Source: Oscillospiraceae bacterium (lineage in GTDB: Bacteria; Bacillota; Clostridia; Oscillospirales; Ruminococcaceae). Taken from it: a stretch of 44,183 nt of DNA. The first letter of the stretch is position 1. Each line of letters begins with the position of its first letter. The notes under the pieces are model-generated. The model had not been told where the DNA came from and searched no databases. It worked only from the letters and a program-made list of their open reading frames with translations. The DNA is taken from assembly GCA_022787085.1 (NCBI GenBank), contig JALFVE010000009.1:1-44183 (forward strand), in the 5' to 3' direction. The position numbers were made by a program, and so were the translations under genes. Below, one piece after another: positions 1 to 44,183 of this stretch.

Positions 1-93
1 GGACATTCGGATGTAAACATCACCCTTAACCGCTATGCTCACGTCCTTGATGAGCAGAAGAGGAAAACGATGAATTTACTCCTCGGAGAATAA
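1..93 (+). CDS. Tyrosine recombinase/integrase, C-terminal fragment
   Basis: The frame opens before the window and ends at the TAA at 91-93. The 30 visible residues begin GHSDVNITLNRYAHV, the usual end of a phage-type tyrosine integrase: the G-H motif followed about ten residues later by the nucleophilic Tyr (Y12 here). Such enzymes catalyse site-specific insertion and excision of the element. It sits at the tRNA-proximal end of element 3, as the integrases of elements 1 and 2 do in theirs. The rest of the protein is outside the window, so integrity is unknown. Confidence 0.85.
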   Translation, partial: GHSDVNITLNRYAHVLDEQKRKTMNLLLGE

Positions 94-97
94 AAAA

Positions 98-133
98 CAG
101 CGCAAAACAGAGCTGTTCCGCTGTTTTGCGCTG
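98..133. terminator. Hairpin between integrase and DUF5710 genes
   Basis: A 13-bp perfect inverted repeat (98-110 and 121-133, CAGCGCAAAACAG and its complement) with a 10-nt loop lies between two convergent genes. A T-rich stretch follows at 141-150, so it probably ends the integrase transcript and may work in both directions. Confidence 0.7.
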
Positions 134-147
134 CGCAGACATTATTT

Positions 148-783
148 TTATAGATTTAAGTCAGAAATTTGTCCGTACTCTTTTATCAAGAAATCGTTCG
201 AGGATAAAGTAATTGATGCGAAATCTACAACAAGGTCATATTCCAGCGGTATTCTGTAAAGTTTTAATTTGGAAGCATCAGACTCATCGTTAATCCAAAA
301 AGGACTATCCACTTCATTAAATAAAAAATAATCACCTTGTAAAGTATCACAATTATCACAACAATTTGCTAAATAAGTACAACCTGCAAATTTTGAATAT
401 TTCTCTTTATAATTGTAGTTACTTTGAACATAATTTAATAATTTATCTGGAAAAGGAGCAATGTAATCGGTAACATGAATTTCCCCACCTTTATCATGAT
501 ATACTCCATTGTCAACTTCATCCCCAAATTCAAAATAACTTTCTACTCCATATCCAATAACTCGTGTTTTTTTACCACATTTAAAACAAATGCGTTCCCC
601 TTGAATTATATACAATTGTTCACAAATAATGAAAAAATTCTCATTTTGAGAAATCCATCTTTTTAATTTTGGGTATGAATACCTGTTTTTTGCATACCAT
701 CTTTTTATTTCTGGATTCCACAAAGCCCCTAAAGCCTTAGCTTGATCTTTTTCAGCATAAGGGACATCTAACAATATAGCCAT
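148..783 (-). CDS. DUF5710-domain protein with zinc-ribbon cysteines
   Basis: Residues 1-45 (MAILLDVPYAEKDQAKALG... then W-N-P-E-x-K-R-W-Y) match the DUF5710 pattern, a short domain often found in mobile-element proteins; its biochemical role is not known to me. The remaining 165 residues carry CFKCG and, later, CCDNC, which could bind one zinc. The frame stays open upstream to 903, but that part reads through the tRNA-Leu relic. I chose the ATG at 783 because a G-rich Shine-Dalgarno (CTGGGGGT) precedes it. The gene is AT-rich, 211 aa, and lies between the integrase tail and the att copy, so it is probably element cargo. No function assigned. Confidence 0.7.
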   Translation of the reverse strand: MAILLDVPYAEKDQAKALGALWNPEIKRWYAKNRYSYPKLKRWISQNENFFIICEQLYIIQGERICFKCGKKTRVIGYGVESYFEFGDEVDNGVYHDKGGEIHVTDYIAPFPDKLLNYVQSNYNYKEKYSKFAGCTYLANCCDNCDTLQGDYFLFNEVDSPFWINDESDASKLKLYRIPLEYDLVVDFASITLSSNDFLIKEYGQISDLNL

Positions 784-808
784 TGTATCTACCCCCAGAT
801 AACAAAAC

Positions 809-835
809 AGGACTATGCCATTACGCAATAGTCCT
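809..835 (-). terminator. Terminator after the tRNA-Leu 3' relic
   Basis: On the minus strand an AGGACTAT...ATAGTCCT hairpin follows the relic's CCA end by five bases and is followed by GTTTTGTTAT. The other two tRNA-Leu 3' ends (10666 and 21308) also have a terminator hairpin directly downstream. Confidence 0.6.
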
Positions 836-840
836 AATCT

Positions 841-895
841 TGGTGCCGTAAACCGGACTTGAACCGGTACGATATCGCTATCGAGGGATTTTAAG
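841..895 (-). repeat. tRNA-Leu 3' half copy, junction of elements 3 and 2 (att site)
   Basis: The 55 nt align without gaps to 21308-21362 of the intact tRNA-Leu, from CCA back to the anticodon loop. Counting by eye, 43 of 55 positions match. Ten mismatches fall in one block in the variable arm and two in the acceptor stem. Identity stops exactly after the CTTAAAA anticodon loop; the 5' tRNA half is absent. This is the expected product of integrase crossover in the anticodon loop. The different variable arm can still form a CGAT/ATCG stem, so it probably derives from another tRNA-Leu gene. Confidence 0.8.
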
Positions 896-1035
896 AACTG
901 CACCGCATTTTTTCTTGTGATATTCCTATTCTTCTTTAAAATCCCGAAATCGACGCTGTTGCGCCACTTTTTAAGCCCTCATCGTATTTTTTGAAGCACA
1001 TTAAAGTCGAATGATATTTTCAATTTGATGCAAAT

Positions 1036-1058
1036 ATTTTTAGAACATTTTTAGAACT
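1036..1058 (+). repeat. Left internal repeat of element 2 (putative integrase arm site)
   Basis: This 23-bp sequence holds two tandem TTTTTAGAAC units and is identical to 10562-10584. It lies about 140 bp inside the left att copy. Paired repeats just inside both element ends are typical of arm-type binding sites of tyrosine integrases; binding itself is inferred. Confidence 0.6.
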
Positions 1059-1084
1059 AAAAAACTTCAGTACATAATGATTGT

Positions 1085-1858
1085 TTATGTAGCAGAGTCA
1101 AGTATCCTGATCTTCCTTTCAAGGAAGAATACTATCGTCCCTATAAATTCCTCATATTTTTCAGAAGCCTTTATTTTTTCAATTTCCTTTTCAAGATTAG
1201 CTCTTGAAAGTTTGTGCTTTTTGTCAAGACGCCTTATGATGTTGCATGCAATTTCATATGCATCCCTTCGTCCTTTGATCAGTTCTGTAGAAGTATCTGC
1301 ATCAGATGAATGTGTTTGTTCATTCCATTTGCCGTTTAAGTGTAGTATCATATTGATTTCCCTGTTATACTGTTCTTCTTTTTCAGTATTGCCGGGATCT
1401 CTATATGAAATAATCCCTTTCTTTGAATAACATATCTTTTGAACCAATATACTGTTATCTGGGCGAAGAGTGCATTGTTGCTGTCCCTTGCTACTGTCGC
1501 AACACAAAACTCGTTTCTTATTGCTTCCTAAATCGGATCTTGTTCCACCATGACATACCAGAAAAAAGTTGTTTGGATTCAAAACATCCTCTTTACTGCA
1601 GCTGAGAGGAATAAAGTGCTCTATTTTAACATTTAGCGTATCAGAAGGGTCAATTCGCTTCATACAATACGCACATAAGTAATGCTGATCTTTGCAAAGC
1701 CATTCTCTGATATACTGTCTGCATTCAAGGTTATCAAATTCATTCCTCAATTTTTCGTGATCATTCTCATCAATCGATCTCCACTCTGGAGATTTTCTTT
1801 TTTTCAGAAGCTCTTCAATTACAATTGGTGGAACACTACTTCTTTGAATATATACCAT
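1085..1858 (-). CDS. ptuB: PtuB-like HNH endonuclease (Septu-type defence)
   Basis: A 257-aa protein with an HNH-type core: C62-x2-C65, E80-H81 (IEHFIP), N97 and H103, followed by a CC pair in RVLCCDSSKG. This resembles the TIGR02646/PtuB nucleases that act as effectors of Septu and of some retrons, cutting nucleic acid once the ATPase partner is released. It is coupled to the upstream ATPase: the ATPase stop TGA and this ATG share one base (TGATG). No reverse transcriptase is nearby, so a retron is unlikely. The family call rests on motifs and gene pairing. Other HNH/ATPase pairs remain possible. Confidence 0.75.
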   Translation of the reverse strand: MVYIQRSSVPPIVIEELLKKRKSPEWRSIDENDHEKLRNEFDNLECRQYIREWLCKDQHYLCAYCMKRIDPSDTLNVKIEHFIPLSCSKEDVLNPNNFFLVCHGGTRSDLGSNKKRVLCCDSSKGQQQCTLRPDNSILVQKICYSKKGIISYRDPGNTEKEEQYNREINMILHLNGKWNEQTHSSDADTSTELIKGRRDAYEIACNIIRRLDKKHKLSRANLEKEIEKIKASEKYEEFIGTIVFFLERKIRILDSAT

Positions 1859-3117
1859 CAGTCATCTTCTCCCGAATACAGTTCCCATTTTGCATTTCTG
1901 ACTTCTGAATTAGCTTCACCATATCTGTCAAGCATCTCCTGATAAATATCCCTGGCTTCATTGATCTGATTGCTGTTAAGGTATTCATCAAACTTCTCAC
2001 TCAGTTCACTGAGCTCTTTTGGAATACTGCTGCTGCCCTGTCTGAGCTCAACAACGTCCTGAATGTTATAGGCATACGCCTCAGGCAGGTAAAGAACATT
2101 CTGATTGTCATCTATCTGAATCAGATTAACATTTTTACACGAGGATATTACAATAGGTGAATGGGTGGCTATGATAAACTGTACATTGGGGAAAGTAGTT
2201 TCAAGTGCTTTGATAACATTCCACTGCCACTTTGGATGAAGATGCATATCAATCTCATCTATGACAATAATGCCGGGAGCAGTATTAAATGATGGATATT
2301 TAGGATTAAGAAGTGCTAAACGGAAACTAATGTCCATTAGCATAAAAAGCAGTGACTGATATCCTGCACTGAGGCTGGTAATTGGAAGCTTAACCCCACC
2401 CTCCGAATACACAAAATCTTCAAACTGTCTGGAATACTCAATTATGGGCGGAGTTTCCAGTTCATTCATATGCTGCATAAAAGTCGTAACGACCTTTTTG
2501 AAGGTTTCATATTCCGGCACTTTTTCCTGACGTTTAAACTCAGCAAGCTCCATATTCATACACCATTGCTTAGCTTCGTTTATGTCAAGTCTGTCATCAA
2601 GGCATCCAATATAACCGCATCTACGGTCATTAAGTTTGTTTTTGGATTTTGAACCAAAATCTCCACGCTTAAAGTTTGTACCTCTTTGAACTGTCTGGTA
2701 GCTGAATACAGGTAATTCGCTGTTAATATCATTAGTAACCATTTCAGCATATTTTTTCAGTCCTCTTGCAGCTGTTGTAGTGTCACCGTTCTGATCCTTA
2801 CGGGCACGCTGACAATCATAGTTTTTACCATCAATATCAAATTCTGAAGATATCATAACAGGGGTAACATAGCTTATGGCTTGAGAGGCATCAGTAAGAT
2901 TTGTTTTTTCTACTCTGATATCTGTTTGAAGAATTCCGGGGGATTTAACTCCTGTTACACCCGAAAAAAAGCCTCCCAACGCAATGGTCACTGCATTGAG
3001 TATTGATGACTTTCCCACGCCATTATCGCCCAGGATAAGGTTCACTCCGTGCTTGAATTCGATATTTATGTCCTTCAGAACTCTGAAGTTCTGTATGCTA
3101 ATATTTTTAATATACAT
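1858..3117 (-). CDS. ptuA: PtuA-like ABC/SMC-type ATPase (Septu-type defence)
   Basis: A 419-aa ATPase of the AAA_15/AAA_21 overcoming-lysogenization type. Visible motifs: Walker A GDNGVGKSS (30-38), ABC signature SLSAGYQ (248-254), Walker B IIVIDE (283-288) and the H-loop histidine in IIATHSP (H319). The N-terminus MYIKNISIQNFRVL is typical of the family. In Septu, PtuA assembles as a multimer and holds PtuB inactive until infection; that mechanism is known for the family, not seen here. It is shorter than many PtuA proteins. The start has an AGGTG Shine-Dalgarno. The promoter is at 3164-3192, inside a repeat that also serves the next operon. Confidence 0.8.
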   Translation of the reverse strand: MYIKNISIQNFRVLKDINIEFKHGVNLILGDNGVGKSSILNAVTIALGGFFSGVTGVKSPGILQTDIRVEKTNLTDASQAISYVTPVMISSEFDIDGKNYDCQRARKDQNGDTTTAARGLKKYAEMVTNDINSELPVFSYQTVQRGTNFKRGDFGSKSKNKLNDRRCGYIGCLDDRLDINEAKQWCMNMELAEFKRQEKVPEYETFKKVVTTFMQHMNELETPPIIEYSRQFEDFVYSEGGVKLPITSLSAGYQSLLFMLMDISFRLALLNPKYPSFNTAPGIIVIDEIDMHLHPKWQWNVIKALETTFPNVQFIIATHSPIVISSCKNVNLIQIDDNQNVLYLPEAYAYNIQDVVELRQGSSSIPKELSELSEKFDEYLNSNQINEARDIYQEMLDRYGEANSEVRNAKWELYSGEDD

Positions 3118-3163
3118 AATTTTCGTTACACCTCATGATTTGAGATCCATATCGTTTATTATT

Positions 3164-3213
3164 AGTATATCACATTAACGGAATATATTCAAGTCGAAAT
3201 CAGCAAAATAATT
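3164..3213 (-). promoter_or_regulatory. Promoter of ptuAB, copy 1 of a 50-bp repeat
   Basis: On the minus strand TTGAAT (3192-3187), a 17-bp spacer and TATACT (3169-3164) form a sigma-A promoter 45 bp upstream of ptuA. The whole 50-bp segment recurs at 4824-4873 with one mismatch, including 21 bp upstream of the -35 box. Confidence 0.75.
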
Positions 3214-3246
3214 ATATATGATTGCATGCGAGTTTGTAATATCACT

Positions 3247-3441
3247 TCAAACAGTATCATCGTTATCGCTCGAATTGTTGTTTAAAAAAACACGCGCTCC
3301 AAGAGCGGCTAATACCAATCCGACTACATAAGTGACCTTATTTCGCCCTTCGAGAACGCACCTTCTGCAAAAAGGCATCTTCTCGTCAAGGAGCAGTTTT
3401 CCACATGATTTACAACGGCGTTTCTTCTCTTCATTGTTCAT
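3247..3441 (-). CDS. Small zinc-ribbon membrane protein
   Basis: A 64-aa protein with a zinc-ribbon-like N-terminus (CKSCG then CRRC) and one predicted membrane helix (VTYVVGLVLAALGARVF), ending in an acidic tail. The frame is open six codons further upstream, but I chose the internal ATG at 3441 because GGAGGG lies just before it. It overlaps the end of the 359-aa gene by 11 nt, which implies translational coupling. It is the last gene of a three-gene operon. A zinc ribbon plus one helix could anchor or sense for the 359-aa partner; this is a guess. Confidence 0.7.
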   Translation of the reverse strand: MNNEEKKRRCKSCGKLLLDEKMPFCRRCVLEGRNKVTYVVGLVLAALGARVFLNNNSSDNDDTV

Positions 3442-4510
3442 CTTCAGAACCCTCCACATCTATATAAAAGATATCTTTGTCTTTCTGCGCCAACATCGTT
3501 TCGCAGGAATCAATCACTCCAAGCATCTGTTTTGGTTTTTCGAGCCAGAAATCAACATTTTCATTATCGTAAGGATAGTTCTTGTGTATTAATTCCAGCG
3601 CAGTATACTTGCCATTACCAAGTTTTCTATCTGCTAAAGTTTGCAACTGGTAGCGGTACTCACTGAGAATACGGTTTGCGTCCTCCGTCTTACCTCGATA
3701 ATTGAATAGATAAACTCTTAATCCAACATACCGTGGTATCATCTGCATATCTTCGTTGATGTAAGAAAGTACCGAATCAATAGCCTTTACACTTGCAAAG
3801 AGACCTTTAATTTCTGTCAATGCCTTAACTTGTGCATTAACATCGGAATATAAATCTGTAAGTCCTTCCATCAAATAGGTATCTGCTTCTTTTAGGTAAA
3901 GCTCACGCTCTTTCTCGGAGGCTGTGGCAGCTAACATGATTCTGTCTCTTGCGTAGATGAATTTGTTACTCAAAGCCTCTCTTCTGGCAAAATCAATCAT
4001 GCCTTTGACATCTCTGCCAATATCCTCTATATGTGATGATATCCGCTGGAGAGATGCTTGCATGGATAGTGTTGAGATATCAGCAAGGATGCTGGACGGA
4101 TTAACGGATTTTTTTAGTGTGAAGAACTTTACAAGATGTTCATTCTCATCCAAGATTGCAGGGCGGAGGTTTCCCGCAACTTCCTTAGATTGACCAACAT
4201 GGTAAATGCCTTCTTTCAGACCGTCAATGATGTCCTGGCTGAAATGGGAATAATCGGCCACAAGCATTCCCATTTTGGAGATGTCAAAACCGCCTTTGAT
4301 AGCAGCAGCAATCTCGCCAATGAATCCCTCGATGTTATGGAATACCTCCCAAGCCGTATCGGTACCCATCTCAACTTCAATCTTTCCGATAAACACCTCG
4401 AATAAATCTGACATGGAAAGCAGGTCAGTTCCTTTTTTGTCCTCTTCTTCCGTGAAGATGTTCAGCAACTCTCCCTTGCCGCCATCCATGAGTTCTTTTT
4501 TATCTGCCAT
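3431..4510 (-). CDS. Unrecognised 359-aa helical protein, centre of a three-gene operon
   Basis: I do not recognise a family. The protein looks soluble and mostly alpha-helical. It has a charged N-terminus (MADKKELMDGGKGE), a central segment rich in heptad-like helices (about residues 140-260) and an acidic C-terminus (VEGSEDEQ). I see no Walker, nuclease or transmembrane motif. The start has GAGAGG six bases upstream. It overlaps the zinc-ribbon membrane protein downstream and follows a small frameshifted gene. The operon's promoter is a near-identical duplicate of the ptuAB promoter, so it may be expressed together with that defence pair. A defence role is suggested only by this context. 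Confidence 0.65.
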   Translation of the reverse strand: MADKKELMDGGKGELLNIFTEEEDKKGTDLLSMSDLFEVFIGKIEVEMGTDTAWEVFHNIEGFIGEIAAAIKGGFDISKMGMLVADYSHFSQDIIDGLKEGIYHVGQSKEVAGNLRPAILDENEHLVKFFTLKKSVNPSSILADISTLSMQASLQRISSHIEDIGRDVKGMIDFARREALSNKFIYARDRIMLAATASEKERELYLKEADTYLMEGLTDLYSDVNAQVKALTEIKGLFASVKAIDSVLSYINEDMQMIPRYVGLRVYLFNYRGKTEDANRILSEYRYQLQTLADRKLGNGKYTALELIHKNYPYDNENVDFWLEKPKQMLGVIDSCETMLAQKDKDIFYIDVEGSEDEQ

Positions 4511-4519
4511 ATTTGCCTC

Positions 4520-4709
4520 TCAGTCTTCATCGAACAGGTCATCGTAAAACCTCATCTCCTCTATGGTGTACAGACGATTCTCCCATTCCTTTTTCATTTT
4601 CTTATAGGTCTTGCCATCCACCTCTATGGTGCGGGTCTCCATAACGGTTTTCTTGAAAACGAGGATGACGTGCTTTTTCCACAGGGACTTTGACTTTTTT
4701 GTGCTTCAT
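4520..4709 (-). pseudogene. Small frameshifted gene at the head of the operon
   Basis: An ATG at 4709 opens MKHKKVKVPVEK, then the frame breaks. In the +1 frame the text continues sensibly (HVILVFKKTVMETRT... to YDDLFDED) up to the TGA at 4522-4520. The span is 190 nt, that is 63 codons plus one base, so removing a single A from the A5 run (4674-4678, minus strand) yields one 62-aa basic protein. This is either an indel or sequencing error, or translation starts inside (ATG of MET). The stop lies 9 nt before the ATG of the 359-aa gene. No family recognised. Confidence 0.5.
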
Positions 4710-4823
4710 GTTCAGATACCTATGATTAATGCATTCTATTCCCTCATCTGAAGTTCTGCGTTCACTCTCAAATAATATACATATCTTTTTACATCATTAT
4801 TCGATATCCATTTCGCCTATTAA

Positions 4824-4873
4824 AGTATATCACATAAACGGAATATATTCAAGTCGAAATCAGCAAAATAATT
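4824..4873 (-). promoter_or_regulatory. Promoter of the three-gene operon, copy 2 of the 50-bp repeat
   Basis: The same TTGAAT (4852-4847), 17-bp spacer and TATACT (4829-4824) as at 3164-3192, with one base changed in the spacer. It fires leftward toward the small gene at 4709 and lies back to back with the rightward promoter at 4916. Confidence 0.75.
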
Positions 4874-4915
4874 GAATATAATCAGCTGAAAGTTTATAGT
4901 ATCAATAATACTAAT

Positions 4916-4944
4916 TTGACAAACCAAAAAGTTTGTAGTATAAT
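4916..4944 (+). promoter_or_regulatory. Consensus sigma-A promoter with inverted repeat in spacer
   Basis: TTGACA (4916-4921), 17-bp spacer and TATAAT (4939-4944), an exact consensus. An ACAAAC...GTTTGT inverted repeat spans the -35 box and spacer (4919-4936). A repressor bound there would block the promoter. Confidence 0.75.
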
Positions 4945-4985
4945 AAACAATGAATAGATGTAAGCAATAAATGGGAGGGATCATC

Positions 4986-6302
4986 TTGATAGACATAAAT
5001 GCTGATCTGAGAAACAGAGATTTTTATCTGAATAAACTCATAGCTTTTCAGGATACTGAGCCTGTCAAGATCATTACAGGCATACACCGCTGCGGAAAAT
5101 CAAGCCTTATGAAGCTGATGATAAAGCATTTCCTTGACAGCGGTATTCCCGATGAACAAATAATTGCTATGAATTTCGAGTCTATGGAATATCGCTCTAT
5201 GGACGCAAAGGCTTTCTATGATTATGTGGCTGCCAAAAGACCTATGGATAAGAAAGTGTATCTTTTCTTTGACGAAGTTCAGAGAATAAGTGAATGGCAA
5301 GATGCTGTGAATTCGTTTCGTGTTGATTTTCCTTGTGATATATACATTACGGGTTCCAATGCATATTTGCTGTCTTCTGAGTTTGCGACTTATCTATCGG
5401 GCAGATATGTTGAGATAAAAATGCTGCCGCTTTCATTCAGAGAGTTTATTGATTTTCATGGTTATTCTGTTATCGAAAGAAAAAGACCTGCGGGAAAAAT
5501 GTCAAAGGAAATTGTTGATAAGGACAACGAGATGTATACTGCGGATGAGCTGTTTGAAGCATATCTGAAATTCGGAGGTATGCCGGGAATTGCTGATGTG
5601 GGACTTAATCAGGACAGAGCGCTTACCCTGCTTGACGGAGTTTATTCAACGGTTGTTGTCAGGGATATTCTTGAGCGAGAAAGACACAGAGGGCAGCGTC
5701 AGCTCACCAATGCAGATCTGCTGCGAAAAATAATAATGTTTCTTGCTGATAATATCGGCAGCAATACATCCATGACCTCCATAGGAAATACTCTTGCCAA
5801 TGAGGGATTATTGGGTAATGACCGAAAAAATAAACCTGCTACGCAGACGGTGCAGGCTTATGTAAGTGCGCTGGTGGAATCGTTCATTTTTTATGAGGCA
5901 AAGCGGTTTGATATAAAGGGTAAGGAGTATCTTCGTACTTTGGGCAAATATTATATTGTTGACATAGGACTCCGGAATTATCTGCTTGGTTTCAGAGATA
6001 TAGATACAGACCATATACTTGAGAATGTAGTATATTTTGAGCTGCTGCGCAGAGGATTTGATGTTGCCATCGGAAAGGTCGGAAATATGGAAGTGGATTT
6101 CGTTGCGACCAATACAGATGAGAAGATTTATTTTCAGGTAACTCAGACTATTTCGTCCGAGCAGACAAGAGAGTGGGATCTTCGTCCCCTTATGCAGATA
6201 AAAGATAATTATGAGAAAGTTATCCTGACAATGGACAAGGGGCTTACAAATTCCATTGAGGGGATAAAGGTTGTGAATATTGTAGAGTGGCTTTTACAGT
6301 GA
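4986..6302 (+). CDS. AAA_14/DUF4143-type ATPase (first copy)
   Basis: A 438-aa P-loop protein. It has Walker A GIHRCGKSS (about 32-40), Walker B VYLFFDE (about 91-97), the TGSNAYLLS sensor segment and, in the last 100 residues, a DUF4143-like restriction-fold region (ENVVYFELLRRGFDV...MEVDF...YFQV). Such ATPases are common in anaerobes and their cellular role is unsettled. I prefer the TTG at 4986 because GGGAGGG (4973-4979) is correctly spaced; an in-frame ATG at 4971 would place that sequence inside the gene. It is a paralog of the ATPase at 9339-10532, with matching blocks around GKS, TGSNA and LEN-V-Y-ELLRRG. Confidence 0.8.
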   Translation: MIDINADLRNRDFYLNKLIAFQDTEPVKIITGIHRCGKSSLMKLMIKHFLDSGIPDEQIIAMNFESMEYRSMDAKAFYDYVAAKRPMDKKVYLFFDEVQRISEWQDAVNSFRVDFPCDIYITGSNAYLLSSEFATYLSGRYVEIKMLPLSFREFIDFHGYSVIERKRPAGKMSKEIVDKDNEMYTADELFEAYLKFGGMPGIADVGLNQDRALTLLDGVYSTVVVRDILERERHRGQRQLTNADLLRKIIMFLADNIGSNTSMTSIGNTLANEGLLGNDRKNKPATQTVQAYVSALVESFIFYEAKRFDIKGKEYLRTLGKYYIVDIGLRNYLLGFRDIDTDHILENVVYFELLRRGFDVAIGKVGNMEVDFVATNTDEKIYFQVTQTISSEQTREWDLRPLMQIKDNYEKVILTMDKGLTNSIEGIKVVNIVEWLLQ

Positions 6303-6329
6303 ACTGTTCCGGTGAAAACAGTTTTTGCT
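6303..6329 (+). terminator. Weak hairpin after the first ATPase
   Basis: AACTGTT...AACAGTT with an eight-base loop, then TTTTTG. The stem is short and AT-rich, so termination may be incomplete. Confidence 0.4.
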
Positions 6330-6446
6330 TAGTGTAACAACCAAGTGGAAAAATTGCAAACGGGAATACCTAAAAAACGATATAACAAAAAATCAAATCA
6401 AAGAGACGGTCTTGTTAAGCGTTTCAAATAAGGAGGGGATACTATA

Positions 6447-6872
6447 ATGTCAATAATTGGAAAGATTCATGAAATTTCTATTTATGGAGTAATCACTACT
6501 ATTGTTTGCTTGTGCATTGGCAAGACATCGTTTTCTGAGTTATGGGATGCCAAACTTAATGTAACAGGTTTTTCAACATTCTTTCTTGCTTTTCTATTTT
6601 GGTCTTGTATTTTGTTTATTCCTATTGCAATTATTGGAGCATACGCTACAAAATATGAAGACGATGGTAATGGGTTAACATTTAAATCCCAAAATATTGT
6701 AGTCATTATCTTTGCTCACATGGCAGAAGAAATTTTGGGCTTGCTATTAACTCCGTTCTGGTTTCTTGCGGATTTCTTCAAAAAAAAACTTGGTGATGAA
6801 GGGAAAGCTATAGACTACATTACATATTTGATAGAACTGATTTTCATTTTTATTGGCGTGATAACTCTATGA
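6447..6872 (+). CDS. Small multi-pass membrane protein, unknown
   Basis: A 141-aa hydrophobic protein with about four membrane segments (roughly residues 12-26, 42-65, 83-105 and 121-141). A short charged loop with KYEDDGNG lies between the second and third, and KKKLGDEGKA before the last. AAGGAGGGG (6430-6438) precedes the ATG. I do not recognise the family. It is AT-rich and transcribed with or after the ATPase at 4986. Small membrane proteins in defence islands are sometimes effectors, but nothing in this sequence proves that. Confidence 0.65.
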   Translation: MSIIGKIHEISIYGVITTIVCLCIGKTSFSELWDAKLNVTGFSTFFLAFLFWSCILFIPIAIIGAYATKYEDDGNGLTFKSQNIVVIIFAHMAEEILGLLLTPFWFLADFFKKKLGDEGKAIDYITYLIELIFIFIGVITL

Positions 6873-6958
6873 TTTCTGAAGTAGTATTGTGGGTTTATTA
6901 TATGTAATACACAAATATATACATAAGTACGTTTTGATTAAATCATTGAATCAAGTTC

Positions 6959-7640
6959 CTATTTTTTCCTGATTTGCAAAATCGACTTGACTAAAGCGTT
7001 TGCAACAATAGATGCATCCTCTTCATTATTATCCCATCCAAAGCTTATTCTTACAGAGCCCTGTTTATATTCTTCGGGAACACATATAGCAGCGATTACA
7101 TGCGATACTTGATTGAAAACACTATCACACGCCGAACCGGTAGAAATACAAATTCCCTTAAGACCCATAAGATGAAGCAATGATTCGCCGGATACTCCAT
7201 TGACAGAAATATTGATATTACCTGGTATTTTACAGTCAATATCTCCGTTCTTAATGTATTCAACACCTGCATCGTCAAGAACACTGTAAAATTCGCAAGT
7301 CATCTGATCCATGCGTGCTTTGTATTCGCCAATTCTGCTGATATTTTTCTCAAGTGCAATAGCCATTCCGACTATTGATGCAACGTTTTCTGTACCAGCT
7401 CTCATTGATTTTTCCTGTGCTCCGCCACTGATCAGCTGAGTTATTGGAGTACCGTTTTTAATATATAAGAACCCAACACCTTTTGGCCCGTTGAATTTGT
7501 GTGCTGATGCTGAAAGCATATCAACATTAAGTTCTTTTACATCAATAGGAATATGACCAACTGCCTGAACCGCATCAGTATGAAATACTGCTCCGTAATT
7601 ATGTGCCACCTCTGCAAGTTCTTGGATAGAGGCATACTCG
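6959..7640 (-). pseudogene. Cysteine desulfurase (NifS/IscS-like), 5'-truncated
   Basis: About 225 C-terminal residues of a PLP-dependent cysteine desulfurase remain. The text becomes family-like at SIQELAEVAHNYGAVFHTD and keeps SASAHKFNGPKG (the PLP lysine) and the ISTGSACDS loop with the catalytic cysteine. The N-terminal part, with the first PLP-contacting segments, is missing. Upstream of about 7640 the open frame is only the antisense of the excisionase gene and its flank. No start codon or Shine-Dalgarno sits at the junction, so it cannot make a working enzyme. Desulfurases of this kind supply sulfur for Fe-S clusters, tRNA thiolation or DNA phosphorothioation; no dnd genes are present. 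Confidence 0.8.
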
Positions 7641-7643
7641 CTG

Positions 7644-7829
7644 ATGTTCAGAGAGTATCCCGATATTGTCAGCGTCAAGGATGTTTCCTTAATGCTGAAT
7701 CTCAGCCCCAAGAAGGTGTATGAGCTTATCCATACGGGAAAGCTCGACATCATTCCCTGCGGAAGAGTCTTCAGAATTGCAAAGCTCAGCGTTTTTGAGT
7801 ATCTTGTGAAAAGCACAAGCGCTGCGTAA
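7644..7829 (+). CDS. Excisionase-like helix-turn-helix protein
   Basis: A 61-aa DNA-binding protein of the excisionase/MerR-like HTH type: SVKDVSLMLNLSPKKVYELIHTGKLDIIPCGRVFRIAKLSVFEYL. These proteins bend the att region and direct the integrase toward excision. It lies 166 bp before the integrase of element 2. The ATG is almost exactly at the break point of the truncated desulfurase and no clear Shine-Dalgarno precedes it. Its own upstream region was therefore probably replaced, and expression is uncertain. Confidence 0.75.
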   Translation: MFREYPDIVSVKDVSLMLNLSPKKVYELIHTGKLDIIPCGRVFRIAKLSVFEYLVKSTSAA

Positions 7830-7838
7830 GCAATAACA

Positions 7839-7882
7839 CTGCCGTATTGGTTTCGGACATAAGTGCTTAACCGATACGGCAG
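7839..7882 (+). terminator. Hairpin between excisionase and integrase
   Basis: A 14-bp stem (7839-7852 and 7869-7882, CTGCCGTATTGGTT with one G-T pair) and a 16-nt loop, followed by ATTATTTATCTT. It could terminate or attenuate transcription into the integrase gene. Confidence 0.6.
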
Positions 7883-7940
7883 ATTATTTATCTTAGGAGA
7901 ATGAGTTTTGTTGCTTCGGCTATCGCCTCGATTTGCTGAC

Positions 7941-7957
7941 GGCAATTTATAATTGCC
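7941..7957. promoter_or_regulatory. Short perfect inverted repeat before integrase
   Basis: GGCAATT-TAT-AATTGCC, 7-bp arms, 39 bp upstream of the integrase start. It could be a regulator site or an RNA hairpin near the ribosome binding site. Confidence 0.35.
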
Positions 7958-7995
7958 ATAACCACCAAAACTCTCACGAAAGGATGGTCAAAATA

Positions 7996-9177
7996 ATGAA
8001 AGCAAGTTTTCAGAAGAAAAAGGGCTTTGTCTATGTCGTAATATCATACAAGACACTTGATGGTAAGTATGCCACCAAGTGGGAATCCACAGGAATGAAA
8101 GTGGGAACCGGGATCCGTAAGCTTGAAGAGAAGCGCAAAGAGATATTAAGCGAGTTTGAGGCTTCATATTACAAAGCTCTCTATGCAAATACCACCGACA
8201 AAAACCGCTTTTACTCCTCGTCAAAATGTACATTTACAGAGTATCTGGACACATGGCTTGATACTGTCAGACCTGCTGTTGCGCTGACAACATACAAGGG
8301 ATACCAGAAGAATGTAAGACGGATAAAGCGTTACTTCGAACCTCTGAAGCTCAGACTCGGAGAGGTCAAGCCTATTCACATACAGGACTTTTATAAGTAC
8401 CTGTCAGAGGACGGACTTTGCGCCAACTCGATAATACATATCCACGCTACGATCAGAAAAGCATTGCAGCACGCTGTCAAGACAGAGCTGCTCGATTCCA
8501 ATCCCGCAGACAAGACCGACAGACCAAGAATACAGAAATACCAAGCATCGTTTTATAACAAGGACGAGCTTGACAAGCTTTTCGAGGTGTTCAAGGGTGA
8601 CAGAATGGAGCTTTGCGTACACATAGCGGCATACTACGGACTTCGCCGCAGTGAAGTTATCGGACTCAGATGGGAAGCGGTGGATTTTGAAAACAAAACC
8701 ATTACTATAAATCATAAAATTGTCAATGACTACCGTGATGGCAAAGAAGTAATTATTGCAGAGGACAAGCTCAAGAATCAGTCAAGCAACCGCACCTTGC
8801 CTCTTATACCGCATATCGAGGAGCTTTTGCTCAAGGAAAAAGAGAAGCAGCAGTACTATTCAGCCCTGCTGATGACGGGCTACAATCACAGCTATGATGA
8901 ATATATCTGCCGTGATAATACGGGAGAGCTTATCACACCGAACTATGTGACCGATCATTTTAGGTTTATGATAGCTAAGCACGGGCTTAAGCCGCTGCGT
9001 TTTCACGACCTCCGCCACAGCTGTGCAAGTCTTCTGCTTGCAAACGGAATTTCCATGAAGCAGATCCAGGAGTGGCTGGGGCACTCGACCTACAACGTTA
9101 CCGCAAACTTTTACAGCCATCTTGAATACAACTCAAAGATTGCCTCTGCCGATGCGATTTCAAAGGCATTGGGATAA
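7996..9177 (+). CDS. Tyrosine integrase of element 2
   Basis: A 393-aa phage-type integrase. An N-terminal arm-binding region (AP2-like, about 1-60) is followed by a SAM-like core-binding domain (CTFTEYLDTWLDTVRP...) and the catalytic domain with Arg in YYGLRRSEVIGL, H-x-x-R in FHDLRHSCASLL, the LGHSTYNVT motif and the nucleophile Y373 (NFYSH). All catalytic residues are visible, so it looks active. The ATG at 7996 fits GAAAGG (7978-7983); an ATG at 7984 abuts that site. It presumably recognises the tRNA-Leu anticodon-loop core (841-895) and the 23-bp repeats at 1036 and 10562. Confidence 0.9.
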   Translation: MKASFQKKKGFVYVVISYKTLDGKYATKWESTGMKVGTGIRKLEEKRKEILSEFEASYYKALYANTTDKNRFYSSSKCTFTEYLDTWLDTVRPAVALTTYKGYQKNVRRIKRYFEPLKLRLGEVKPIHIQDFYKYLSEDGLCANSIIHIHATIRKALQHAVKTELLDSNPADKTDRPRIQKYQASFYNKDELDKLFEVFKGDRMELCVHIAAYYGLRRSEVIGLRWEAVDFENKTITINHKIVNDYRDGKEVIIAEDKLKNQSSNRTLPLIPHIEELLLKEKEKQQYYSALLMTGYNHSYDEYICRDNTGELITPNYVTDHFRFMIAKHGLKPLRFHDLRHSCASLLLANGISMKQIQEWLGHSTYNVTANFYSHLEYNSKIASADAISKALG

Positions 9178-9179
9178 TA

Positions 9180-9214
9180 ATACCGCTCTCATACACCGAA
9201 TATGGGAGCGGTAT
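9180..9214 (+). terminator. Integrase terminator
   Basis: ATACCGCTC...GAGCGGTAT, 9-bp perfect stem, directly after the stop codon and followed by TTGTTAT. Confidence 0.75.
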
Positions 9215-9251
9215 TTGTTATAATGAGATTTTTTTATAATTATGCGTTAAA

Positions 9252-9315
9252 TTTCGATATATCGAAAACTATTTTAAAAAATCACTTGATTATCACTTAT
9301 AGTTTGTGCTATACT
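9252..9315 (+). promoter_or_regulatory. Palindrome and promoter of the second ATPase
   Basis: A 16-bp perfect palindrome (TTTCGATATATCGAAA, 9252-9267) lies 18 bp upstream of a promoter: TTGATT (9286-9291), 18-bp spacer, TATACT (9310-9315). The palindrome is a likely operator. Confidence 0.6.
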
Positions 9316-9338
9316 ATATATGTGAGGAGATGATGACC

Positions 9339-10532
9339 ATGATAAAGCGAGAAATGTATATGGAACGTATTCGTCCGTTCATCGGGCAGAACATAGTAAA
9401 GGTCCTGACAGGTATTCGCCGCTGCGGAAAATCCGTTATGCTGACGCTTATACAGGACGAACTGAAAGAACAGGGTATATCGGAAGAACGTTTTCTTTCA
9501 ATCAACTTTGAGTCCAAAGCTGTAAGTTATGTCAGCAGCGTTGACAGCACCTACGAGCATATCAAAACAGTATGTGAAAAAACGGGAGCAAAGGTCTATC
9601 TTTTTCTTGATGAGATACAGGAGCTTTGCGGCTGGGAAAAGCTTGTAAACTCCTGTATGATAGATTTCGACTGTGATATTTATGTTACGGGTTCAAATGC
9701 CAAGCTCCTTTCGGGCGAGCTTGCTACCTATCTGGCGGGACGATATGTGAAAATAAACGTGTATCCCTTTTCTTTCAAGGAAGTAATGCTGATGCTGCCC
9801 GAAAAATCCGAAGCGGAAGTCTTTCAGACCTATATGCAGTGGGGCGGTATGCCGTTTCTTTATCAGTTCCCGCTGGGGGATAACGACAAAAAGCAGTATC
9901 TGAGCGACATATATGATTCCATAATGATAAAGGATATCGTATCCCGGAACAAAATACGGGATGTTGAACAGTTCAAAAGAATGCTGATGTATTTTATCGG
10001 TAATATCGGCAATGTGTTTTCAGCCTCAAGCATTACAAAATATCTGAAAAGCGAGAACAGAAGCATTTCAAACGAAACGCTTTACAACTATATTGATTAC
10101 TGTCAGAGTGCCTGCCTGTTTCATCTGGTTTCAAGGCAGGAGCTTATCGGAAAGAATATCTTACAATTTCAGGAAAAGATATATCTTACCGATCACGGTA
10201 TCCGTGAAGCCGTGTACGGAAACAATATGAGGGATATCGGGCAGGTGCTTGAAAATATCGTTTATATTGAGCTGCTTCGACGTGGTTACACTGTAACTGT
10301 GGGTAAGAACAAAAACCTTGAGGTGGACTTTGTTGCGGAGAAAGCAGGACAGAAGTCATATTATCAGGTAACATATCTGCTGGCAAGCGAGGAAACGATC
10401 GAACGGGAATTCGGTTCATTCCGAGGCATTCCCGATAATTATCCAAAATATGTATTGTCCCTTGATGAATTTGATCTCAGCAGAGACGGCTATCAGCATA
10501 TGAATATCAGAAAATTTCTGCTTTCAGAGTGA
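9339..10532 (+). CDS. AAA_14/DUF4143-type ATPase (second copy)
   Basis: A 397-aa paralog of the 4986-6302 protein: Walker A GIRRCGKSV (near residue 30), Walker B VYLFLDE, TGSNAKLLSGELATYLAGRY and a DUF4143-like C-terminus (LENIVYIELLRRG...LEVDFVAEK...YYQV). The ATG at 9339 fits GAGGAG (9324-9329); earlier in-frame ATGs at 9330 and 9333 are too close to it. It lies between the integrase and the right end of element 2, an unusual place for cargo. It has its own promoter and possible operator, so it seems to be expressed alone. Role unknown. Confidence 0.8.
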   Translation: MIKREMYMERIRPFIGQNIVKVLTGIRRCGKSVMLTLIQDELKEQGISEERFLSINFESKAVSYVSSVDSTYEHIKTVCEKTGAKVYLFLDEIQELCGWEKLVNSCMIDFDCDIYVTGSNAKLLSGELATYLAGRYVKINVYPFSFKEVMLMLPEKSEAEVFQTYMQWGGMPFLYQFPLGDNDKKQYLSDIYDSIMIKDIVSRNKIRDVEQFKRMLMYFIGNIGNVFSASSITKYLKSENRSISNETLYNYIDYCQSACLFHLVSRQELIGKNILQFQEKIYLTDHGIREAVYGNNMRDIGQVLENIVYIELLRRGYTVTVGKNKNLEVDFVAEKAGQKSYYQVTYLLASEETIEREFGSFRGIPDNYPKYVLSLDEFDLSRDGYQHMNIRKFLLSE

Positions 10533-10561
10533 CTTTTTTTAGAATTTTTCACTCTAAAAAA

Positions 10562-10584
10562 ATTTTTAGAACATTTTTAGAACT
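10562..10584 (+). repeat. Right internal repeat of element 2 (putative integrase arm site)
   Basis: Identical to 1036-1058 and in the same orientation, about 80 bp inside the right att copy. A TTTTTTTAGAATTTTT stretch at 10534-10549 is a further degenerate unit. Confidence 0.6.
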
Positions 10585-10632
10585 GCGGCTATTTTCTGAG
10601 CTGTGAATCATATTTCAAAAAGGCAAAAAAAT

Positions 10633-10664
10633 CCCCTGAGCAACGTATCTGCGTTGTTCAGGGG
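10633..10664 (-). terminator. Displaced tRNA-Leu terminator
   Basis: A 13-bp stem (10633-10645 with 10652-10664, one wobble pair) with a T run on the minus strand, directly downstream of the tRNA 3' copy at 10666. It resembles the terminator at 21267-21300 in layout (GGGG at the base, ACAACGTAT near the loop), so it probably once served the tRNA. Confidence 0.7.
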
Positions 10665-10665
10665 G

Positions 10666-10689
10666 CTGGTGCCGCTAACCGGACTTGAA
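10666..10689 (-). repeat. 24-bp tRNA-Leu 3' end copy, junction of elements 2 and 1 (att site)
   Basis: A perfect 24-bp match to 21307-21330, covering CCA, the acceptor 3' strand and half of the T arm. Identity ends in the T loop (GGACTTGAA), which locates the crossover of element 1's integrase there. Confidence 0.85.
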
Positions 10690-10807
10690 TTGACCAAATC
10701 ATTTTTTGCGTTATTCTGTAATTCGGCACAAACGCCTATTCTACGAGGTATTACGGCAATTTACGCAAATTCGATTTTGCTGTTTTCAGGTATCTTTTTG
10801 CAGCATT

Positions 10808-10830
10808 AAAGACCAAATAAAGACCAAAAT
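10808..10830 (+). repeat. Left internal repeat of element 1 (putative integrase arm site)
   Basis: Two tandem AAAGACCAAA units. It matches 21223-21245 in 22 of 23 positions and the same orientation, about 120 bp inside the left att copy. Confidence 0.6.
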
Positions 10831-10858
10831 CTGTGGCGTATCTCTGCAATTACTATAA

Positions 10859-12997
10859 TTACAGGCACGCAGTTTCTATTTCTTTTTTTTCATTTATCCC
10901 TTCATTGCATATGTATATTTTTTCATTTAATAGATCATTTCTTATCATTTCATTCTGTTCCTCGTTAATATCAATAACCTGATTCATTAATATCTCTATT
11001 TCTGCTGTTTTTTTATTCACTTTTTCATTATGTTCTGAGCACAACTGCTTTATTTTTTCAAATGATTCATTATCATCTAAATTCATTAAAGGGGACACGA
11101 CACGAAGAAATTCATGTTCAAGAAAAAGAATATCCTTTACTTTGTTTTCTATTTTAGTATCAGTAAAAAAACTATTTATGCTCGGAATAAAGCAATTTAA
11201 TAGTATTTGAGGTCGGTAAATATTTACATCATTATTTTTTTGTAGGCATGTCCAAATAAACACATCTGATTTAAGCCAAGCAATAATATTATATAGAGAT
11301 ATTTCATCTTCAAAAAATTGATCATTGGGTTTTAACAATACTGCTGGGGATAAAGCTTCAAAATAGCTAAATTCATTTGAATCAATTATATGACATCCTC
11401 CCCCAAAGTCAATAACTATTTGTGGAGAATGAATTTCTATCAATTCTTTTAAATATTCATTATCATTATTTTGATAAATTGGGCATGAATATCGTAAATA
11501 TGTGTCTTCTAAACGCGGAGAACTCGGAGTAGAATAGAACACATTTCCTTTATCTTGACCGTAAATAAATTCTTTTGTATCATAGTCTTCCTTATGTGAT
11601 TTGGGTGATACTGGTTTAATATTGAAGTAATATGAAATAGGAATAGATTGTGAGTTAATCTTATCATATATTGCGTATTTGGAAACGGGACTTAATACAT
11701 GCCTTATTTTTGTCATCGCATCACGTACAGCATCATCATTTCTTTCCTCAAACTCTTGTAATTCTGTAATGACTCTGTTTCTAACAATTTCGGCTACTTC
11801 CCGTATTGTTGCTAATTTATACCCTGATTTGGTATTTAAAATATAAAGCTCGTCTTTATCATTTATCCATAATCTACTTCCGTCAGATTCTATTATAATA
11901 ACAACTACACATTTACCACTTCCAAGTTGTTCTATTTCGTATTTGATTTTAGCGTTATTCGATTTATTATCTATTTTTATTCTGTTGATAATATCTTTTA
12001 ACTTTTTTTCTGTATCATTATATGTTAGGTTTATTCCTGAATGTTGATATTTTTCATTTATCCCTAATAAGATACACCCATAGCCATTATTTAGAATTGC
12101 ATAACATGAGGCTTCAAGATTGTTTATTTCATTAAGATAAATTGTTGGATTATACTCAGCACATTTTTTTACATACTCAAAAAAATCCTGTTTTTCGGTA
12201 TCACTAATGCAATCCTCAGGTGAATCAAACGCTTTCTTTAAATCATCAAAAGAAAAATTCGTTAGTTTAAAATAAGAATATTTGTCACCAATCTCGCTTT
12301 GTATATGCGCATCGGAAGAATTAATACAAACAAAAGGTTTATTACGTTTATATTCGGCATCATTTCTTGTTAACTCTTTAATTGTTTCAAGTTGCTTTAT
12401 ATTATTGCAAGTAATAGCAGATATCACATTAGATTTAAAAATCGAGGCACGATAATAGCCTTTAAGTGTGCTCCAAATTCCTTTGTCTGAATCAACATGA
12501 GGAGCGATAACTATTTTACCGTCTAATAATGAATTTCCCAAAAATGTCTTTATATCCATATTTGGTTCAATATCTGAATCACTACCACGATTATCTATAG
12601 TGTATCCAACTTCATCTAATAATGATTTTATGTCATTTTGGGAATCATTATCACCTAATACAATGATATGCACCCCTGGATTTAATGTTATTTCAACACC
12701 TAAAATGATATATACTTGTTCAAGCAAGTTTACTTTTTCTTCAAGAGCTAATTTCTGTTGTTCTGGTATATCATATTTTTTTACAACTTCATATTCATTG
12801 AGTGTTTGATTCTTTAATTCTATTAACTTTTCATAACCCATAATAGTGTTATGATCTGTAATTGCAATTACCCTGACTCCATTTTTGACCGCACTTCGTA
12901 AAATTTCCCAGTACCCTTCTTCAGATTTATCACCTTTATAACATTTGGAAGCCGGAGTATGTACGTGTAGATCAACCTTATAGAATTCATTATCCAT
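10859..12997 (-). CDS. PHP phosphoesterase-AlbA_2 (Schlafen-like) fusion protein
   Basis: A 712-aa protein. Residues 1-265 are a PHP domain with all expected metal ligands: DLHVHT (H11, H13), ITDHN (D48, H49), GVEIT (E102), H110, APHVDSD (H167) and SSDAH (D229, H231). Residues 270-415 resemble AlbA_2/Schlafen-like domains (EINNLEASCYAILNNGYGCILLGINEK). Residues 430-712 are unassigned; SLYNIIAWLKSDVFIW...YRPQILLNCFIP looks faintly like the specificity part of TaqI-type methyltransferases. PHP domains hydrolyse phosphoesters, often of DNA. AGAGGTG precedes the ATG. It is second in an operon after the Mrr nuclease gene (96-bp gap) and visibly AT-richer than the mobilization genes. Probably an anti-phage module; no known system matched from memory. 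Confidence 0.75.
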   Translation of the reverse strand: MDNEFYKVDLHVHTPASKCYKGDKSEEGYWEILRSAVKNGVRVIAITDHNTIMGYEKLIELKNQTLNEYEVVKKYDIPEQQKLALEEKVNLLEQVYIILGVEITLNPGVHIIVLGDNDSQNDIKSLLDEVGYTIDNRGSDSDIEPNMDIKTFLGNSLLDGKIVIAPHVDSDKGIWSTLKGYYRASIFKSNVISAITCNNIKQLETIKELTRNDAEYKRNKPFVCINSSDAHIQSEIGDKYSYFKLTNFSFDDLKKAFDSPEDCISDTEKQDFFEYVKKCAEYNPTIYLNEINNLEASCYAILNNGYGCILLGINEKYQHSGINLTYNDTEKKLKDIINRIKIDNKSNNAKIKYEIEQLGSGKCVVVIIIESDGSRLWINDKDELYILNTKSGYKLATIREVAEIVRNRVITELQEFEERNDDAVRDAMTKIRHVLSPVSKYAIYDKINSQSIPISYYFNIKPVSPKSHKEDYDTKEFIYGQDKGNVFYSTPSSPRLEDTYLRYSCPIYQNNDNEYLKELIEIHSPQIVIDFGGGCHIIDSNEFSYFEALSPAVLLKPNDQFFEDEISLYNIIAWLKSDVFIWTCLQKNNDVNIYRPQILLNCFIPSINSFFTDTKIENKVKDILFLEHEFLRVVSPLMNLDDNESFEKIKQLCSEHNEKVNKKTAEIEILMNQVIDINEEQNEMIRNDLLNEKIYICNEGINEKKEIETACL

Positions 12998-13093
12998 AAT
13001 TACACCTCTTTATTTTCTTTACAACAGTAATCAAATTTCTGCAGTATATTCCAAGTAAAACGTATATTAATACTTCTTTCTACGAAAATAGAA

Positions 13094-14359
13094 CTAATCC
13101 AATAATGAATCCAACGCAATCTTTATCTTCACTATCTGTTGATCACGAATATCAGCAGTTAAGTGCTTTTCAAAGTATTCACTGAAATCAATTCGATGAT
13201 TATAATTTGCGCAAATATGCGGTGGTTTTGAATCTTTAAAATACTTAATATTAGGGTAAATAATTATTGGCTTTTCTGATGATAGTATCGTAGAAAAATC
13301 AATATTTCTGCCCCTTTTATAATTTGAGAGAATACTGTTATTCTTTAATCTTTCAACCTGATCATTCAAACGTAAATAAAATAATAAACTTAACACATTA
13401 GTTATCTCACATGAATTTAAAAGTGCTGGGTTAGAGTTACTCCATCTTTCATATGTATAATCATTGAATACAGAATATGTAGAATTGCTCCCTTTTAAGA
13501 ATTGGATACGTGATGATATATATTCTGAAAAATCAAAACTCAATAATTGGATTAGCCCATTATATCTAAAAGAGATTATTTGTGCAAAATTCCTTCCATT
13601 CTTTGTTTTGCAGATTTTATGGTTAATTAATCCATCAATTGTTAATCTCATTTGGGGAATGATGGTGTTATTAATAGCAGTTTTATCAATTTCTATAATT
13701 TTATTTGTATCATTTAATTTATTTAATGCCGCAATCACTTTCTCAAAAGCTCCATATTCGTAAGCTTGATCAATATCTGAATAATTTTCTAATACATTGA
13801 AATAGCTTGTATATATTTCATCAAACATTACAGCTTGTGTTTCTTCAGCATTACGATCTATTACATAAGAAGATAGAAAATTTAGAAAATCAATAAACAC
13901 AGAATACTCAACACTTTTATTGCTTAATTGTTCAATAAAATAGTTGTATTTCTTTGTATCTAAGAAACTTAAATCTGTTGACGATGAATGTGGCGTTTCT
14001 AAATTATTAACAAAAGAGGCTAATAAATTACCGTCAATAAGTTCTAATTGTTTATCTTTTGCAAAAGATTCCGCAGCTGTTGTAAATGTTCCTGTTGTAA
14101 TGAGAATTCCCTTATTAGCCCTTTCAGCCATAACAACGCCATATAAATCTCTGATTACAGGCTCACCAACCGTCCCAGTATATCTTTTACACTGAACAAT
14201 ATATTTTCCTTTGAAAAAAGGATTATTGTTTATGGCAATTAAGTCAATTCCACCATCTCCTGTTGTGGCTGTGGTGCTGACAGTAAATCCATTTTTCTCA
14301 AGAAGGTCTTTGCAGAATAATTCAAATTCTATTCCGGACATATTGTTAATGTTTGTCAT
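13094..14359 (-). CDS. Mrr-type restriction endonuclease-like protein
   Basis: A 421-aa protein whose first 115 residues form an Mrr_cat PD-(D/E)XK nuclease domain: E11/E13 in the first helix, G-D-G-G-I-D39, then Q56-C-K58-R-Y, the Q-x-K form of the motif usual in Mrr enzymes. The segment GVVMAERANKGILITTGTFT is also typical. Residues 120-421 are unassigned and mostly helical, perhaps a sensor or partner-binding part. An Mrr enzyme cuts DNA, often methylated or foreign. AGGTGAT precedes the ATG. It heads a two-gene AT-rich operon with the PHP-AlbA_2 gene, and no methyltransferase is nearby, so it is not a classical restriction-modification pair. Confidence 0.8.
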   Translation of the reverse strand: MTNINNMSGIEFELFCKDLLEKNGFTVSTTATTGDGGIDLIAINNNPFFKGKYIVQCKRYTGTVGEPVIRDLYGVVMAERANKGILITTGTFTTAAESFAKDKQLELIDGNLLASFVNNLETPHSSSTDLSFLDTKKYNYFIEQLSNKSVEYSVFIDFLNFLSSYVIDRNAEETQAVMFDEIYTSYFNVLENYSDIDQAYEYGAFEKVIAALNKLNDTNKIIEIDKTAINNTIIPQMRLTIDGLINHKICKTKNGRNFAQIISFRYNGLIQLLSFDFSEYISSRIQFLKGSNSTYSVFNDYTYERWSNSNPALLNSCEITNVLSLLFYLRLNDQVERLKNNSILSNYKRGRNIDFSTILSSEKPIIIYPNIKYFKDSKPPHICANYNHRIDFSEYFEKHLTADIRDQQIVKIKIALDSLLD

Positions 14360-14423
14360 TACAAATCACCTGATAATAATTAAATCTTCTAAAATCGCAT
14401 TTATGAAATATTTATTATATACA

Positions 14424-14452
14424 GTATACCACATTATATAACAAAAAGCAAC
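14424..14452 (-). promoter_or_regulatory. Promoter of the Mrr/PHP operon
   Basis: On the minus strand TTGCTT (14452-14447), a 17-bp spacer and TATACT (14429-14424), 65 bp upstream of the Mrr gene. Between 14453 and 14690 I see no gene, only a TTTTGGCCAAAA palindrome near 14470. Confidence 0.65.
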
Positions 14453-14691
14453 ACTGAGCATTCGATTTTTGGCCAAAAAGCTATATTTATTAGTATTTCT
14501 ATATATCGATTTTACCTTTCTCTCCTTTGGAAGAAAACTTCAAAAACTCAAAAAATTACATGATTCACCTATCTGTCGGAATCTCTGTATTCCCTTATAG
14601 CATGGGTAACCGCAATGTAGTATTCGGTGCAATAGATATATATACGCACTAATTTGAAAATCCTTTTCTTTTTCAGTTTTCCCTCGGAGAG

Positions 14692-14817
14692 CGCCAGTAC
14701 TTATGATATAGCCGTTCCCGGCGGTGCAGACAGACCGTTGTGGGATAGTCGGCAATGTCATAAGTACTATGGCGTTACTTACGCCGAGCGTAAGTAATTC
14801 TTTGCGGCTCCGCCGCA
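14692..14817. other. Candidate oriT: cluster of inverted repeats
   Basis: Three inverted repeats lie in 126 bp: AGTACTTATGA (14696-14706) with its complement at 14758-14768; a 10-bp perfect TTACTTACGC-CGA-GCGTAAGTAA (14775-14797); and TGCGGC-TCC-GCCGCA (14803-14817). No gene covers the region. It lies in the mobilization region, on the far side of the regulator gene from the relaxase, and GTACTTA/TTACTTA motifs recur. This suits a relaxase nick region, but no nick site is proven. Confidence 0.5.
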
Positions 14818-14839
14818 GTTTAGCGTAACCCCCTTATAA

Positions 14840-14884
14840 AAAAATCCAGCCCTGCTGCACTGAACCGAAAATGCAGCCGGGCTG
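14840..14884 (-). terminator. Terminator of the XRE regulator
   Basis: A 13-bp imperfect stem (CAGCCCGGCTGCA on the minus strand, 14884-14872, pairing with 14859-14847), followed by GATTTTTTTATA, just after the regulator stop. Confidence 0.75.
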
Positions 14885-14893
14885 TTTCTGTTA

Positions 14894-15604
14894 TCACTTG
14901 TTCCCACCTGTGAACATGAAATCATAGCTCAGGTCAAAAGCTTCGGATATCCTCACCAGGTCGGAAATGTTAAATGCCGCAGCCTTGTAAGGATCAACGT
15001 CATTGTCGAAAAGCTCGTCCAGCTTTTTCTGTGAAAGCAGCAGACTTTCAAGTTTGCTCTTCTGAATATTTTTCCTCGCAAGGTTGGAGAGAACAATTCT
15101 CGAAATGCTCACCTGCAGGTAATTGTACTCCTGGCTTGCCGCCAGCTTTGTCATAATGTTGAGAACCATATCCTTAGGCGGAATGTGGCTGAGCAGCGAA
15201 TCTTCCGTTTTCGCATTTTCCACAGATACACTTTCAGGCACAAGTGCGTCCACAGAATAATTAAGGTATTCGGCAATTCGGAGTAGATCGGCTCCCGAAG
15301 GCATCTGTCCCGACAGCATACTTGCGATATGGTCGGGGTGAGCTTTCAGAACGTTATACACCTTGCTCATAGAGTTGCCTTCCAGCTTTTCGGCAGGATC
15401 ACCGCTGTTATCGGAATAGTCCTCAAAGAAGTAATCAACGGGAACACCAAAGTATTCGGACAGCTTCATAAGTATATCCGAATTGACCGTTGCTCCCTCC
15501 TGCCACCTTTTAAGGTTGCCTGCACTCAGTCCGAGAGACTTCACCAAAGGTGTTGGCTTAACGTTTCTCTCCTTGCATATCTTCATTAGTTGGTCATAAA
15601 ACAT
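14894..15604 (-). CDS. XRE-type regulator with three HTH-like segments
   Basis: A 236-aa protein. Residues 5-60 form a clear XRE helix-turn-helix (KPTPLVKSLGLSAGNLKRWQEG then LMKLSEYFGVPVDYFFED). Two later segments repeat the last part of that pattern: residues 81-123 (LLRIAEYLNYSVDALVPE) and 164-232 (LVRISEAFDLSYDFMFTG). It thus looks like three HTH units, the second shortened. It is transcribed away from the relaxase operon from a promoter at 15752-15781 that faces the relaxase promoter. It probably represses mobilization and controls itself; this is inferred from position. Confidence 0.8.
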   Translation of the reverse strand: MFYDQLMKICKERNVKPTPLVKSLGLSAGNLKRWQEGATVNSDILMKLSEYFGVPVDYFFEDYSDNSGDPAEKLEGNSMSKVYNVLKAHPDHIASMLSGQMPSGADLLRIAEYLNYSVDALVPESVSVENAKTEDSLLSHIPPKDMVLNIMTKLAASQEYNYLQVSISRIVLSNLARKNIQKSKLESLLLSQKKLDELFDNDVDPYKAAAFNISDLVRISEAFDLSYDFMFTGGNK

Positions 15605-15675
15605 AAAAACAGCCTCCTTTTATTGTTAATGTAATACAAATTAAGATTTTCTTGAAGAAAAATAGCGATTTAGTA

Positions 15676-15704
15676 TTGACAAATACACTATCGTGCATTA
15701 TAAT
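15676..15704 (+). promoter_or_regulatory. Relaxase operon promoter
   Basis: Exact consensus TTGACA (15676-15681), 17-bp spacer, TATAAT (15699-15704). An ATACCTT...AAGGTAT inverted repeat (15705-15734) covers the start of transcription and may be the regulator's operator. Confidence 0.8.
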
Positions 15705-15751
15705 ATACCTTACAATAAATCCACTAAAAGGTATTTACTGTAACACTTGAT

Positions 15752-15781
15752 ATTATACCACACCTTATAGTATATTGTCAA
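15752..15781 (-). promoter_or_regulatory. Regulator promoter facing the relaxase promoter
   Basis: On the minus strand TTGACA (15781-15776), an 18-bp spacer and TATAAT (15757-15752). CACTTGA...TCAAGTG arms enclose it (15745-15784). Its transcript runs through the relaxase promoter and vice versa, so the two promoters converge. Confidence 0.7.
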
Positions 15782-15812
15782 GTGCTATTTCAGAAAGGAG
15801 GTGAAACATGTC

Positions 15813-17552
15813 GTGACACCAAGAACAATATCAATCTGTCAGGGAAAGGGCAGCATCGGTCACAACAACAGAGCATTCCACACCAAGAACACCGACCCCG
15901 CACGAACAAAGAATAACATCGTATTTGTGCGTGAGCCTATCGGTGAAGCATATGACAGCCTGTTTGCCGAAGCTGTTGACCGCTATAATTCCAAACAGAA
16001 ACGGAGCGACCGCAGGATTAATAACGGATACTTTGAATATCAGTTCGGACAGCCTGTTACCGAAACAAAGCTGACCTCTCCCGATAAACGCAAGAGCTTT
16101 TACGAGTACCTTATCCAGCTCGGCACTATGGAAGATACGGGTGTGGGTACCGAAGCAGGCGAAAAGGCTACTGCCTGTCTGTGCGAGTATATGAGAGATT
16201 TTTCCGAGCGCAACCCTAACTTCCACGTTTTCAATGCGGTTATCCACCTGGACGAGAAAACGCCGCATCTGCATATCGACTATATCCCTGTGGGTCACTA
16301 CAAGCGTGGTGTTGATACTCAGAACGGCATTGCACAGGCTCTCAAGGAAATGGGCTACGGCGGCGGAAAGAACGCTATTGCAAAGTGGCGGCAGGCTGAA
16401 TATCTTGTGTTTCGAAAGATCTGCGAGGAACATGGCTTTCTCATTTCCGAGCCTAAGAAGTCCAGGGGCGTAAGCTATGCTGTTGAGGAATACAAGGAAA
16501 TTCAGCACGAAAAGGAACGTCTTACACAGGAGCTGCAGCCTTTGCGTGAAATGGAGCTTGCTGCGGAGGAAACCACTGTTGTCGGAAAGAAACAGCTGCT
16601 TTCAAATAACCTTTCGGTATCTTCCGAAGAATTTGAAATGCTGGAGCAGCAGAAGAAGGCTGTTGCCGTTCAGAGCATTGACAATCATCACGAGCGTGAA
16701 GTTCTCGAACATAAAAGACAGCTGCTTGATGAACGTGAGGCTGAGATTGCCGTTAAGGAATCGGAAAGTCTGTCCCGTCTGGTTGACCGCAGCATAGAGC
16801 TTGATAAGCGTGAAGAAAAAATCAGATCTACCGAAAAACGTATCAACGAAGCTGCCAATACCGTTGAAGCTGAAAAAGCAAAACTGCATGACCTTGAAGC
16901 TCAGGCTGAGAATAAGCTGAAAGCTGCCGAAAATGAATACAATATGCAGCTTGAGCTTAATCAGAAGTATTCTTTATTACAGAAGAAAATCCGTATTGTA
17001 GAGAATGATCGTGACAACAAGGCAGGTGAGCTTGCAAATCTTCGCTATGCTGTTGGCATTGACTTTTCCGACAAGGAAACCGATGCTGTTGCAAAGATAA
17101 ATGCTATCAAGGAAGAAAACAGTTCTATCAATATGACACTTAGCAAGGAGCTTAATATTCCCAATGCAGAAATAAAGAAAACCACTCCTCTTGAAAAGCT
17201 GCATACAGTATTGGACAAATTCAGGAGCCGCATTGCCGAAAGGGACAGAGAGCTTGATGAAAGCAGGACACTCATTTCAAACCTTAAAAACCGTTTTAAA
17301 ACTATTAAAGAAGGCTTTGTAAAGGTTTCACTTGCTATAAATACTCTTATCTGCTCAGACAAATTCGGTCAGGGGCTTACGGGAATTAGCGAAGCTCTTG
17401 CAAACGGCATTGGAATGTACATTGATGATTTTTTCAAATCTATCGGAGAGTACGAATCCATTGATAAATGTGAACTCGATGATGATATACAGAAAAATAT
17501 GGAAATATTCATCGAACCCGAAACAACAAGAACAAAAGACTATGAACGATAA
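15813..17552 (+). CDS. MobV/Pre-family relaxase
   Basis: About 579 aa. The N-terminal 200 residues form a Mob_Pre relaxase: SICQGKGSIGHNNR (His and Asn of motif I) and HLDEKTPHLH near residue 150, the metal-binding histidine triad of MOBV enzymes. It nicks one strand at oriT and leads it into the recipient. Residues 225-430 are a long coiled coil rich in Glu, Lys and Arg; the C-terminus is acidic. I chose GTG 15813, 11 nt after AAGGAGG; an in-frame GTG at 15801 overlaps that site. A tiny ATG-TCG-TGA frame (15808) overlaps the GTG and could couple translation. Confidence 0.85.
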   Translation: MTPRTISICQGKGSIGHNNRAFHTKNTDPARTKNNIVFVREPIGEAYDSLFAEAVDRYNSKQKRSDRRINNGYFEYQFGQPVTETKLTSPDKRKSFYEYLIQLGTMEDTGVGTEAGEKATACLCEYMRDFSERNPNFHVFNAVIHLDEKTPHLHIDYIPVGHYKRGVDTQNGIAQALKEMGYGGGKNAIAKWRQAEYLVFRKICEEHGFLISEPKKSRGVSYAVEEYKEIQHEKERLTQELQPLREMELAAEETTVVGKKQLLSNNLSVSSEEFEMLEQQKKAVAVQSIDNHHEREVLEHKRQLLDEREAEIAVKESESLSRLVDRSIELDKREEKIRSTEKRINEAANTVEAEKAKLHDLEAQAENKLKAAENEYNMQLELNQKYSLLQKKIRIVENDRDNKAGELANLRYAVGIDFSDKETDAVAKINAIKEENSSINMTLSKELNIPNAEIKKTTPLEKLHTVLDKFRSRIAERDRELDESRTLISNLKNRFKTIKEGFVKVSLAINTLICSDKFGQGLTGISEALANGIGMYIDDFFKSIGEYESIDKCELDDDIQKNMEIFIEPETTRTKDYER

Positions 17553-17569
17553 AGAAAGGATGGTTTTAC

Positions 17570-17854
17570 ATGACCAACAAAACAGAAATTATGGCGCAGA
17601 TCGTTGCGCTGCTTTCACAGCTTATTGATAACAATGCAGAGCCTCAGAAGGAATCCTATGAGCGTTCTGCTGAGCCTGTGGAGATGCTTACGATCAAGGA
17701 ATGCACACAGGCTGTCAGCGGACTTTCCGAACACACCGTCCGTCAGCTTGTGGCACAGAAAAAGATACCTTACATAAGGACAGGTCAGGGAAAGCGTGGA
17801 AAGATACTCATCAGCAAGACCGCTCTGCTTGATTACCTGGAAGGAGCGGCGTGA
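17570..17854 (+). CDS. Small HTH DNA-binding protein (excisionase-like)
   Basis: A 94-aa protein. Its C-terminal half (LTIKECTQAVSGLSEHTVRQLVAQKKIPYIRTGQGKRGKI) matches the excisionase/HTH_17 pattern, ending in SKTALLDYLEG. The first 35 residues are helical and look like a partner-binding extension. AAAGGATGG precedes the ATG. It lies between relaxase and primase and its stop overlaps the primase start (TGATG), so the three are one operon. It may direct excision of element 1 or act as a relaxosome accessory; the sequence cannot separate the two. Confidence 0.75.
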   Translation: MTNKTEIMAQIVALLSQLIDNNAEPQKESYERSAEPVEMLTIKECTQAVSGLSEHTVRQLVAQKKIPYIRTGQGKRGKILISKTALLDYLEGAA

Positions 17855-18495
17855 TGACCAAATTTGAAATTATCAAGGAGCTTGTGACTGTCAGACAGGC
17901 AGCGGAGCATTACGGCTTGAACGTAAACCGCAGTAATATGTGCCGCTGTCCCTTTCACAGCGACCACACTCCTTCTATGAAAATATATGACAAGAACTAT
18001 CACTGCTTCGGCTGCGGTGCACATGGAGATGTAATTGACCTTACCGCACACATTTTCGGAACATCGCAGCTTGAAGCGTCAAAGCGGCTTAACGAAGATT
18101 TCTGTTTGAGGCTTGATATGGATAAACCCGTTTCAAAGCGTGAGATCAGCATTATCCGTAATAAGAGAAAGGAAGCTGAGGACTATGCAGAATGGGAACG
18201 CAATGCCTGGCTTACGCTTTCGGAATATTACAAGCTGCTGTGTCAGTGGCGTGAGGAGTATACTCCCGCATCAGAAACGGATACACCCGACGAACGATTC
18301 ATTGAGAGCCTGAAAAATCGTGATTACATAGAATATCTGTGCAGCATCTTCATCAGCGGCAGCAAGGAAGAACGCACTGCGCTGAGAGAGGAGGTGAGAC
18401 ACATTGAGCGAAGAATGTATGAATATCGCAGGAGCCTCATCACCCTCATGGCTGGGGGGATTCGGTCAGCTGGACGAACCGCTGTTCTGCAGTGA
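17854..18495 (+). CDS. CHC2 zinc-finger DNA primase
   Basis: A 213-aa protein beginning with a DnaG-type zinc-binding domain: C-x-C-P-F-H near residue 30 (MCRCPFHSDHTPSMKIY) and YHCFGCGAHGDVIDL. Only the zinc domain and a helical tail are present; the TOPRIM catalytic domain of DnaG is absent, so it may recognise template for the partner helicase or prime by an unknown active site. The ATG at 17854 overlaps the preceding stop by one base. Its last 92 nt overlap the helicase gene in another frame. Confidence 0.8.
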   Translation: MTKFEIIKELVTVRQAAEHYGLNVNRSNMCRCPFHSDHTPSMKIYDKNYHCFGCGAHGDVIDLTAHIFGTSQLEASKRLNEDFCLRLDMDKPVSKREISIIRNKRKEAEDYAEWERNAWLTLSEYYKLLCQWREEYTPASETDTPDERFIESLKNRDYIEYLCSIFISGSKEERTALREEVRHIERRMYEYRRSLITLMAGGIRSAGRTAVLQ

Positions 18496-19738
18496 GTTTG
18501 CTATGAATTATCCGCTTATGTACTATGACAACAGATTCTATAATATTGACGGAGAGGTCAGCGAGGATATGATAGCATTTATGATATCCGAAGCGGTCAT
18601 GTCTCACGTTACCAATAATGTAGCAGCCACAGTGAAGCGTCTTGTAGAAGCATTGAAGCTCTACTGCTATTCCGACCCGCTCATTCCCGCAGAGGACGAG
18701 ATACACCTTCTTAATGGTGTTCTGAAAACAGATGGAACATGGATTCCCGAAAAGGAATTCTGCGTGAATCGCCTGAATGTCAATTATGATCCCGAAATAT
18801 GGAATGAAGTGTATTACCCCGAAAAGTTCCTGACCTTCCTTATGGATATGCTTGATATGGAGGACATTACGACATTGCAGGAATACCTGGGCTACTGCCT
18901 TATCCCCTCCACCAGAGCACAGGCTATGCTGTTCATTATCGGGAACGGCGGAGAAGGCAAGAGCCGAATTGGAGTGGTATTGCAGGAGATATTCAAGACT
19001 GCTATGATAACAGGCTGTTTTCAGCGTATCGAAACGGACAAATTCTTCCGATACAATTTACAGAACAAGCTGCTTATGCTTGATGATGATATGCAGTTGA
19101 CAGCGCTGCCTTCCACAGGCTACATAAAGAATCTCATAACAGCCGAGATTCCCGTTGACATTGAAGCAAAGGGCAAGCAGTCACAGCAGGCAATGCTGTA
19201 CTCACGTTTTCTCTGCTTCGGCAATGGTTCTCCGAAGGCTTTATATGACAAGTCCGACGGATTTGCAAGGCGGCTTATCATTCTGACTACCAAGCCTGTT
19301 CCTCCGAACAGAGTGAATGATCCGTTCCTGGCAGACAAATTCATTGCCGAAAAGGAGAAGATTTTCTGCTGGATGTTTGACGGTCTGAAAAGGCTTATAC
19401 AGAACAATTTCAAATTCACCATTTCCGAAAAGAGCAGGAAAAACACTTCTGAGGTCATGGCTGAAAACTGCAACATCATTGAGTACCTTGCGGACACAAG
19501 CTACATTTCGTTTGTGGCTGATGCACAGACAAGCAGCACCGATCTTTACGGCGGTTATTCCCGCTGGTGCTCCGAAAACGCTCTGACAGCTCTGCGGCAG
19601 GAAACCTTTATTGGCTGGCTCAAATCCAATGAACGCAGGTACAACATTAAATATGTGTATCACGTTCCCGGAAGAAATGGTGGGCACGTTCGGGGATTTC
19701 GAGGTATCAGGACATCATATATACCAATAGTCACTTGA
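18404..19738 (+). CDS. P4-type superfamily 3 helicase (D5-like)
   Basis: A 444-aa replication helicase. Walker A is GNGGEGKSRIG and Walker B LLMLDDD, followed by the CFGNGSP sensor region typical of phage/plasmid P4-like helicases. The N-terminal D5_N-like part and C-terminal winged-helix-like part (YGGYSRWCSENALTALRQETFIGWLKS) frame it. The TTG start at 18404 is supported by GGAGGTGA six bases upstream. Together with the CHC2 protein it probably unwinds and initiates at the repeat-rich region just downstream (19741-19879), letting the excised circle replicate. Confidence 0.85.
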   Translation: MSEECMNIAGASSPSWLGGFGQLDEPLFCSEFAMNYPLMYYDNRFYNIDGEVSEDMIAFMISEAVMSHVTNNVAATVKRLVEALKLYCYSDPLIPAEDEIHLLNGVLKTDGTWIPEKEFCVNRLNVNYDPEIWNEVYYPEKFLTFLMDMLDMEDITTLQEYLGYCLIPSTRAQAMLFIIGNGGEGKSRIGVVLQEIFKTAMITGCFQRIETDKFFRYNLQNKLLMLDDDMQLTALPSTGYIKNLITAEIPVDIEAKGKQSQQAMLYSRFLCFGNGSPKALYDKSDGFARRLIILTTKPVPPNRVNDPFLADKFIAEKEKIFCWMFDGLKRLIQNNFKFTISEKSRKNTSEVMAENCNIIEYLADTSYISFVADAQTSSTDLYGGYSRWCSENALTALRQETFIGWLKSNERRYNIKYVYHVPGRNGGHVRGFRGIRTSYIPIVT

Positions 19739-19740
19739 GA

Positions 19741-19879
19741 CGTGCAGGCGTGCAAGCCTATTCCCTGCGTGGTTTCAGTGATGTGCAGCACATCGTGCGT
19801 ATGGCGTGCTGCACGCTGTATGCACAGCTCGCTGCACACCCAAAAAAACTCGTTTCTATGCGCTTTGCACGCCTGCACG
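19741..19879. other. Candidate replication origin of element 1
   Basis: Nested inverted repeats: 15-bp perfect arms CGTGCAGGCGTGCAA (19741-19755) and its complement (19865-19879), enclosing GTGCAGCAC (19783-19791) with GTGCTGCAC (19806-19814). GTGCA/TGCAC units occur about nine times in 140 bp. No gene covers it. The place just after the P4-type helicase fits an origin with iterons; initiator binding is not shown. Confidence 0.55.
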
Positions 19880-19931
19880 CCTATTGAGGTGCTTGACCTA
19901 TTATATATATGACATATTTCTAATAACACAC

Positions 19932-19960
19932 TTGACTTTATGACGGTAAAGTGTTATCAT
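19932..19960 (+). promoter_or_regulatory. Integrase promoter of element 1
   Basis: TTGACT (19932-19937), 17-bp spacer, TATCAT (19955-19960), 51 bp before the integrase ATG. Confidence 0.65.
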
Positions 19961-20011
19961 ATAAATGCAGAGATATGCCATAAAATCACACATCATAAGG
20001 AGAGATGTATT

Positions 20012-21196
20012 ATGGCAACTATCCAGAAAAGAGGAAACTCTTATCGTATAAAAGTATCCTGCGGATACAACACCGCAGGAAAGCAGATAATTCAGTCAAT
20101 GACATGGAAACCTGACGAAAAAATGACCGAACGGCAGATTGAAAAGGAGCTGCAGCGTCAGGCAGTGCTTTTTGAGGAAGCCTGTATGAAAGGCAACGTT
20201 GTAGCTGCAATCAAATTTGAGGATTTTTCCCGTCTGTGGTTTAAAGAGTATGCAGAGATCCGTTTGAAGCAGCGTACCGTTGAGGGCTATCATCAGATGG
20301 AAAAGCGTATCTACAAGGCTATCGGACATATCCGTCTGGACAAGCTCACCACCCGTCATATTCAGAAGTTTATCATTGAGCTTTGTAATGCAGAGCGTGA
20401 GGACGGTCGTGACCGCAACGGCGGGAAGCTTTCCACAAAGACCATAAAGCTGTATAAATCTATGATATCCACAATATGCGATTACGCCGTAAAGATGCAG
20501 ATGATATCTGTTAATCCTTGTAAGAATGTAACGATCCCCAAGGTGATTACTCCCGAAAAGGAATTCTACTCCATTGAAGAGGCGCAGCAGATGCTTGACC
20601 TTTTCCGTAACGAAGATGAATCCAATTACAAGTATGTATGCTTTTATACTCTTGCGGTATATACGGGATTTCGTCTTGGTGAGCTTATGGGGCTGGAATG
20701 GAAGGATATTGATTTTGATACCAATGTCATTACCGTAAACAGGACCTGTCTGTATTCCAAGGCAAAGGGCGGGCTTTACACCGAAACACCTAAGACCTCA
20801 CAGAGTTTGAGAAGCCTTAAGGTGCCGCAGGGCGTTATTGATATGCTTCTTAAATGGAAGGGACTCCAGGACATTCAGCGTCAAAAGGTCGGGGACAAAT
20901 GGATCGAAACCGACCGTATTTTCACCAAGTGGAATGGTCTGACACTTGACCGTTCAGCTCCCGGATATTTTTTCAAGCAGTTCTGCGAAAGAACGGGTAT
21001 GCGCTATGTTACAAATCATTCTATGCGCCACCTGAATGCCAGTCTGCTTATAAATGCGGGAGTTGATGTAAAGACTGTACAGAGCTGTTTAGGCCACTCA
21101 ACGGCAACAACGACTTTGCAGATCTATGCTCATACCTTTCAATCGGCACAGGCAGCTGCAATGGAGGCTGTAGCTGAGGCTCTTCCGCTTAAATAG
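20012..21196 (+). CDS. Tyrosine integrase of element 1
   Basis: A 394-aa integrase: N-terminal arm-binding region (MATIQKRGNSYRIKVSCGY), core-binding domain (FEDFSRLWFKEYAEIRLKQRT) and catalytic domain with Arg in YTGFRLGELMGL, H-x-x-R in NHSMRHLNASLL, LGHSTATTT and the nucleophile near Y372 (IYAH). The open frame reaches back to 19940, but AAGGAG (19997-20002) fixes the ATG at 20012. The gene ends 111 bp from the tRNA CCA end. Its likely core site is the 24-bp repeat ending in the T loop, and its likely arm sites are the AAAGACCA repeats. Confidence 0.9.
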   Translation: MATIQKRGNSYRIKVSCGYNTAGKQIIQSMTWKPDEKMTERQIEKELQRQAVLFEEACMKGNVVAAIKFEDFSRLWFKEYAEIRLKQRTVEGYHQMEKRIYKAIGHIRLDKLTTRHIQKFIIELCNAEREDGRDRNGGKLSTKTIKLYKSMISTICDYAVKMQMISVNPCKNVTIPKVITPEKEFYSIEEAQQMLDLFRNEDESNYKYVCFYTLAVYTGFRLGELMGLEWKDIDFDTNVITVNRTCLYSKAKGGLYTETPKTSQSLRSLKVPQGVIDMLLKWKGLQDIQRQKVGDKWIETDRIFTKWNGLTLDRSAPGYFFKQFCERTGMRYVTNHSMRHLNASLLINAGVDVKTVQSCLGHSTATTTLQIYAHTFQSAQAAAMEAVAEALPLK

Positions 21197-21198
21197 GC

Positions 21199-21245
21199 TT
21201 TGGTCTTTACCATATCCCTTGTAAAGACCAAACAAAGACCAAAAT
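21199..21245 (+). repeat. Right internal repeats of element 1 (putative arm sites)
   Basis: Two direct AAAGACCAAA units (21223-21245) match 10808-10830, and one inverted TGGTCTTTA unit lies at 21201-21209. This is a symmetric set of possible integrase or excisionase sites beside the integrase stop. Confidence 0.6.
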
Positions 21246-21266
21246 GAAATTTTTGAAAAAACAGAA

Positions 21267-21300
21267 CCCCGTAAACAACGTATATACGTCGTTTACGGGG
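21267..21300 (-). terminator. tRNA-Leu terminator
   Basis: On the minus strand CCCCGTAAAC pairs with GTTTACGGGG, closing on an ACG/CGT inner stem, then TTCTGTTTTTT. It begins 7 nt after the CCA. Confidence 0.8.
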
Positions 21301-21307
21301 CATAAAC

Positions 21308-21394
21308 TGGTGCCGCTAACCGGACTTGAACCGGTACGGAGGTTAATCCGAGGGATTTTAAGTCCCTTGTGTCTGCCTATTCCACCACAGCGGC
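21308..21394 (-). tRNA. tRNA-Leu(UAA), integration target
   Basis: An 87-nt class II tRNA with encoded CCA. The acceptor stem is GCCGCTG/TAGCGGC, the anticodon stem AGGGA/TCCCT encloses CTTAAAA (anticodon TAA), there is a long variable arm, and the T arm is CCGG-TTCAAGT-CCGG. Its 3' end faces the integrated elements, the normal polarity for such insertions. Confidence 0.95.
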
Positions 21395-21441
21395 ATTTGG
21401 AGAAAAAGCCGTTTGAATTGAATCAAACGGCTTCCCTTGTT

Positions 21442-21518
<77 letters not shown>

Positions 21519-21722
21519 ATGTTATGTTTGGCACCCGCTTTTCAGAGTGCTTATTTATTATATCACAACTAAAATGGTTTGTCAAGTGTTTTTTTGAAAA
21601 AAATCAAAAAAATCTGATATTTTTTATTGAGTGAGTGAAAATGCCTTCCCTGCGATGCTTTTTTGGTCGTTGATTATTTATAAAGAGAAAAATTAAAATC
21701 AGATTAAATTAAGCGAAATACC

Positions 21723-21751
21723 TTGACAGGCGAGGTACTGTGTGTTATTAT
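21723..21751 (+). promoter_or_regulatory. Promoter of the PadR gene
   Basis: TTGACA (21723-21728), 17-bp spacer, TATTAT (21746-21751), about 95 bp upstream of the PadR start. The rest of 21519-21846 shows no gene. Confidence 0.65.
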
Positions 21752-21846
21752 ATATTTGGAAATGAAAAGGGAAGGTCTCTGAAATGTGTTTGTTTATTGT
21801 TATGTAAAGAGATCATCTCCGGAAAATATTCAGCGGGAGGTGCGGA

Positions 21847-22200
21847 ATGTCGATCGCTTCAGATCTCATAAGAGGTCACACGGATACCATTATCCTGTCG
21901 CTGCTGTCGGTGGGCGACAGCTACGGCTACAAGATAAACAAGGACATCATGGAGCTTACGGGAAATCGCTTTGAATTTAAGGAAGCCACTCTTTACAGCG
22001 CTTTCAGGCGGCTTGAGCAGTCGGGGCTTATTGCTTCCTACTGGGGCGATGAGAACACCGGTGCAAGACGGAAATATTACACAATTACCGATGCGGGGCG
22101 GCGGCAATACAGTGACAGCCTTGCGGAATGGGACAAGACAAGGGCTATTGTGGATAAGCTGCTCTATGCTGCGAAAAATGCGGATAACAACGGCGGGTGA
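21847..22200 (+). CDS. PadR-family transcriptional regulator
   Basis: A 117-aa winged-helix repressor: DTIILSLLSVGDSYGYKINKDI then the recognition part FKEATLYSAFRRLEQSGLIASYW, and the beta-wing GARRKYYTITDAGRRQY. PadR proteins bind inverted repeats and usually control a nearby membrane protein or transporter. GGGAGGTG precedes the ATG. The next gene, 175 bp on, encodes such a membrane partner. Confidence 0.9.
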   Translation: MSIASDLIRGHTDTIILSLLSVGDSYGYKINKDIMELTGNRFEFKEATLYSAFRRLEQSGLIASYWGDENTGARRKYYTITDAGRRQYSDSLAEWDKTRAIVDKLLYAAKNADNNGG

Positions 22201-22375
22201 TAATATTATTGCAGACGCTTTTCTGCGGATCTATCTGCTGCTGTAAGGCGACTTGCGATAAAGCGGGATTTCCAGGTTTTGGCTTTTGCTTTCGGCTTGT
22301 GTTATGGGTGGGCTATGCTGCTCATGTAATAGCTTTTGCGGATTTATAAATACATCAGGGAAAGGATAGAATGAA

Positions 22376-23065
22376 ATGAAATCAGCAATTTGTGTTTATG
22401 TGGATAACCTTTTCAAGGACGCTCCCAAGGAAAATGCGGTGGCGGAGCTGAGAGAGGAGATCCTTTCAAATTTAGAGGCTCGCTATGACGACTGCATCAA
22501 TGCGGGCATGACCCCTCAGAGGGCTTATGCTGCGGTGATCGGCACGATGGGCGATGTGAGCGGGCTTATTTCTCAGGTCAGCGGCTCGGGCTTTCATGAG
22601 GAGGGACTTTTTGAAAAATCCTCCCCCCGCAGCAGGCTTATGAAAAAATATGCTTATGTTTTCAAGGAGAGCAACATCAAGGCGATGAAAAATGCTGCCA
22701 TTTCCGTTATGTGGCTGCTTATTGTGGTGCTTTATTTTCTGATGAATTACGATAACAACTGGTGGGACACTTCTTGGCTCATTTTTATTGTTGGTGCTGC
22801 TCTTACGGTGGGCTTCAACATGATAGGCAGCATTATCCGCATAAGCCGCAATGACGATACCGAAAGCAGGATAAAGCTTCTTAAAAAGATACGGAGCAGC
22901 GCTTCCGCAATTATGTGGCTGGCAATAGTGTTTTTCTACTTCGTGATAAGCTTCAGCAACCATGGTATGTGGGATATTTCATGGCTCATTTTTATTCTCG
23001 GAGCGGCGGCGCAAATTGTTGTGAACACCATTTTCAAGGTTTTGATAAGCCGATTTACCGCCTGA
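22376..23065 (+). CDS. Membrane protein with permease-prefix-like N-terminus
   Basis: A 229-aa protein. The N-terminal 75 residues (YVDNLFKDAPKENAVAELREEILSNLEARYDDCINAGMTPQRAY) look like the helical prefix domain found in PadR-associated membrane proteins (DUF1700/permease prefix group). Four membrane helices follow as two internal repeats: I-MWL...YF...W-D-S/I-SWLIFI-GAA occurs at about 111-145 and 183-218. AAAGGA precedes the ATG at 22376; an ATG five bases earlier stops after two codons. It is probably regulated by the upstream PadR. Confidence 0.8.
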   Translation: MKSAICVYVDNLFKDAPKENAVAELREEILSNLEARYDDCINAGMTPQRAYAAVIGTMGDVSGLISQVSGSGFHEEGLFEKSSPRSRLMKKYAYVFKESNIKAMKNAAISVMWLLIVVLYFLMNYDNNWWDTSWLIFIVGAALTVGFNMIGSIIRISRNDDTESRIKLLKKIRSSASAIMWLAIVFFYFVISFSNHGMWDISWLIFILGAAAQIVVNTIFKVLISRFTA

Positions 23066-23091
23066 AAATTTATTGAAAAGGATAATTTGAA

Positions 23092-24423
23092 ATGCGTTTG
23101 CCTATAAGAGATTTTACCGAAAGCTATGCCGGGAGCGGGATCATTCGTGCTCATATGCCCGGTCACAAGGGCAGGGGAGACCTGCTCAATGCCTTTGACA
23201 TCACCGAGATAAAGGGAGCGGACAGCCTTTTTGAGGCGAAGGGCATTATTGCCGAAAGCGAGAAAAAAACCTCGGAAATTTTCGGCTCCTGCAAGACTCT
23301 TTACAGTGCGGGCGGCTCCACGCTCTGCATTTACACCATGCTTGCCATGTGCCTGATGGGAAGCTCCTCCCGAAAGGTGGTTGCGGCGAGAAACTGCCAC
23401 AGGGCTTTTCTGAATGTCTGCGTTATGCTGGACGCTGAGGTCGAATGGGTTTATCCGCGGTATGAAAGCTCCATTGTTTCTGGAGAGATCACTGCCGATA
23501 TGATCGAGGCTGCAATTACTCGTGCGGGGGAGCCTGTATGCGTTTATATCACTTCTCCCGATTATCTGGGCAGGCTCACTCCCATTGACGATATTGCTAA
23601 GGTTTGTCACAGGCATGGCTGCCGCTTGCTGGTGGATAATGCTCATGGGGCATATCTTCGGTTCATAAATGAGGACGGTGTGCCTCTTCATCCTTTATTC
23701 CACGGGGCGGACATTTGCTGCGATTCCGCTCACAAGACGCTCCCTGTGCTTACGGGGGGCGCATATCTGCATATTAACGACCCGTCGGCGGAAAAATATG
23801 AGGGCTATGCCAAGGAGCTTATGGCTATGTTCGGTTCATCGAGTCCTTCCTATCTCATTCTCCGCTCTCTGGACTCATGCTGTGATTTTATGGAGAATGA
23901 GGCGGCGGAGCATTTTGCTAAGATGAAAAAGGCTTCGGATAATGTGAAAAGCTTCCTCTCTCCCTGCTGGACCGTTGAGGACGGCGAGTGCGGCAAGCTT
24001 ACTATTCTCGCCCCTCCTTCGGGATACACGGGAAATGAGCTGGCGGAGATCCTCAGAGGCTGGGACATTGAGTGCGAATATTCGGACAATACTCATACGG
24101 TGCTTATGCTGACGGGGCTTGAGCCTTCGGAGATAAATGCCATCGGAAGGGCTTTATCCTCCATTCCTCAGCCGAGGATAAGGGTTCCTTTGCCCGATCT
24201 GTCGGGACTTGCTCCTCTCAGGCGGGCTATGAGCATGAGAGAGGCGGCTATGGCTCCCCGTGAATTTATCTCTGTGGACATGGCGGCAGGCAGAATTTGC
24301 GGCACTGCACTTTCATGCTGCCCTCCCGGCATTGCGGCGGCGGCGGGCGGAGAAATTTTTTCGGAGGAAATAATAAATATTTTAAAAAACTATAGCATTT
24401 TTCATGTGAATGTGGTAAAATAA
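23092..24423 (+). CDS. Orn/Lys/Arg decarboxylase-family PLP enzyme
   Basis: A 443-aa fold-type I PLP enzyme: HMPGHKGRGDLL at the N-terminus, DNAHGAYLRF, and SAHKTLPVLTGGAYLHI with the PLP-binding lysine. It belongs to the short amino-acid decarboxylase group (Bacillus YaaO/SpeA type), which removes CO2 from arginine, lysine or ornithine and feeds polyamine synthesis; the exact substrate cannot be read. It is slightly shorter than its relatives. It heads a cluster with darA, holB and ricT, the same order as yaaO onward in Bacillus. Confidence 0.85.
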   Translation: MRLPIRDFTESYAGSGIIRAHMPGHKGRGDLLNAFDITEIKGADSLFEAKGIIAESEKKTSEIFGSCKTLYSAGGSTLCIYTMLAMCLMGSSSRKVVAARNCHRAFLNVCVMLDAEVEWVYPRYESSIVSGEITADMIEAAITRAGEPVCVYITSPDYLGRLTPIDDIAKVCHRHGCRLLVDNAHGAYLRFINEDGVPLHPLFHGADICCDSAHKTLPVLTGGAYLHINDPSAEKYEGYAKELMAMFGSSSPSYLILRSLDSCCDFMENEAAEHFAKMKKASDNVKSFLSPCWTVEDGECGKLTILAPPSGYTGNELAEILRGWDIECEYSDNTHTVLMLTGLEPSEINAIGRALSSIPQPRIRVPLPDLSGLAPLRRAMSMREAAMAPREFISVDMAAGRICGTALSCCPPGIAAAAGGEIFSEEIINILKNYSIFHVNVVK

Positions 24424-24471
24424 TATTGCGGATGTTTTTTCGCTTGATTTTCTTCGTAAGGATTTGATTTT

Positions 24472-24795
24472 ATGAAGCTGATTTATGCAGTTGTTAACAA
24501 CGACGACAGCCATGCGGTTTCCACCGAGCTTACCAAGCAGGGCTTTTCCGCTACCAAGCTCGCTTCCACAGGCGGCTTCCTGATGTCGGGCAACACCACC
24601 TTCCTCATCTGCGTTGATGAACAGAGGGTCGATGAGGCTATCGAGATCATCAGGGAATGGTCACGGAAAAGAAAACAGTTCGTTCCCTCTGCCGCAAGCG
24701 GGCGGTCGGATACCACAGGCTCTTTCCCAATTGAGGTCACTGTCGGAGGAGCGACCATATTCGTTACGGATATCGAACGCTTTGAGAAGCTGTGA
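24472..24795 (+). CDS. darA: Cyclic-di-AMP receptor DarA (PstA/YaaQ)
   Basis: A 107-aa PII-like protein: MKLIYAVVNNDDSHAVSTELTKQGFSATKLASTGGFL, then a GNTTFLICVDEQRVDEAIEII segment and GGATIFVTDIERFEKL. The T-loop-like glycine region and length fit DarA, a trimeric receptor of cyclic di-AMP whose downstream target is unknown. AAGGA precedes the ATG, and its stop overlaps the holB start (TGATG), so the two are translationally coupled. Confidence 0.9.
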   Translation: MKLIYAVVNNDDSHAVSTELTKQGFSATKLASTGGFLMSGNTTFLICVDEQRVDEAIEIIREWSRKRKQFVPSAASGRSDTTGSFPIEVTVGGATIFVTDIERFEKL

Positions 24796-25757
24796 TGAAG
24801 CTTTATTCAAAGGAAAATGCTTTAAAGCCTATTGACGCTATGAGCAGGTCGGGCAGATTCGTTCATTCCTACATACTGACGGGTGAAAGGGGTGTGGGCA
24901 AAAAGACCTTTGCAAGGTATATTGCCATGCAGCTCCTTTGCGATGAACACAATGCCTGCGGTGTGTGCCGTCAGTGCAGCAGGCTTCTGAGAGGTCAGCA
25001 TCCCGATTTTATCATTGCCGAAAAGGAAAGCGGCAAGGTCAATTTCTCCGTTAAGGATATTCGGAAGATCGTCAGCGACAGCTACATCTCTCCCAATGAC
25101 TGCGCACGCAAGGTCTATCTAATTGCCGACTGCGAGGGCTGGCAGGACGCTTGTCAGGACGCTTTGCTGAAAATTACCGAGGACCCTCCCGAGACGGCTT
25201 ATTTCATTTTTACCTCTGTGAACAAAAACAGCTTCCTTCCCACTCTTATTTCCCGCTCAATGACCATTGAGCTTCATGAGGCGGACAGGGAGGGCTGCAT
25301 GGCGGCTCTCAGAGATCTTGAAAAATATTCCGAGGAGGATATCGGAAGGGCAGTCAGCTCATTCGGCGGAAATATCGGGCGGTGCATTGAATTTCTCGAG
25401 GGCAGCTCCGAGCTTGCAAAATCCGCTGAGGCGGTGAAAAATGCTATGGACGCTATTGCTGCCCGTGATGAATACGCTCTCGCCGTTACGCTCAACGGCA
25501 TTGCTTCTAAGCGTGAGGAGATGCGCTGCACACTCGAAATGCTCACCCGCTCCGTCAGGGACGCTGCTGTTATCCGAAACGGCGGGGGGGATGTTCTGGG
25601 ATGCACGGAGGCGGCTTCAAGGCGGCTGGCGGAGAGATGCTCTGCGGGTCGTATCCTCGATATGTATGACGCTCTCTTCGAGGCTTCATTTCTCTGTACA
25701 AGAAACTGCAATTCTCAGGGCACGGCTGCCGTTCTTGCGGGCAGGCTGTGCAGATAA
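24795..25757 (+). CDS. holB: DNA polymerase III delta' subunit
   Basis: A 320-aa clamp-loader subunit: GERGVGKKT in the P-loop position, the zinc-binding CGVCRQCSRLLRGQHPD, QDALLKITEDPPETAYFIF, and SRSMTIEL after the sensor. It acts in the clamp loader at the replication fork. I chose the ATG at 24795, which overlaps the darA stop, rather than the GTG at 24792. It is followed 24 bp later by ricT, as in Bacillus. Confidence 0.92.
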   Translation: MKLYSKENALKPIDAMSRSGRFVHSYILTGERGVGKKTFARYIAMQLLCDEHNACGVCRQCSRLLRGQHPDFIIAEKESGKVNFSVKDIRKIVSDSYISPNDCARKVYLIADCEGWQDACQDALLKITEDPPETAYFIFTSVNKNSFLPTLISRSMTIELHEADREGCMAALRDLEKYSEEDIGRAVSSFGGNIGRCIEFLEGSSELAKSAEAVKNAMDAIAARDEYALAVTLNGIASKREEMRCTLEMLTRSVRDAAVIRNGGGDVLGCTEAASRRLAERCSAGRILDMYDALFEASFLCTRNCNSQGTAAVLAGRLCR

Positions 25758-25781
25758 TACTGAAAGGGATTTTATTTAATA

Positions 25782-26648
25782 ATGGTCGAAATTATCGGAG
25801 TCAGATTTAAGGAATCGGGGAAGATGTATTATTTCTCCCCCGAGGGTGCTAAGCTTCAGGCGGGCGACAAGGTCATTGTCGAGACTGCAAGAGGTGTGGA
25901 ATGCGGCAATGTGGTCATGGGCTGCCGCATGGTGGAGGAGGATAAGATAATTCCCCCCCTCAAGCCCATTATCCGTCCTGCTACGGAAAAGGATCTGAAG
26001 ATCGTTGAGCAGAACAAGGTCAAGGAGGCTAATGCTGCCCGCATTTGTCAGGAAAAGATCGCTGCTCACAAGCTGGATATGAAGCTTGTGGATGTGGAAT
26101 GTACCTTTGACAACAACAAGCTCCTCTTCTATTTTACTGCGGAGAACCGTGTGGATTTCAGAGAGCTGGTCAAGGACCTGGCGGCGGTTTTCAGAACAAG
26201 GATAGAGCTGAGGCAGATAGGCGTGAGAGACGAGGCGAAAATGCTGGGCGGTCTCGGCGTTTGCGGCAGGGCTTTCTGCTGCAAGACCTTTCTGGGCGAT
26301 TTTCAGCCTGTTTCCATCAAGATGGCTAAGGAACAGGGGCTTTCTCTTAATCCTACCAAAATTTCAGGAACCTGCGGCAGACTTATGTGCTGCCTGAAAT
26401 ATGAGCAGGATTTCTATGAGGAGGCTTTTAAGTCAACTCCCAAGGTGGGGGCTTATGTCAAGACCCCCGAATTCAAGGGATATGTGGAGGAGGTCAATCT
26501 CCTGACAGGCAAGCTTCGGGTCAAGCCCGAAAAATCCGACGATCCTGATGTTGTTCTCAGCAAGGAGGACGTTACTGTTATCAAGGACGGAAGGCTCCGC
26601 ATGGACAGGGACGAAATGCGGGCTTTAAAGCAGCTTGAGGATAAATAA
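25782..26648 (+). CDS. ricT: RicT/YaaT, PSP1-domain protein
   Basis: A 288-aa protein with a PSP1 domain: MVEIIGVRFKESGKMYYF, then YFTAENRVDFRELVKDLAAVFRTRIELRQIGVRDEAKMLGG. The clustered cysteines GVCGRAFCCKTF and TCGRLMCCLKYE bind Fe-S clusters in the Ric complex. RicT with RicA and RicF helps RNase Y mature mRNAs. It completes the conserved holB-ricT pair. AAAGGG precedes the ATG. Confidence 0.9.
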   Translation: MVEIIGVRFKESGKMYYFSPEGAKLQAGDKVIVETARGVECGNVVMGCRMVEEDKIIPPLKPIIRPATEKDLKIVEQNKVKEANAARICQEKIAAHKLDMKLVDVECTFDNNKLLFYFTAENRVDFRELVKDLAAVFRTRIELRQIGVRDEAKMLGGLGVCGRAFCCKTFLGDFQPVSIKMAKEQGLSLNPTKISGTCGRLMCCLKYEQDFYEEAFKSTPKVGAYVKTPEFKGYVEEVNLLTGKLRVKPEKSDDPDVVLSKEDVTVIKDGRLRMDRDEMRALKQLEDK

Positions 26649-26672
26649 TTTATTTTTTGGAGGTTTTTTACT

Positions 26673-26840
26673 ATGGGAAGAGCTAACAAGGGCATTACTA
26701 TTGCAAGAGAGATCATTCTTATTGTCACATTCTGCCTTACTATCGCTAATGTGGTCCTGATGATCGTTCAGCTGGCGCTGGGCAGCAAGGAAGCTAAGCG
26801 CTGCATCAATTTCAATGACAGCGATGAGCTGCCTTTCTGA
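26673..26840 (+). CDS. 55-aa single-pass membrane protein
   Basis: A short frame with a strong GGAGG Shine-Dalgarno starts at 26673: MGRANKGITIAREIILIVTF, one hydrophobic helix (IILIVTFCLTIANVVLMIVQLAL) and a polar tail ending in DSDELPF. It sits between ricT (24 bp) and the SPFH gene (27 bp), in the same direction, so the operon probably includes it. No family recognised. Confidence 0.65.
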   Translation: MGRANKGITIAREIILIVTFCLTIANVVLMIVQLALGSKEAKRCINFNDSDELPF

Positions 26841-26867
26841 AAATAGAAAAGGAGTACATATTTCATT

Positions 26868-27776
26868 ATGGCTGAAACTATTGATGTTACTAAAAGAAAA
26901 ACCGGCAGGCTTATTGGCGGCATTATTGCTGCGGCTGTCGTTGTTATTGTGGCACTGAGCGCTTTTACTACCGTTGACGCAGGTCACTCGGGCGTTGTGC
27001 TTACCTTCGGTGAGGTTTCTCCCGTTGTTCTGGGTGAGGGGCTTCATGTGAAGATACCTTTTATTCAGCAGGTCATTCAGATCGATAACAGGGTCTTAAA
27101 GGCTGAGGTTGACTGCTCCTCCGCTTCCAAGGATCTCCAGACGGTTTCCAGCACTATTGCTCTTAACTATCGTGTGAGAAACGAGGCTTCGGCTAAGATC
27201 TACAAAGAGGTCGGACCCGCTTATGAATCGGTTATCATAAATCCTGCCATTCAGGAGTGCGTGAAGGCGGTTACTGCCAAATATACTGCCGAGCAGCTCA
27301 TTACCGACCGTCAGATCATCAGCGATCAGATGAAGGAGCTTCTTAATGAGAAGATAAGCGGCTATGGTCTGGAGCTTCAGATCTTCAACATTATCTCCTT
27401 CGAGTTCACTGCAGAGTACAATGCTGCCATTGAGGCCAAGCAGACCGCTCAGCAGAATGCTCTCAAGGCGGAGCAGGATCTTCAGAGAATTAAAGTTGAG
27501 GCTGAGCAGACTGTTGCCAAGGCTGAAGCTGAGGCGGAGGCTTATCGCCTGAAATCCGAACAGATCACCCCTCAGATGATCGCTATGGAATACATTGACA
27601 AGTGGGACGGCAAGCTCCCTGCGGTTGCAGGCGGCGACAGCAGCTCCATGCTCATTGACATTTCCGATATTATCAAGGAGATGGAGGCTAAGGACAGCTC
27701 TTCTGCTGCGCCCCGTGTGTCCGCTCCTGCGGCTCAGACGGTTGTTTCCGAGGAATCTGCTGAGGGCGAGGAATAA
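26868..27776 (+). CDS. SPFH/prohibitin-family membrane protein
   Basis: A 302-aa protein: one N-terminal membrane helix (about 14-33), an SPFH domain (DAGHSGVVLTFGEVSPVVLGEGLHVKIPFIQQV) and a Glu/Ala/Lys coiled coil (EAKQTAQQNALKAEQDLQRI, AEAEAEAYRLKSEQI). The C-terminus is low-complexity Ser/Ala/Glu. SPFH proteins form ring or cage oligomers in membranes and recruit proteases; no partner protease is next to it. AAGGAG precedes the ATG. Confidence 0.88.
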   Translation: MAETIDVTKRKTGRLIGGIIAAAVVVIVALSAFTTVDAGHSGVVLTFGEVSPVVLGEGLHVKIPFIQQVIQIDNRVLKAEVDCSSASKDLQTVSSTIALNYRVRNEASAKIYKEVGPAYESVIINPAIQECVKAVTAKYTAEQLITDRQIISDQMKELLNEKISGYGLELQIFNIISFEFTAEYNAAIEAKQTAQQNALKAEQDLQRIKVEAEQTVAKAEAEAEAYRLKSEQITPQMIAMEYIDKWDGKLPAVAGGDSSSMLIDISDIIKEMEAKDSSSAAPRVSAPAAQTVVSEESAEGEE

Positions 27777-27791
27777 CGCTGTAACTTATTT

Positions 27792-27824
27792 AAGCCGATA
27801 TCCGTTTTTGGCGGGTATCGGCTT
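27792..27824 (+). terminator. Terminator of the SPFH operon
   Basis: AAGCCGATA...TATCGGCTT with CCG/CGG inside, then TTGATTTTTTTA. Confidence 0.85.
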
Positions 27825-27872
27825 TGATTTTTTTATACAGAAAAATTTCCGAAAATTTGTTTTGTTTGACTA

Positions 27873-27901
27873 TTGACATTTTAGAACAGATGTGCTATAA
27901 T
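27873..27901 (+). promoter_or_regulatory. Consensus promoter pointing antisense into the APH-like gene
   Basis: TTGACA (27873-27878), 17-bp spacer, TATAAT (27896-27901), an exact consensus, followed by GAAGGAG at 27918. No rightward gene follows; the leftward APH-like gene ends at 27915. Confidence 0.7.
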
Positions 27902-27914
27902 ATGCTCATACCGT

Positions 27915-28868
27915 TCAGAAGGAGCGTAACTCTTCCCATGATCTTTCGGCTATGGGTCTTATCCAGCGGTACTGACTGTCATCGGGATATTCTCGGAAGC
28001 TGCCCTCGGTCATCATGGCAAGATAGAGGATCATATCATACCAGAGCATCCTTTTGCGCTCCGCTACGGAAAATTCCGTTTGTCCGAAGCCCTTCAGAAA
28101 TCCGTCGGTTACGCTGTGCCTGCGGAATCGGTCCTCCATGAGCACATCTCCCCACATGGCTCTTTCCCAATCTATCAGGGCGCAGACCCGACTGTCCTTT
28201 ACAAAGATATTTCCCTCCCACATGTCATAATGCACAAGCACGGGCGTTACTTTTTCAAACGCCGATTTATGGGCGGACAGCAGGGATAGCAGCTCTTCGG
28301 GTTCGGCACCGATGTCGATATTCTTTTCCGCTGCGTCTGCCAGATTATTTCGGATAAGCGTTTCTACATATTCATAAAGACTGTCAAATTCCTTTGCTCC
28401 GTTATACAGCTGCCCGAAATGCGTTCCCTTTATCCCTGCGATCTCTCTGACCAGCCTGCCGATATCGAAGTTTATTGCCGACTTTTCCTCCTCGCTGAGG
28501 CTGCTTTGCAGGGAAACAAGACTTTCTCCTTCCAGATATTCCATTATGAAATAATCCCCTGTACAGAAAGCTTTGCTTGTATCGTAATACTGCACCTTGG
28601 CGGTTTTTATCCTCTCTATCCCTTCCGCAAGCTTCATGGCGTTTACCTCGGCGCTCATCAGACTCTTTTCGTTTCTCAGAAGCGTACGGTCATTCTGCGG
28701 CGCTATTTTCAGTATGCTTTTACTCCCGTCGGAATATTCAATCAGGTAGGCTGCATTGCACAGCCCTTCGGTCAGCTCCTCACAGGCGGTCATTTCCTTC
28801 TCGGGAAATGCATTTTTGATTATCCTTTCTATGGAGCTTCGGCTCTGGATGTTTTTGGTGACTCCCAT
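27915..28868 (-). CDS. Aminoglycoside phosphotransferase-like (APH/choline kinase fold) enzyme
   Basis: A 317-aa kinase-fold protein. It has an N-terminal LTEGLCNAAYLIEYSDGSKSILKI (nucleotide loop and lysine), hinge YFIMEYLEGESL, catalytic loop LVHYDMWEGNIFV (H-x-D...N) and LIDWERA with the metal-binding Asp. The family phosphorylates aminoglycosides, choline, sugars and other small molecules; the substrate cannot be told, so it should not be read as a resistance gene. The ATG at 28868 has GGGAAGG about 10 nt upstream. The frame is open to 28937, but that part overlaps an Rpn nuclease relic. Convergent with the SPFH operon. Confidence 0.85.
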   Translation of the reverse strand: MGVTKNIQSRSSIERIIKNAFPEKEMTACEELTEGLCNAAYLIEYSDGSKSILKIAPQNDRTLLRNEKSLMSAEVNAMKLAEGIERIKTAKVQYYDTSKAFCTGDYFIMEYLEGESLVSLQSSLSEEEKSAINFDIGRLVREIAGIKGTHFGQLYNGAKEFDSLYEYVETLIRNNLADAAEKNIDIGAEPEELLSLLSAHKSAFEKVTPVLVHYDMWEGNIFVKDSRVCALIDWERAMWGDVLMEDRFRRHSVTDGFLKGFGQTEFSVAERKRMLWYDMILYLAMMTEGSFREYPDDSQYRWIRPIAERSWEELRSF

Positions 28869-28869
28869 T

Positions 28870-29045
28870 CTGTTTTTTACCTTCCCAAATATATTGCTTT
28901 GATCTGCTCGTCGGTCATGCCCAGTTCCTTCGAACATATTGAAATTGATTATATTGATGGTTATGGTCTGCTTGAGCTCGCTGTATTCCTCCCCGCTTTT
29001 CAGCTCTGATGAATACAGCTTTGCCCTCCTTGCTCTTATGTTATT
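28870..29045 (-). pseudogene. Rpn/PDDEXK_2-family nuclease relic
   Basis: In the minus frame upstream of the kinase the text RARRAKLYSSELKSGEEY continues into SELKQTITINIINFNMF, the signature block of Rpn (PDDEXK_2, transposase-like) nucleases. A shifted frame then reads KELGMTDEQIKAIYLGR before a stop, which resembles their C-terminus. The catalytic N-terminal part and the segment between the two blocks are missing, so this is a deletion relic. The kinase gene now uses a promoter inside it. Confidence 0.6.
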
Positions 29046-29048
29046 TGT

Positions 29049-29077
29049 ATTATATCACAATTTATCCCGCTTTGCAA
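29049..29077 (-). promoter_or_regulatory. Promoter of the APH-like gene
   Basis: On the minus strand TTGCAA (29077-29072), 17-bp spacer and TATAAT (29054-29049). This leaves a 5' leader of about 170 nt across the Rpn relic. Confidence 0.6.
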
Positions 29078-29164
29078 TATTGCTCGGAAATTCTTTTTTC
29101 GATAATGCTTTTAGGGCTCTTACTTAATATTTGATCCTTTTACTTGGATATTTTTTCTTTTTTC

Positions 29165-29193
29165 TTGATTATATGGAAATAATATGCTATAAT
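29165..29193 (+). promoter_or_regulatory. Promoter of the histidine phosphatase gene
   Basis: TTGATT (29165-29170), 17-bp spacer, TATAAT (29188-29193), 35 bp before the start codon. Confidence 0.65.
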
Positions 29194-29227
29194 AATATTA
29201 TATATATCGGAAAGGATTGAAGCGCTT

Positions 29228-29920
29228 TTGAAAAGCTACAGACTTAGCATCCTCCGCCACGGCAGGACTGCCGCCAACGAGGACGGAATATATATCGGTA
29301 AAACCGATCTCCCCTTGTCCGAGGGCGGCAAGGATGAGCTCAGAGAGCTTTATGAGACTCACGAATATCCCAGAGTTCAGAGGGTGTATTCCAGCCCTCT
29401 GGAGAGGGCGGTGCAGTCCGCTGAGATACTTTTTCCCGACAGGGAGATCATTGAAGTGGACGATCTCCGTGAGATGGATTTCGGTGTGTTCGAGGGAGTG
29501 AAAGCCGAGGAGCTTTTAGAGCTTGACACCTACAAGAAATGGCTCAAGGGCGGGCTTGACAACCCTCCCCCTAACGGCGAGAGCCTGAGAAACATGATGG
29601 TTCGCTGCTACACCGCTCTTAACGCCATTATCCTTGACATGATGGAAAATGATATCACTCAGGCGGGAGTCATGACCCATTCGGGTATTCTTATGAACAT
29701 GATGTCCTGCTTCGGTCTGCCTAAAATGAAGCCTATGCAGTTCGCTTGCCCCAGAGGTCACGGCTACGAGGTCATCGTTACGGCACAGATGTGGCAGCAG
29801 GGCGGCTGCTTTGAGATCGCAGGCAAGATCCCCGGATATCAGTCCGTGGGCTATAATGACGCAGGAGAGGCTTTGTTTGATTATGAGGAAGGCTATGAGG
29901 ACGGCTCAGATCAAGTCTGA
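29228..29920 (+). CDS. Histidine phosphatase family protein
   Basis: A 230-aa phosphoglycerate-mutase-like enzyme: RLSILRHGRTAANEDGIYIGKTDLPLS (RHG with the phospho-accepting His), YSSPLERAVQSAEIL, LREMDFGVFEG and GVMTHSGILMNMM with the second catalytic His. The family removes phosphate from sugars, nucleotides or cofactors; the substrate is not evident. The start is TTG 29228, preceded by AAAGGA, with no ATG near. Its 3' end overlaps the next gene by 26 nt. Confidence 0.85.
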   Translation: MKSYRLSILRHGRTAANEDGIYIGKTDLPLSEGGKDELRELYETHEYPRVQRVYSSPLERAVQSAEILFPDREIIEVDDLREMDFGVFEGVKAEELLELDTYKKWLKGGLDNPPPNGESLRNMMVRCYTALNAIILDMMENDITQAGVMTHSGILMNMMSCFGLPKMKPMQFACPRGHGYEVIVTAQMWQQGGCFEIAGKIPGYQSVGYNDAGEALFDYEEGYEDGSDQV

Positions 29921-30719
29921 GGCAAGAGAACGGATGATGAGCTGCTTTGCTGAGTCTGCTTTTATCAGTATGCTTAATATAGGCGTTTTTCTTATTACCT
30001 ATTTGCTGATAATTTTTGTGGGCAGGCTTACGGGAGCTCATACCGCTGAGACGCTTTTTCCCGTTTTCAGCTCTTGTCCGCCTATGTTTATCGCTTCGCT
30101 CTGCGTGATCCTGATTTCCGCTTACATTCTGTCCGCTCCCATCTATTACGGTACAAAATGGTTCTTCTGGCAGGCGGCGGGCGGCAATACCATGCCCGCT
30201 TCCTCGGTTTTTGCGGGATACAGCTCCTTTGAACAGTTTAAGCTCTGCGTTAAGCTCAGGATGCTCTCGGATATCCGCAGGCTCCCTTATATTCTTATTT
30301 TCGGAACGGCGGCTGTGGTGGAGGCTGTTCTGGCTCAAAGACTTCTTTCGGACGGCAGCGGAATAGGTGAAAAAATTTTCGTTTACATAGGCGTTGCGGT
30401 GGTTGCTGTGGGCGTTATTTATATGTGCTTCTGTGCCGGGCTCAGATGCGTGCCTGTGGGCTATCTTCTGGCGGAAAATCCCGACAGCGTTGTGTCGGAT
30501 ATTTTTGAGCTCAGCGAAAAGCTGGTCAAAAAGAACGCTTGGGGACTTATGAGCCTTTATGCTTCCTTTCTGGGCTGGTTCATTGCCTGTCTGCCCGCTT
30601 TTCCTGTGATCGTGCTGATCCCATATTTTAATGTGGCTATGTCGGTTTTCCTGAGAAGCTGTCTTGAGGATATGAATGAGGCTCATGCTGCTGCCCAAAA
30701 GGAAAGCGTTACGGTATGA
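29895..30719 (+). CDS. DUF975-like integral membrane protein
   Basis: About 274 aa with five to six membrane helices, starting MRTAQIKSEARERMMSC. The N-terminal amphipathic helix, the YYGTKWFFWQAAGGNTMPASSVFAGYSSFEQF loop and the overall plan resemble DUF975 proteins, whose function is unknown; the match is moderate. The frame is open to 29811, but GAGGAAGG directly before 29895 supports the ATG there, giving a 26-nt overlap with the phosphatase gene and hence coupling. Confidence 0.65.
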   Translation: MRTAQIKSEARERMMSCFAESAFISMLNIGVFLITYLLIIFVGRLTGAHTAETLFPVFSSCPPMFIASLCVILISAYILSAPIYYGTKWFFWQAAGGNTMPASSVFAGYSSFEQFKLCVKLRMLSDIRRLPYILIFGTAAVVEAVLAQRLLSDGSGIGEKIFVYIGVAVVAVGVIYMCFCAGLRCVPVGYLLAENPDSVVSDIFELSEKLVKKNAWGLMSLYASFLGWFIACLPAFPVIVLIPYFNVAMSVFLRSCLEDMNEAHAAAQKESVTV

Positions 30720-30744
30720 GCTTTTATATTACTTCTGTTTACAT

Positions 30745-30773
30745 ACCGTCAGCGGCTTTTTGGCTCTGACGGT
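30745..30773 (+). terminator. Terminator of the phosphatase operon
   Basis: ACCGTCAG...CTGACGGT, 8-bp perfect stem, then CATATTTT. Confidence 0.7.
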
Positions 30774-30799
30774 CATATTTTAATTTGGAGGAATTAATT

Positions 30800-31774
30800 A
30801 TGTGTACTGCTGCCACATACTGCACAGAGGGCTTTTATTTCGGAAGAACTCTGGATTACGAATTTTCCTACGGGGACGCTGTTACTGTTGTCCCGAGGAA
30901 TTATCCCTTTAAAATGCGTCATGCAAAAGCCCTTGACAGCCATTATGCTATTATCGGCATGGCCTGCTCGGCTTTCGAACACCCTCTTTTTTACGACGGC
31001 ATGAATGAAAAGGGTCTTTGCATGGCGGGGCTTAATTTCGTTCGCAGCGCTGTTTACAAGGAGCCTGCCGAGGGGTATGACAATATTGCTCAGTTTGAGT
31101 TTATCCCTTGGATACTGGGTCAATGCGCTGCGGTCAGAGAGGCAAGAGAGCTTCTGAAAAAAATCAACATTACAGGAGACTGCTATGCTCCCGATCTGCC
31201 TGCTGCTAAGCTTCACTGGATAATTGCGGACAAGGATGAGGCTATTACTGTTGAGGCGGTTGAGGACGGTGTGAAAATCTATGACAATCCTGCGGGGGTG
31301 CTGACAAATGAGCCGTCCTTTGATTATCAGATGTTTAATCTGAATAATTACATGGCTTTGTCCTCACGGCAGCCTGAAAACCATTTTTCGGACAAGCTCC
31401 CTCTTGAGGCTTACAGCAGGGGAATGGGCGGTCTGGGACTCCCGGGAGATCTGTCCTCCATGTCGAGATTTGTGAGGGTGGCATTCACCAGAATGAACTC
31501 CCTTTCGGGCTGCTCCGAAAATGAAAGCGTGAGCCAGTTTTTCCACATTCTGAACTCCGTTGACCAGCAGAGAGGCTGCTGCATGGTTGACGAGGGTAAA
31601 TATGAGATCACTCTTTACACCTCCTGCTGCAGCGCTAAGAAGGGCATTTACTATTATACCACCTACGAGAATCATCAGATATCTGCTGTGGATATGAACA
31701 GGGAGAATTTAGACGGCGATTCTCCGATAAAGTATCCTCTTATTATGGGTGAACAGATCAAAATGCAGAATTGA
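30800..31774 (+). CDS. Choloylglycine hydrolase family protein (bile-salt-hydrolase-like)
   Basis: A 324-aa N-terminal-nucleophile hydrolase. After Met removal Cys2 (MCTAATY) is the nucleophile. R16 and D19 (FGRTLDYE), N79 (GLN), N170 (LTNEPSFDYQ) and R223 (SMSRFVR) occupy the places of the known bile salt hydrolase residues, and the length is normal for this family. Such enzymes cleave the amide of conjugated bile acids; penicillin V acylases and other amide hydrolases share the fold, so the substrate is likely but not certain. GGAGG precedes the ATG at 30800. No signal peptide, hence cytoplasmic. Confidence 0.85.
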   Translation: MCTAATYCTEGFYFGRTLDYEFSYGDAVTVVPRNYPFKMRHAKALDSHYAIIGMACSAFEHPLFYDGMNEKGLCMAGLNFVRSAVYKEPAEGYDNIAQFEFIPWILGQCAAVREARELLKKINITGDCYAPDLPAAKLHWIIADKDEAITVEAVEDGVKIYDNPAGVLTNEPSFDYQMFNLNNYMALSSRQPENHFSDKLPLEAYSRGMGGLGLPGDLSSMSRFVRVAFTRMNSLSGCSENESVSQFFHILNSVDQQRGCCMVDEGKYEITLYTSCCSAKKGIYYYTTYENHQISAVDMNRENLDGDSPIKYPLIMGEQIKMQN

Positions 31775-31884
31775 CCGCTGTTTCCTGCATAATTTACGCA
31801 ATATTAACAATCTTTATCGGAATTTATGTTATTATTATTTTATATGTGATCTTTATAACATAAATCATGAAAGGATTGTGAGAA

Positions 31885-33411
31885 ATGGGTTTTTTTGCTA
31901 ATGTCGATGTTCCTGTTCTCATTGCATTCCTGCTCTACCTTGCGGGAATGCTGGGCATCGGCTTCTATTTTTCAAACAAGTCTAAAAAAATGAGCGACTA
32001 CTTCCTGGCGGGAAGAAGTCTCGGCGGCTGGGTCACTGCTATGTCTGCTCAGGCTTCGGATATGAGCGGCTGGCTCCTTATGGGTCTCCCCGGTGCGGCG
32101 TATGCTACAGGTATGGGCAATTACTGGATAGCTATCGGTCTGGCTATCGGCACCATTCTCAACTGGGCCTTCGTGGCAAAGCCCCTCAGAAGATTTACCG
32201 AGGTCTGCGGCGATTCCATTACCATTCCTCAGTATCTGCAGAACCGCTTCAAGGCTGACAGCCCGCTTATCAGAATGGTCTGCGCTCTGGTCATCTTCAT
32301 TTTCTTCCTTGTGTACACCACTTCCGCTTTTGTTTCGGGCGGAAAGCTCTTTCAGGTGGTTTTCAACATTGACCCCGCTAACGAGGTCTACACCAAGGCA
32401 GCTGTTATTATTTCGGCGCTTATCATTATCACCTACACCTTTATGGGCGGATTCAGCGCTGTTGCATGGACGGATTTTATTCAGGGAATCCTCATGTTTG
32501 TGACTATTGTGGCGCTGCCTATTGCTCTGGTTTCTAATACTCAGAATTTCTCCCCCGAGATGCTGGACGCTACTCAGAAACTCGTGGCTGAGGGCGCTGA
32601 CAGCAGCGGTTATATGTCCCTTACCTCCAATATGAGCGGCGTGGACATCATCAGCAATCTTGCTTGGGCGCTGGGCTATTTCGGAATGCCTCACATCCTT
32701 GTCAGATTTATGGCGATAAAGGACACTAAGACCGTTAAGAAATCGGCGATCATTGCTATTGTCTGGGTGGTTATTTCTCTTACGGCTGCCGTTCTTATCG
32801 GTATTCTCGGCAGGGTTTACCTCGATTCTCAGGGCATTGCTCTGGGCGGCGCCGAGCAGGAGCTTATTTTCATCAAGACCGTTAAAATGCTCTTCCCCTC
32901 CTTCCTGGGCGGTATCTTCCTTTCTGCGGTTCTTGCTTCCATTATGAGCACTGCTGACAGCCAGCTCCTTGTTACTGCTTCTGCAGTTGTCAATGACTTC
33001 TACTCCGTTATTGTCAAGAAGGAGGTTTCCGAGAAGAAGCTTATGTGGATAAGCAGAGGCACTGTTATTGCTATTTCAATTATTGCTTGTATTCTGGCTC
33101 TCAATCCCAACGATTCTATCATGGGCATCGTTTCTAATGCATGGGCGGGCTTCGGTGCTGCTTTCGGTCCTGCTATCATTTTCTCCCTTTACTGGAAGCG
33201 CCTTACTCTCAAGGGTACTGCTGCGGGCATTATCGGCGGTGCGGGCACTGTTCTTCTTTGGGAATATATTCTTCCCGATTCTGTGACTATGGGTCTTTAC
33301 TCCATTATTCCCGGTTTTATCGTTTCCGTTCTTCTTACGGTCATTGTTTCGCTTATTGACAAGGAGCCTTCAAAAGAGGTTCAGGAGATGTTCACTTCGG
33401 CTAAGAGCTGA
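31885..33411 (+). CDS. putP: Sodium/proline symporter PutP
   Basis: A 508-aa solute:sodium symporter with about 13 membrane helices. Typical segments: FYFSNKSKKMSDYFLAGRSLGGWVTAMSAQASDMSGWLLMGLPG near the N-terminus, VCGDSITIPQYLQNRF, and SAVLASIMSTADSQLLVTASA in the sodium-site region. It imports proline with Na+ across the cytoplasmic membrane. AAAGGATTG precedes the ATG. A single-gene unit closed by a strong terminator. Confidence 0.92.
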   Translation: MGFFANVDVPVLIAFLLYLAGMLGIGFYFSNKSKKMSDYFLAGRSLGGWVTAMSAQASDMSGWLLMGLPGAAYATGMGNYWIAIGLAIGTILNWAFVAKPLRRFTEVCGDSITIPQYLQNRFKADSPLIRMVCALVIFIFFLVYTTSAFVSGGKLFQVVFNIDPANEVYTKAAVIISALIIITYTFMGGFSAVAWTDFIQGILMFVTIVALPIALVSNTQNFSPEMLDATQKLVAEGADSSGYMSLTSNMSGVDIISNLAWALGYFGMPHILVRFMAIKDTKTVKKSAIIAIVWVVISLTAAVLIGILGRVYLDSQGIALGGAEQELIFIKTVKMLFPSFLGGIFLSAVLASIMSTADSQLLVTASAVVNDFYSVIVKKEVSEKKLMWISRGTVIAISIIACILALNPNDSIMGIVSNAWAGFGAAFGPAIIFSLYWKRLTLKGTAAGIIGGAGTVLLWEYILPDSVTMGLYSIIPGFIVSVLLTVIVSLIDKEPSKEVQEMFTSAKS

Positions 33412-33430
33412 TTTGAATAGCTTATAAAAT

Positions 33431-33464
33431 TTCGGCAGCAGGATCCTTCATTCCTGCTGCCGAA
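33431..33464 (+). terminator. putP terminator
   Basis: A 13-bp perfect stem TTCGGCAGCAGGA (33431-33443) with its complement at 33452-33464, followed by TTATTTATTTTTT. Confidence 0.9.
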
Positions 33465-33468
33465 TTAT

Positions 33469-33745
33469 TTATTTTTTCTTTTTTCTCTCGGGAAGCTCGT
33501 CATACATTGAGATAAAAAGCTGCCTGATACTAAACACTCATTGAATTATGGAAATCTCTCGGCACAAAACCACATAAACGCAAGCTTTTTTGCTGCGCTG
33601 ACGGACTTTACAAGTAATCTGTCATCACATACATATGCGGCGATCTTTATATGATATATTCTCCCATCATCTGCCTGTGGGTTATCCCTTCAAGCTCCGA
33701 CAGTCCGTCAAGGATATATTCAAGATAGCTTTTGCTTGTGCTCAT
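33469..33745 (-). pseudogene. TfoX N-terminal-domain protein, frameshifted
   Basis: The minus strand from ATG 33745 reads MSTSKSYLEYILDGLSELEG and HRQMMGEYII, the start of TfoX_N proteins, then stops. A second frame continues YVCDDRLLVKSVSAAKK, and a third ends with QLFISMYDELPERKKKK at TAA 33471-33469, the usual tail of the family. Two frame changes and a missing middle make it non-functional. It was about 100 aa when intact. TfoX_N proteins are small and of uncertain role in Firmicutes. Confidence 0.75.
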
Positions 33746-33756
33746 ATGCTTTCTCC

Positions 33757-34617
33757 CTATATAATTGCTATGACGATAAGCCCTATTATCAGCAGCCAGA
33801 TCATTATTATCGGCAGCGAATAATACCACCGCTTTTGCGGGCGGAGACTTTCCTTTGCGGCTCTTATCCTACATTCCCGCAGGACTTCTGCGGGGATAAG
33901 CTTCACCGCAATGGCTATCAGTCCCGACAGTATCAGCACATCATCCAGATATCCCAGAACAGGGATAAAATCGGGGATAAGGTCGATGGGCGACAAGGCA
34001 TATGCCAGAGCAAGTCCTGCCGATATTTTTGCCATGGCGGGGGTATCCTTATGTCCCAATGCGAGAAATACGGCGGGGATATTTTCCTTCAGAAGTGCCG
34101 CTCTTTGTCTTAATGTGAGCTTTTCCGATATTATTTCTCCGAAAGCATCCCATTCTGCGGTCATTCGGGCAGAGGTCAATATCAGTCCGTACCATGCACG
34201 CTCTGCGTCCATGGTATTTATTTCGGCGTGAAGCTCGGTGCTGTTATTTTCATCGGCTATGATTGTATTCAGTGAGAATAGTTCTATATCTCCGCCTGCG
34301 CAGAGCTTTTCTATGACCGTTTCATGCTCGCTTTTATACAGCTGCCTGTCCTTTCCGTGCCTGATGGTATTGTCACGGACATTGAGCGAAGTTATCCCTC
34401 TGAGCCATGCGCTTTTTATCCGATATTCCTCAAGCACAAGTTTTAGCAGGGGGATTTTGCAGGCTTTTCCCGTTTCATTCCCGGGGGCGTCTTTTTTGGC
34501 GGTGCAGTCTGAGATGCATAATATCAGGGAATTGCCCTCCCTTTGGGCGGAGACAAGCTCGGAATCACCTGTTATATTAAAATATATCAGGTCTGTATTT
34601 TCTGCTGTATATTTCAT
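33757..34617 (-). CDS. DUF1232 (YkvA-like) membrane-anchored protein
   Basis: A 286-aa protein. Residues 1-190 are an unassigned soluble part with alternating strands (LIYFNITGDSELVSAQREGNSLILCISD). Residues 195-250 are a DUF1232 domain, KISAGLALAYALSPIDLIPDFIPVLGYLDDVLI. A membrane helix ends the protein (YSLPIIMIWLLIIGLIVIAII). Its ATG overlaps the stop of the ATP-grasp gene (ATGA), so the two are translated together. Function unknown; coupling to an ATP-grasp protein and closeness to terD suggest a stress module. Confidence 0.8.
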   Translation of the reverse strand: MKYTAENTDLIYFNITGDSELVSAQREGNSLILCISDCTAKKDAPGNETGKACKIPLLKLVLEEYRIKSAWLRGITSLNVRDNTIRHGKDRQLYKSEHETVIEKLCAGGDIELFSLNTIIADENNSTELHAEINTMDAERAWYGLILTSARMTAEWDAFGEIISEKLTLRQRAALLKENIPAVFLALGHKDTPAMAKISAGLALAYALSPIDLIPDFIPVLGYLDDVLILSGLIAIAVKLIPAEVLRECRIRAAKESLRPQKRWYYSLPIIMIWLLIIGLIVIAII

Positions 34618-35636
34618 ATATTTATACCTGCAAATTCTTTCTCGCCCACAAGGACGGGGCTTTCGATATAGCTTACCTGCCGCTCACGGTGGTTTATCCG
34701 AGGCTCGGGCTCTTTTCCCATGAGCCTTTCAAGGGCAAGCCGTGGTATATTTATCTCCGCTGCAAGGCAGGAAAGCTGTATTCCTCCCGACATCCGGGTA
34801 TTTACCTCCAGCAGGTAGGGCTTGCCGTTATGATACTTGAACTGGATATTACAGGGCATTTTCAGCCCCGAACGCTTCAGAAATCCCTCGCAGAAGGATA
34901 CTATTTCTTCCTCGTATTTTACCGTATAAAGTCGTCCTGCGGACTTATATCTGGGGATCATCACGCTTTCCTTTTCGCTGTAAAGGCAGTCTGCGCTGAC
35001 TTCAACTCCTGTGAGATAGGGCATCATTATCAGGGGCTTTTCAAAGCTGTATTCCGACAATATCGCTTCGGCATTCTCATAGCTTACCTTCATTCCCGGG
35101 GCTTTATAAAGTCCCTCGGCGCTGCTCATGAAATTATCTATCACACGAAAGCTCACTGCTCCCTCGTCGGCGGCAAATTTAAAGCAGGCTCGCTCATATT
35201 CGGCGGTTATGGTCTGATATGCCTTTCTGAAAGCTTCTATGCTTTTTATTTCGTAATACATGGGCACATATTCGGGGGCAAAGCTCTCAAACCATTTATA
35301 GGCTTTTAGCTTATCATGCAGGATATCAAGCATTTCGGGGTCGGTATCCATCAGCAGCTTTACGCCCATTTTTTCAAAACTCTCCGCATTTCGGGCAATT
35401 GCTGCCATTCCTCTTCGGGGCACGAATACTTCTATATTATGCTCACGGCAGAAGTCAAGGCAGTATTTTACATATTCCTCCTCGGGCAGCTGCGGTTCGA
35501 TATACCATTCGTCGCAGGCAAGTCCCACTACGCTCTGCGGATTGCTGCTTGTGCCGATTATCATATCCCCTTCGCCCTTCATCAGATTTATTATATGATA
35601 AGCGGTGCTGAACCAATGATTAAACCATATTCTCAT
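34614..35636 (-). CDS. ATP-grasp enzyme next to terD
   Basis: A 340-aa ATP-grasp protein: a pre-ATP-grasp N-terminus (MRIWFNHWFSTAYHIINLM and IIGTSSNPQSVVGLACDEWY), the ATP-binding core (PLIMMPYLTGVEVSADCLY) and the metal site NIQFKYHNGKPYLLEVNTRMSGG. The family ligates a carboxylate to an amine or thiol using ATP; the substrate here is unknown. Similar stand-alone ATP-grasp genes accompany ter clusters. It is first in an operon with the DUF1232 gene and divergent from terD across 221 bp. AGGAAACGG precedes the ATG. Confidence 0.85.
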   Translation of the reverse strand: MRIWFNHWFSTAYHIINLMKGEGDMIIGTSSNPQSVVGLACDEWYIEPQLPEEEYVKYCLDFCREHNIEVFVPRRGMAAIARNAESFEKMGVKLLMDTDPEMLDILHDKLKAYKWFESFAPEYVPMYYEIKSIEAFRKAYQTITAEYERACFKFAADEGAVSFRVIDNFMSSAEGLYKAPGMKVSYENAEAILSEYSFEKPLIMMPYLTGVEVSADCLYSEKESVMIPRYKSAGRLYTVKYEEEIVSFCEGFLKRSGLKMPCNIQFKYHNGKPYLLEVNTRMSGGIQLSCLAAEINIPRLALERLMGKEPEPRINHRERQVSYIESPVLVGEKEFAGINI

Positions 35637-35763
35637 TTTTACCGTTTCCTTTTTTTGGATTTTTACTTTATTTTACCATGATGGGATTTATCTGTCAAGA
35701 AATTTTCATTTCTCGCTTTCATTAAAATCTCATTAAAACAGCGTTATTATTTTTAAAAAAATC

Positions 35764-35792
35764 TTGACACATTTTTCGTCATATGCTATAAT
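35764..35792 (+). promoter_or_regulatory. terD promoter
   Basis: Exact consensus TTGACA (35764-35769), 17-bp spacer, TATAAT (35787-35792). Confidence 0.8.
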
Positions 35793-35857
35793 GAGCATAT
35801 AGGAAAGGGTTTTCCCTTTAAGGCACTTTTCAGACAAAAATTTTGGGAGGAATAAAT

Positions 35858-36439
35858 ATGGCTATCAGCTTACAGAAGGGTCAGAAGATCGACCTGACAA
35901 AGACTAATCCCGGGCTCACTCAGATCATGGTAGGTCTCGGCTGGGACGTTAACAAATACGACGGAGGCAGCGAATTTGACCTTGACGCTTCCGCTTTCCT
36001 GCTGAATGCTTCGGGCAAGGCAGAAAATGATTCCGATTTCATTTTCTACGGCAATCAGAAGCACCCCAGCGGCTCTGTTCAGACAATGGGCGACAACACC
36101 ACAGGTGAGGGCGAGGGCGATGATGAGCAGATACTTATCGACCTCTCCAAGGTTCCCGCAGGTGTGGACAAGATCGATTTCACCGTTACCATTTACGAGG
36201 CTGACAAGAGAAATCAGAACTTCGGTCAGGTTTCCAATGCTTATATCCGCATTGTGGACAAGGCAAGCGGCACTGAGCTTATTCGCTACGATCTTTCCGA
36301 GGATTTCTCCATCGAGACGGCTGTTATTGCAGGCGAGCTTTACAGAAACGGCGGCGAGTGGAAGTTTAATGCCATCGGCAGCGGCTTCTCAGGCGGTCTG
36401 GCTGCTCTTTGCGCTAATTTCGGTCTAAATGCGGGTTGA
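35858..36439 (+). CDS. terD: TerD-family tellurite/stress-resistance protein
   Basis: A 193-aa protein: [20 protein letters not shown], the calcium-binding [12 protein letters not shown] with [23 protein letters not shown], and [21 protein letters not shown] toward the end, all typical TerD. TerD proteins bind calcium and take part in envelope or chemical stress responses; a single terD with no terB/terC next to it is common in clostridia. GGGAGG fixes the ATG at 35858. Confidence 0.92.
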
Positions 36440-36458
36440 TTATTTTTCAATATTTCGG

Positions 36459-36486
36459 GCGTCTGCTTCCTTTTGGAGGCAGGCGC
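36459..36486 (+). terminator. terD terminator
   Basis: GCGTCTGC...GCAGGCGC with one G-T pair, then TTTTTTAT. Confidence 0.75.
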
Positions 36487-36500
36487 TTTTTTATAAAAAT

Positions 36501-36522
36501 CCCTCAGCCGACTGACTGAGGG
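36501..36522 (-). terminator. Terminator of the dnaJ end of the heat-shock operon
   Basis: CCCTCAG...CTGAGGG, 7-bp stem. On the minus strand it follows dnaJ by 8 nt and is followed by ATTTTTATAAAAAA. Confidence 0.7.
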
Positions 36523-36529
36523 ATAATTT

Positions 36530-37696
36530 TTATATATCGCTTTTAAGTATATCCTTTACCTTATCGAAAAAGCTTTTCCTTTTGTTGTAATTCTTATTTT
36601 CATCCAGGCTTTCCTCGAATTTTTTCAGAAGCTCCTTCTGGGCTTTGCTCAAATTCTTGGGAACCTCCACATTTACAGTAACGTACTGATCGCCTCGGTC
36701 GGAGCGGTTAAGACGCTTTACTCCCTTGCCTCTTATTCTGAATACGGTGCCCGACTGGGTGCCTTCGGCAATGGTTATCTTGCCCTTGCCGTCTATGCAG
36801 GGGATCTCGATCTCGTCGCCAAGAACTGCCTGTGTAAAGGTGATGGGCACCTCTGTGCGGATATCGTAGCCGTCTCTCTCGAAAATGGGGTCACGCTCAA
36901 CCTGAACGGTAACGTGAAGATCGCCTGCGGGTCCGCCGTTGGCTCCGCTGTGTCCCTGTCCACGCACCTGCAGGGTCTGACCGTCGTCGATTCCTGCGGG
37001 TATGGTAACGGTAACGGTTTTAGCCGCTGATACTCTGCCCGAGCCGTGACATTTTGTACAGGGGTCTGTGATGACCCTGCCCTTTCCTCCGCAGCGTGAG
37101 CAGGGCCGCTGTGAGGATATCATGCCAAGAGGCGTGCGCTGGGCGGTCTTTACATAGCCTGTTCCGCGACATTCGGAGCAGGTCTCCGCCGAAGAGCCTG
37201 CTGCTGCGCCGGTGCCGCCGCAGTCGGGACAGCTCTCTGTTCTGTTTATCTTTATATCTACCTTTTTGCCGTTGCAGGCATCCATAAAGCTGATATTTGC
37301 ATAGGTCTGGATATCCTGTCCTCTTCTCGGTGCATTGGGATTTGATGACCTGCCGCCGAAGCTGCTGCCGCCGAAGAAGGAGCTGAATATATCTCCGATA
37401 TCGCCCATATCTCCGAAGCCGCCAAAACCGCCGAAGCCTCCTCCGCCGCCGCCTGCGCCGAAATTCGGATCCACTCCCGCAAAGCCGAACTGGTCGTATT
37501 TTGCCTTTTTATCGGGGTCGGAGAGACATTCATATGCCTCGTTGACCTCCTTCATTTTCTCTTCACATTCCTTATCATCGGGGTGAAGATCGGGGTGGTA
37601 TTTCTTTACACTTGCTCGATATGCCTTTTTTATCTCATCGTCCGAGGCACCCTTTGTAAGCCCCAGCACCTCGTAATAATCTCTCTTGTCAGCCAT
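36530..37696 (-). CDS. dnaJ: Chaperone DnaJ
   Basis: A 388-aa type I DnaJ: J domain with KYHPDLHPDD, a Gly/Phe-rich region, four zinc motifs (CPDCGGTG, CSECRGTG, CSRCGGKG, CTKCHGSG) and the C-terminal substrate-binding domains. It stimulates the DnaK ATPase and delivers unfolded clients. The ATG at 37696 fits AAGGAAGG better than the one two codons upstream. Last gene of hrcA-grpE-dnaK-dnaJ. Confidence 0.97.
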   Translation of the reverse strand: MADKRDYYEVLGLTKGASDDEIKKAYRASVKKYHPDLHPDDKECEEKMKEVNEAYECLSDPDKKAKYDQFGFAGVDPNFGAGGGGGGFGGFGGFGDMGDIGDIFSSFFGGSSFGGRSSNPNAPRRGQDIQTYANISFMDACNGKKVDIKINRTESCPDCGGTGAAAGSSAETCSECRGTGYVKTAQRTPLGMISSQRPCSRCGGKGRVITDPCTKCHGSGRVSAAKTVTVTIPAGIDDGQTLQVRGQGHSGANGGPAGDLHVTVQVERDPIFERDGYDIRTEVPITFTQAVLGDEIEIPCIDGKGKITIAEGTQSGTVFRIRGKGVKRLNRSDRGDQYVTVNVEVPKNLSKAQKELLKKFEESLDENKNYNKRKSFFDKVKDILKSDI

Positions 37697-37742
37697 AAGC
37701 ATGACCTTCCTTTCCTTAGAGGAACCATATTAAACCGACAAC

Positions 37743-37766
37743 AAGGGCGGAGTAGTGTCCGCCCTT
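37743..37766. terminator. Hairpin between dnaK and dnaJ
   Basis: AAGGGCGGA...TCCGCCCTT, 9-bp perfect stem with a 6-nt loop and no T run on the minus strand. It probably lowers or stabilises the dnaJ part of the transcript rather than ending it. Confidence 0.55.
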
Positions 37767-37790
37767 TGCTGTCATGGGAATTATCGGTTA

Positions 37791-39620
37791 TTATGACTCT
37801 GTGAACTCGGCATCTACGAAGCCGTCGTCATTGCCGCCCTGTGATGCGTCTCCCTGAGGTGCCTCGCCCTGTGCAGCCTGCGCTGCGCCTGCTGCCTGAT
37901 ATACCTTTGAGGAAAGATCATATACTGCCTTCTGCAGCTCTTCGGTCTTTGCCTTCATATCTGCGGTATTGCCGCTTTCGATAGCTTTCTTCAGCTCCTC
38001 GATCTTTGCCTGAATAGGTGCCTTGTCGGAATCGCTTACCTTGTCGCCAAAGTCGGTGAGTGCCTTTTCGCTCTGGAATACCAGGGATTCAGCCTGATTC
38101 TTGATATCTACCTCTTCCTTGCGCTTCTTATCCTCCTCGGCATATCTCTCGGCTTCCTCTACTGCCTTGTCGATATCCTCCTTGGACATATTGGTGGAGG
38201 ACTGGATTGTGATATTCTGCTCCTTGCCTGTGCCAAGATCCTTTGCGGATACATGAACGATGCCGTTGGAGTCAATATCAAATGTTACCTCGATCTGAGG
38301 GATTCCTCTGGGAGCGGGTGCGATACCGTCAAGACGGAACATTCCCAGCTGCTTGTTATCCTTTGCAAATTCTCTCTCACCCTGGAGAACGTTGATATCA
38401 ACGGCGGTCTGATTATCCGCAGCGGTGGAGAATACCATTGTGTGCTTGATGGGGATAGCCTTGTTTCTCTCGATCATCTTTGTGCATACGCCGCCCATTG
38501 TCTCGATTCCGAGTGAAAGGGGTGTTACGTCACGGAGAACCATGCCTGTTACATCGCCTGTGAACACGCCGCCCTGGAGTGCTGCGCCGAGTGCTACGCA
38601 CTCATCGGGGTTGATTCCCTTGAAGGGCTCTGTTCCCATGAACTTCTTTACGGATTCCTGTACTGCGGGGATTCTTGAAGAACCGCCTACCATGAGCACC
38701 TTATTGATATCCGAGGGCTTCAGGCCTGCGTCTGCAAGTGCCTGCTTAACGGGGCCCATTGTGGACTCAACCAGATCATGTGTCAGCTCGTCGAACTTTG
38801 CCTTTGTAAGAGTAAGCTCCATATGCTTGGGGCCTGTTGCATCTGCGGTGATATAGGGGAGATTTATCATTGAGGAAGGTGTGGAGGAAAGCTCGATCTT
38901 AGACTTCTCTGCTGCTTCCTTGAGTCTCTGCATTGCCATTTTATCGCCTGAAAGGTCGATTCCCTCGGATGCCTTGAAGGAGCTTATCATCCAGTCGATG
39001 ATCCTCTGGTCGAAGTCATCGCCGCCAAGGTGGTTATTACCTGCGGTTGCCTTAACCTCCTGTACGCCGTCACCCATTTCGATGATGGACACATCGAAGG
39101 TTCCGCCGCCAAGGTCATATACCATTACGGTCTGGTCCTGCTCCTTGTCGATGCCGTAGGAGAGTGCTGCTGCGGTAGGCTCGTTGATGATTCTCTTGAC
39201 ATTCAGACCTGCGATTTGTCCTGCGTCCTTTGTTGCCTGACGCTGTGCGTCGGTGAAGTATGCGGGAACGGTGATTACGGCTTCGGTAACAGGCTCGCCC
39301 AGATATGCCTCTGCATCTGCCTTGAGCTTCTGGAGTATCATTGCGGATATTTCCTGGGGTGTGTACTTCTTGTCACCGATAGTTACCTTATAATCGGAGC
39401 CCATGTGTCTCTTGATGGAGGAGATTGTTCTCTCGGCGTTGGTTACTGCCTGACGCTTTGCTACCTGTCCTACAAGTCTTTCACCTGTCTTGGTGAAGCC
39501 TACTACGGAGGGGGTGGTTCTTGCTCCTTCGGAGTTTGCGATTACGACTGCGCTGCCGCCCTCCATTACGGCTACGCAGGAGTTTGTTGTACCAAGGTCG
39601 ATACCAATGATCTTTGACAT
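37791..39620 (-). CDS. dnaK: Chaperone DnaK (Hsp70)
   Basis: A 609-aa Hsp70: [67 protein letters not shown], and the substrate-binding domain, ending in a Gly/Gln-rich tail with [11 protein letters not shown]. It binds exposed hydrophobic peptides in an ATP cycle with DnaJ and GrpE. GAAAGGAAG supports the ATG at 39620; six further codons upstream are open. Confidence 0.98.
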
Positions 39621-39672
39621 AAAAATTCTTCCTTTCAAAAGTAAATGTTTTATTTTTCTGTGTAACGGTTCG

Positions 39673-40278
39673 TTACGGGTTTGCTACTGTTACCATTGCG
39701 TGGCGGATGACCTTTTTGCCTAAGGCATAGCCCTTCTGCAGAACTGCCGCAACGGTGTTTTCTCCCAGATTTTCATCCTCACAGCTGCTTACCGCATTGT
39801 GAAGATTCGGGTCAAAGGGCTGACCCTCGGCGGGTATCTCGGATACTCCAAGCTTTTCAAGTATCGCAAGATACTGCCTGAATATCATATCCACGCCCTT
39901 TTTGTAATTCTCGTCGGAGCAATCCGCACAGGCTGCTCTTTCGAAATTGTCGATAACGCTCAGCACCTCTGTGACGGTTTTCATAAGAGCGTTATCATAT
40001 GCGTCCTGCTTTTCCTTTAAGGAGCGGGTGCGATAGTTGTAATACTCGGCGTCAAGACGGAGGTATTTCTCCTTTTCGTCCGCAAGCTCCTTTTTAAGGC
40101 TTTCGATCTCTGCCGCAAGCTTTTCTTCGGCTGAGGGCTCGGGAGCCTCCTCTGCGGGAGCTGCTGTTTCCTCTTCGGGAGCGGTCTGCTCCTCGGGTGC
40201 TGCTTCCTCGGCGGGATTCTCGGCTTCCTTTGCCGTTTCCTCAGCGGCTTCTGTCAGATTTTCTTTTTCTTCTGCCAT
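39673..40278 (-). CDS. grpE: Nucleotide exchange factor GrpE
   Basis: A 201-aa protein: a very acidic Ala/Glu/Pro-rich N-terminus, a long coiled coil ([34 protein letters not shown]) and the C-terminal beta domain ([21 protein letters not shown]). It releases ADP from DnaK. The ATG at 40278 lies after AAAGG; hrcA ends 8 nt upstream of it, so the two are closely linked. Confidence 0.95.
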
Positions 40279-40286
40279 TTTGTATA

Positions 40287-41354
40287 TCATCCTTTCTGTC
40301 CGGTGTCATTTTTTGTTTCCAGAGCGGGGAGAAGCTCCTCGGTATCGTCCGAGATCATCCGGCTTATCTTTTCGGTCATGTACTCGATATACGGTATGAC
40401 CCTTGCATAATCAAGCCTTAACGGACCGATAAGTCCAAGGGAGCCTGCTGTCCGGCTGCCCTTTTTAATGGGGGAAACTATCATGCTGGAATTGCCGATA
40501 ACGAAGCCGCCGTCCTCTCCGAACAGCACCTTCAGCTCGCTGAAGCTGTCATCAAGAAGCTTTGAGAACTCATTTTTCTGCTCAAAGAACCTGATAACGT
40601 CCCCTGCTTCGATATCGCTTCGCTTGAGAAGATTCCTTTCGCCGCTGACGTGGACGTCGCTTTGCATAAAGCCCTTCGCAAGCTCTCTTATCCCCTTCAT
40701 CAGGGGGGAAAGAGTTACTGTATATGCACCCATTGCCTCTGCAAGCCTTTCAAGCGTTTCGTCCGAGAGACTGTCAACGCTCATGCCGCTGAGGTTTCTG
40801 GTCATATATTCATTGAAAAACGCAAGCTGCTCATGGGTAAGATCAAGCTCAAGCCTGCATATCTTATTCTGGATGCTGCCCGATGAGGTTATCATCAGAA
40901 GCACATACATATGCTTTCCTGTGGGAACAGCGTCCACCTTGGCTATTACCGAAAACTGGGGGGAGCAGTTTGAGACTACCGCTGCGCAGTCGGTTATTTC
41001 CGCAAGGGCTCTTGTGGCATTGTCTATCAGAGCTTCCTCCGAGGAAAAATCGCTGCCGATGGCATTATCGAGCATTGCCTTTTCATCATCGGAAAGGGAC
41101 CTTTTCGGCATCAGCGTTTCGATATACAGCTTATAGCCGCTGTAGGTCGGTATCCTGCCTGCCGAGGTGTGGGGCTGCTCCAAAAAGCCCAGCTGCTCAA
41201 GCATTGCCATATCGTTTCTGATAGTGGCGGGTGATACTCTTATGTCGGGAAGGGAGGCGATGGCTTTTGAGCCCACAGGCTCTCCTGTCCGTATATATTC
41301 GTCAACAACTGCTGCCAATATTCTAAGCTTTCTGTCGTCTAACAGGAGAATCAC
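40287..41354 (-). CDS. hrcA: Heat-inducible repressor HrcA
   Basis: About 355 aa: a winged-helix N-terminus (LLLDDRKLRILAAVVDEYIRTGEPVGSKAIAS and SPATIRNDMAMLEQLGFLEQPHTSAGRIPT) and the GAF-like rest. HrcA binds CIRCE operators and represses chaperone genes until titrated by heat damage. No ATG is available. GTG 41354 follows AAGG; another GTG at 41378 has no ribosome site. A first CIRCE lies 41 bp upstream of GTG 41354, so the operon represses itself. Confidence 0.95.
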   Translation of the reverse strand: MILLLDDRKLRILAAVVDEYIRTGEPVGSKAIASLPDIRVSPATIRNDMAMLEQLGFLEQPHTSAGRIPTYSGYKLYIETLMPKRSLSDDEKAMLDNAIGSDFSSEEALIDNATRALAEITDCAAVVSNCSPQFSVIAKVDAVPTGKHMYVLLMITSSGSIQNKICRLELDLTHEQLAFFNEYMTRNLSGMSVDSLSDETLERLAEAMGAYTVTLSPLMKGIRELAKGFMQSDVHVSGERNLLKRSDIEAGDVIRFFEQKNEFSKLLDDSFSELKVLFGEDGGFVIGNSSMIVSPIKKGSRTAGSLGLIGPLRLDYARVIPYIEYMTEKISRMISDDTEELLPALETKNDTGQKG

Positions 41355-41394
41355 CCTTTCCTTTTTTGTATTTAGCACTTTGAATATTTATCTG

Positions 41395-41421
41395 TTAGCA
41401 CTCTTTCTTCTTGAGTGCTAA
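41395..41421 (-). promoter_or_regulatory. CIRCE operator (perfect)
   Basis: TTAGCACTC, nine bases, GAGTGCTAA: the exact CIRCE consensus, placed just downstream of the -10 box of the hrcA promoter. Confidence 0.97.
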
Positions 41422-41425
41422 TTAT

Positions 41426-41453
41426 ATTATACACCATTTTTCCGACTTGTCAA
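41426..41453 (-). promoter_or_regulatory. hrcA operon promoter
   Basis: On the minus strand TTGACA (41453-41448), 16-bp spacer, TATAAT (41431-41426). Confidence 0.85.
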
Positions 41454-41471
41454 GGGGTTTTGCAAAAAAAA

Positions 41472-41498
41472 TTAGCAATTTCACATTGTGAGTGCTAA
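41472..41498. promoter_or_regulatory. Second, imperfect CIRCE-like operator
   Basis: TTAGCAATT, nine bases, GAGTGCTAA. One arm is perfect and the other has two changes. It lies upstream of the -35 box, so two HrcA dimers may flank the promoter. Confidence 0.7.
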
Positions 41499-41555
41499 TT
41501 CGGTCTTCTGATTATCGCTGACAGGCGGGAAATCTGTCTTTTCCTTATCAAAAAA

Positions 41556-41583
41556 CCGCCCTCAGCCGAAGCGCTGAAGGCGG
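41556..41583 (-). terminator. Terminator of the XRE regulator gene
   Basis: On the minus strand CCGCCTTCAGC pairs with GCTGAGGGCGG, followed by TTTTTTG. Confidence 0.85.
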
Positions 41584-41633
41584 CAGTAATAATATTTCCC
41601 TTAAATCCAAAAAAATACGTCATGCCGAAGGGT

Positions 41634-42290
41634 TTATTTTTCGTCCTCTGAGGGCTTGGAGACTCCGCTTACGCTGTCCTCGCACGCTTTGATCTGATTC
41701 AGAAGAGAGGAGGCATATTCGGGATGCTCTGCTGAAATGGAATTTGTGGTGATGGATACGTTCTGCATGGCTCCGCTTTTTGCCGCAACCTCCGCTTTTG
41801 CCTTTTCAAGCTCCATGGCGGCGTGGGTAAAGCCGTCCGCTGCGGGGGAATCCACCGTGAAGAATCGGCGGTCATTCTTGGGATTGGCGGAATAGATCAC
41901 CCGGAATATACGATATACCGCAAGGCTCAGATAGCCTCTGACGCTTTTTTCAAGCGAAGCATCCTCCAATGCATTCAGCATGGAGAAGACCAGCTTGTTT
42001 GAATCTATTAGCATTCTCTGAGGGGCTGAGAGCCTGTCCCCGCTGCCTGTGACAGGCGGGGCGGAGTCTGCCTTGCCCATTGGCTCGGCGCAGCGGCCTA
42101 ACAGATAATCGCAGGATACGTTATAATAATCGGCTGTTTTCACAAGAAATTCCAGACCACATTCTCTTATTCCCTTTTCATAATGGGACAAAAGTGCCTG
42201 AGATACGCCCAGATCGGCGGCTGCCTGCTTCTGGCTGATATTTCGTTCCTTGCGAAGCAGGGTAATTATACGGGGGAAATCCGTATTCAC
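41634..42290 (-). CDS. XRE-family transcriptional regulator
   Basis: A 218-aa protein: an N-terminal Cro/C1-type HTH (ITLLRKERNISQKQAAADLGVSQALLSHYEKGIRECGLEFLVKTADYYNVSCDYLLG) and an unassigned helical C-terminal part of about 145 residues with no peptidase motif. GGAGGTG precedes the ATG. It is monocistronic with its own terminator and has a palindrome near its promoter, suggesting self-control. Targets unknown. Confidence 0.85.
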   Translation of the reverse strand: MNTDFPRIITLLRKERNISQKQAAADLGVSQALLSHYEKGIRECGLEFLVKTADYYNVSCDYLLGRCAEPMGKADSAPPVTGSGDRLSAPQRMLIDSNKLVFSMLNALEDASLEKSVRGYLSLAVYRIFRVIYSANPKNDRRFFTVDSPAADGFTHAAMELEKAKAEVAAKSGAMQNVSITTNSISAEHPEYASSLLNQIKACEDSVSGVSKPSEDEK

Positions 42291-42328
42291 AAAAGCACCT
42301 CCGACCGATAATAATGAAAAAATAACTC

Positions 42329-42369
42329 TACATAATGTAAATTATATATCATAACGTACAATTTGTAAA
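42329..42369 (-). promoter_or_regulatory. Promoter and palindrome of the XRE regulator
   Basis: On the minus strand TTTACA (42369-42364), 17-bp spacer, TATAAT (42346-42341). The palindrome TACATAATGTA (42329-42339) sits just downstream of the -10 box, a likely autorepression site. Confidence 0.65.
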
Positions 42370-42572
42370 GAGCTATTTCGGCAAAACGTCATAGAAAACT
42401 GTAACTTTTTTGTGAACAAGTCAATATCCGTTATTATTATTTCCGCTTTTTTGGGATTTTATCTAAATCAATGCTATTTTCACAGAAAAAAATTTTTAAA
42501 TTATCGGACAGAAAAATGCTTCAGCGCATATTATGCAGGGAAATCATCTGCGGCACAGAAGCTTGTCCATCC

Positions 42573-42601
42573 TTGACAATGCACGGAATTAGTGCTATCA
42601 T
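42573..42601 (+). promoter_or_regulatory. MATE gene promoter
   Basis: TTGACA (42573-42578), 17-bp spacer, TATCAT (42596-42601), 51 bp before the ATG. Apart from the two promoters the stretch 42291-42652 shows no gene. Confidence 0.65.
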
Positions 42602-42652
42602 ACATATTATAATAATGATTTTACCGTACATATTTTTTCGGAGACATTGGCT

Positions 42653-44020
42653 ATGGAAAATGCAAAAAAATATGAAATGGATATGTGCAGCGGTTCTATA
42701 CTCAAAAAAATGCTGGCATTTACTCTGCCGCTCATGTTTTCGAGTATTCTTCAGCTGCTTTTCAACGCTGCGGATATTGTGGTGGTCGGCCGCTTTGCGG
42801 GGGATAATTCCCTTGCGGCGGTGGGCTCCAACACCGCTCTGATAAATCTCCTCACCAATCTTTTCGTGGGACTGTCGGTGGGCGCTAACGTTGCTGCTGC
42901 CAGATTTTACGGGGCAAAGCGGGACGATGCGCTCAGCCGCACCGTTCACACCTCCATTGCCCTCAGTCTGATCAGCGGCGCTCTGCTTACGGTGATCGGC
43001 GTTTTCGGGGCAAGGGAAATGCTTTTGATTATGAGCACTCCCGATGAGATAATAGACCTTGCGGCTTCCTATCTCAGGATATACTTCGGGGGGATAACCG
43101 CCGTTATGGTCTTTAACTTCGGCAGCGCTCTGCTTCGTGCCATTGGAGACACAAAACGCCCCCTTTATTATCTGATGGCGGCGGGCGTTGTTAATGTGCT
43201 TTTAAATCTCCTGTTTGTTGTGGTCTTTAAAATGGACGCGGCGGGTGTTGCGCTGGCAACGGTCATTTCAGAATGTCTTTCGGCGTTTCTGGTGGTGCGA
43301 TGCCTGATGAAGGAGCAGGGTGCCATCAGGCTGTGTCTCAACAAGCTCCGCATTCACAGGCAGGAGCTGGGGGCTATTATACGCATCGGTCTCCCTGCAG
43401 GCTTTCAGGGAATTGTGTTTGCCCTTTCAAATGTGGTCATCCAGTCTTCGGTGAATATTTTCGGCAATGTTGTGGTGGCGGGCAATTCTGCTGCTGCCAA
43501 TATCGAGGGCTTTGTTTATATGGCGATGAACGCCTTCTATCAGTCCACCATTTCCTTTATGAGCCAGAATTTCGGGGCGGGTCAGTACGGCAGGCTGAAT
43601 AAGATACTTTTCAGGGGCGAGCTTTGCGTTGTGGCTGTGGGGCTGACTCTTGGCAATCTGGCGGTAATTTTCGGTGAGCCGCTGCTGGGAATTTATTCAG
43701 ACAGCCCCGAGGTTATTGCCGCAGGTATGGTCAGACTCGGGATTATTTCCCGAACCTATGTCCTCTGCGGTATCATGGACGTTCTTGTGGGCGGTCTGAG
43801 GGGTATTGGATATTCGGTACCGCCCATGATAGTTTCCATTGTGGGAGCCTGCGGACTGAGGCTTCTCTGGCTTGCCACCGTTTTTCAGATCCCCGAATAT
43901 CACACTATTGAGACGGTTTATCTTTCCTATCCCATTACATGGATCATTACCATTATCGTTCATTTTATCTGCTATATTTACGCAAAGCGGCAGGTGAGGT
44001 CAAGATATGAAATGATATAA
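42653..44020 (+). CDS. MATE-family efflux transporter
   Basis: A 455-aa protein with about 12 membrane helices in two related halves. Family segments: LPLMFSSILQLLFNAADIVVVGRFAGDNSLAAVGSNTALINLL, YLRIYFGGITAVMVFNFGSALLRAIGDTKRPL, and NAFYQSTISFMSQNFGAG in the second half. It exports organic cations or drugs using Na+ or H+; the substrate cannot be told. The ATG at 42653 fits CGGAGA; the TTG two codons earlier is less well placed. Confidence 0.92.
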   Translation: MENAKKYEMDMCSGSILKKMLAFTLPLMFSSILQLLFNAADIVVVGRFAGDNSLAAVGSNTALINLLTNLFVGLSVGANVAAARFYGAKRDDALSRTVHTSIALSLISGALLTVIGVFGAREMLLIMSTPDEIIDLAASYLRIYFGGITAVMVFNFGSALLRAIGDTKRPLYYLMAAGVVNVLLNLLFVVVFKMDAAGVALATVISECLSAFLVVRCLMKEQGAIRLCLNKLRIHRQELGAIIRIGLPAGFQGIVFALSNVVIQSSVNIFGNVVVAGNSAAANIEGFVYMAMNAFYQSTISFMSQNFGAGQYGRLNKILFRGELCVVAVGLTLGNLAVIFGEPLLGIYSDSPEVIAAGMVRLGIISRTYVLCGIMDVLVGGLRGIGYSVPPMIVSIVGACGLRLLWLATVFQIPEYHTIETVYLSYPITWIITIIVHFICYIYAKRQVRSRYEMI

Positions 44021-44105
44021 AAAAAGCGTTATATCCTCACTGACAGTGAAGTGCCCCCTGTCAAGTAGACATCTGAAAAAACAAAAGAATGTTTAGAATT
44101 AGTTC

Positions 44106-44137
44106 AAATCCACCCTGCTGCGCAGCAGGGTGGATTT
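44106..44137. terminator. Perfect 32-bp palindrome in the IS end
   Basis: AAATCCACCCTGCTGC followed directly by its complement, then TTT. It lies just downstream of the transposase stop and ends its transcript or blocks incoming ones. Confidence 0.75.
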
Positions 44138-44138
44138 T

Positions 44139-44183
44139 TTACGCCGCCGCTGCCGAGTGGAATTCCATAGGTGTCATACATTT
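44139..44183 (-). CDS. IS3-family transposase (OrfB-like), C-terminal end
   Basis: The last 14 residues, KCMTPMEFHSAAAA, and the TAA at 44141-44139 are inside the window. M-T-P-x-E/Q-F/Y near the C-terminus is the common ending of IS3-family integrase-type transposases. Too little is visible to judge integrity. Confidence 0.55.
   Translation of the reverse strand, partial: KCMTPMEFHSAAAA

Follow-up and report, generated by a model that had tools for sequence, protein, structure and literature searches.

Endonuclease Q (EndoQ) cuts DNA at deaminated bases, and EndoQ-like PHP proteins act in repair. Mrr proteins follow the logic of type IV restriction, in which modification on foreign DNA is read, and the target recognition domains (TRDs) known to us serve methyltransferases or restriction complexes containing one. 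A PHP domain is also found at the N-terminus of the single-gene PHP-ATPases Ppl, TrlF and Spaf_1101, which occur in a mobile or defence setting and carry an SMC/AAA-like ATPase. As described in PMC12904381, Ppl is a PHP exonuclease directed against phage, which is restrained by nucleotides and needs DNA ends. In the 44,183-nt stretch of Oscillospiraceae DNA analyzed here (the window), a single gene in a comparable setting encodes a 712-aa protein with a PHP domain of a related clade; instead of the ATPase, the protein has an AlbA_2 (Schlafen-like) domain and a predicted TRD.

The earlier note named no system with the exact gene pair of the window; for the PHP protein, a place in a described system is not supported by PADLOC 2023 or NCBIfam 2026, both of which leave it below their cut-offs. 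The NCBIfam scores were 116.1 bits for TrlF (curated cut-off 350), 107.6 for Spaf_1101 (475) and 65.1 for Ppl (1000); the TrlF match spans residues 4-279, and the PADLOC Ppl model reached 46.2 bits over residues 4-264. No NCBIfam PHP-ATPase match was obtained after residue 279, the ATPase part being absent. In its PHP structure the protein resembles EndoQ, to which it adds the AlbA_2 domain and the TRD. As in the restriction-modification systems of types I-III, a TRD is present, but a co-encoded cognate methyltransferase is not. In the open-licence literature, no paper was found that joins a PHP domain with AlbA_2, with phage defence, with a target recognition domain, or with both anti-phage activity and Schlafen. 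Thus, no named system with the PHP-AlbA_2-TRD architecture was found in Pfam, PADLOC 2023, NCBIfam 2026 or the open-licence literature.

The gene is located on a mobilizable element of 10.7 kb, at either end of which lies a copy of a 24-bp repeat from the tRNA-Leu 3' end (Table 1). An integrase, a relaxase and att repeats are all present, as in integrative mobilizable elements, and neither transfer genes nor a methyltransferase were detected among the seven element genes scanned. The G+C content of the PHP gene and the neighbouring mrr-type gene is 29.2%, compared with 44.8% for the element backbone. The earlier description of an AT-rich gene pair carried as cargo of a mobilizable element is borne out; both genes are real and had been placed correctly, and the reported lack of a methyltransferase also holds. 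The 24-nt repeat inside the boundary is possibly an integrase arm site. Just outside the element are genes for another tyrosine integrase and for an AAA_14/DUF4143 ATPase (window 7933-10532), and a third att-like copy with 3 mismatches lies at 840-863; possibly, a second element is inserted in tandem at the same tRNA-Leu gene. The window contains two AAA_14/DUF4143 ATPase genes (4971-6302 and 9306-10532), the DNA of which is locally similar (82% over 38 nt).

Table 1. Features of the mobilizable element and of the PHP protein, with positions in the window.
Feature	Position	Strand	Remarks
attR-like 24-bp repeat (tRNA-Leu 3' end), far element boundary	10666..10689	+	perfect copy of 21307-21330; 0 expected in shuffles
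24-nt repeat inside boundary	10807..10830	+	96% identical to 21222-21245
PHP-AlbA_2-TRD protein, 712 aa	10859..12997	-	
Predicted TRD and C-terminal helices, ~residues 436-681	10955..11692	-	methyltransferase/HsdS type
AlbA_2 (Schlafen-like) domain, ~residues 270-395	11813..12190	-	no E-x4-E-x-K stretch
PHP domain, residues 4-265	12203..12988	-	full metal-ligand set, EndoQ-like
Mrr protein, 421 aa	13094..14359	-	Mrr_cat nuclease (residues 4-116) and about 300 aa without recognised relatives
Cargo-slot edge	14665..14680	.	backbone homology with four related elements ends (window 14664, 14669, 14680, 14681)
HTH regulator of element	14894..15604	-	97% identical in FokI-type-carrying element (L177)
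Mob_Pre relaxase	15801..17552	+	
CHC2 zinc-finger primase-like protein	17851..18495	+	
DUF5906 protein	18404..19738	+	probable role in replication
Tyrosine integrase	19940..21196	+	
attL-like 24-bp repeat	21307..21330	+	inside tRNA-Leu(taa) gene 21308-21394 (-)

The cargo of related elements was analyzed by means of the relaxase, for which 20 of 120 related genomes, among them that of the window, contained matches. Fifteen stretches around such relaxases were taken, some of them very short; five of these include a readable relative of the HTH regulator. Since DNA similarity to the window backbone ends within 14664-14681 in four contigs, this position was taken as the edge of a cargo slot. Beyond the HTH regulator, restriction-modification genes were found in three of the five readable stretches: a FokI-type type IIS system with two D12 methyltransferases (L177:1806-5441), a type I system (L168) and an HsdS-like gene that is a fragment at a contig end (L167). 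The other two slots hold BlaI/BlaR-like genes (L170) and a 342-aa open frame (L181), neither of them of restriction-modification type; L177 and L181 are parts of the same genome.

In the 712-aa protein, Pfam detected the PHP domain barely above the cut-off (27.1 bits), whereas SLFN_AlbA_2 remained under it (21.7 vs 25.3). All nine PHP metal ligands are present, as claimed earlier, and are kept in every close relative; the closest structural match of this domain is EndoQ, a DNA endonuclease. The AlbA_2 fold, which the protein shares with Schlafen/AlbA_2 proteins, was recognised at about residues 274-373. The E-x4-E-x-K stretch, which we take to be the Schlafen-type active site, is present in a separate AlbA_2 protein encoded at locus L042, and absent from the four TRD-bearing and one TRD-less PHP-AlbA_2 sequences aligned to it. 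Because this stretch is missing in the aligned sequences, a role of AlbA_2 as a second nuclease is not supported.

The C-terminus had been called unknown in the earlier note. It does lie outside every Pfam family, but the structure model and the sequence profile now indicate a TRD of the kind found in N6-adenine DNA methyltransferases and in the S subunits of type I systems. The predicted fold of ~436-681, helices following the TRD included, matches HsdS, CamA, M.BseCI, BrxX/PglX, BpuSI and TaqI, and is thus shared with type I S subunits and type IIG/N6-adenine methyltransferases; in contrast to these, the window protein has no methyltransferase domain and its TRD is joined to PHP. By Foldseek alone, no match of the C-terminus was obtained at E <= 0.001, the best value being 3.9e-3 (HsdS), and hhalign against one methyltransferase gave a probability of 79%. 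Searches of solved structures with single sequences returned nothing, and a thermosome match to the C-terminal profile was rejected as being at chance level.

Relatives of the PHP protein were found by scanning genome contigs with a two-row alignment, a scan with the single sequence having found none. As only the best 80 of the 177 relatives obtained were kept, the eight loci with the window architecture (L039, L040, L041, L042, L043, L044, L045 and L066, the last being the same contig as L002 and L031) represent a lower bound. The eight are spread over Bacillota, Bacteroidota and Chloroflexota, and the closest is L039, with 55% identity. L043 is a 478-aa frame without the C-terminus, adjoining a transposase gene. 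A fragment of 65 residues at the end of a contig (L033, the same as L064; 58% identity) is a possible ninth member and was left out of the count. The family members in L043:1681-4713 and L031:14061-18877 adjoin transposase genes related to each other, which we read as IS21 type.

In whole genomes the protein is scarce: one full-length relative was found among 391 genomes of the class, a match in the own genome only among 150 related genomes, and, besides the window, solely partial or PHP-only matches among 398 genomes of the phylum. The plasmid collection was discarded as a source of relatives; 398 records match the protein, none of them over 80% of its length, and the matches listed cover only ~residues 1-272 and are mostly named Ppl or TrlF. 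No relatives were found in the phage collection, and the two PHP matches in viral contigs fall inside residues 4-280, neither being full-length. One viral contig (L037:7980-10256) encodes a Spaf_1101/TrlF-like PHP-ATPase.

The earlier note had joined the PHP gene and its mrr-type neighbour into one two-gene defence system, in which one protein senses and the other degrades. The two genes are on the same strand, 96 nt apart, with equal AT-rich composition and in the same slot, although joint acquisition can explain the equal composition. The Mrr motif set reported before (D39, Q56-x-K58) was confirmed, Mrr_cat being recognised by Pfam at residues 4-116 with 119.3 bits (cut-off 21), and in this complete domain the protein resembles Mrr/type IV restriction enzymes, from which it differs by its C-terminus of about 300 aa. 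For residues 117-421 no family scored above the cut-off and our searches found no relatives; an alignment with haloarchaeal proteins (23%) is owing to the Mrr domain, and the C-terminal part alone gave E 0.040. Relatives of Mrr were detected in 37 of the 391 class genomes, the own included, and none matches past residue 187 of 421. Moreover, a six-frame search with a profile of 33 Mrr sequences, which recovered the window's own Mrr with E 4.6e-43, found no Mrr at any of the eight PHP-relative loci (best foreign E 0.79) in the DNA covered. This DNA reaches ~6-8 kb or farther to either side of the gene in L039, L040, L041, L044 and L045; it extends 2.1 kb upstream in L042 and 2.7 kb in the upstream direction in L066/L031, and L043 is a contig of 5.4 kb. 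Promoter and terminator scans did not rise above chance (29 vs 26.7 and 1 vs 1.3, respectively) and are therefore uninformative on a shared transcript. The check for co-occurrence thus yielded no conserved pair, and a single two-gene system is the least probable of the explanations considered here. Given the lack of Mrr at the eight loci and of matches past residue 187, the two are best seen as genes sharing a slot, the mrr-type gene being probably an independent, type IV-like tenant; a plausible gene pair is thereby corrected as unsupported.

In a tree of 77 rows, the PHP domains of the eight relatives group as a single clade (100/98). The nearest group consists of three rows, and both rows tested are Spaf_1101/TrlF-like PHP-ATPases. 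An AlbA_2-like domain follows PHP in 26 of the 78 PHP open reading frames scanned, of which 8 have the window architecture and 18 are without the TRD. The latter form one clade from Chloroflexota and Rubrobacter, with a Lon-like gene beside 9 of the 18 loci (Pfam confirmed Lon in both tested). In L047, L051, L052, L056, L057, L059, L069, L070 and L071, the TRD-less gene is downstream of the Lon-like gene, often together with a receiver-domain gene. Because of the Lon setting, the TRD-less group was dropped as a defence family, and it looks like a chromosomal housekeeping family. By analogy, the window protein could serve in DNA maintenance, repair or regulation, as would suit the repair role of EndoQ-like PHP proteins, the single clade of these cousins and their lon and receiver-domain neighbours. 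We regard this as unlikely, since the TRD-bearing group resides on a mobilizable element here and is patchy over three phyla, whereas the TRD-less group is chromosomal and lineage-bound, and since the PHP domain of the former is nearer in the tree to the PHP-ATPases than to that of the latter.

The neighbourhood of the relatives was also checked for known defence genes, as the earlier note had advised. Restriction-modification, Hachiman or SIR2-like genes lie beside three of the eight, a count that is only suggestive as the comparison includes no background rate of defence neighbours; no clear defence gene adjoins the other five. The three are L039, with a 927-aa MmeI-type enzyme (Pfam MmeI domains; PADLOC type IIG, 1192.6 bits) 35 nt upstream, L041, with HamB and HamA (Hachiman), and L043, with a SIR2-like gene (48.5 bits). 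The remaining neighbours are a NERD protein (L066/L031), the AlbA_2 protein of L042 and a protein that matches an RT-protease model in part (L044); nothing was recognised at L040 and L045. In L039:5182-17435, the PHP gene is located between the type IIG enzyme and a Tn7-like set (Mu-type transposase, TniB and TniQ).

The restriction enzyme-methyltransferase of L039, as well as N6-methyltransferase matches at three places in the window's genome, would be compatible with the PHP protein being the conventional restriction partner of a resident methyltransferase, whose site its TRD would match. We consider this less likely again than a maintenance role. The L039 enzyme scores as a full type IIG restriction enzyme-methyltransferase with its own TRD, which has no BLAST similarity to that of the PHP protein (best E 0.54), and a crude motif scan detected no gene of this kind on the element or beside the other seven relatives. 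A search of the window's genome for an MmeI-type gene, run without a positive control, was negative.

A defence-type function, as proposed in the earlier note, is likely because the slot holds restriction-modification genes in related elements, defence genes lie at three of the eight relatives and the PHP domain is akin to Ppl/TrlF. The resemblance of the C-terminus to the DNA-reading part of methyltransferases further suggests that foreign DNA is countered by a kind of defence not described before. On balance, we favour the view that the protein restricts DNA as the product of a single gene, its PHP-fold nuclease being steered by a methyltransferase-type TRD. The TRD would bind a short DNA site, AlbA_2 may serve as a bridge for dimerisation or nucleic-acid binding and have no nuclease role, and the bound DNA would be cut or resected at the metal-loaded PHP centre.

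A TRD-PHP fusion without a methyltransferase or an ATPase raises the question of how the host is spared. As the element encodes no methyltransferase, self-protection would have to rest on a target that depends on modification, on a second trigger or on a resident enzyme. By analogy with type IV restriction, the TRD may read a modification on foreign DNA, which has close to an even chance of being right. Cutting might instead be licensed by a second signal, for example DNA ends or the depletion of nucleotides, as reported for Ppl (PMC12904381); this ranks second and is doubtful. Ranked third, and somewhat more doubtful, is the shielding of the site by a resident methyltransferase.

More tentatively, with the chances rather against it, the family may constitute an undescribed class of restriction enzymes, namely TRD-aimed PHP nucleases with a Schlafen-fold bridge and without ATPase or methyltransferase, which mobile elements have carried into at least three phyla and which derive from a TrlF/Ppl-like PHP protein that swapped its ATPase gate for a methyltransferase specificity module. 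A C-terminus without a Pfam family gains a name, TRD, and a likely job, and the direct fusion of a TRD to a PHP nuclease would, if true, mean that sequence recognition has been uncoupled from methylation.
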